From positions 1 to 31,928 of IMG/VR virus record IMGVR_UViG_3300032073_000132: DNA of 31,928 bases, one strand, 5' to 3'. Below, one piece after another: positions 1 to 31,928 of the stretch. The stretch comes from a virus. The notes below the pieces were generated by a model. It saw nothing but the letters and a program-made list of their open reading frames with translations. It was not told the origin of the DNA and searched no databases. Made by a program: the position numbers and the translations under genes. Numbering within the stretch: position 1 is the stretch's first letter; every line of letters starts with the position of its first letter.

Positions 1-412
1 CACTTGTGGATGCTTGTAGGATTTTAGCTCCGTACTTGTAAGCAAGTTCAAGCATGTTTATCGAACCTTGGACCGATGTCTTCATAGTATCAACCGGCTT
101 GCGTTGATAGGCAGGAGGAGATGCTGGACAGGCAAGATTATAGATTTCGTGTATCTGTCTAATCTTTCGGTCCTCTGCTTTAACACCTCTCTTATTGGGA
201 ATCAACTCCTGAAGTTGACTGTGTAAAGGTTTTTGAATATCATGTTTGATGAAGTTAAAACGACCGCTGCTAAAAAGATGCTCCACATTATACTTGCTTC
301 CAGACACACAGTTGTCGACACAAATAACATTGTCTCCGTTATTCACTAAGACTTCACAAAGATGAGAGCCGAGAAACCCTGCTCCTCCTGTCACTATAAT
401 ATTCTTATTCAT
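1..412 (-). CDS. UDP-glucuronate decarboxylase-like NAD-dependent epimerase (3' part cut by window edge)
   Basis: The first 137 residues are visible, starting at the ATG at 412. The N-terminus has the Rossmann dinucleotide-binding motif TGGAGFLGSHL at residues 8-18. Near residues 90-137 it carries NLACPASPPAYQRKPVDT and ILQASTS, the signature of UDP-glucuronate decarboxylase (UDP-xylose synthase) in the extended SDR family. Known members convert UDP-glucuronate to UDP-xylose using NAD+. The catalytic YxxxK would lie beyond the left edge. The start overlaps the end of the preceding small gene by 8 nt, so the two are probably translated together. In phages such enzymes may alter surface sugars or supply nucleotide sugars for DNA glycosylation; the glycosyltransferase near 13 kb makes the second option worth considering. 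A related UDP-sugar epimerase or dehydratase is possible. Confidence 0.85.
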   Translation of the reverse strand, partial: MNKNIIVTGGAGFLGSHLCEVLVNNGDNVICVDNCVSGSKYNVEHLFSSGRFNFIKHDIQKPLHSQLQELIPNKRGVKAEDRKIRQIHEIYNLACPASPPAYQRKPVDTMKTSVQGSINMLELAYKYGAKILQASTS

Positions 413-758
413 CGGATACTTCCTCCAAGTAAACTTTGATTCCGTGTTTAGCTGCTACAGTTTGCAGTCTGTAAATGTATCTTGATTCTGATTTCTTATC
501 TTTAATCAATAAGATGATGGCAGGCTTCTTGTTCGTCACAATGGAGTAGTAAAGGGATTGACCAATAGCTTCTGCCCATTTCTTCGGCCACTCGACCTCT
601 ATCGCATACTCATCATTGAGCAAGTCGACACGAGTCATATCCCATAAGACAACTTCAGCTTTAGCTTCATATTTGGGAGCCAGTCTCATGGTCTCCTCCA
701 CTTCGCCAGCGAATGTGGCGGAGCAGAGAAAGACCGAGACAAGGATTAAACTTCGCAT
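405..758 (-). CDS. Small exported protein with a PD-(D/E)XK-like core
   Basis: This 117-residue protein begins with a short hydrophobic segment (LILVSVFLCSATFA, residues 4-17) that reads as a signal peptide with cleavage near AFAG-like residues. The rest contains RVDLL, then AIEVEWPKKWAEAIGQSLYY (residues 52-71) and KKPAIILLI. The acidic residue in RVDLL followed by the E-x-E-x(3)-K pattern resembles the restriction-endonuclease-like fold, and I recall similar small exported proteins in bacteria and phages, none with a defined function. It starts inside the upstream gene's last codons and overlaps the downstream epimerase by 8 nt. Nuclease activity is inference from the pattern; the fold may be non-catalytic. 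Confidence 0.75.
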   Translation of the reverse strand: MRSLILVSVFLCSATFAGEVEETMRLAPKYEAKAEVVLWDMTRVDLLNDEYAIEVEWPKKWAEAIGQSLYYSIVTNKKPAIILLIKDKKSESRYIYRLQTVAAKHGIKVYLEEVSDE

Positions 759-1009
759 TTCTTTTCCTTGATTTCTTTTAGGTTAAAAACAACCTCATCA
801 AGAGTCCTTTGAAAAGAGTTCGGTGCCTTGTTGGCGAGTTTCTGAAGAAGTCGCATCTGTAGAGGTCGTATCTCCTCCGCCACATCTCCGTTTGGGATAT
901 GGTCGTATTGGACATCAATGATGATAGTGTCCAGAAGGTAGTCTAATTCTGATATGAGATTTAAGGCTTGCTTGTAGTCTTTTTCAAATTGCTCTTTTTT
1001 ATATTTCAT
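746..1009 (-). CDS. Hypothetical 87-aa protein
   Basis: No family is recognised. The product is charged and mostly helical in appearance, rich in Lys, Glu and Leu, with no signal peptide or cysteine cluster. It has a clear start: the ATG at 1009 follows an AAGGATC ribosome-binding site inside a conserved B-type promoter module (CGATAATAAT at 1026-1035). Its last 13 nt overlap the start of the exported protein downstream, suggesting coupled translation. A candidate pseudoknot lies upstream at 1060-1086. Leader quality and tight packing support a real gene; function is unknown. Confidence 0.7.
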   Translation of the reverse strand: MKYKKEQFEKDYKQALNLISELDYLLDTIIIDVQYDHIPNGDVAEEIRPLQMRLLQKLANKAPNSFQRTLDEVVFNLKEIKEKKCEV

Positions 1010-1025
1010 CGGATTGATCCTTTTT

Positions 1026-1051
1026 ATTATTATCGAGTTGAGATGATTTTG
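1026..1051 (-). promoter_or_regulatory. B-type promoter element 1
   Basis: CAAAATCA-N8-CGATAATAAT followed by AAAAAGGATC and the ATG at 1009. It starts the 746 gene and those after it. Confidence 0.65.
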
Positions 1052-1059
1052 AAATGAAA

Positions 1060-1086
1060 GAGCAGTTTCTCATCATGCTCAGGATG
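1060..1086 (-). ncRNA. Candidate H-type pseudoknot, copy 1
   Basis: Minus-strand CATC-CT-GAGCA-T-GATG-AGAAAC-TGCTC. Stem 1 CATC/GATG and second pairing GAGCA/TGCTC are both complete. It lies 11 nt after the TAA of the 1098 gene. Confidence 0.6.
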
Positions 1087-1097
1087 TCAACAGGTTC

Positions 1098-1730
1098 TTA
1101 CCAGATTGGGTGATTCCTAACTTCGACTGGATTCCTAACTTCGACTGAACTCGGGGTGCCTTGCGCCAGGTTCATAAAGTAATCAGCCCTGTGGGTCTCG
1201 CCGTGGTTCATCGCCAGGACCCATGAGTGCCAAGCAGTCTTTGTATAGTCAAAGTCAATGAAGGAGTCGGTCTTCATCATAGCTTCAAACATTCTGATCA
1301 ACTCATGCTTCAAGTCAAGCTGTGGATTCTGATCTTCCGTAGGCTCGTGATTAAGAACCTTGTAGGATTCTTTGTGCTCCTTGAGTCGGCGTTCGGCAAA
1401 GTCATTCATAGCCGACTGGTAATACTCTTTGTCAAAGGCAAAGTATTCTTGATGTTCTCCGTTTGGAATCATGACAATCATTCTGCCTTTGACACCTGCT
1501 TGATAAGCTATGAATTTGGCAGCTGTTGGATTTGATTCCCAGCTGAGACCGTCAATGTGATGGAGGTCGAATGTTCGCCACTGTCGTAGCAAAGAGTTCA
1601 TCGCCCGTCCTGCTTTTTCAGCCGAGTCATATTCGTGATGCTCCCATTTGTCGAAAGTCCAATTCCAAGGGCTGTCGATTTCTAGGTGAGCCCAATTTTT
1701 TCCTCGTGTTTTCCATTCGCCGTAACTCAT
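1098..1730 (-). CDS. Hypothetical 210-aa protein with a duplicated C-terminal hexapeptide
   Basis: No family is recognised. The protein is rich in Trp, His and acidic residues, with no membrane segment or signal peptide, so it is probably cytoplasmic. Its end reads SSVEVRNPVEVRNHPIW: the VEVRN block is doubled by an 18-bp direct repeat in the DNA at 1113-1147. The ATG at 1730 follows an A-type leader with AAGGATC. It is the second gene of the leftmost transcription unit. A candidate pseudoknot begins 11 nt after its TAA stop. Confidence 0.75.
   Translation of the reverse strand: MSYGEWKTRGKNWAHLEIDSPWNWTFDKWEHHEYDSAEKAGRAMNSLLRQWRTFDLHHIDGLSWESNPTAAKFIAYQAGVKGRMIVMIPNGEHQEYFAFDKEYYQSAMNDFAERRLKEHKESYKVLNHEPTEDQNPQLDLKHELIRMFEAMMKTDSFIDFDYTKTAWHSWVLAMNHGETHRADYFMNLAQGTPSSVEVRNPVEVRNHPIW
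1113..1147. repeat. 18-bp tandem duplication inside a coding region
   Basis: Two adjacent copies of an 18-bp unit (ATTCCTAACTTCGACTGG at 1113 and a near-complete copy at 1131) sit in frame in the last codons of the 1098-1730 gene. They add one VEVRN(P/H) repeat to the protein. The near identity suggests a recent slippage event. Confidence 0.85.
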
Positions 1731-1757
1731 AATTTTGATCCTTGTGATTAAGATTTT
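1731..1757 (-). promoter_or_regulatory. A-type leader 1
   Basis: TTCAAAATCTTAATCAC then AAGGATCAAAATT before the ATG at 1730. Confidence 0.7.
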
Positions 1758-1772
1758 GAAAAGTGATTTTAC

Positions 1773-1955
1773 TTAGATTGAACGGCCGATACGATTGGCT
1801 GTTCTGCGATTTGAGACCATTCGGTCAAGTTTATTCCATAGGGTTTTGATTTCGGAACTGACCTGCTCGATGTTCATTCCGTTTGACTTCATTAAGTTCT
1901 TTTCAGCTTGAAGTCGGTTTAGGCGTTTTCGAGTTTTGATTAGGTCGTTGGTCAC
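1773..1955 (-). CDS. Small basic hypothetical protein (60 aa)
   Basis: This product is Lys/Arg-rich and looks like one long helix or helical hairpin (TRKRLNRLQAEKNLMK at the N-terminus, SNRRTANRIGRSI at the C-terminus). It uses GTG at 1955 as start, with AAGGAAC as a ribosome-binding site. It is the first gene after a C-type promoter module at 1956-2095, as small genes are after the other four C modules. Size, charge and position would fit an early host-takeover or nucleic-acid-binding protein, but that is inference and no homology is seen. Confidence 0.65.
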   Translation of the reverse strand: MTNDLIKTRKRLNRLQAEKNLMKSNGMNIEQVSSEIKTLWNKLDRMVSNRRTANRIGRSI

Positions 1956-2095
1956 TTGTTTGTTCCTTGTTCGTAAGAAGTATTAACTTGACTCTTTAAG
2001 CCTAACACAGTTATCGTCAATGTACAGAAGTAAATCTTCATTTTTTAGAAATAAAAAGAAAGTAGTTATTCTATGCTATGTATGTAGCATAAAGC
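1956..2095 (-). promoter_or_regulatory. C-type intergenic module 1
   Basis: Contains ACTTTCTTTTTATTTC near 2055, CGATAA near 2014, TTAAAGAGTCAAGTTAATA near 1992 and AAGGAAC before the GTG at 1955. The CGATAA-proximal part is nearly identical to module 2. Confidence 0.75.
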
Positions 2096-2677
2096 CTACA
2101 AAGTATTCTGGAGATTATCCCGAAGTGCTTTTACCTTACACGGCTCCACAAGCTGCATAAAGCTATCCCATCTCAACATGACTATCGTATCGGATACGAC
2201 TTGCTTGTCTACTACAAGGTCTGTGGAGAACCGTATGATAGGCTTACACTCTGACATAGAAAGAGCATCGAATAGGAACTCTGGAATATAAATCATCACA
2301 TCCCGCCTATCTCTCTTATGGACGATTGCCCATGAGAAGGATTCATTGATTAAAGCAGATGTCGTGGCCTGCTCATACCAAGATTCCCACGTTTGAGTCG
2401 CCGCTGTTTTGGGCTTATCGAACACGTCGTGAATAGTTGATCTTGAGTAGCCGCGTTTGAGTTCAAATGTGATTAAGTCGATAAGAGCAACGCCGTCTGG
2501 ATGAATCGCAGCCACGTCACCACATTGCCCCTTAGTGGACTTGCCGGACTTGGCTCTCACTGTGGCTCGACCTCCTGAGTTGGAAGACCTCCAGAACATT
2601 TCGTCCGTCTCCCCTTCAGTCCACCAAAGGGATAACTGCTTACAAAAGTCACGTTCAAACTGAGAGCCTTTAGCCAT
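2096..2677 (-). CDS. PD-(D/E)XK endonuclease (Holliday-junction-resolvase-like)
   Basis: The 193-residue protein shows a phage-type PD-(D/E)XK arrangement. FERDFCKQLSLWW at residues 8-20 carries the helical acidic residue, GQCGDVAAIHPDG follows near residues 50-62, and ITFELKRGYS near residues 69-78 provides the E-x-K catalytic pair. FWRSSNSGGRAT between them fits a substrate-binding stretch. Known relatives in phages are annotated as PDDEXK endonucleases or resolvases that process recombination or replication intermediates. It ends the transcription unit that starts at the C module near 4.3 kb and lies just upstream of the next one. Exact DNA substrate is not determined by sequence. Confidence 0.8.
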   Translation of the reverse strand: MAKGSQFERDFCKQLSLWWTEGETDEMFWRSSNSGGRATVRAKSGKSTKGQCGDVAAIHPDGVALIDLITFELKRGYSRSTIHDVFDKPKTAATQTWESWYEQATTSALINESFSWAIVHKRDRRDVMIYIPEFLFDALSMSECKPIIRFSTDLVVDKQVVSDTIVMLRWDSFMQLVEPCKVKALRDNLQNTL

Positions 2678-2681
2678 CGTG

Positions 2682-3266
2682 TTATCCCATCACAGATAGA
2701 AGTTGATTGTAATCGTCTTGATCCATATCTTCAAACTTTAGGTTTTGATATATGGGTTGAGTCCACTCTGTCCACCAAGTAGGCTCTGGTCGTCCCTTGA
2801 CCCACTCGCAAGTAATCGTCTCACGCTTATTGACATTGTAATAATCTCGGTAGGCTTGGACCGCATCTTGATTCTTAAACTCATCTGGCATGGCCTGAGC
2901 AAACGGGGTACGATTGCCGCTAGGGATTGCCCAATACATCGTAGTCATCTGAAGAATGCCGTCATGGCAGAAATGGTCCTTACCATATCGGTATGTGTAC
3001 TCATCGGATAAAGACAAGGCGTGATGACAAGCCCACAGGAAGTTCTCACGAGTATCGCCAGTCCATCGGGTACACGGATGGTCCTTATAGCCTCCTTTGA
3101 GAGGAGTGCCTTTTTTCGTTAAGGGCATCTGGTCATCTGTGACTTCGTGTCGTCGTAATGCCGATCCGAGTTGCTGGTATAATTCTACGACCATCTTGAC
3201 CACGTGCTTGTCGCAGTGCATCTGGGCCGCTATCTTTGGATTTTCATCTAGTACAAATATATTCAT
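2682..3266 (-). CDS. Conserved phage protein with HCDKHVVKM motif, function unknown
   Basis: The protein (194 aa from the ATG at 3266) opens MNIFVLDENPKIAAQMHCDK HVVKM. I recognise this opening from many phage and some bacterial proteins that share the D-x-D/E-P start, the HCDKH block, a YxDHPCTRW-like segment and an EYTYRYGK segment. The conserved His, Asp and Lys residues hint at an enzyme, but I know no established activity. A GTG three bases upstream (3269) is an alternative start; GGAG lies 10 nt before the ATG. It overlaps the upstream gene's stop and is followed after 4 nt by the nuclease gene. Confidence 0.75.
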   Translation of the reverse strand: MNIFVLDENPKIAAQMHCDKHVVKMVVELYQQLGSALRRHEVTDDQMPLTKKGTPLKGGYKDHPCTRWTGDTRENFLWACHHALSLSDEYTYRYGKDHFCHDGILQMTTMYWAIPSGNRTPFAQAMPDEFKNQDAVQAYRDYYNVNKRETITCEWVKGRPEPTWWTEWTQPIYQNLKFEDMDQDDYNQLLSVMG

Positions 3267-3502
3267 CACGATTGATCTCCGTATCTAAAAAGATTTTTTG
3301 CTTTTCTCATACCTTTGGTTGCTTCATAAGCCTCTGACTTGGTTCGATAGCTGCCGTAATAGGACTTGGTCCCGTCGACGTGAACGACCTCGATGTCAAA
3401 CTCACCTAAGATATAATCCTCCTCGGTGTATTCTGTGCTTGCGATTTGTTCGTTGATATGTTGTTTAGTGACTTTGATAATATTGAATTTTGGCTGATCC
3501 AT
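3266..3502 (-). CDS. Hypothetical 78-aa protein
   Basis: No family is recognised. It looks like a small alpha/beta protein (FDIEVVHVDGTKSYYGSYRT, then a basic C-terminus). The ATG at 3502 follows a B-type promoter module (CGATAATAAT at 3517-3526) with AAGGAT. Its TGA overlaps the first codon of the HCDKH-motif gene, so the two genes probably share a transcript and coupled translation. Confidence 0.7.
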   Translation of the reverse strand: MDQPKFNIIKVTKQHINEQIASTEYTEEDYILGEFDIEVVHVDGTKSYYGSYRTKSEAYEATKGMRKAKNLFRYGDQS

Positions 3503-3516
3503 ATTTCATCCTTTTT

Positions 3517-3542
3517 ATTATTATCGAGTTGAAATGATTTTG
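3517..3542 (-). promoter_or_regulatory. B-type promoter element 2
   Basis: CAAAATCA-N8-CGATAATAAT, followed by AAAAAGGAT and the ATG at 3502. It begins directly after the stop of the 3545 gene. Confidence 0.65.
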
Positions 3543-3544
3543 AA

Positions 3545-3727
3545 TTATTCCTCTGGGTCGTGGGACTCAAAGTCGGAGTCCTCGCAACACTCTGTAACTT
3601 CGACTTCAGCTGATGTTGTACAAGCGTGATATGGCCCTCTCTCTGAGCAAAGTCCGTAGTGGTCTTCCGTTTCTTCGATTGTGATGATTGGCGATACTTC
3701 GCCGCATGAATTGCAGATGCCGTACAT
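3545..3727 (-). CDS. Small acidic Cys-rich protein (60 aa), possible zinc binder
   Basis: The N-terminus MYGICNSCGEVSP carries a CxxC knuckle. Further cysteines follow at LCSERGPYHACTTS and ECCEDSD, and the C-terminus is strongly acidic (ESHDPEE). This fits a small zinc-ribbon-like protein, but the second cysteine pair is irregular. It is preceded by an A-type leader with AAGGATC, and its TAA lies directly against the B module of the next gene. Function is unknown. Confidence 0.65.
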   Translation of the reverse strand: MYGICNSCGEVSPIITIEETEDHYGLCSERGPYHACTTSAEVEVTECCEDSDFESHDPEE

Positions 3728-3752
3728 TTGATTTGATCCTTGTGATTGGGAA
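3728..3752 (-). promoter_or_regulatory. A-type leader 2 (divergent copy)
   Basis: AATTCCCAATCAC then AAGGATCAAATCAA before the ATG at 3727. The ribosome-binding half is conserved and the TTCAAAATC half is not. Confidence 0.55.
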
Positions 3753-3754
3753 TT

Positions 3755-3781
3755 AAAAAGGTGGCAGTTTGGGATGCCAGC
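3755..3781 (-). terminator. Weak candidate rho-independent terminator
   Basis: On the minus strand a TGGCA/TGCCA stem with an 8-nt loop is followed by CC and TTTTT. It sits just after the 46-aa gene at 3790. The stem is only 5 bp, so termination may be partial. Confidence 0.45.
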
Positions 3782-3789
3782 CCGCCCGG

Positions 3790-3930
3790 TTAGGACTTCG
3801 CCTTGACCTCAACTTCGGTCAAACCGTAAGCCCAAACCATGGTGCTGAAATTTCTCTCAGCGTCTTCCACGGATTGGGCTTCCGTGGTGGCGACTTCTTT
3901 GCCGCCGCTCAATAGTGAATACTCTTTCAT
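3790..3930 (-). CDS. Small hypothetical protein (46 aa)
   Basis: Translation from the ATG at 3930 gives 46 residues starting MKEYSLLSGGKEVATTEAQS and ending EVEVKAKS. GGAG lies 8 nt before the start. The open frame fills most of an otherwise empty 233-bp gap. It looks like a short two-strand, one-helix protein, with no recognised family. It is the second gene of its unit, after the duplicated-domain protein, and a weak terminator follows. Confidence 0.6.
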   Translation of the reverse strand: MKEYSLLSGGKEVATTEAQSVEDAERNFSTMVWAYGLTEVEVKAKS

Positions 3931-3960
3931 TTTTATCTCCGTGTGAAAAAGTAAAGGGAA

Positions 3961-4287
3961 TTAAACTACTTCCAGAACCTTTCTGAAAGCAACGCTAACT
4001 TGTTCAAAGAACTCATCATCCTTCATCTTAGGGTGGCTGCAGTCTTCGGGGTAGAACACGTTCAGTACATCTAAGATGACTTTGAAATCTTCTTCAGTAA
4101 GTTCAGATTCTTTGTCATTGCAGATGTCCAGAACCTTTTTGAAAGCAACTAGGACTTCACTTTCAAATTCATCCGTTTTCATTTCTGCGATGGGAGCAGT
4201 TTCTGTATCGAATACGTTCAGTACATCTAAGATGACTTTGAAATCTGCTTTAGTGAGTTGCTCTGATTTGATTGTTGCGTTTGACAT
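3961..4287 (-). CDS. Acidic protein made of two tandem copies of one domain (108 aa)
   Basis: The protein consists of an N-terminal MSNATIKSEQ segment followed by two alignable copies of about 48 residues. Both contain DFKVILDVLNVF, then an acidic loop with KxDEF, then VAF(K/R)KVL(D/E). The second copy starts 52 residues after the first. In DNA a 33-bp block is identical between 4058-4090 and 4214-4246, so the duplication is young or kept identical. The ATG at 4287 follows a C-type module with AAGGATC. No family is recognised; small acidic early phage proteins sometimes bind and inhibit host proteins, which is speculation here. Confidence 0.7.
   Translation of the reverse strand: MSNATIKSEQLTKADFKVILDVLNVFDTETAPIAEMKTDEFESEVLVAFKKVLDICNDKESELTEEDFKVILDVLNVFYPEDCSHPKMKDDEFFEQVSVAFRKVLEVV
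4058..4246. repeat. Internal tandem duplication with 33-bp identical cores, offset 156 bp
   Basis: The blocks 4058-4090 and 4214-4246 are identical over 33 bp, and flanking sequence is recognisably related. The 156-bp offset is a multiple of three, giving the two-domain protein at 3961-4287. Confidence 0.85.
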
Positions 4288-4459
4288 CTGATTGATCCTT
4301 GTTGTTAAGAACTATTAACTTGACTCTTTAAGCCTAACAGACTTATCGTCAATGTACAGAAGTAAATCTTCACTTTTTCAAAATAAAAAGAAAGTGGTTA
4401 TTTAACCACTATATGTATAGAATAAAACCGCAGAAGATTTTTGAAGATAATTTAAGATT
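4288..4459 (-). promoter_or_regulatory. C-type intergenic module 2 (terminator plus promoter)
   Basis: Second of five related modules. In transcript order it has a 3' segment with CTTCTGCGGTTTTATTCTA, a hairpin with T-rich tail, a CGATAA element near 4330, and the invariant TTAAAGAGTCAAGTTAATA. AAGGATC and the ATG of the duplicated-domain gene follow. It ends the RecA unit and starts the next. No coding sequence is seen inside. Confidence 0.75.
4376..4410 (-). terminator. Rho-independent terminator after the RecA-like gene
   Basis: On the minus strand a perfect 8-bp stem AGTGGTTA/TAACCACT (4393-4410) with a 2-nt spacer is followed by TTTCTTTTTATTTT. The stem is AT-rich but the T-tract is long. 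The T-tract is conserved in C modules 1 to 4, while the stem differs. Confidence 0.65.
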
Positions 4460-4486
4460 GAGCCTTTTATGCACTTGCTCAGGTGC
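4460..4486 (-). ncRNA. Candidate H-type pseudoknot, copy 2
   Basis: On the minus strand GCAC-CT-GAGC-AA-GTGC-A-rich loop-GCTC gives stem 1 GCAC/GTGC and a second pairing GAGC/GCTC. The 27-nt frame matches the other three copies. It starts 14 nt after the TAG of the RecA-like gene. Confidence 0.6.
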
Positions 4487-4500
4487 CTCGGAGGAAGGTC

Positions 4501-5580
4501 CTAGTTATACTTTGACTGACGGTCTATCGCACATTCAGCCTCTATCTCATTCCACACCTTTTCAACCAAAGAAGATACTTTGCCCTGTAGGTCTTTCTTC
4601 TGAATCTCTTTGATCAACTTCTCACGAGTCGCCTTGATTTTAATATCATCAGCGTTGATGGTCTGCTTGGTCTTTGTCCAATACTTCTCCGCGACAAGAT
4701 AATCAACGCAAGAGCCTACGTCATCTATCCCGAAGGAGTGGTAGAGGGGGATTGAAATCTCCCGAAGTCTGCCAGTGAACCGATTCTTCTTGACTTTGAT
4801 TTTGGCATTGATACCTATCTCTCGGTCCTTTCCTCTAACACCCCTCTTTAGCTGGCCAGCTTTACTGGACCATATCTCCAGAGTGGCATAGAATCTTAGT
4901 GCGTGTCCACCGCTTCTTGTTTTCTTTTCAAAACCAAAGCCGATATTATCACGAGTCTGATTTATGATGATCAAGATGGATTTGGAATCTCGGAGATGAG
5001 GTAAGATTTTACGCAGGTGACTTGAGTTGGTCTTGGCTTTACCATCGCCATATGATCCAGCTGTAGTCTTGCCTTTTCTGGCTGCTGTCTTCTGTTCGTC
5101 AAACTTGTCTTGCTCTGCTTTTGAACTCAGAGAATCCATAGAGTCAAGAATATAGATGAACGGCTTCCCTTCCAGAATAGCATCGTCCACATTGTAATAG
5201 AAATCCTCTACGGTAGCAGAACACATGGGAGTGCCATCAGAGTCTGCTGTAGGCGTTTCCATTCGTTCGGCGACTTTCGTCCCAAAGAACCTTTCTATGT
5301 CCATTAGGGCGCCATCCTCGACGTTGTCATATATGAATCGGTAATCATCGAACTCTGGATTCATTGCCGCTTCTGCGAGACAAGTCAAACTCAACCAAGT
5401 CTTACCACTAGCAGAATCTCCGACAATAAAATGGTACTTGCCTTTGGCGAATCCGCCTTTAGCTAAACCAGAGCAAGCTAGGTTAAGAATAGTGGAGCCT
5501 GAGGAGAGCCAGTCGGAAGATTTGACAGGTGGTTCTTTGTCTTTAGGCTTTAGTAGGTTTTCAATCTCTTCATTATTCAT
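4501..5580 (-). CDS. RecA-like recombinase
   Basis: This 359-residue protein has a RecA-family ATPase core. Walker A is GDSASGKT (residues 54-61), the acidic switch region lies in FIYDNVEDG (82-90), Walker B is FIYILDSMDS (141-150), and IIINQTRDNIG (204-214) matches the L2-adjacent NQxR region. It would form filaments on ssDNA and catalyse strand exchange in the cytoplasm. It is nearer in length to RecA (about 350 aa) than to T4 UvsX (391 aa). The ATG at 5580 follows AAGGATAT. It lies downstream of SSB across a strong hairpin terminator, so its dose may be set by read-through. The stop is TAG, with a candidate pseudoknot close behind. Confidence 0.88.
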   Translation of the reverse strand: MNNEEIENLLKPKDKEPPVKSSDWLSSGSTILNLACSGLAKGGFAKGKYHFIVGDSASGKTWLSLTCLAEAAMNPEFDDYRFIYDNVEDGALMDIERFFGTKVAERMETPTADSDGTPMCSATVEDFYYNVDDAILEGKPFIYILDSMDSLSSKAEQDKFDEQKTAARKGKTTAGSYGDGKAKTNSSHLRKILPHLRDSKSILIIINQTRDNIGFGFEKKTRSGGHALRFYATLEIWSSKAGQLKRGVRGKDREIGINAKIKVKKNRFTGRLREISIPLYHSFGIDDVGSCVDYLVAEKYWTKTKQTINADDIKIKATREKLIKEIQKKDLQGKVSSLVEKVWNEIEAECAIDRQSKYN

Positions 5581-5597
5581 AGTTTATATCCTTGAAG

Positions 5598-5640
5598 TAA
5601 AAACACCACGCAAGGCATTCCGTTGCCCTGCATGGTGTTA
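5598..5640 (-). terminator. Strong rho-independent terminator between SSB and RecA-like genes
   Basis: On the minus strand AACACCATGCAGGGCA pairs with the downstream arm over 16 bp, including two G-U pairs, with a 6-nt ACGGAA loop and then TTTTT. It is the best intrinsic terminator in the window. It lies after the SSB stop at 5659, and no separate promoter for the RecA-like gene is visible in the remaining 20 nt. Confidence 0.85.
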
Positions 5641-5658
5641 CTGGTCTCCTAAATAATT

Positions 5659-6510
5659 CTAATCATCAAAATCATCTAGGTCTTCTTCCCAGTCATCGTC
5701 GTCACTATCTTCTTCTGATTCAGTTTTATCCTCGTCAGCTTCAAACGGTGCTACCTCTTCAGTTTCTTCTTCATCTTCTTCTTCAGATTCTTCTGGATCC
5801 TCCATGAACAAGATAGCTTTCAGTTCACTGTAGGAAAGGACCTTTAGTAAGTCCTCAAGAGGTTCTAAGTCAGACCAAAGTTCTTCCTCAATCTCATCCT
5901 TTCGTTTGACAAAATCAATAGCTGCAACTTTGTAGAACTTGTTACCGGCAAACTGATCTTCTGTGACCCCAAGTTTGATAGTTAGTCCATCGTAAGGATC
6001 AAAGAACTGATCATACCCATCTTCTTCTTCCGCCAGCATGATTTTTTCATCAAGCTGTTTACCGAATAACCAGTACGACATATCCCAAAGCTGAACACCT
6101 TTTTCAGGTTCATCATGATCCAAGACGTAGAACAATTGTCGTTGCTTTGCTCTCAGACTTTTGATATGTTCTTCATCAGCATTAGGATCATTATTAAGCC
6201 GAGAGTATTCTTCGTGAATAGGACAGCGTTCATTAAAAGTTCTTTTAGGACTGACGTAAGATTGATTGTCTGCTCCTATTCGATTAACCCAATAGGTCGC
6301 CTCAAAGTGATACGTCCCATCCACCCCGTGCTTGTTATTTGCGGTCGCTAAGACTGGGAGGATTTCAATCTTCTTCCTGCCCGCTTCTTTCAGCTTAAAA
6401 ACATCCATTCCCTCAGGGACTCTGAAAGATGTTCTTTCAAATGGCTGAGATTGTGATAGAGCTTTCTTTCTAGCCGATCCAAGTTTCAGTTTCTTCTTCT
6501 TCTTTATCAT
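5659..6510 (-). CDS. Single-stranded DNA-binding protein
   Basis: The 283-residue protein has a basic N-terminus (IKKKKKLKLGSARKKA), a central region with FKLKEAGRKKIEILPV, GTYHFEATYWVNRIG and NERCPIHEEYSRL (about residues 95-107), LRAKQRQLFYVLDHDEP (119-135), and a C-terminal third that is almost only Asp and Glu. This order matches phage gp32-like SSBs, in which the acidic tail recruits replication and recombination partners. The ATG at 6510 follows AAGGAACC. It lies 15 nt after the coiled-coil gene and is followed by a strong terminator. Only one Cys is obvious in the zinc-knuckle position, so zinc binding is doubtful. Confidence 0.85.
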   Translation of the reverse strand: MIKKKKKLKLGSARKKALSQSQPFERTSFRVPEGMDVFKLKEAGRKKIEILPVLATANNKHGVDGTYHFEATYWVNRIGADNQSYVSPKRTFNERCPIHEEYSRLNNDPNADEEHIKSLRAKQRQLFYVLDHDEPEKGVQLWDMSYWLFGKQLDEKIMLAEEEDGYDQFFDPYDGLTIKLGVTEDQFAGNKFYKVAAIDFVKRKDEIEEELWSDLEPLEDLLKVLSYSELKAILFMEDPEESEEEDEEETEEVAPFEADEDKTESEEDSDDDDWEEDLDDFDD

Positions 6511-6525
6511 TCTAGGTTCCTTTGA

Positions 6526-6990
6526 TTAAGAATTTCTCATTGTTCTAATTCTAGTTTTGGTTGCATCTTCAAGGGCTTCTTGATCAGTTTCTGTTCTGGT
6601 CAAAGGCTCTGAAAAGTATTTCTGTCCGTGGAGACTGACTAAACTTTCTAGTGCCCTCTTACGATGCTCAAGAGCAACTACGACAGCTTGAAGTAAATCT
6701 ACCTTATGTTTTGCTTTAATCACTTCTGCCTGTGCGATAGCGTATTCCTTTTGGGTAACAAGAGCATGATTGACAGTAGATTCTGTGACCTTATCCAGAC
6801 CGAAAACATCTGGGTTCGTTCTAATCTTCATACTGAGTTTTGCTTTAACAATCTCAAGCTCACTCTTGGCGGCATCGTGGTCGCCTTTAGCGTCGGCAAG
6901 TTCAGTCGCCATTTCAAGATACAGCGTTGGCTGTCGTTTCCACTCCAGGTCTAAATTGTATTCATCGATGTCAAGTATGCTTGATTCCAT
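6526..6990 (-). CDS. Coiled-coil protein next to SSB (possible recombination mediator)
   Basis: The 154-residue protein has LEWKRQPTLYLEMATELADA (residues 15-34) and then long helical stretches with heptad-like spacing (residues 35-55 and 85-120). It ends EHRKRALESLVSLHGQKYFS near residue 127. I have seen this layout in conserved phage proteins encoded beside SSB and RecA homologues. A role like the T4 UvsY mediator is inferred from neighbourhood only. Its ATG at 6990 follows AAAGGAG and a B-type promoter module (7007-7032), so it can be transcribed independently of the clamp loader upstream. It would share a transcript with SSB. Confidence 0.7.
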   Translation of the reverse strand: MESSILDIDEYNLDLEWKRQPTLYLEMATELADAKGDHDAAKSELEIVKAKLSMKIRTNPDVFGLDKVTESTVNHALVTQKEYAIAQAEVIKAKHKVDLLQAVVVALEHRKRALESLVSLHGQKYFSEPLTRTETDQEALEDATKTRIRTMRNS

Positions 6991-7006
6991 TTGATTCTCC
7001 TTTTTT

Positions 7007-7032
7007 ATTATTATCGTAGTGAGTTGATTTTG
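7007..7032 (-). promoter_or_regulatory. B-type promoter element 3, before the coiled-coil/SSB genes
   Basis: CAAAATCA-N8-CGATAATAAT followed by AAAAAAGGAG and the ATG at 6990. It starts directly after the clamp loader stop and can boost SSB expression. Confidence 0.7.
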
Positions 7033-7034
7033 AT

Positions 7035-7967
7035 TTACTCATCATCGAAACAAACTTCAAAACAAGCAGCGGTTAATCCTGCCAATTTGGAGTCGTAAAA
7101 GTTTACTTTGAATGCCTCAATAATTCTATATGCTCTCATTGATTTGGCATTGAGGACTTTCTGTTTCAAAAGTAGGCTCTTGGCGTAACCGATAATCATC
7201 CAGCGTAATGACTCTGGCTCTTCGGTAAGTGAGTTGATGATAGATGCTATCTGCGACCAACTGGGATTTGGCTGAAACAAAGCACGGCATATTTCAATCG
7301 CCTCTCTTTTTGTTTCACTTTTATAGATGGCGTGTAACTGCTCCTCCTCATCTTCGATATTAATGATTGAATCTAGGAGGACAAGAATCTGTCTCGGCGA
7401 TCCGTCGCCATATTTAACAAGAGCATCTACGACATCTTCAGTAAGCTCAACCTGCTCTTGTTCACATACGGACGTTATCAGACTCTGTGAATCTTCATAG
7501 TTCAGACCGTTTACTGTAAATGTTGTACATCTTGTTCGTATCGTTTTCAGTAGCTTCTGAGGCTCTGTCGTCGCCAGTATGAAGTAAACATGTGACGGTG
7601 TGTCTTCAAGTATCTTTAGGATAGCATTCTGAGCAGCTGAAGATAGTTGATGGGCTTCATCAATAAGCCAGACACGAACTCCACCGCCCATCGGCGCAAG
7701 ATTCATTACACCTCGTATCTCGCGGACCATATCTATTCCACGAAAGTCAGCACAATTCACTTCATTAAAATCTGAATCACTACAGCCTAGCTTATCTCGG
7801 ATGATTCGTGCCAGAGTTGTTTTCCCACAGCCAGATGGGCCAGCGAATAAGGTTGCGTGAGGGAACTTCTTATTTTTAATCAGCTTATATATTTGGGAGG
7901 TAACTGGCTGCCCTTTAAGTTCTTTGAATTTCTTTGGTCGGTATTTTTTGTAGAGTTCTTCGGTCAT
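7035..7967 (-). CDS. Clamp loader subunit (DnaX/RFC-like AAA+ ATPase)
   Basis: The 310-residue protein begins with the loader signature LYKKYRPKKFKELKGQ (residues 5-20). Walker A is GPSGCGKTT (43-51), Walker B is LIDEAHQ (101-107), the sensor-like ATTEP lies at 132-136, and the arginine-finger RTRC is at 144-147 where loaders have SRC. The rest is helical, as in the domain II/III collar. It would load the DnaN-like clamp (11,379-12,398) on primed DNA. It lacks the Cys4 zinc module of bacterial DnaX. Its ATG overlaps the polymerase stop by 4 nt (ATGA). No second loader subunit is seen, so it may act as a homo-oligomer or with host subunits. Confidence 0.88.
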   Translation of the reverse strand: MTEELYKKYRPKKFKELKGQPVTSQIYKLIKNKKFPHATLFAGPSGCGKTTLARIIRDKLGCSDSDFNEVNCADFRGIDMVREIRGVMNLAPMGGGVRVWLIDEAHQLSSAAQNAILKILEDTPSHVYFILATTEPQKLLKTIRTRCTTFTVNGLNYEDSQSLITSVCEQEQVELTEDVVDALVKYGDGSPRQILVLLDSIINIEDEEEQLHAIYKSETKREAIEICRALFQPNPSWSQIASIINSLTEEPESLRWMIIGYAKSLLLKQKVLNAKSMRAYRIIEAFKVNFYDSKLAGLTAACFEVCFDDE

Positions 7968-9346
7968 TTAATTTCAACTTCCTTTTTCTCAAACCACGAA
8001 CCGTTGATTGGAGTTATCTCGGCTTCAACGTCAAGCGGTACGTTTATCCATTTGAATTTATTTCTTATCTTCTGAGTCATTATCGTTTTAGCAACTTGTA
8101 GAAATTCATCAAGCTCATCCTCGTGAACGTCAGATACGATTGAGTCATGAATCTGCCCAACTATCTTGGTCCTTTTCTTATTCTTTACCAGCCACTTATT
8201 TAACTGGATTAAAGACCACAGGAGGCAGTGAAAAGCAGATCCTTGGACTGGATAATTTATTACGTCATTACGTCCTAGCAGTCCTTCAATCTTAAAGCCA
8301 GTCAGCGTATTGAATCCACCTTGCTTTAGATATTTTCTGTACCACTCTTTCTTCCATTTATCGTAGGTCGGGAATCTCTCATTCCAAAATCTTTTCTCAA
8401 CTTGCTGTAGATGCTTCTCAAAAGTTCCTGGTCGTGGCTTCTCCTGAGGTTCGCAAAGACCTAACTCGTGTATTCCGTTCTGCTGTAGATGCTCCTTCAT
8501 AGGCACGCCATCTACTTCGTGATTCATAGCATCTATGGATTCCCATAATGCTCTGGCATTGTTCACATAAAAATCGCCGTAGAACTGAGGGAACACAAAC
8601 ATGTTCTTGCCACAATACCGAAGCTCCTTGGAGACTTGCTCTGGCTCACACTTAAAACATTCAGCTGCCATGTCTCTGTGCATATCTTTGGATTCATCTT
8701 TAATATACTCAAGCATAGTGGGGTCCTTATGGTAGCACGCAGCTATGCGAACCTCAAGACCGGTGTAGTCAATCTCCACTATTCGATGCCCATCACGAGG
8801 GATGAAACATCTCCGAATCAGCTCTCCAGCTTTACGGTCACGAATAGGAAAGTTCTGGAAGTTAGGAGAGTCGGAAGAACTCCTATAAGTTTGGACCGTA
8901 TGAAGATTAAATGACGGGTGAATAAACCCATCGCAAGTCTGCTTCTGTATCCCAGAAAGGAATGTGTTTTTAATCTTCTTGAGTTGCTCCATCTCAACGA
9001 ATGTTTTCACAAACGGTTCGTCAATAGCCCCCATAGTTGTCGCATCCATCTTGGGTCTGCCGGTGGGAGTTCTGTGAAGACACTCGTGACCTAATACATC
9101 AAATAGGATTTTACCTAGTTGCTCACGACTTCCTAGATTGGTTCTTTCTCCGTACTGTCGTCGCCAGATTTTGAATACCTTATCTGACTTGAGATCCTCC
9201 TCCATATCTTTGATTCTGGAGTAGAGCTGTTTGGATGTCTTCTCAAGATACTCAACGTCAATTCTCATTCCGTTGGTCTCGACATTGCTGAGTGCGATAC
9301 AGCCGTGATGGAGAAGTCGATATGCGTCTGGAGTTGCTGGCTTCAT
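7964..9346 (-). CDS. DNA polymerase, family A (polymerase domain only)
   Basis: From the ATG at 9346 the protein has 460 residues and covers the thumb, fingers and palm of a Pol I-type enzyme. Motif A is EIDYTGLEVRIAA (191-203, catalytic D193), motif B contains RYCGKNMFVFPQFYG (243-257), and motif C is GQIHDSIV (397-404, catalytic D401). There is no 3'-5' exonuclease domain; that domain is encoded separately at 10,160-11,386, and the missing linker coincides with the gap. A start at 9388 would add 14 residues but lies inside the inverted-repeat structure and lacks a ribosome-binding site. The Shine-Dalgarno at 9346 is also weak (GAGA). It overlaps the clamp loader by 4 nt. Confidence 0.92.
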   Translation of the reverse strand: MKPATPDAYRLLHHGCIALSNVETNGMRIDVEYLEKTSKQLYSRIKDMEEDLKSDKVFKIWRRQYGERTNLGSREQLGKILFDVLGHECLHRTPTGRPKMDATTMGAIDEPFVKTFVEMEQLKKIKNTFLSGIQKQTCDGFIHPSFNLHTVQTYRSSSDSPNFQNFPIRDRKAGELIRRCFIPRDGHRIVEIDYTGLEVRIAACYHKDPTMLEYIKDESKDMHRDMAAECFKCEPEQVSKELRYCGKNMFVFPQFYGDFYVNNARALWESIDAMNHEVDGVPMKEHLQQNGIHELGLCEPQEKPRPGTFEKHLQQVEKRFWNERFPTYDKWKKEWYRKYLKQGGFNTLTGFKIEGLLGRNDVINYPVQGSAFHCLLWSLIQLNKWLVKNKKRTKIVGQIHDSIVSDVHEDELDEFLQVAKTIMTQKIRNKFKWINVPLDVEAEITPINGSWFEKKEVEIK

Positions 9347-9356
9347 AATTGTCTCA

Positions 9357-9477
9357 TAAAAAATGCGATTGCGGGCATTGCTGTGCATACTGTCAAGTTA
9401 ATTCAGCAGCAACTCTAATCGACCATGAAAGGATCAAGGAACATGGGATCAGCTGGCTTTCGCCCGCCCGCAATCGC
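9357..9477 (-). other. Long-range 12-bp perfect inverted repeat with T-tract upstream of the polymerase gene
   Basis: On the minus strand GCGATTGCGGGC (9466-9477) is matched exactly by GCCCGCAATCGC (9365-9376), 89 nt later, followed at once by A and TTTTTT and then the polymerase start region. The arms are GC-rich in an otherwise AT-rich gap. If transcribed from the CGATAATAAT element at 9520-9529 it would form a long closing stem, an attenuator-like leader or the end of a small RNA of roughly 150 nt. The 212-bp gap 9347-9558 has no convincing coding sequence. Confidence 0.6.
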
Positions 9478-9480
9478 GGT

Positions 9481-9507
9481 ACGCAGTTTTTACACTTGCT
9501 CAGGTGC
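9481..9507 (-). ncRNA. Candidate H-type pseudoknot, copy 3
   Basis: Minus-strand CAC-CT-GAGCA-A-GTG-TAAAAAC-TGC fits the same 27-nt frame as the other copies. Stem 1 is CAC/GTG; the second pairing is only GCA/TGC. This copy differs in lying 51 nt after a stop codon and in the polymerase leader, next to the 12-bp inverted repeat. Confidence 0.5.
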
Positions 9508-9519
9508 CACACGGATCGA

Positions 9520-9545
9520 ATTATTATCGTTCCGAGGATTGTTTG
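9520..9545 (-). promoter_or_regulatory. CGATAATAAT element, weak B-type copy
   Basis: CGATAATAAT at 9520-9529 matches the B modules exactly, but the upstream block (CAAACAAT in place of CAAAATCA) is degenerate. Transcription from here would produce the structured polymerase leader. Confidence 0.5.
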
Positions 9546-9558
9546 ATTTCAATTATTG

Positions 9559-9759
9559 TTACAAGATGGTCCAGTTTTTGTTCTTGGCGATTCTTGCCAA
9601 CTCGGCCCGAATCCGTGAAATATTTCCGTAGTTCATTCGGCTGCCAGATAATCGTTTTGGCTCGCTGAGCTTGCGACTCACTAGGACATTATCGTCCATA
9701 TCTATCAGTCGCATAAAGTTGCCGTCGTCTGTCTTTTTTAGGCTGAATGAAACGTACAT
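9559..9759 (-). CDS. Hypothetical 66-aa protein
   Basis: No family is recognised. The start MYVSFSLKKTDDGNFMRLID suggests beta strands and the C-terminus is a basic helix (ISRIRAELARIAKNKNW). The ATG at 9759 is preceded by an A-type leader with AAGGATC. It is the second gene of the unit beginning at C module 3 and lies in the stretch separating the exonuclease and polymerase genes. Confidence 0.65.
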   Translation of the reverse strand: MYVSFSLKKTDDGNFMRLIDMDDNVLVSRKLSEPKRLSGSRMNYGNISRIRAELARIAKNKNWTIL

Positions 9760-9790
9760 TGATTTGATCCTTGTGATTAAGATTTTGAAT
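9760..9790 (-). promoter_or_regulatory. A-type leader 3
   Basis: Reads TTCAAAATCTTAATCAC then AAGGATCAAATCA before the ATG at 9759. Nearly identical leaders precede the genes at 1730, 3727 and 15,753. It has the TTCAAAATC start of the B modules but no CGATAAT, so it looks like a translational leader. Confidence 0.7.
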
Positions 9791-9792
9791 TA

Positions 9793-9999
9793 TTAGACTG
9801 ACATGAACATTTTGTCTAGGTCGTCACTTTCAAAAGCCCATCCGATGAATTTAACTTTTGAAGTTGCTTTGAAGTTTGGGAAACTTTCCATTGTCCAAAT
9901 GTGATCTTCTGCAAGTTCTTTATCGTCTGCGAAAAATCGGAAATTTCCGTTGGTAGTTTTGACTTCGTAAACTCGGCTTTTTGTTTCGTTGAAAGACAT
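9793..9999 (-). CDS. Hypothetical 68-aa protein
   Basis: No family is recognised. It looks like a small alpha/beta protein (SRVYEVKTTNGNFRFFADDK near the N-terminus, FESDDLDKMF near the end). It is the first gene after C module 3, and its ATG at 9999 follows AAGGATC. Its start MSFNETKS resembles the short MSN starts of other first-position genes. Its role is unknown. Confidence 0.65.
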   Translation of the reverse strand: MSFNETKSRVYEVKTTNGNFRFFADDKELAEDHIWTMESFPNFKATSKVKFIGWAFESDDLDKMFMSV

Positions 10000-10159
10000 C
10001 TGATTGATCCTTGTTGGTAAGAACTATTAACTTGACTCTTTAATCCTAACATAGTTATCGTCGTCAGGAACCACTTTCTCTTCACTTTTTCAAAATAAAA
10101 AGAAAGTATGAGATATATGCTATGTATGTAGAATAAAACCGCAGAAGGTTTTTTGGCGA
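10000..10159 (-). promoter_or_regulatory. C-type intergenic module 3
   Basis: Related to module 2 along its whole length, including CTTCTGCGGTTTTATTCTA, the T-rich tract near 10,100, CGATAA near 10,055, TTAAAGAGTCAAGTTAATA, and AAGGATC before the ATG at 9999. The segment upstream of CGATAA differs (CCTGACGA in place of TACATTGA). It separates the UDG-exonuclease gene from the next unit. Confidence 0.75.
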
Positions 10160-11386
10160 TTATTGAGAATTGGGTTTAGGATAACCCAGAATGTCCATCT
10201 GTTTCATAGCAACCTTGTATTCCAGAATAGCATCCATAGCATTATAGGTCAGCAACTCTTTACGGTCTATGAGATGGATGTTGTTGGACTCTTTGTCTTT
10301 ATCGCCAGCAAGATACTTGCCAATGTGTTCGTCATAACTCGGGGCTCCGAGTAGAACAAACGACTGGAACTTGATACTGGATACCCTAGGTCTCTGGTCG
10401 ATAACATGAGCGGCGAGCATCGTGTCCCAGTACCAATTCCGAACACGCTTGCCGAGATGCTTTCTTGTCCATCTATCTTCAAACTTTAAGTTGCACGCAA
10501 TCTTAGGAAGCGGAGAATGAAGAAGCTCACGGGTGGCTTCGATAGCTTCACCCTTCCAGTCATAGGCAATAGTCTTCTTATCATTCCAGCAGATGCCACA
10601 GGAGACGATCCTAGAGCTGTCGCTGTCTGGCTTTATTCTATCCGTCTCATAATCAAAAGCCACTGTACCGCCCTTCTGGATCATCTTACGGATAATCCTA
10701 GCTGCTTGCGATGGCTTGTCTATGATTTCGATGTCTTTGTTGTAATCAGGGACCTCATCGTACGGCTTTCCCTTTAGAGCAAGAGCTGCTTTGATTTGCT
10801 TCTCAAAGTGAATCTTGAGAACTTCTTTTTTGGCATCGTTGGACTTGCTTAATTGATAAACATAGATTGGCGAATAAGTCGGACAGACCCATGCGTTTAT
10901 CTTCTGCGATGGTATCTGAAAACCATACCATCTTGAAGCAGCTCCAATTTGCTCCTTCCATAAATGCGGTATCAGAGAAGCTATGCCAGACCTACCCATA
11001 GGGATGATAACGTCTGGCTTTAACTGCTTGATTGTCTTAATCAGATTGGGTCGGCAGTGGCTTATCTGATCCGACGTTGGCTCTTTACCGCTGTAACATA
11101 TCAGCGAGGTAGTAAGCCAGCAGTCACGTTCTAATCTGACACCTGATTTTCTTAATGCTGATTCAAGAGGCAAAGAAGGGCGTGGGGTGGAGTAAAGTCT
11201 CCCATTCTCATCATCACTTTTGGATGGCGATTCCGAAATGATGAGAATCTTCTTTTTGCCTTCTCCAATATAATTCAGTTTTGGTGAATTACATTTCAGA
11301 TCAAGTTTACAGGCTCCGCATTTAGGAAGGAGACTTGGAGGCTTTTTAGATTCCGTTAAGGAACTATTGAAGAATCCGTTACTCAT
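10160..11386 (-). CDS. Uracil-DNA-glycosylase-like domain fused to a 3'-5' exonuclease domain
   Basis: The 408-residue protein has two domains. Residues about 20-190 resemble Fe-S uracil-DNA glycosylases: CGAC at 23-26, ILIISESPSKSDDENGRLY (47-65) in place of GExPGxxED, and cysteines at 97 and 111 in ICYSGKEPT...HCRPN that could complete a 4Fe-4S site. The usual HPS motif reads TYSP, so glycosylase activity is uncertain. Residues about 238-400 are a DnaQ/Pol I-type exonuclease: Exo I FDYET (244-248), Exo II NLKFED (299-304), Exo III YNAMDAILEYK (381-391). This supplies the proofreading domain missing from the polymerase gene 0.8 kb downstream. ATG at 11,386 is chosen; a TTG lies 9 nt upstream. 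It overlaps the clamp gene by 8 nt. Confidence 0.85.
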   Translation of the reverse strand: MSNGFFNSSLTESKKPPSLLPKCGACKLDLKCNSPKLNYIGEGKKKILIISESPSKSDDENGRLYSTPRPSLPLESALRKSGVRLERDCWLTTSLICYSGKEPTSDQISHCRPNLIKTIKQLKPDVIIPMGRSGIASLIPHLWKEQIGAASRWYGFQIPSQKINAWVCPTYSPIYVYQLSKSNDAKKEVLKIHFEKQIKAALALKGKPYDEVPDYNKDIEIIDKPSQAARIIRKMIQKGGTVAFDYETDRIKPDSDSSRIVSCGICWNDKKTIAYDWKGEAIEATRELLHSPLPKIACNLKFEDRWTRKHLGKRVRNWYWDTMLAAHVIDQRPRVSSIKFQSFVLLGAPSYDEHIGKYLAGDKDKESNNIHLIDRKELLTYNAMDAILEYKVAMKQMDILGYPKPNSQ

Positions 11387-12398
11387 CTTCCGCAATACTC
11401 AGTAAAGTTACATATACAAAATTATCGTTCTCAACTTTGATTAAACTTTCATTTAATTCACATTCATCATGTTGATTGGATATTTCTATGAGCATCTTTG
11501 GTGCGATTCTAAACCTTAGGTCAGAACCTGTATAGTTCACATCGTGAAACTCAGTAAACCATCCAAGATTCCCCTCACCTTTAATCTGCAACTTACCAGG
11601 CTTTAGCTGGACCATAATCATGTCCGAGTCTAGGTTATCAGATGAGAATATTTCTGCCTTCTCCACAGCTTCTGTTATGCCAGCGGGTAGTTTGGTTTTC
11701 TGTCCCTCAAAATCATAGATGCTCTCAAGGTCTGGGAATTCATTTTCTTCGGTGGAGTATCTTCGACACGAGATAACTAGACCAGCGGGGTTCCTAAAAT
11801 GCAACCAATCGTCCGTCTCAGATATCTCATTCATGCCTAAATCAACAATGCTTTTCAAAGTATCTTTACGGATCAGTGCTTTTGATTCTATCTCCGTATT
11901 CAGCTTATATCGGGATGCCTGAAATCTATCTGATGCCTCCAGCTCATTGGGAGTAATATGGACGCACGTTAATCTGAATTGAGTTTCATCTGTACTCGTG
12001 CATTGAGAAACAAGCTGAACGGCTTGATCAAACTCCGACGATAAACTTTTCCAGTCTTCTGGTTTTTCTACCGTCTCAAGAGGGAGTTCTATTTCTTTCT
12101 CCAATCGGATGCCGGCTTCACGCCTCTTCCCTCTGATGATGAATTCACTATCGGTGAATTTTATCTCGATGTTTTCTTCCGTCATCTTTCTTAAAACGGA
12201 TAACAAAGGCTCTGCTTTAACAGCGGCAGTAAAGTTCTCAAGAACAGAATCGCAAGAGCAACTAACTTCTTCGTTGTATGTGTGAAGTCTTCCATCTATG
12301 AATACGAAACAATCTGATTGCTTAATCATTTCACGCTTGCTAAGTCCAGAGCTGGCCATCTCCAACTGAGATAACAAATCATTTTTATTTACTTTCAT
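11379..12398 (-). CDS. DNA polymerase sliding clamp (DnaN/beta-like)
   Basis: The 339-residue length is close to bacterial beta clamps (about 366 aa). Features include the start MKVNKNDLLSQLEMASSGLS, the HITPNELEASDRFQASRYKL stretch (about residues 146-165) that matches the beta-clamp 'ATDGHRLA' region, and LRFRIAPKMLIEIS near residue 300 matching the domain III 'FNxxYLxD' region. It would tether the polymerase to DNA after loading by the DnaX-like protein. It overlaps genes on both sides (ATGA upstream, 8 nt downstream), consistent with a single replication operon. Sequence similarity to cellular clamps appears low, so this call rests mainly on the domain III and DRFQASRYKL regions plus context. 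Confidence 0.8.
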   Translation of the reverse strand: MKVNKNDLLSQLEMASSGLSKREMIKQSDCFVFIDGRLHTYNEEVSCSCDSVLENFTAAVKAEPLLSVLRKMTEENIEIKFTDSEFIIRGKRREAGIRLEKEIELPLETVEKPEDWKSLSSEFDQAVQLVSQCTSTDETQFRLTCVHITPNELEASDRFQASRYKLNTEIESKALIRKDTLKSIVDLGMNEISETDDWLHFRNPAGLVISCRRYSTEENEFPDLESIYDFEGQKTKLPAGITEAVEKAEIFSSDNLDSDMIMVQLKPGKLQIKGEGNLGWFTEFHDVNYTGSDLRFRIAPKMLIEISNQHDECELNESLIKVENDNFVYVTLLSIAEDE

Positions 12399-12862
12399 TT
12401 TGCACCTATAACTTCATGTGTGTGGTAAAAGGCAAATTCATGCCCTGATATTTTTAACGTCTCCAGCTGGCACCTTGAGTTGGTTACCGTTCTGATTTTT
12501 TGATTCAAGAATATAAACATCTCACGAACAATAGAATCGCCATTGGCTTTTTCTGTTGATATGACATCACAAACATCTCTGCCTCCGAGATGGATAAACT
12601 CCTCTAGGGTTTCGTCATCATATTCTATGAATACTTTGTTATCATAATTCTTAATGAACTCATCTTGAATATAGTCCTTCTCAAATAAATGCAGCAGCTT
12701 ATGTGTCAGCTCATCATAGTTGCCTACGATTTTTAGCTTTGTTCTTAATTGCATTGCTGATAGTTTGCCGTATTTGTTTTCGACGCTGTCAAACTCCCTT
12801 ATCATTATCGAGATGGGAGCAAACGCAACTGTGTTTTTTCTGATGGTTCGATTCTTATCCAT
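12395..12862 (-). CDS. Hypothetical 155-aa protein
   Basis: No family is recognised. The protein is mixed alpha/beta, fairly acidic in the middle (DNKVFIEYDDETLEEFIH), with no signal or membrane segment. The ATG at 12,862 follows AAGGAAGA and overlaps the end of the glycosyltransferase gene by 8 nt; its TGA overlaps the clamp ATG. The position between a DNA-modifying enzyme and the clamp suggests a replication or modification accessory, which is inference. Confidence 0.7.
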   Translation of the reverse strand: MDKNRTIRKNTVAFAPISIMIREFDSVENKYGKLSAMQLRTKLKIVGNYDELTHKLLHLFEKDYIQDEFIKNYDNKVFIEYDDETLEEFIHLGGRDVCDVISTEKANGDSIVREMFIFLNQKIRTVTNSRCQLETLKISGHEFAFYHTHEVIGAK

Positions 12863-13997
12863 TCTTCCTTACCAATTCCATTCCGTAGTTATTTGTTTCC
12901 TTCGTTTTAGTCACTCCAGCACGCAGTACCGGCTTGTTTTTCTTGAACGGAGTATAATCCACGTGGTGGTGCCATCGACCCCATCTCCAGATAATATTAA
13001 CGACATCAGGATGCTGCTCCTGTAGGGACTTGGCAAAGGACATTCGGTAGTCCTCATCATTGTATACGTGATCCGTATTGCCTCCCTTCATGCCGCCGTT
13101 ATCTTTTCCAGTCCCCTTATGGGTCGTGAACTTCTGCATCGTAAAGGCTGCGAATAAAGCAGTGCACAATCCATCCTTTAGCATACGCAAAGATAGGTCT
13201 GTGTCCTCATTGTATCGCCCTCGCCACCTATAATCTAGGTCTGTATCGATTAGGATGCAGGAGTAAACTCGGCTGTTGAATATGAAGGCTGCTTTTCTTG
13301 GGTCTCGGTCTGCGACAAAGCCTCGACTATGAGGTCCGGCCAAAGCAATGTTTTCATAACGATCAGCAAAGTCCTCCATCGCATTAAAGAATCCCCCACC
13401 TCTCACAATCAATCTTCGATTCATATGAGTTCGGGAAAAGTCGGTGATATTATCGTCCACTATCCAATGTCGTTTATGCCCTCTTTCTTTCGCCCATTCC
13501 CAGATAAAGTTTCTTGCTGGGATAGAGCCTTCTCCTAAGTCGTGAAAGGGCATGACTTCAACTTTATCTTCTCCGAGATGCTCTTTGTATAAATCACCTT
13601 CTGTCTCCTCAACAAAGAACTTATAGTTGACTCCCAATGAGTCAAGAACTTTACCAGTTGTCTGGACATCGTGTCGTCCTTTGGATGGGATACAGATAGG
13701 GTATCGGCTATCTATTTTCGGACCTTCGTATTGGAACTCACCCCTTAGTTGATCCTGTGGAGGATAGAATAGTGAGTTGGTCCTGTTGGTTACCTTTGCT
13801 CCTATCTTTTCAGCAAACTCTAGGACATCTTCATACGTCATAAAGTTCATAGTAATTCTTTGCGACGGCTGGGCATCATTCATCGTATAGTCGGGCATTC
13901 CCCACCAGTGCTCACGCCAGTCTGGTTCTATATCGAACAGTCCACTTTTCTTCTCACGAGTCGGTCGTCGTGAAGCCAAATCATCTATCGGATCCAT
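12855..13997 (-). CDS. TET-associated-type DNA glycosyltransferase
   Basis: The 380-residue protein starts with a module containing HWWGMPDY, QRITMNFMTYEDVLEFAEKI and SLFYPP (residues 30-80), a block often found in phage DNA-modification proteins. A GT-A-type catalytic domain follows: YPICIPSKGR (99-108), FFVEETEGDLY (127-137), GSIPARNFIWEWA (157-169), the DxD-like WIVDDN (178-183), and RGRYNEDTDLSLRMLK (259-274). This order matches the TET-associated glycosyltransferases, which add sugars to hydroxymethyl-pyrimidines in phage DNA. No TET/JBP dioxygenase or hydroxymethylase is visible in this window. The ATG at 13,997 follows GAGGAGA. Confidence 0.82.
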   Translation of the reverse strand: MDPIDDLASRRPTREKKSGLFDIEPDWREHWWGMPDYTMNDAQPSQRITMNFMTYEDVLEFAEKIGAKVTNRTNSLFYPPQDQLRGEFQYEGPKIDSRYPICIPSKGRHDVQTTGKVLDSLGVNYKFFVEETEGDLYKEHLGEDKVEVMPFHDLGEGSIPARNFIWEWAKERGHKRHWIVDDNITDFSRTHMNRRLIVRGGGFFNAMEDFADRYENIALAGPHSRGFVADRDPRKAAFIFNSRVYSCILIDTDLDYRWRGRYNEDTDLSLRMLKDGLCTALFAAFTMQKFTTHKGTGKDNGGMKGGNTDHVYNDEDYRMSFAKSLQEQHPDVVNIIWRWGRWHHHVDYTPFKKNKPVLRAGVTKTKETNNYGMELVRKNG

Positions 13998-14533
13998 TAT
14001 TGATTCTCCTCTGCTATCCAGTATCCTTCTCTGCTTGTACTGACTTTGATTTGTCTCATAACTCTGAGCTGAGTCGGTACTTGTGAGTTGATACTGGACA
14101 TGATAGACCGCTCTGTCTTTCTTGGGAACCTAGCGATTATCTTTTTGACTAAATCTTGTTTATTGATGGGAGATTCTTCTGAGGCACCGCAAAGGAATTC
14201 AACTATCGACTGAATCACACCGGCTTTTCTGCGAGTACCGTCTTTGTTTAAGAAGTGCTTCTGTACCAACTTGTTAAAGAAACTCTCCTCGGCGAGTACC
14301 GGCTCAATCATCGCATCTCCCTGATCACTCTGAATGATTATATCGTTGTCATCTGCGATTGCAATAAGTAATTCATTCAAGAGTTCTTGGGATTCTTTAG
14401 CGTCTGTCTGCTCATTAACACAGTATGGAATCCAATCTAACTTCTGTGCGATTCTATCGACCGACCATTTGTCTGAAACAGGAAGTTCAAGATCACGTAA
14501 TAGCTTAATGGCTTGTGGTAAGGTAATTATCAT
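13997..14533 (-). CDS. Winged-helix-like hypothetical protein (178 aa)
   Basis: The N-terminal half (MIITLPQAIKLLRDLELP through residue 80) is helical and acidic. The C-terminal half, from about residue 95, reads GTRRKAGVIQSIVEFLCGAS, PINKQDLVKKIIARFP and TERSIMSSINSQVP, a helix-turn-helix pattern like HARE-HTH or other winged-helix modules, ending in REGYWIAEE as a wing. It probably binds DNA or a protein partner. The ATG at 14,533 has a poor ribosome-binding site and lies inside the lipoprotein gene, so coupled translation or a GTG start at 14,599 is possible. Its stop overlaps the glycosyltransferase start. Confidence 0.7.
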   Translation of the reverse strand: MIITLPQAIKLLRDLELPVSDKWSVDRIAQKLDWIPYCVNEQTDAKESQELLNELLIAIADDNDIIIQSDQGDAMIEPVLAEESFFNKLVQKHFLNKDGTRRKAGVIQSIVEFLCGASEESPINKQDLVKKIIARFPRKTERSIMSSINSQVPTQLRVMRQIKVSTSREGYWIAEENQ

Positions 14534-14693
14534 TTGACAATGTCTCGTATCCGGGATTAATTGATTTGGTGGTCGTCTCCATTCGGAAGGTGGTAGCACA
14601 ACCTGTAAAGGCGCAAATTAGGCCGACGGTAAAGGCGATGATGCAGAGCATTGTCGCATTAGCTGTTCGTAAGTTTTGATCGGTTATCTTCAT
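14505..14693 (-). CDS. Small putative lipoprotein (62 aa)
   Basis: From the ATG at 14,693 the protein reads MKITDQNLRTANATMLCIIA and continues through a hydrophobic stretch to the lipobox-like FTGC (about residues 28-31). This suggests a lipid-anchored envelope protein with about 30 mature residues. AGGAAAG precedes the start. It overlaps the CsrA-like gene by 35 nt and the winged-helix gene by 29 nt in other frames. Small phage lipoproteins can act in superinfection exclusion or as outer spanins; the early position and absence of a nearby endolysin favour the first, but this is a guess. Confidence 0.65.
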   Translation of the reverse strand: MKITDQNLRTANATMLCIIAFTVGLICAFTGCATTFRMETTTKSINPGYETLSNDNYLTTSH

Positions 14694-14850
14694 GGATTTC
14701 TTTCCTAATAAAATTGACTTCCTTGTCTGCATCAAAAGATAGCAAAACCCTGTTTGGGAATTTGATCTTGGAGATAAAAACCTCCGCAATCTTCACGCCA
14801 TCTACTTCGATGACTACTCCTTCACGTTCTTTTCTGGATAGTGTAAGCAT
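14659..14850 (-). CDS. CsrA-like RNA-binding regulator
   Basis: The 63-residue protein opens MLTLSRKEREGVVIEVDGVK and continues with AEVFISKIKFPNRVLLSFDA and KEVNFIRKEI. It follows the CsrA plan: first strand ML-L-R, the beta hairpin, then the D/APKEV-x-RxEI segment before the C-terminal helix. Known CsrA dimers bind GGA motifs in mRNA leaders and change translation or stability. AAGGAGG lies 6 nt before the chosen ATG at 14,850. An in-frame ATG at 14,919 would add residues across the B-type promoter element and is less likely. Many leaders in this arm carry AAGGATC or GGAG, possible targets, which is speculation. Confidence 0.8.
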   Translation of the reverse strand: MLTLSRKEREGVVIEVDGVKIAEVFISKIKFPNRVLLSFDADKEVNFIRKEIHEDNRSKLTNS

Positions 14851-14884
14851 AAAGTCCTCCTTGACTTCTTCAGAATCCTTCCGA

Positions 14885-14910
14885 TTAATTATCGTAGTGA
14901 ACTGAATTTG
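14885..14910 (-). promoter_or_regulatory. B-type promoter element 4, before the CsrA-like gene
   Basis: CAAATTCA-N8-CGATAATTAA matches the B module spacing exactly. It overlaps the 3' end of the 41-aa gene and lies 35 nt before the CsrA-like start, so it would serve the CsrA, lipoprotein and downstream operon. Confidence 0.6.
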
Positions 14911-15010
14911 ATTTGACATGATGTCGCAATGCAAATATAAATGCGATTGCTATTAATAATCCTAGTGCTTTGAAAGCGGTGATCTCATCTGGCGTTAATA
15001 ACGGGTGCAT
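14885..15010 (-). CDS. Single-span membrane miniprotein (41 aa)
   Basis: From the ATG at 15,010 the frame encodes MHPLLTPDEITAFKALGLLI followed by AIAFIFALRHHVKSNSVHYD and N. Residues 15-29 form one hydrophobic helix flanked by an acidic N-terminus and a His/Lys-rich C-terminus, suggesting an inner-membrane protein. GGAG lies 7 nt before the start, 9 nt after the previous stop. The coding end contains the B-type promoter element for the CsrA-like gene. No family is recognised. Confidence 0.6.
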   Translation of the reverse strand: MHPLLTPDEITAFKALGLLIAIAFIFALRHHVKSNSVHYDN

Positions 15011-15019
15011 GATTGTCTC

Positions 15020-15208
15020 CTATTTATCTTGGTACTGATAGCGTGTCCATATCGTGTCAATAAACTCTGGGCTATCCGCCATGTGAATCACATTCTCTCC
15101 ATCGAATATTCCGTACCACTCTTTTGAGTTGCGATATGATTCTGTCACTCTGGATAATTCAAATCTTCCTGACTTGGACACGAGTATTGTTTTCTTTTGA
15201 CGTTCCAT
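15020..15208 (-). CDS. Hypothetical 62-aa protein
   Basis: Starts MERQKKTILVSKSGRFELSR at the ATG at 15,208, which lies 2 nt after the protease stop and follows GGGGAT. The sequence looks like a small beta-rich domain with aromatic residues (KEWYGIFDGENVIHMAD), then a short helix. No family is recognised. It is most likely co-translated with the SprT-like gene. Confidence 0.65.
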   Translation of the reverse strand: MERQKKTILVSKSGRFELSRVTESYRNSKEWYGIFDGENVIHMADSPEFIDTIWTRYQYQDK

Positions 15209-15210
15209 TT

Positions 15211-15753
15211 TTATCCCCAGATTGGATGGTTCTTTTGACTTACACATTCACCGAGTTTGATGTCCCCGTTGCACTTTTTGCAAAAATAGTTTTTGACTCC
15301 CATTCTCTGTGCTCGGATTTTACCAATCTCTTTGACGGCTCCGCATGGGCAGTGGGCTGCGACAACTCTTTTTAATCCAGTGCGGTCAATCTTGTGAGTC
15401 CGTATTGGACGCAGACCAACAGCTCGCATACAAGCTTGCCATCCCTCACCGTGCCCATCCATATCGCCATTGATGATATGATCAAGGACATGACACGCTT
15501 CATGGATTGCTGTGTTTCGCCGTTCGGCATCGTCACACCTATCCCATAGTGGATCGGACATTGTGATAAAATAATCACCATCGTCTGGATTGATATACCA
15601 ATTTGCCGGTCGCCATTCCGCAGTACCAGCACATCTGGTCATCTTCTTTGAGAATCTAATCAAGACGCTGTAACATCTTTGCTCGATTCCGTTGGCATCG
15701 AAGGCTTCTTTGACCCACGATTTGACCTTTTGTTCTTTTTCCCATAATTTCAT
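15211..15753 (-). CDS. SprT-like zinc metallopeptidase
   Basis: The chosen ATG at 15,753 gives 180 residues and follows the AAGGATC of an A-type leader. The catalytic motif is AIHEACHVLDHIING (HEACH, near residue 82), followed by HGEGWQACMRAVG, where the third zinc ligand is expected. The C-terminus carries CPCG and then YFCKKCNG, a Cys4 zinc ribbon, as in SprT/Spartan proteins. Cellular Spartan removes DNA-protein crosslinks at replication forks; the activity of phage SprT-like proteins is largely untested. It is the second gene of its unit and shares it with replication and DNA-modification genes. Confidence 0.82.
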   Translation of the reverse strand: MKLWEKEQKVKSWVKEAFDANGIEQRCYSVLIRFSKKMTRCAGTAEWRPANWYINPDDGDYFITMSDPLWDRCDDAERRNTAIHEACHVLDHIINGDMDGHGEGWQACMRAVGLRPIRTHKIDRTGLKRVVAAHCPCGAVKEIGKIRAQRMGVKNYFCKKCNGDIKLGECVSQKNHPIWG

Positions 15754-15783
15754 CTTATTGATCCTTGTGATTAAGATTTTGAA
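15754..15783 (-). promoter_or_regulatory. A-type leader 4
   Basis: TTCAAAATCTTAATCAC followed by AAGGATCAATAAG before the SprT-like start. It matches leaders 1 and 3 almost exactly. Confidence 0.7.
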
Positions 15784-15799
15784 ATGATGATTTTTGTAA

Positions 15800-16054
15800 T
15801 TAAGCAAAAAGTAATTCTGATTTGGCGTGCTCAAGTAAGTTTTCGTAGACCGAAAGAACTTGTGGAGGCCAAACTTCCTTGACTTCACGATTATCTAAAA
15901 CAGCTTGTAGAAATTCAACAACCTTCGGTGCTCTTGCACTCAGAGCGTGAACCAATCGACGATTGAATTCATTTGAAAATTGAGATGCTCGACCTTTGCG
16001 TGCAAAATCGTATAGGTTGGATTCTTGTACCAGATTTTGAAGTTCGTTTGACAT
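15800..16054 (-). CDS. Hypothetical 84-aa protein
   Basis: Starts MSNELQNLVQESNLYDFARK and is mainly helical (VVEFLQAVLDNREVKEV, YENLLEHAKSELLFA). No cysteine cluster or signal is present. It is the first gene after C module 4, with AAGGATC before the ATG at 16,054. The MSN start is shared with first-position genes at 4287 and 22,870, though the rest is not similar. Function is unknown. Confidence 0.65.
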   Translation of the reverse strand: MSNELQNLVQESNLYDFARKGRASQFSNEFNRRLVHALSARAPKVVEFLQAVLDNREVKEVWPPQVLSVYENLLEHAKSELLFA

Positions 16055-16240
16055 TTGATTTGATCCTTAAGTTTTTAATTTGTAAGAAGTATTAACTTGA
16101 CTCTTTAATCCTATCATAATTATCGTCGTCAGGAATCACTTTCTCTTCACTTTTTCAAAATAAAAAGAAAGTAGATGTTTAACACTATGTATGAAGTATT
16201 AAAACCATGAAACTTTCTGAAGATAAAATGAAGATTGACC
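16055..16240 (-). promoter_or_regulatory. C-type intergenic module 4
   Basis: Contains the conserved ACTTTCTTTTTATTTTG tract near 16,150, CGATAA near 16,111, TTAAAGAGTCAAGTTAATA near 16,092 and AAGGATC before 16,054. The stretch from the T-tract to CGATAA is nearly identical to module 3. It ends the helicase unit and starts the next. Confidence 0.75.
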
Positions 16241-17638
16241 TTAGAAGGTACTTCTGATGGCTGGATTCCCGACATCTAAACAGCCTGCGACATGGATACA
16301 TTGATTCTCTGAGAAGGCTGACTCACGTAGGACGATCCAATTTAACCGTGTGATCCCATTCTCCTTTTCTTCCGCTGTCGCATTAAGCCCAACCATACCA
16401 GTGACGTGAGCAAACTTTCGTTTGTCTTCACTGAAGTTAGACCGACCAATCGTATTGGTGTTATATGAACTTGCGTCGGCTTGAGTAGCGGTTACCAGTA
16501 AGCAATGATGCGATTGAGACAGGGCACGAAGCTGCTTCCAGTTGGCGTTAATTTGGTCCCGTGTCTCTTTGTACCCATGAGGAGCGGCAAGAATATCCGC
16601 ATAGTCAATAACGATAACATCAGGCACCCAACCGTCACGCTCCCAAGAGGCCAGAATAGATTTCATTCCAGAGACAGTAAGAGTAGAGTTAGGATGACAA
16701 GACAATCTAAGCATCGAATCCTGTGATTTGATTTTGGAGGCTATTATCTTCTGGCAGGCTTTACGTGCCGATTGCCAACCAATCTCCTTCTGCTGATTCC
16801 TATTCTCGTGTTCTATCAGAGCAATAGGAACTCCTGGCTCACGTTCAATATGGGTTGGGTAATCATAGGATCTAGGCTTGAGAGGCCTTCGAACAGCACG
16901 AGTCATAAATCGCCGCATGATTTGATTCTGACTCATATCGCCAACTTCAAAGAAGGCAACCCTTCGACGCTGACACATAGCACGCCAAGCAACGTCAATG
17001 AGCCACCATGTCTTGCCTCTTTTCTCAGCCCCCATGAAGGCGATAAAAGCATCACGCTGAAGTGCCCCCTTAAAGAACTTGCCTAGGTCTCCTGGATATT
17101 TGACGATGGCTTCTTGCTGCTCTTGAAAGGCCTCTTTCATAGCATCGTCGTCGGTAAGAACATCGATGCCCGCTCCCGTACCCATTTCTACTTGACCATA
17201 TGTATTGATTCGATCAAGGGCGGTATCAATATCTTCATTTACTAAGTCGCCTTTAATCGACTCACTAAGTGACGAAAGTTTTACCTTATTGAAATAGGCT
17301 GACGCTTGGTCGATTATGTAATTTGAATTAGATGCTTCAGCTCTTGCTTCATATTCATCAGATAATCCAGACAGAAACTTATCGACAAGCTCAACTGTTT
17401 CTTCGTCCTGGGCTGACTTAGATACCCAAGATTCAAAAAGGGATTCTATCTCTTGCTTAGGGGCTGTCTCATATTCATTGTAGAAATCAATACACCAAGT
17501 GGCGACCAGATTACCCCATACTGATTTGAATAGATTGTGTTCCCATTTGGATGCGATTCTTCCTAGGACGTGAGTATCGACAATCATGCCGATTAGAATT
17601 TTACGTTCCTCACTGCCATCACGTTTTGTTACTTTCAT
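16241..17638 (-). CDS. Replicative DNA helicase (DnaB-like)
   Basis: The 465-residue protein has a helical N-terminal part (1-165) and a RecA-fold C-terminal motor. Walker A is GAEKRGKTWW (203-212), the Walker B aspartate is in VIVIDYADIL (341-350), and a DnaB H3-like region is in HHCLLVTATQADASSY (about 377-392). The end SENQCIHVAGCLD may include the arginine-finger strand. DnaB-type hexamers unwind forks 5'-3'. The gene overlaps the winged-helix replication gene by 20 nt, and that gene is preceded by primase, so the three probably form a primosome. It closes its transcription unit before C module 4. Confidence 0.88.
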   Translation of the reverse strand: MKVTKRDGSEERKILIGMIVDTHVLGRIASKWEHNLFKSVWGNLVATWCIDFYNEYETAPKQEIESLFESWVSKSAQDEETVELVDKFLSGLSDEYEARAEASNSNYIIDQASAYFNKVKLSSLSESIKGDLVNEDIDTALDRINTYGQVEMGTGAGIDVLTDDDAMKEAFQEQQEAIVKYPGDLGKFFKGALQRDAFIAFMGAEKRGKTWWLIDVAWRAMCQRRRVAFFEVGDMSQNQIMRRFMTRAVRRPLKPRSYDYPTHIEREPGVPIALIEHENRNQQKEIGWQSARKACQKIIASKIKSQDSMLRLSCHPNSTLTVSGMKSILASWERDGWVPDVIVIDYADILAAPHGYKETRDQINANWKQLRALSQSHHCLLVTATQADASSYNTNTIGRSNFSEDKRKFAHVTGMVGLNATAEEKENGITRLNWIVLRESAFSENQCIHVAGCLDVGNPAIRSTF

Positions 17639-18809
17639 CTGACTCGTGTAATCTCCGTATGAATTTGTGTACTTCCGTGGACTGTCTGCCGTAATCAGAA
17701 AATATCTGACCTAGCTGTTTAGTAAAAACAGGTGAGTCAATTCTGAATACAAACGGCTGGAGCTTCCCACTCCAATCCGGCCAGTTGACTATTCTGGACC
17801 ATACTGACTCAAACCATTTCTCCACAAAGTGGCTGGTCTGTGGCAGGGATTCGATAACATGATTCAAAAGACTCTTGAATCGGTCATTCTTCATTCTTTC
17901 TACACGCTCGGACAGCTCATCTGACGATACTTCTTTGAATAGGTTATGGACTTTACTCCGAAACAAGTCGTAAGCATCTAAGCTAATCTGGACGTATCCT
18001 ATAAGATTATCGTCACAGTCACCGGGCCAATTCTTCGTGAGGAGTCTTTCGGTTATCTTTTTGGCTTCTTCGGATATGACAACGTCTGGTTTACTATCTG
18101 ATTTTGTCCGATCAATAGCATCCAGTAGCCTATGGAATTTATCTCTGAAGGATTTGGCCGTATGACATTTTGGTGTCCATTGGTCAGTATGATTTTTAGC
18201 GTACCAATCCAATGCCATTGTGATTTGGTCTTCTTCAATCTGGTCAGATTCTCTCATCAATCTGATTTGATTTGGCCAACTTTTTGGAACAGACCTCTTT
18301 CGTTTTTTTGCAGGCAGATACTCAAGAAGTCTTTGGCAACATTCGTAGTCGAAAGGATAAACTTCATCTGGAATTTCACAGAAATCAAAACCAAACGACG
18401 GAGTTGCCGCATATGCTTTTTTATTTATCTTCCCCGTAGGGGAAGAGAGGGTAGCACTGGAGTTTAACTCAGAGTTAAACTGATTGTTTAAGACTGGTTG
18501 ATTATTGACATGACTGGTTCTGTTCATGTCCGGCACCACTGATAGGGTTCTTATGTGCCGCCTCCTGCCATCGAACTTTACTTGCTCGATGAACCCACGC
18601 TGCTTTAGATTTTTAATCATCCTTGAAATATAAACTTGACTGACGGCTAAAACTTTAGCAAAGTATTCATTGGAGGCGAAGCACCCATTTTTGGATTCTT
18701 CCAGATTTCTGATAATTGATAGCAGTTGGACCTCTCTAACTGATAGGTCTCCAGAGACCATCAGATTCCAAATCTCAGCTGGTATCCATACGCCTTTGAA
18801 TTTACTCAT
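17619..18809 (-). CDS. Winged-helix replication protein, probable initiator or helicase loader
   Basis: Residues about 1-90 form a winged helix: IWNLMVSGDLSVREVQLLSI, then NEYFAKVLAVSQVYISRMIK as the helix-turn-helix, and RGFIEQVKF...RRRHIRTLSV as the wing. This resembles the N-terminal domains of phage replisome organisers. A low-complexity Asn/Ser linker (about 95-125) leads to a helical C-terminal region with no Walker motif, so it is not a DnaC-type ATPase loader. It lies between primase and DnaB, overlapping both. A role in origin recognition and DnaB recruitment is inferred from domain layout and position. Confidence 0.75.
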   Translation of the reverse strand: MSKFKGVWIPAEIWNLMVSGDLSVREVQLLSIIRNLEESKNGCFASNEYFAKVLAVSQVYISRMIKNLKQRGFIEQVKFDGRRRHIRTLSVVPDMNRTSHVNNQPVLNNQFNSELNSSATLSSPTGKINKKAYAATPSFGFDFCEIPDEVYPFDYECCQRLLEYLPAKKRKRSVPKSWPNQIRLMRESDQIEEDQITMALDWYAKNHTDQWTPKCHTAKSFRDKFHRLLDAIDRTKSDSKPDVVISEEAKKITERLLTKNWPGDCDDNLIGYVQISLDAYDLFRSKVHNLFKEVSSDELSERVERMKNDRFKSLLNHVIESLPQTSHFVEKWFESVWSRIVNWPDWSGKLQPFVFRIDSPVFTKQLGQIFSDYGRQSTEVHKFIRRLHESDESNKT

Positions 18810-19678
18810 GCCAAGAATCTCCGAAGTTGTTTTATCTCTTTGTCTGATGCTTCGGATGCATCTTTGGATGATAGCTGCACGTTATACGTCTCACCTTGGA
18901 AAGGCTCCAAGAGGGAACATAAATCATCTGCTCTGGTCTGAGCAGCTGTGTCGTTATCGAAACATATCACGCGAATAGGAAACTTGGATAATTTTAGAAC
19001 TTGAGGTCTTGTGAAACCAATACCACAAGTAGCAACCGCACCATGACCAGTTCTCCAAGCATCGAAAGCACCCTCGTGAACTATGATGGCGTGGCCACAA
19101 TAGTCCTCTCCGTATAGAACATGTTTATGGTTCATGGCTTCTTGCTTTGCGTTTGCTGACATATAGCGGACTTTGACTTTATTCTTGATGCTTCGACTGG
19201 TCCAGCTGATTGTTCTCTGCTTGTAATCTATCGGAATAAATATCCGCCAAGCAAGATAAGAGTGAAGCCCTATCCCTTGGATCCCCCAATCGTTAATCAA
19301 CTTGTCGGGGTCGTATCCTCTTTTCATTAGATACTTGCGATGGGGTTTTTGTAATTCAGTTAAACCAGACGGAAGCTCCAACTTCCCTGTTGTCTTAATA
19401 TCGTTCTGAAGATAATTTGAATTTGAAAGTTCTTTGACGAGTGAGTTAATTTCTGAATATGACAGACCACTAAACTCAACCAAAGTGGCGTTCAATTTAT
19501 GATGACCGCACTTCCAGCAATGGACATAATTGTTTCGCAGATTCCAACCCATATGATACTTGTTTGTGTTTCGTCCACAGAATGGGCAGTCTGATTGTAG
19601 CCAACCTGCTTTGCAATGATTATGTCCTTCGCTGACAAAGGGGACATTTAATCTTCGCAGCAAGTTATCGAGTCTCAA
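18806..19678 (-). CDS. DNA primase (DnaG-type, CHC2 zinc ribbon plus TOPRIM)
   Basis: The 290-residue protein has an N-terminal zinc ribbon with C31-P-F-C34 and C54-W-K-C57. A TOPRIM core follows: IIVHEGAFDAWR (197-208, catalytic E201) and VICFDNDTAA (236-245, D240 and D242). It would make RNA primers for the phage polymerase. The length is short because no DnaB-binding C-terminal domain is present. The start is TTG at 19,678: AAGGA lies 8 nt upstream, and the first usable ATG would remove the zinc ribbon. It overlaps the ribbon-helix-helix gene by 14 nt and the next gene by 4 nt. Confidence 0.9.
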   Translation of the reverse strand: MRLDNLLRRLNVPFVSEGHNHCKAGWLQSDCPFCGRNTNKYHMGWNLRNNYVHCWKCGHHKLNATLVEFSGLSYSEINSLVKELSNSNYLQNDIKTTGKLELPSGLTELQKPHRKYLMKRGYDPDKLINDWGIQGIGLHSYLAWRIFIPIDYKQRTISWTSRSIKNKVKVRYMSANAKQEAMNHKHVLYGEDYCGHAIIVHEGAFDAWRTGHGAVATCGIGFTRPQVLKLSKFPIRVICFDNDTAAQTRADDLCSLLEPFQGETYNVQLSSKDASEASDKEIKQLRRFLA

Positions 19679-19823
19679 GTTTTGAATCCTTCTTGACGGC
19701 TTCCCTCATCATCTCCTCAATCTTTTCAGTCATGGTCTTCCCGCGTTTGGCGCAGTGTGCCTTGAAATGATTTTTAACATCCATCGAGATGCCTCGGAGG
19801 AATAAAGTTGCTTTTGGTTTCAT
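19665..19823 (-). CDS. Ribbon-helix-helix protein (52 aa)
   Basis: The frame from the ATG at 19,823 encodes MKPKATLFLRGISMDVKNHF then KAHCAKRGKTMTEKIEEMMR and a basic tail. The pattern, one beta strand (ATLFLRGIS), a helix, a GKT turn and a second helix, is that of Arc/CopG-type ribbon-helix-helix DNA-binding proteins. These act as dimers and commonly repress their own operons. It exactly fills the gap between SNF2 (ATGA overlap) and primase (14-nt overlap). The CopG/Arc assignment is by pattern only. Confidence 0.75.
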   Translation of the reverse strand: MKPKATLFLRGISMDVKNHFKAHCAKRGKTMTEKIEEMMREAVKKDSKLETR

Positions 19824-21163
19824 GATATAAGTTCCTTCTGAAGTTCATCGAATATCGTGAGCTCCTCTTTGGTCTCACCTCCATCCAATGTAGCGGTTAA
19901 AATACTCTGCTTGTTTTGGATTATCTGTGACAGCTTTTCTTCGATGGTATTATCAGCAATCATGTAATAGCACGCTGCTGCATTACGCTGTCCAATTCTG
20001 TGAATTCTATCCTCACCTTGAGTATGCTCTGAGGGAGTCCAACCGAGTTCGGCAAACAGGACTGTACTTGAAGCTGTTAACGTCAGACCCACTCCTGCTG
20101 CCTGTAGGTTCCCTATAAATAATCGAGTTGACGGATCATTCTGGAATTTATCGACGACCATCTGCCGTTCTTTTGACTTGGTTTCTCCTGTTAGGAATAC
20201 AGAGTTCTTAAACTCTGATTTGATTCGGTCAATAATCTTCTTATGGATTCCGAACACGACTAACTTCCCATCCGTCTCTTCCAAAAAGTTCTTGATCCAT
20301 TCCACCACGGCTTCGATTTTTAGTTCAGCTGCTAATCTTTTGAGATAACCCATCTTGACTAATCTTTCGGCCGACTGAGCACGTCTTGCTTTTCCTGCTG
20401 AGTGTTTAGCAAGCCATGCGATTAAGTCTTCCTCCGCTTCGTCATATTCTTTTCGGTCACTTATAGGGACTGTAATAACATGACGGGACTTCTCCGGCAG
20501 GTCTTTCAAGACATCTTTCTTTCGTCGTCTGACCATCATGAGTTCGGTCAGATTCTCATGTAGTTCATTAAGATTCTGCGAACCTTTGAAGTCCCATCCC
20601 CATGGGGTCTTTCTGGCGTTACAGTATCGCAATGCGTACGGCATGAAGGCTTTGAATTTACTCGGCTTCAGAAGGTTCAGAATCGGAAATAATTCAGCTG
20701 GTCTATTTGTCAGTGGAGTTCCGCTAATGGCGATAATCTCCTTGACTCCTTTGCAGAGTGCTTTAACTGCTTTGGTTCTTTTGGCTGCTCGATTCTTAAT
20801 GTAGTGACATTCATCTAGAATAACCAAACTCGGCTTCATCTTTCTAAGGTGTTTAACCCAAGCCCCTAAGACTTCATAGTTAATGATGATAAACCTATTC
20901 TGATTGAATCCCATGGAGCTTGGCGGCTTTCTGCCTTCTATGATCTCTGCGTGTTCTCCAATATGAACTGATGCTTCCCTAGCCCAATTATATTTGAGCG
21001 ATGCTGGGCATACAACTACGGTCGTTCTTTTCTTATTTCTCTTATGATAATACAGGGCTTGAATAGTCTTACCAAGACCCATCTCATCTGCCAAAAGGGC
21101 ACGCCCTTTGAACTTCTCAATCTGGAGGACTCCCTGCTTCTGGTATTTGTATAACTTGGTCAT
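19820..21163 (-). CDS. SNF2-family helicase/translocase
   Basis: The 447-residue protein is a compact SF2 SNF2 motor. Motif I is LLADEMGLGKT (23-33), motif Ia lies in VVVCPASLKYNW, motif II is VILDECH (114-120), motif III is AISGTPL, motif V is in GLTLTASS, and motif VI is QGEDRIHRIGQ. No accessory domain is present, as in phage SNF2 proteins. Such enzymes translocate on dsDNA and may reverse forks or strip proteins; the role in phages is not settled. The ATG at 21,163 is chosen because GGAGG lies 10 nt upstream and it forms an ATGA overlap with the sigma gene; a TTG further upstream has no such support. Confidence 0.9.
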   Translation of the reverse strand: MTKLYKYQKQGVLQIEKFKGRALLADEMGLGKTIQALYYHKRNKKRTTVVVCPASLKYNWAREASVHIGEHAEIIEGRKPPSSMGFNQNRFIIINYEVLGAWVKHLRKMKPSLVILDECHYIKNRAAKRTKAVKALCKGVKEIIAISGTPLTNRPAELFPILNLLKPSKFKAFMPYALRYCNARKTPWGWDFKGSQNLNELHENLTELMMVRRRKKDVLKDLPEKSRHVITVPISDRKEYDEAEEDLIAWLAKHSAGKARRAQSAERLVKMGYLKRLAAELKIEAVVEWIKNFLEETDGKLVVFGIHKKIIDRIKSEFKNSVFLTGETKSKERQMVVDKFQNDPSTRLFIGNLQAAGVGLTLTASSTVLFAELGWTPSEHTQGEDRIHRIGQRNAAACYYMIADNTIEEKLSQIIQNKQSILTATLDGGETKEELTIFDELQKELIS

Positions 21164-21666
21164 CTGTTTATTGCCTCCGTTATTTCTTTGAAAGCATTGG
21201 TACATCTGGGAGAGGTCCAATTCTTATCCATTAGTTCGGCTCTGATCTGCTGCTGTCCTTTCTTCATAGATGAGTCAAACTTATTCGATAAACATAATTT
21301 GACAACTATCGAGGCATCCTCACTTAGATTCATAAGTCCGATGAAGTCATCAACATCAAATTCTGTAATCTGATTTGAATAAACTTCTGTCAGGACTTCA
21401 GTATCCTCACGAGCAAGAAGATTATTTCGGTTGTACTCTTTCCTAACTTTGTCCATCAGTCTGAACTTTAGAACTCGGACAAGATAGGTGGAGAACTTGG
21501 CTCCTTTGTCTGATCTGTAATCGTCGCAGACTTTGAGGAATACTTCGTTGGCTTCTGATAGACAATCCTCTAGGTCTATGGGATGCTGTACTGAGAATTC
21601 AGCACATACTTTTCTGATGAGTCTTTCGACTGACTTATATCGGTCTTGTAAAATATTCTGATCCAT
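21160..21666 (-). CDS. Sigma-70-family RNA polymerase sigma factor
   Basis: The 168-residue protein has a region 2 signature: IDLEDCLSEANEVFLKVCDD (about 31-50), then GAKFSTYLVRVLKFRLMDKV, which holds the -10 recognition helix. A C-terminal part (LSEDASIVVKLCL, then AFKEITEAI) resembles a degenerate region 4. The ATG at 21,666 is chosen because CGGAG is 7 nt upstream. A TTG start at 21,693 would fall about at the predicted transcription start. A sigma factor in the first leftward unit would fit control of the repeated CGATAAT promoters, or of the rightward genes; both are inference. It overlaps the SNF2 start by 4 nt. Confidence 0.85.
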   Translation of the reverse strand: MDQNILQDRYKSVERLIRKVCAEFSVQHPIDLEDCLSEANEVFLKVCDDYRSDKGAKFSTYLVRVLKFRLMDKVRKEYNRNNLLAREDTEVLTEVYSNQITEFDVDDFIGLMNLSEDASIVVKLCLSNKFDSSMKKGQQQIRAELMDKNWTSPRCTNAFKEITEAINR

Positions 21667-21699
21667 GATCATCTCCGTATGGTTGGTTTCCAATACTCC

Positions 21700-21708
21700 A
21701 TTATAACA
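21700..21708 (-). promoter_or_regulatory. Extended -10 promoter before the sigma gene
   Basis: Minus-strand TGTTATAAT is a perfect extended -10 for a host-type sigma-70 RNA polymerase. No good -35 is visible at 16-18 bp. It lies between the DUF932 terminator and the sigma start and differs from the CGATAAT elements used elsewhere. Confidence 0.6.
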
Positions 21709-21734
21709 TATCTAACAAATATATCTAGTAGGGT

Positions 21735-21769
21735 AAAAAGTAGCCTCCCCGATTTGACTCAGGGAGGCT
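21735..21769 (-). terminator. Rho-independent terminator after the DUF932 gene
   Basis: On the minus strand AGCCTCCC (21,762-21,769) pairs with GGGAGGCT (21,742-21,749) across a 12-nt loop and is followed by AC and TTTTT. It begins just after the DUF932 stop and isolates the sigma promoter from upstream transcription. Confidence 0.85.
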
Positions 21770-21776
21770 TCTTGTC

Positions 21777-22523
21777 CTAGTTTGCCAAGTAGTAATCTGA
21801 CTCGGAGACATTTGCTGTTGGAAGCAACTCTCGGAACTTATTCATCTGATTCATCTGAGCGTGAACCGGATTCTTCTTGACGATATAGGTGAAGGCATTT
21901 AGTAAAGCCCAACTTGTGCCACGGCCGTGTTCTTCGAAAGTGGGCTTGCGGTATTCTGCGTCCACTAATCCGATTCGGCTGAATGGCATGAGATGATTAC
22001 GTCCCGCTTCCATTAGAATCTCATCAGATTCTGTTGGGGATAACTCACGTTCCCTTAGTCGTGTCACTGTTTCTTTAATGGTTTGTGATTTGACTTCGTA
22101 AACATCTAGGGACTTTTGAATCTCATCACTTAGGCTGAACTGCTTCGTGTGCTTCTTCTGCATCACAATCTCGCCAGTGGCCATCCCGTTGTTGCAAACT
22201 TGAACTACGGCTCCGACAACCATCTTGAGTGATTTGCGTAATGCGTTGGAGGTCACAAAGCCAAGTGACAGGTCCATACCTTCTGGAGTATCAACTCCCG
22301 GTAGTCGCATCTTAAAGGCTCCTGCCAAGTCGGCTTGGTCCTTGGACAGACTGAATCGTGATTCGGTAATTTCCCAACCTCGATTTCTGATCTGCATCGA
22401 GAGGACATCGACAAGGCGACCGTGTTGGATGCCTTGCCAGTATCGACCGGCATTGTCTGGAGTTTCAAGAGGGATTGCTCGGAGTTGATCTGCGTTTGCG
22501 TTTGATCCGTATACAGTAATCAT
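21777..22523 (-). CDS. DUF932-family protein
   Basis: The 248-residue protein resembles the DUF932 family of phage and plasmid proteins. LSLGFVTSNALRKSLKMVVG is followed by AVVQVCNNGMATGEIVMQKK H (about residues 83-124), matching the family's 'NSxDxSxALR' and 'VCxNGMV...KxxHT' blocks. Homologues occur beside replication genes on plasmids and phages, and the molecular role is not established. The ATG at 22,523 follows AAGGAACC and a B-type promoter element at 22,563-22,588. A strong terminator follows. Isolation between its own promoter and terminator suggests high, independent expression. Confidence 0.8.
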   Translation of the reverse strand: MITVYGSNANADQLRAIPLETPDNAGRYWQGIQHGRLVDVLSMQIRNRGWEITESRFSLSKDQADLAGAFKMRLPGVDTPEGMDLSLGFVTSNALRKSLKMVVGAVVQVCNNGMATGEIVMQKKHTKQFSLSDEIQKSLDVYEVKSQTIKETVTRLRERELSPTESDEILMEAGRNHLMPFSRIGLVDAEYRKPTFEEHGRGTSWALLNAFTYIVKKNPVHAQMNQMNKFRELLPTANVSESDYYLAN

Positions 22524-22562
22524 TGATAGGGTTCCTTATTTGGAAAAAGTAATTCGTGTTTA

Positions 22563-22588
22563 AGTATTATCGAGTTGAAGTAATTTTG
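22563..22588 (-). promoter_or_regulatory. B-type promoter element 5, before DUF932
   Basis: CAAAATTA-N8-CGATAATACT, same spacing as the other B elements, 40 nt before the DUF932 ATG. Confidence 0.65.
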
Positions 22589-22592
22589 AAAT

Positions 22593-22619
22593 GAGCAGTT
22601 TCAAGACTTGCTCAGGTCA
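22593..22619 (-). ncRNA. Candidate H-type pseudoknot, copy 4
   Basis: Minus-strand GAC-CT-GAGCA-A-GTC-TTGAAAC-TGCTC. Stem 1 is GAC/GTC and the second pairing GAGCA/TGCTC has 5 bp. It lies 8 nt after the TAA of the gene at 22,628 and directly before a B element. Confidence 0.6.
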
Positions 22620-22627
22620 AGGGGTTG

Positions 22628-22870
22628 TTAGTTGACTACTGAGATTCCGTTGTCTAGGAAGAATCCCACTGTAGGCAAATATCTGTGATCCCTTCGTCCG
22701 CATAGATGACAAACTACAGGGAAGAAACGGCCTTCTTCATTAGTTGCGATGAAATAACTGACTTCTTTGAATGAGTCATCTAATTTAGCCAAGACCTTTT
22801 CCATCTTCTTGATTGCGTTGGCTTGGGTCTTGTAAGTGTTGTATTCTTTGTCAGCGAAAATGTTCGACAT
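22628..22870 (-). CDS. Hypothetical 80-aa protein with CHLCGRRDH motif
   Basis: Starts MSNIFADKEYNTYKTQANAI, has a basic helical first half, and then VVCHLCGRRDHRYLPTVGFF near residues 52-71. The CxxC followed by H could bind one zinc with another ligand. It is the first leftward gene from the divergent point, with AAGGATC before the ATG at 22,870 and C module 5 upstream, so it should be among the earliest expressed. No family is recognised. Confidence 0.65.
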   Translation of the reverse strand: MSNIFADKEYNTYKTQANAIKKMEKVLAKLDDSFKEVSYFIATNEEGRFFPVVCHLCGRRDHRYLPTVGFFLDNGISVVN

Positions 22871-22990
22871 CTGATTGATCCTTAAGTTTTTAATTGGTAA
22901 GAAGTATTAACTTGACTCTTTAAGCCTATCAGATTTATCGACTACAGTAACCATCAAATCTTCATTTTTTTAATTTATTAACACATGTTA
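22871..22990 (-). promoter_or_regulatory. C-type intergenic module 5 (divergent region)
   Basis: Carries the invariant TTAAAGAGTCAAGTTAATA, the TAGGC block, and CGATAA near 22,937, but the terminator part seen in modules 1-4 is reduced to an A/T-rich stretch. No leftward gene lies upstream of it, which explains why no terminator is needed. Confidence 0.75.
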
Positions 22991-22993
22991 GAT

Positions 22994-23029
22994 TTGTAAT
23001 ATGGATTCACGCTTATATGATAAGATAAT
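22994..23029 (+). promoter_or_regulatory. Candidate rightward promoter for the packaging/structural arm
   Basis: TTGTAA (22,994-22,999) and TATGAT (23,016-23,021) are 16 bp apart, a fair sigma-70 match. GATAATA at 23,024 also resembles the core of the leftward B elements. AAAGGAGAT and the small terminase ATG follow. Confidence 0.5.
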
Positions 23030-23053
23030 ACAAGCATAAAAAAGGAGATAAAA

Positions 23054-23818
23054 ATGCCGAAGAAAGTATGGAAGGATGAGAATTACATACTCGCCTATGA
23101 GTTAGCCAAGTCTGGCATGAGTGAAATTAAGATGGCTCAAGCTCTCGGAGTATCCACTGTGACTCTGCGTAAATGGAAGGATACAAAGCCAGCCCTTAGA
23201 TTTGCGATTGAGAAGGCGAGTTCAAATGGAGGCTCAGAGAACATGTCCACTGTGCAAGACTTTCACGAGTACATATATCAAAAGCTGCCATCGCATCTAG
23301 CTAAGATATGGGATGAGATACAGGCTGTTGAGCACGAAGATAACTCCATCCTAAAGATTGAAGCTATGCTGAAGGGAGCGGGTAAAAGAGGCCGCCAGCA
23401 TTTGTTCTTACATGCTCTTGTCACGTCCAACTTCAACGTAAGTCGTGCTTGCTCTATGATGAATATGAGTCGAAAGACATTTGAGAATTGGGTAACGAAT
23501 GAGCCGGAGTTTGGAGAGCTAATGCAGGAGATTGACTTTCATAAAAAGAACTTCTTTGAGGCTGCCCTTATAGGTCTTGTCGCTGGGGGCGATTCTTCAG
23601 CCACCATTTTTGTGAACAAGACAATTAATCGAGACAGGGGATATAATGACAAGATAGAATTGGACGTAAGAGGTTCAGTTCAGCACGAACATCTCCACGC
23701 CCATATCCCGATGGACGAATTAAATTTGAGCTTGGATGTTAAGCGTGAAATTTTGAAAGCAATACGATTCCGAAATCAGAGTATTGATAATGAATCCGAA
23801 GAGGCCATTGCGAATTAA
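23054..23818 (+). CDS. Putative terminase small subunit (DNA-binding)
   Basis: The 254-residue protein contains two helix-turn-helix-like segments: SEIKMAQALGVSTVTLRKWK (residues 23-42), and FNVSRACSMMNMSRKTFENW (about 128-147). The second repeats the 'SRACxxxxMSRxTxxxW' form common in small terminases. A helical region and AALIGLVAGGDSSATIFVNK follow, which resembles the oligomerisation part of phBC6A51-like small terminases. It would bind the packaging site and recruit the large subunit encoded 1.1 kb downstream. The ATG at 23,054 follows AAAGGAGAT. A general DNA-binding regulator cannot be excluded. Confidence 0.7.
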   Translation: MPKKVWKDENYILAYELAKSGMSEIKMAQALGVSTVTLRKWKDTKPALRFAIEKASSNGGSENMSTVQDFHEYIYQKLPSHLAKIWDEIQAVEHEDNSILKIEAMLKGAGKRGRQHLFLHALVTSNFNVSRACSMMNMSRKTFENWVTNEPEFGELMQEIDFHKKNFFEAALIGLVAGGDSSATIFVNKTINRDRGYNDKIELDVRGSVQHEHLHAHIPMDELNLSLDVKREILKAIRFRNQSIDNESEEAIAN

Positions 23819-24212
23819 GAATTGCCCGTTTTGTGCGTGTGAGTTTTTAGACTGTGAACATGACCGACGTAATTTTTGGATGACCTGTTTGTACTGCGGT
23901 ACTGGGGGACCGAATGGTTATCATTTTGGAAATGCCCTTTCAAAATGGAACAAGATGATGAGCAATAGAATAGCAGGAATTGATTTTGGCACACCAGACG
24001 GACAAGCACACTTACGACCATTTTGCCTGAGAGCTTGTCCTTTCTGCGGAGAAGCGGAAAAGGGATTGAATATTATGGGAGAGGAAGAGACAGGTGTCTT
24101 TTGGTGCGCCTGTGATACATGTGGTACAGACGGACCTTATGCTCCCGAAAAGAAGATAGCTGTCCGTATGTGGAATCGCAGAATCAGAGTTAACTCGGAA
24201 CTAGGAAATTGA
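23790..24212 (+). CDS. Double Lar-type zinc-ribbon protein (possible restriction alleviation)
   Basis: The 140-residue protein (ATG at 23,790; a TTG at 23,784 is possible) contains two copies of one zinc-ribbon unit. The first has NCPFCACEF...MTCLYCGTGGP...ALSKWN, the second ACPFCGEAE...CACDTCGTDGP...AVRMWNRR. The order CPFC, then CxxCG(T)xGP, then A-x-x-x-WN is typical of the Lar restriction-alleviation family, in which most proteins have one unit. Lar of the Rac prophage reduces type I restriction by the host. Here the activity is inferred. It overlaps the small terminase by 29 nt and the next miniprotein by 1 nt, and has no clear ribosome-binding site, suggesting coupled translation. Confidence 0.75.
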   Translation: MNPKRPLRIKNCPFCACEFLDCEHDRRNFWMTCLYCGTGGPNGYHFGNALSKWNKMMSNRIAGIDFGTPDGQAHLRPFCLRACPFCGEAEKGLNIMGEEETGVFWCACDTCGTDGPYAPEKKIAVRMWNRRIRVNSELGN

Positions 24213-24298
24213 TGAATACGATAATAATAGTGAGCTTCATATTTTCACTTTGGTTTGTTATTTACCAACTGAAACAATTAAACGCAATCAAGGAGTAA
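24212..24298 (+). CDS. Membrane miniprotein (28 aa)
   Basis: Translation from the ATG at 24,212 gives MNTIIIVSFIFSLWFVIYQL then KQLNAIKE. Residues 3-19 are a single hydrophobic helix. The ATG overlaps the upstream TGA (TGATG), AGGAA lies 6 nt before it, and the last codons contain the AAGGAG of the next gene. This interlocking makes a real gene likely despite the length. Its role is unknown; small single-span phage proteins can be holin-like or regulate others. Confidence 0.55.
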   Translation: MNTIIIVSFIFSLWFVIYQLKQLNAIKE

Positions 24299-24302
24299 TG
24301 AT

Positions 24303-24413
24303 ATGCCTAAAGTAGATGGTAAAAAATATCCCTATACCAAAAAAGGGAAAGCGGCAGCAGCCAAAGCAGCTAAGAAGAAAAGGGAAAAGGCCAAACGTAA
24401 GAAGTCCTATTGA
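24303..24413 (+). CDS. Lys/Ala-rich basic miniprotein (36 aa)
   Basis: Encodes MPKVDGKKYPYTKKGKAAAA followed by KAAKKKREKAKRKKSY. The MPKV-x-GKKYPYT start and Lys-rich end are a common small phage protein type found near packaging and portal genes, with no settled function. The strong positive charge suggests DNA or RNA binding. AAGGAG lies 8 nt before the ATG, and the stop overlaps the next ATG by 1 nt (TGATG). Confidence 0.7.
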   Translation: MPKVDGKKYPYTKKGKAAAAKAAKKKREKAKRKKSY

Positions 24414-24904
24414 TGTTTGAGCATAGTTTTACGGAGCCAGGAGAGACCATCGTGCCAAAGACAGCATCCAAAAATGTAAACCAACCCGATCATTATAATT
24501 ACGGACCTCATGAGGTCATAGATATTATCATGGATCTGAGATTAGATAATGCAGAGGGTAATGTTGTCAAATATATTATGAGGCATAAATACAAAAACGG
24601 TCGTGAGGATATCGAAAAAGCACACCGATATTTGGAGCTTATTCGTGACAACTATGCCCACTGGTATAAGAAGGACCGAGACATAAACCCGCGAGGGGAA
24701 TATGACGACCGAAAGGATTTGATTCTCAAGTATTCTATGGATATGGAATTAAATGTCTATGAAGCAAATGCGTTTCTTAATGTGGCGATGCATAGATGGG
24801 ACGTAAGGAAACATGAGATGATAGATGATGCTCTGGAATACATCTCTAAGATTCTACTCAATTACGATAGTTGGTATGAGAAAGAAGACCTAAATGAGTC
24901 CTAG
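24413..24904 (+). CDS. DUF3310-family protein
   Basis: The protein (163 aa from the ATG at 24,413; a TTG three bases earlier is less likely) contains NQPDHYNYGPHEVIDIIMDL and GNVVKYIMRHKYKNGREDIEKAHRYLELI split around residue 45. These are the hallmark blocks of DUF3310, widespread in phages, often beside nucleotide-metabolism or packaging genes. The biochemical role is unknown. The C-terminal half (about residues 95-160) appears to repeat the helical plan in degenerate form (YEANAFLNVAMHRW...DALEYISKIL). It overlaps the large terminase start by 11 nt. Confidence 0.8.
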   Translation: MFEHSFTEPGETIVPKTASKNVNQPDHYNYGPHEVIDIIMDLRLDNAEGNVVKYIMRHKYKNGREDIEKAHRYLELIRDNYAHWYKKDRDINPRGEYDDRKDLILKYSMDMELNVYEANAFLNVAMHRWDVRKHEMIDDALEYISKILLNYDSWYEKEDLNES

Positions 24905-26351
24905 TTTCAGCGAGACAGATCTTGTCCGAAGTATCACCCAACAGTCCTTCTATGAGTTTCTCAAAGAGTTCTGGGACGTAATCATACCCGAAGAACCAGT
25001 ATGGAATTGGCATATAGAGTATCTTTGCGATGAGTTACAAGAGATAGCAGAACGTGTCTTTGCCGGAGAGCCGAAAGAACACGACCTCATAATTAATATC
25101 TCCCCCGCTTCAACCAAGTCCACTATCGCATCTGTTGCCTTTCCCGCTTGGACTTGGACTCGTATGCCAACGGCGAGACATATATGCGGTAGTCACGCTT
25201 TTGATTTGGGTATGGACTTATCCAGAAAGTGCCGAGACATAGTTTCGACACAAGATAGAGTGGCGAATAAGGCGTGCTATTACGACTGTTTCCCTGAGAT
25301 ACAATTAAGAGATGACCAGAACACTAAGGGGTACTTCGCAAATACCAGAGGCGGTATGCGCAAATCAGTAACGGTAGGCGGTAAGTCTCCGGTGGGATTT
25401 CACGCTCACTTTCTAATCATCGACGACCCTATTGACCCGCAGAAAGTCTTATCGGATGCTGAAGTAAAGAAAGCAAACACATGGATGAACGAAACACTCC
25501 CATCCAGAAAAGTCGATAAGACTCTGACCCCTACGATACTCATCATGCAACGTCTGCATCAGAACGATCCGACTGGCAATTGGTTAGAGAAAACAAGAGG
25601 GACGGATAGCGTTAAGCACATATCACTTCCAGCAGATTTATCTGATGGCTTTGAAGTTAAGCCTAAGCACCTAGCCCACTACTATAAGGACAAGCTATTC
25701 GATCCGCTAAGACTCCCAAAGGCCATACTCAAAGAATCTCGCACACTATTAGGAGAGTTTGGATACAGTGGACAATATGGACAGAATCCAGTACCGTTGG
25801 GCGGCGGTATGTTTAAGGTTGAGCGGGTTAGAATAGATGACTGCCCTGCCGATAGGGAGATTAAACAAAAGATTAGATTCTGGGATAAGGCGGGTACAGC
25901 AGGTGGTGGAGCCTACACAGTCGGAGCATTAATCGGAGTAGATAGGGACAATCGGTATTGGGTACTCGATGTAGTGCGAGGTCAGTGGGATTCTAGTGAG
26001 CGTGAGAAAGTAATACAGCAGACAGCAGAAGCTGATGGTAAGGGAACGGTAATAGGTCTAGAACAAGAGCCTGGTTCGGGTGGTAAGGAGTCCGCAGAAG
26101 CTACTGTAAGGCGTCTTGCTGGCTTCAGAGTAAGGATAGATAGGCCGACAGGGGACAAAGCATTACGAGCTGATCCATTTAGCTCTCAGGTTAATTCTAA
26201 CAATGTGTTCTTAAAGCGGGCCAATTGGAACTCCGACTATCTTGAGGAGCTTAGGTTCTTCCCAGCATCGACGTATAAAGACCAAGTGGACGCATCTAGT
26301 GGCGCATTTAATCTACTGTGTGCCAAAAAGAAAAGGGTTGGGGCGTTGTAG
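24894..26351 (+). CDS. Terminase large subunit
   Basis: The 485-residue protein has an N-terminal ATPase and a C-terminal RNase H-like nuclease. The Walker A-like loop is ISPASTKST (69-77), Walker B is HFLIIDDPID (172-181), and the coupling motif is probably TILIMQRLHQ (214-223). Nuclease acidic residues are D331 in RFWDKAG, E390 in GLEQEPGSGGK, and D465 in YKDQVDASSGAF. It cuts concatemeric DNA and pumps it into proheads. Walker A has PAST in place of the usual G-rich loop, as in several phage terminase groups. The long repeat array starts about 100 bp after its stop. Confidence 0.93.
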   Translation: MSPSFSETDLVRSITQQSFYEFLKEFWDVIIPEEPVWNWHIEYLCDELQEIAERVFAGEPKEHDLIINISPASTKSTIASVAFPAWTWTRMPTARHICGSHAFDLGMDLSRKCRDIVSTQDRVANKACYYDCFPEIQLRDDQNTKGYFANTRGGMRKSVTVGGKSPVGFHAHFLIIDDPIDPQKVLSDAEVKKANTWMNETLPSRKVDKTLTPTILIMQRLHQNDPTGNWLEKTRGTDSVKHISLPADLSDGFEVKPKHLAHYYKDKLFDPLRLPKAILKESRTLLGEFGYSGQYGQNPVPLGGGMFKVERVRIDDCPADREIKQKIRFWDKAGTAGGGAYTVGALIGVDRDNRYWVLDVVRGQWDSSEREKVIQQTAEADGKGTVIGLEQEPGSGGKESAEATVRRLAGFRVRIDRPTGDKALRADPFSSQVNSNNVFLKRANWNSDYLEELRFFPASTYKDQVDASSGAFNLLCAKKKRVGAL

Positions 26352-26449
26352 TACCATGATAGCTTGTAGTCAATGTGTTATCTTTCTGACCCAAGTCATA
26401 GTCATCTTCTCCGCTTGCTCTGTTCCGGTGGTGTGTAGCCACGTTCAAA
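26352..26449. other. Non-coding spacer after the terminase
   Basis: About 100 bp between the terminase stop and the repeat array. A 36-codon frame starting at 26,357 encodes a Cys-rich hydrophobic peptide but has no ribosome-binding site. No terminator is visible. Confidence 0.5.
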
Positions 26450-27255
26450 AGGTGCTGAGACGCTAGGAGATATGCTGAGAAGCTCTGAGAGGTGCTGAGA
26501 TATGTTGATATATGTTGAAGCCAATAACCTACGTTCTGAGACGTTCTGCGAGGTGCTGAGCTTCCTAGGAACTACATTTCTTGGCTAGGAACGTCCTAGG
26601 AACTACATTTCTTGGCTAGGAACGTCCTAGGAACTACATTTTCGGTCGATGTACTACATTTGCATTACATTTGCGGGCATAGGAGCTTCCTAGGAACTAC
26701 ATTTTCGGTCGATGTACTACATTTGATCTACATTTGCGGCAAATGTACGTCCTAGGAACTACATTTTCGGCAAATGTAATACATTTGCACTACATTTGCG
26801 GGGGTAGGAGCTACATTTGCCTACATTTGAGCTACATTGTAGTACAATCGAACAGAATTTGAGCTACATCCTCCTACATCCTTCTACATCCGCCTACATT
26901 TGAATTACATCTTCTACACCTGTAGTACAATCGAACAGAATTTGATCTACAAATGTACTACATCCTCCTACATCCTTCTACATTTTGAGTATAGGAGCTA
27001 TATTTGAGCAGAGTGTACGTCCTAGGAACTACATTTTTGGGCTAGGAACGTCCTAGGAACTACATTTGCGGAGGATGTAGTACATTTGATCTACATTTTT
27101 GGGCGTGGAAGTACCTAGGAACTACATTTCTCGGCTAGGAACGTCCTAGGAACTACATTTTTAGGCAAATGTACTACATTTGGTCTACATTACGCGGCAT
27201 GGAAGTACATTTGTATTACATTTGCGGAGGATGTACTACATTTGCACTACAATTT
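26450..27255. repeat. Helically phased, decamer-based non-coding repeat array
   Basis: About 800 bp with no plausible gene on either strand. The left part (26,451-26,520) is a 10-bp tandem repeat of GNTGCTGAGA type, with TGAG or a variant at 26,456, 26,476, 26,486, 26,496, 26,506 and 26,516. It passes into nine copies of CCTAGGAACTACATTT at 26,564, 26,595, 26,626, 26,689, 26,751, 27,021, 27,052, 27,114 and 27,145, mostly 31 or 62-63 bp apart. Between them TACATTT, TACATCC or the inverse AAATGTA recur every 10-11 bp. Local palindromes include CTAGGA-ACG-TCCTAG and GCAAATGTA-A-TACATTTGC. About fourteen CTAG tetranucleotides are present. A binding site for a polymerising protein, an origin, or a packaging or partition site are all possible. 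Confidence 0.85.
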
Positions 27256-27333
27256 CGACGTAGTGAGCAGATAGGTTAGGGGATGAGCACGAGATTCTAT
27301 ATGCTGAGAAGTAATGAGGGGGTGTGAGAGAAT
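27256..27333. other. Array flank and leader of the next gene
   Basis: G-rich stretch with more TGAG(A/C) words (TGAGCAG, TGAGCAC, TGAGAAG, TGTGAGAG) resembling the left end of the array. No clear -35/-10 pair or strong ribosome-binding site is seen before the ATG at 27,334. Confidence 0.4.
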
Positions 27334-27621
27334 ATGAGCGATTATGAGCAAGAGCCTATTGGGCCATACGTCAACTATTTGGATTTGATAAGTAATAAAG
27401 GCCTCAGAACCTCAATATTTGAATATCCAGAATACGTCAGGGAGGATAAAATCTTAAACAGTGGAGGGAGCCCACTTGCGAAAGTAGTGACCACTGAGGG
27501 CGAGGAGTTACACATCGTCCTAATTTCTTCCTTTGATGGCAGACATTGGTTCTGCTGGATTATCGAGCATCAAAGGTTCGACATAATGGAGACAGGAAGG
27601 CAATGGCAGAATGGCGAGTGA
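27334..27621 (+). CDS. Hypothetical 95-aa protein
   Basis: Starts MSDYEQEPIGPYVNYLDLIS and ends WQNGE. It looks like a small alpha/beta protein with beta strands around KVVTTEGEELHIVLISSF and FCWIIEHQRFDIM. No family is recognised. It is the first gene after the array, and its last 11 nt overlap the metallophosphoesterase start, suggesting co-translation. Confidence 0.7.
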   Translation: MSDYEQEPIGPYVNYLDLISNKGLRTSIFEYPEYVREDKILNSGGSPLAKVVTTEGEELHIVLISSFDGRHWFCWIIEHQRFDIMETGRQWQNGE

Positions 27622-28519
27622 TTTACCGTTTCACGTTTCTAAGTCGGGTAAAAATCTCTTTGATATCAACATGACTTTAAGAGGAGGTTACGCTGCTGAA
27701 TGGGAGCAGTGGGTTCTTCTTTCTAGTGATAGACATTGGGATAATCCAAAGTCGGATCACGCACTACAGAAAAAGCATCTAGACCAAGCCATGGAAAGAG
27801 ATGCGATCATAATAGATGCTGGCGACTTATTCTGTGCTATGCAGGGCAAGTACGATAAGAGGTCATCTAAGTCTGACGTAAGATCAGAACATAATGTGGG
27901 TAATTACTTAGATGCTTTGATTCAAACTGGAGCAGAGTTCTTCGCCCCATACGCAAAGAACTTCGCATTGGTCGCAGCGGGTAACCATGAGACAGCTATT
28001 AAGAAAAGGCATGAGACGGATCTTACTGAGCGGTTCTGTTCTACTGTGAACTACATATCTGGTGAGACGATTCACAACGGCGGCTATTCGGGCTTTGTTC
28101 GTTTTAAGCTGACGGAGATTTACGATGGTAAACAAAAGAGCCTTGGAAGAAATGTCACGCTCCATTACTCCCACGGATATGGAGGAGGAGGCCCTGTTAC
28201 CAAGGGAGTAATTCAGACGAATAGGAAAGCAACGTATCTGCCAGACGCGGACATCGTTATCTCAGGCCACGTACATGAGTCATGGCAGATAGAGTTGATG
28301 AGAGTAAGAGTCGGACGCAGTTCTATCTTCCATGATACACAGACCCATATTTGCTTGCCAACTTACAAAGAGGAATTCGGAACTGGATTCGGAGGATGGC
28401 ATGTGGAAAGAGGAGCACCACCAAAACCCGTTGGAGCTGTATGGCTTCGATTTCATTATGTAAATTCAAGAGACCCTGTTAAACGAGGATTGAAATACGA
28501 TTTGATAAGAGCAACGTAG
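27611..28519 (+). CDS. Calcineurin-like metallophosphoesterase
   Basis: The 302-residue protein has the metal-ligand series of the family: DRH (40-42), IDAGDLF (68-74), AAGNHETA (122-129), LHYSHGYGG (184-192) and ISGHVHE (217-223). It should bind two metal ions and hydrolyse a phosphomonoester or phosphodiester; substrate cannot be predicted. Related phage enzymes lie in varied contexts, including DNA repair (SbcD-like) and nucleotide or cyclic-nucleotide hydrolysis. No SbcC partner is nearby. The position just after the repeat array and before portal genes gives no clear pathway. GGAGGAG follows the stop region rather than preceding a start. Confidence 0.85.
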   Translation: MASDLPFHVSKSGKNLFDINMTLRGGYAAEWEQWVLLSSDRHWDNPKSDHALQKKHLDQAMERDAIIIDAGDLFCAMQGKYDKRSSKSDVRSEHNVGNYLDALIQTGAEFFAPYAKNFALVAAGNHETAIKKRHETDLTERFCSTVNYISGETIHNGGYSGFVRFKLTEIYDGKQKSLGRNVTLHYSHGYGGGGPVTKGVIQTNRKATYLPDADIVISGHVHESWQIELMRVRVGRSSIFHDTQTHICLPTYKEEFGTGFGGWHVERGAPPKPVGAVWLRFHYVNSRDPVKRGLKYDLIRAT

Positions 28520-28546
28520 GAGGAGACGGATCGGAAGAGGTTTTTT

Positions 28547-28810
28547 ATGATGAAGAAGGCGATTAATATCATTCTGATTGGAGTGATATTGGGATCAATA
28601 GGATGGTACGCATGGAGGGCAGAGCAGAGAACAACTGAAGTACGGTCACATGCTATTTCTAACTCTATGATGAGCAATAGAAATGCAATGATGCTTCAGA
28701 TGTTTTTCGATACAGCTCCAGAAGAGATTATGAGAATGATCAGAATGAATAAGTGTAATTGTGGTCACGATAATCCTCTTAAAGCAATAGCGTCTGAAAA
28801 AGAAATCTAA
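28547..28810 (+). CDS. Small membrane-anchored protein (87 aa)
   Basis: The N-terminus MMKKAINIILIGVILGSIGW forms one hydrophobic segment (residues 5-21), followed by a Met-rich helical part (SNSMMSNRNAMMLQMFF) and a CxC-x-H motif (KCNCGHDN, about 69-76). It is probably an inner-membrane protein with a cytoplasmic or periplasmic tail. GGAAGAGG precedes the start; the second ATG at 28,550 is equally possible. The stop overlaps the next ATG by one base. Function unknown. Confidence 0.65.
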   Translation: MMKKAINIILIGVILGSIGWYAWRAEQRTTEVRSHAISNSMMSNRNAMMLQMFFDTAPEEIMRMIRMNKCNCGHDNPLKAIASEKEI

Positions 28811-29070
28811 TGGACGAACACGCACAGCGGTTCTTATTGTCACTAGAACCTACCCATCGGGAACACGAAACAGAAATAAAGAAAGGACACGTTGCCTTTA
28901 GTTGGTGGGCACCGTCCTGTATGTTGGATGTTAAAGTACATTCCGATGGGTGGGTTCAGTGGGAGTCCACGATAGACGGAAATCAAGAGACTGGCCTATA
29001 CAAATACAAAGATTCGATCCCAGACAGTCTTCACAATCTTCTTCAAAAAGTTGCTATCAAAATAAATTGA
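28810..29070 (+). CDS. Hypothetical 86-aa protein
   Basis: Starts MDEHAQRFLLSLEPTHREHE and contains a Trp-rich middle (VAFSWWAPSCMLDVKVHSDG). It looks like a small antiparallel beta domain followed by a helix. It overlaps the upstream stop (TAATG). No family is recognised. Confidence 0.65.
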   Translation: MDEHAQRFLLSLEPTHREHETEIKKGHVAFSWWAPSCMLDVKVHSDGWVQWESTIDGNQETGLYKYKDSIPDSLHNLLQKVAIKIN

Positions 29071-29081
29071 ATAGATATAAT
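29051..29081 (+). promoter_or_regulatory. Candidate promoter before the portal gene
   Basis: TATAAT at 29,076-29,081 is a perfect -10, with TTGCTA at 29,051-29,056 as a weak -35 at a long 19-bp spacing. The 72-bp gap 29,071-29,142 is the largest between the metallophosphoesterase and the right edge. Confidence 0.4.
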
Positions 29082-29142
29082 TCCCTTTTGTGAATAAAAT
29101 ATATCACTTAGATAAGTCTCAGATCAAATAGGGTTTCTCCTC

Positions 29143-30684
29143 ATGCCGACTAATATCCCTGATAAGTTAAAACATCTTAGTGCTCCGATCACAATTAATA
29201 ACAACCGAAGAGTGCTTCAAAATGATTCTTCAGTTTCTTTATTGCGAAAGAATGTCCTCAACAAACTATTAGACCCCCGGCGAGATATTGATGCCGAGTG
29301 CGGTTATCCGGAAGACATCACAGCCGCACAGTTTCGTTATCTTTACGACCGAGAAGGAATAGCAGAGCGGGTCGTTTCCATCTTCCCAAACGAATGTTGG
29401 GCGGTCGACCCTAGGGTATTTGAAAATGAGGAAGCTGAAGGTACGGATTTTGAAGATGCTTTTCTACAGCTCCAGAATAATCTAAATCTGTGGCACTTCT
29501 TGGCACGTGCTGATACGATGAGCGGTATCGGCAGATTCGGTTTGGTTCTCTTAGGCTTAGATGACGGAAAAGAACTACATGAGCCTGTTGATGGTATCGA
29601 CGAAAGAGGACAGAAAGTAGGAAGCAGTCAGCACGAACTTTTGTATCTGCGAGTGTTCGATGAGTCGCTGGTTGACATCTCCAGTAAAGAAACAGACCCA
29701 AGTAATCCCAGATTTGGTCAGCCCACTTATTACAGTATCACATTCGGTACCATAAACGAGGGAGTCAATATAGATGAAGGGACTATGCATCGAGTCCATT
29801 GGAGTAGAGTCGTACACATAGCCGATAATAGAATGTCCAGCGAGGTCTACGGAACGTCCCGCATGCAGCCAGTTTATAATCGCCTGTATGACCTAAGAAA
29901 GTTATTAGGCGGCTCAGCTGAAATGTTTTGGAAAGGTGCTTTCCCTGGTCTATCGTTTGAAGTAAACCCAGACCTAGGTGATGTGGAGTTAGATGCTTCT
30001 GCTTTAAGAGCCGAATTTGATTCATACTCCAACGGTCTTCAAAGATACTTGGCTCTTGCAGGAGTACAAGCTAAGTCATTAGCTCCTCAAGTAGCTAATC
30101 CAGAAGCACATATTAATGCCCAGATTAAAGCCATAGCAATCACGTTGGGCGTTCCTCATCGTATCTTTATGGGATCAGAAGCAGCACAGTTAGCAAGCTC
30201 CCAAGATAAGCAGACTTGGAATAATAGAGTTAGACACAGACAAGAAAAGTATGTGGCTCCTATGCTGATACGGCCTTTCGTTCAAAGACTAATTGACTTA
30301 GGTATTCTACCTGAGTGTGAATACTTTGAAGTTGACTTCGCCGATATTTCTACACCAAGTGAAGAAGACAAAGCACGAGTAGCTGGTATCCAAGTAGAGT
30401 CCATCTCCAAATATATTCAGTCGGGAACAGACACATTAGTTCCGCCTCTTGAGTTTCTCACTATGATTATGGGAATGGGACAAGAGCAAGCTGAAGCTAT
30501 TCTTATGGCTGCTACCGAGCAGATGCAGGCAGACATGATAGATGAGTCTCTGGACGATGAGCTGGAAGAACCACTTGAAGAAGAACCACTTGAAGAAGAA
30601 GTGGTTGAAGAACCAGAAACAGAATTAGCTGAAGATGAATTAATTGATAATGCCTTACAAGTTGAATCACAGGAGAATAATTAA
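29143..30684 (+). CDS. Portal protein (DUF1073 type)
   Basis: The 513-residue protein matches the DUF1073 (Acb1-like N-terminal) portal family. Residues about 55-80 read AAQFRYLYDREGIAERVVSI FPNECW, then FLARADTMSGIGRFGLVLLG (about 117-136), VYGTSRMQPVYNRLYDLRKL (about 235-254), and ITLGVPHRIFMGSEAAQLAS (about 331-350). The final 60 residues are nearly all Glu, Asp and Leu in short repeats (EEPLEEE). Portals form the dodecameric gate for DNA packaging. In some relatives an Acb1 anti-CBASS domain follows this fold; none is visible here. The next gene starts directly after the stop. Confidence 0.88.
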   Translation: MPTNIPDKLKHLSAPITINNNRRVLQNDSSVSLLRKNVLNKLLDPRRDIDAECGYPEDITAAQFRYLYDREGIAERVVSIFPNECWAVDPRVFENEEAEGTDFEDAFLQLQNNLNLWHFLARADTMSGIGRFGLVLLGLDDGKELHEPVDGIDERGQKVGSSQHELLYLRVFDESLVDISSKETDPSNPRFGQPTYYSITFGTINEGVNIDEGTMHRVHWSRVVHIADNRMSSEVYGTSRMQPVYNRLYDLRKLLGGSAEMFWKGAFPGLSFEVNPDLGDVELDASALRAEFDSYSNGLQRYLALAGVQAKSLAPQVANPEAHINAQIKAIAITLGVPHRIFMGSEAAQLASSQDKQTWNNRVRHRQEKYVAPMLIRPFVQRLIDLGILPECEYFEVDFADISTPSEEDKARVAGIQVESISKYIQSGTDTLVPPLEFLTMIMGMGQEQAEAILMAATEQMQADMIDESLDDELEEPLEEEPLEEEVVEEPETELAEDELIDNALQVESQENN

Positions 30685-31401
30685 ATGCCAGACATTACAG
30701 AAGTCATCGTGGACAATGCTGATGATGGTTACGCATTGGAGAATTATTACTATGAGTCATATGATTCAGGCTCTTTCAGTAACTCATCCTCAAGATTTTA
30801 TCTTTCGTGGAATACGTCTTCCGATCCGTCCATGGAGTACACGGTTAGAAATATTTACACGAGATTCCAATCCGTTCCGATCCCAGTTGGATCAACAATA
30901 ACTTCCGCTTATTTGAAATTATATTTTCATACTGGGACTACCTACGATGGCAAGATTATGACCATCAAAGGAAACGATGTTGATGACGCTACATCCCCCA
31001 CAGATGTTGATGAATTCCGTGCTTTAGCTTTAACTACTGCCGGAGTTGATTGGACGGTTGGCTCAATGAGTGGTGGGACACAATATACTTCACCAGATAT
31101 TGGTTCGGTGATTTCTGAGATAGTAGGAAGAGCAGGTTGGGCGGAAAACAATGACCTTCAATTGCTGGGAACAAGTACAGGTTCTAGTTCTTCAGACAAC
31201 TTTCTTTTGCAGTGGCGTTCTAGAAATTATAGTGAAGCATCTGCCCCTGAGCTTGTCATCTCTTATACGGCTCCGGCAACAACGACTACAACAACAGAAG
31301 CTCCGGCATCTGGTGATACAGTTTACGATTCAGTCATTAAAGCGGTACAACCAGCCGCTTTCAGTTTAATAGATACAGTCAATACAGAAGGAAATAGATA
31401 A
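30685..31401 (+). CDS. DNRLRE-like beta-sandwich protein with Thr-rich linker
   Basis: The 238-residue protein has VRNIYTRFQSVPIPVGSTIT SAYLKLYF (about 53-80), TVGSMSGGTQYTSPDIGSVI SEIVGRAGW (about 124-152) and a final ASAPELVISYT (about 186-196). This is the plan of DNRLRE or CBM96-like carbohydrate-binding domains found on secreted and virion proteins. A TTTTTTEAP linker (about 200-208) and a C-terminal helix-like tail follow. It may decorate the capsid or attach to surface glycans. It starts immediately after the portal stop and overlaps the next ATG by one base. Confidence 0.75.
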   Translation: MPDITEVIVDNADDGYALENYYYESYDSGSFSNSSSRFYLSWNTSSDPSMEYTVRNIYTRFQSVPIPVGSTITSAYLKLYFHTGTTYDGKIMTIKGNDVDDATSPTDVDEFRALALTTAGVDWTVGSMSGGTQYTSPDIGSVISEIVGRAGWAENNDLQLLGTSTGSSSSDNFLLQWRSRNYSEASAPELVISYTAPATTTTTTEAPASGDTVYDSVIKAVQPAAFSLIDTVNTEGNR

Positions 31402-31706
31402 TGCCAAACTCAATGACTCAAATTTTGACCGCGGCCACATCTGGTGAATCAGCTTCTCAGCAATGGTATGGTGGTGAAGGACAGTTTTCAGTATCGGGAA
31501 CATTCGGCGGAACTGCCGCTGTTGAATTACAAATGTCTCCCGATGATGGATCAACTTGGATTCCTGTCAGCGGTTCAAGCGTGACAATTCCTGATTGTAA
31601 GTCCTTCCGATTAGGGACTTGCGATATTAGGTTAGCCATCACGAACGAACATGGAACCACATCCATCAATGGATTTATTACTAAGACTACCGGCCAGTGG
31701 ACTTAG
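31401..31706 (+). CDS. Beta-rich small protein, possible head decoration or fibre-associated
   Basis: The 101-residue protein starts MPNSMTQILTAATSGESASQ and has alternating beta strands (QFSVSGTFGGTAAVELQMSP, DDGSTWIPVSG, SFRLGTCDIRLAIT). The pattern 'A-V-E-L-Q-x-S-x-D-x-G-x-T-W' occurs in phage beta-sandwich proteins near portal and tail genes. A virion role is inferred from position and fold type. The ATG overlaps the previous stop. Confidence 0.65.
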   Translation: MPNSMTQILTAATSGESASQQWYGGEGQFSVSGTFGGTAAVELQMSPDDGSTWIPVSGSSVTIPDCKSFRLGTCDIRLAITNEHGTTSINGFITKTTGQWT

Positions 31707-31735
31707 ATTCGGTGTAATATAAATTGGAGCATCCT

Positions 31736-31928
31736 ATGTCTGCAAAGACCTTAGAGTTTTATTGCCCTCTCTGTAAGGGAGTGCAAACAGTCCATCGTGG
31801 CATATGCAACTCTTGCGGTAAGCTAATAGGATGCTCCATTATTAAATACGATGAGGCGGATAACTATTACGGTTGTCAAGACAATCATATGCTGATACAG
31901 GAACTACAAAAAATGACTGGTTCCAGAG
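31736..31928 (+). CDS. Zinc-ribbon protein (truncated by window edge)
   Basis: The first 64 residues start MSAKTLEFYCPLCKGVQTVH and continue GICNSCGKLIG. CPLC and CNSC form a Cys4 zinc ribbon at residues 10-27. GGAG lies 7 nt before the ATG at 31,736. The frame remains open at the right edge, so the full length is unknown. No specific family is assigned. Confidence 0.65.
   Translation, partial: MSAKTLEFYCPLCKGVQTVHRGICNSCGKLIGCSIIKYDEADNYYGCQDNHMLIQELQKMTGSR

Follow-up and report, generated by a model that had tools for sequence, protein, structure and literature searches.

Results

A non-coding word array separates TerL from orf95

The window, meaning the whole stretch of DNA analyzed here, is a 31,928-bp virus contig. 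Its left side encodes, on the minus strand, PolA, a clamp, a clamp loader, a primase, a DnaB-like helicase, an O-like/DnaD-like initiator, RecA and an SNF2 helicase. One ORF beside PolA (10,160–11,395) contains both uracil-DNA-glycosylase-like and 3'-5' exonuclease domains. A TET-associated glycosyltransferase (TAGT, E 2e-40) at 12,855–13,997 hints at hypermodified DNA; a search for Tet_JBP gave no match in the records searched, and the same search matched no control genome either. Late genes occupy the plus strand from 23,054 and run in the order TerS (small terminase, 23,054–23,818, with two HTH regions), a Lar-like protein, DUF3310, TerL (large terminase, 24,894–26,351), the array, orf95 (95 aa, 27,334–27,621), a calcineurin-like phosphoesterase (27,611–28,519) and the portal. 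The window TerL is less than 60% identical to that of every GenBank phage matched.

The array, which we call version A, spans 26,450–27,270 and is assigned to neither strand. A sequence-only reading of this DNA had described it as non-coding, and this stands in that no ORF of at least 60 aa occurs on either strand, with the qualification that a 36-aa plus-strand ORF (26,356–26,466), similar to a small ORF found after TerL in a relative, L004, runs into its left edge. Coding repeats are ruled out by the lack of a long frame together with a 31-bp unit that shifts frame. The array consists of words of about 10 nt, in both orientations and from several families, partly ordered as 31-bp units of three words. 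Its left block (26,450–26,562) holds TGAG-type words in an approximate 10/20-bp repeat with 73–82% matches, where an exact 10-bp tandem of TGAGA had been proposed. The 31-bp unit TCCTAGGAACTACATTTCTTGGCTAGGAACG follows (26,563–26,641), with 2.5 perfect copies compared to 4.5 in the contig L001, and then 62/63-bp units containing TACATTTG and inverted CAAATGTA words (26,631–26,812). A central block (26,808–27,000) combines 10-11-bp words of the CTACATCC / CTACATTTG type with a duplicated 83-bp segment, and a right block (27,017–27,256) is built from 31/62/93-bp units with four copies of CCTAGGAACTACATTT.

Exact copies of CCTAGGAACTACATTT start at 26,564, 26,595, 26,626, 26,689, 26,751, 27,021, 27,052, 27,114 and 27,145, and these nine copies reproduce exactly the spacings of the sequence-only reading (31, 31, 63, 62, 270, 31, 62 and 31 bp); allowing up to three mismatches gives 11 matches versus 0.27 expected. 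Recurring TACATTT and TACATCC words are present as described, and the reported abundance of CTAG was confirmed, with 14 occurrences in the array versus about 3.5–5 expected, compared to a depletion elsewhere in the window (54 versus 96 expected). Single copies of CCTAGGAACTACATTT also occur at L060:2082, L061:4378, L062:1872, L065:2420, L066:1263 and L068:2457, all within one homologous 5' leader of a conserved gene in another phage group, and are probably due to chance. Searches for array relatives in annotated phages and plasmids returned weak matches only (best E 0.02); one of these lies immediately upstream of a rep gene on a plasmid.

The array varies by whole units between near-identical genomes

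We found array A in the same slot of L001, L002 and L067, all from other metagenomes, which gives four A contigs with the window. The window and G001 (L001) share an identical left flank over 5,557 nt and a right flank with 2 SNPs over 5,228 nt, and despite this near-identity the G001 array shows a change of +62 bp. L002, separated from the window by 5 SNPs over 6.3 kb, carries a 31-bp chimeric replacement in the array (−31). L067, with a flank 2.2% diverged, shows several unit-sized changes, including changes of 31, 62 and 10 bp. For 8 of the 21 substitutions between the window and L067, the local 9-mer variant exists elsewhere in the window array, a pattern that fits possible exchange between copies. 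The array thus has the tandem units of about 10–60 bp that define minisatellites or VNTRs (periods of 31, 62/63 and 10 bp) as well as their whole-unit copy variation in near-identical genomes, with exact copy numbers uncertain because short-read assembly can collapse or expand perfect 31-bp repeats.

Helical periodicity and curvature are particular to version A

Autocorrelation of the array, which the sequence-only reading had proposed as a check, gave the peaks it anticipated, a period of 10.38 bp and a 31-bp super-period (score 2.31 versus at most 0.61 among 200 shuffles, z ~20 relative to dinucleotide shuffles). The best rival 800-bp window among those tested within bases 1–26,000 scored 0.60, at a different period. 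TACAT copies are coherent in phase at 10.38 bp over about 64 turns (R = 0.93), with no excess over interval-shuffled order (p ~0.15). Curvature prediction, also proposed there, likewise came out in favor of array A: in a wedge model with angles as in published tables, it is predicted to be the most curved segment of the whole window, with a period near the helical repeat and a mean bend over 125 bp that is 5–9 z units above shuffles.

A sister phage, L003 (TerL 88%), carries an array of about 1.0 kb in the same slot, with almost wholly different words (version B); a second B contig, L079, is a fragment ending inside the same array. Array B in L003 can be divided into contiguous words of 9, 10 or 11 nt (35, 26 and 33 words, respectively; 98 word starts), each made of AA, TA or TT, then CATG, CATTG, CATTTG or CAAATG, then a short linker. 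The word ACATTTG/CAAATGT is common to A and B. The period of array B is 9.90 bp, and the wedge model predicts no curvature excess over 125 bp (z −0.3 to 1.0), with an AA-only model giving z up to 2.9 at shorter spans. Array B also shows no phase lock, its coherence being below that of shuffled word order. Period and predicted curvature single out the window array as a curved, helix-phased element, and neither is conserved in the homologous slot of L003. We rejected a helical phase lock maintained by selection, with A not above interval-shuffled order and B below. Because array B has a 9.90-bp period without 125-bp bend excess or phase lock, short words, and not helical geometry, are the property common to A and B.

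Close relatives lack an array in the slot

All four A contigs retain about 0.7–1.0 kb of untranslated DNA, as does L003, the only B contig to span the slot. The slot holds no array in L004–L007 and L010 (TerL 81–83%) or in L008 and L009 (TerL 74–76%), and no comparable array was found in 16 further relatives (TerL 51–61%, mostly near-complete, scanned whole or nearly). In G005, TerL, orf95 and the phosphoesterase are directly joined in the same order as in the window. The sequence-only reading had held that absence of the array from close relatives with the same gene order would speak against it, and such relatives exist at 82% TerL identity, TerL-orf95-phosphoesterase order included. The small ORF after TerL is intact in L004, is clipped by the array in the window, and has gone from L067 and L003, whose arrays begin at the TerL stop.

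G008 has no array in the TerL slot and carries another word array (C) in a different late spacer; searches with exact word patterns from B and from C turned up arrays solely in their own contigs. At L250:2880–4310 (G008, reversed coordinates 58410–59830) lies a non-coding array of about 1.4 kb in which 46-bp modules (TCTCGGTGATCTCGTCCTAYRAAACAAGGGG...) are interspersed among 12-bp CCAGG words, with inverted GATCC/GGATC tracts at its borders, upstream of a holin-like gene, and another G008 spacer (L252:3300–3530) contains about 200 bp of CATG-centred words (GTCATGACAGATGTCATGAC...). Short GTAAACC and GTAACC words in both orientations, about 10-11 bp apart, occur at L039:3150–3550, L045:5050–5450 and L059:3200–3500, in the gap that separates TerS from a divergently oriented large gene (712–841 aa) on the minus strand. 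Repeats of about 65 bp (AAACGAGATTTCTGTCAAC with GGTAAACTTGC) occur at L279:4700–5010, in phage-like sequence from a Myxococcaceae bin.

Evidence bearing on packaging, replication, partition and RNA-level roles

The packaging, origin and partition roles that had been suggested for the array found no backing in these comparisons. The TerS HTHs are nearly invariant across the window, G003, G004, G005 and G008, in phages with or without arrays, while the array words change or vanish. We rejected a TerS-specific pac site on this basis, the array being absent from the slots of G004, G005 and G008 although the TerS HTHs are conserved. Like phage pac/cos sites read by small-terminase rings, the array adjoins the terminase genes and, in version A, contains curved DNA; it differs from them in its size (0.7–1.0 kb) and in TerS DNA-binding motifs that stay unchanged as the words change or vanish. 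The partition-site reading gained no support, with neither a ParB-N nor an RHH_1 domain found in six records and none of the scanned window proteins matching a par gene; a Pfam RHH_1 search of the window did not recover the RHH protein named in the sequence-only reading. ParR-type centromeres consist of many direct repeats in a row, of about 10–12 bp. The array resembles ParR-parC and other plasmid centromeres in its many sites of about 10-11 bp in a row, but it is several times longer, holds words in both orientations and is absent from close relatives.

A replication origin, with the array as an iteron cluster of the phage initiator, is highly improbable. The words are repeated, and both a replisome and an O-like/DnaD-like initiator are phage-encoded, but the array sits in the late region and is missing from relatives with the same initiator family. 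The minus-strand initiator gene (17,619–18,809) moreover carries words of its own, which led us to reject the array as origin: its linker contains repeated and inverted TTAAAC-GTTTAAC-GTTAAAC at 18,455–18,495, and the G005 linker has TTGTGCAA/TTGCACAA words in the same place. These iteron-like words differ between species and match no array words, and a lambda-type origin within the O-like initiator gene is likely.

We consider it very unlikely that the array acts at the RNA level, as an untranslated structured spacer of the late transcript serving polarity, processing or a guide-RNA array such as TIGR. Folding energy is low in both A and B (z ~−6) and hairpins reach 20–40 times the window density, but because hairpins do not exceed those of word-shuffled arrays, the presence of words in both orientations accounts for the strong folding. 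Fold-back copying should leave adjacent hairpins, but these likewise show no excess over word-shuffled arrays, and a fold-back hairpin origin was rejected. The array has no Rfam match, no excess of promoter or terminator clusters and no terminator-like site. TIGR arrays are phage-borne, with 8–12-nt elements, a Nop-domain protein and alternating edge/loop repeats with variable 9-nt spacers (PMC12045711). The likeness is limited to phage-borne arrays of 8–12-nt elements: no Nop domain was found in five records, and the array lacks the dual-repeat, 9-nt-spacer anatomy, so TIGR-Tas was rejected.

Discussion

We favor, with somewhat better than even confidence, the interpretation that the array is a hypermutable, non-coding, minisatellite-type word array in a late-operon spacer that needs no obligatory role in packaging or replication. 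It would have been born in the common ancestor of the window phage and L003, its words and units gained, lost and exchanged via replication slippage and unequal or non-allelic recombination, and in two lineages it may have erased the small neighboring ORF. The curvature and 10.4-bp period of version A would then be by-products of the three-word, 31-bp unit and not a selected property. The absence of the array in relatives is suggestive of a locus for which no sequence-specific function would be needed. The likeness to minisatellites and VNTRs lies in non-coding sequence, unit-sized length polymorphism in near-identical genomes and chimeric units; the differences are words of about 10 nt from several families and in both orientations, a setting in a compact phage late operon, and sister phages whose arrays in the slot use different words.

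Perfect 31-bp repeats are prone to misassembly, but an assembly artefact, which would have undone the sequence-only reading, is exceedingly improbable because the array recurs, in the same order, in three contigs from other metagenomes, and L003 and L079 carry a parallel array. That reading had itself pointed to DNA geometry, in which intrinsic curvature at the helical repeat would be the selected function. The period, the 125-bp bend and the window-wide curvature maximum in version A all agree with such a function, but sister array B in the same slot has none of these and falls below shuffled order in coherence, and the slot of close relatives has no array at all; we regard geometry as quite unlikely and as largely refuted by array B. 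Because the sister uses other words, off the helical rhythm, a hypervariable satellite seems a better description of the array than a helix device.

Similar-size arrays in the same slot of sister phages, together with their common ACATTTG word, hint at possible selection for having an array. Retention of the untranslated DNA in every A contig and in L003 also counts against the favored reading, as does, to a lesser degree, the striking TACAT coherence, given its lack of excess over interval-shuffled order. Because both sister phages keep such an array there, room is left for a fast-evolving binding platform, on which a cooperative phage or host DNA-binding protein could act in a centromere-like manner or in condensation, packaging or late-gene control, with words and reader co-evolving rapidly. 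About 1 kb of sites of about 10 bp would load a filament or ring, array size and slot persist with new words around a common core, and the 10-11-bp spacings resemble ParR-type centromere repeat length. The near-invariant TerS HTHs across phages with A, B, C or no array, the lack of ParB-N, RHH_1 and par genes within the records and proteins searched, and close relatives without an array argue against this possibility, which we hold tentatively and judge unlikely on the whole. In a related and rather unlikely alternative, the architecture (about 1 kb of words of about 10 nt in a late-operon spacer) would be selected while its vocabulary is replaced between sister species, in parallel to rapidly evolving satellite centromeres, with either a cooperative DNA-binding protein as its reader or an arms race as the driving force.

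Untranslated repeats of about 1 kb are rare in compact phage genomes, and here two sister phages fill the same gap with almost entirely different array words while a third relative has its array elsewhere. The comparison of A and B shows that finding a helical period in a single genome does not suffice to infer a DNA-geometry function. If neutral, the hypermutable array would offer a clean natural system for the birth and turnover of short-word satellites in a virus; if selected, it would represent a fast-evolving cis element with a putative reader.
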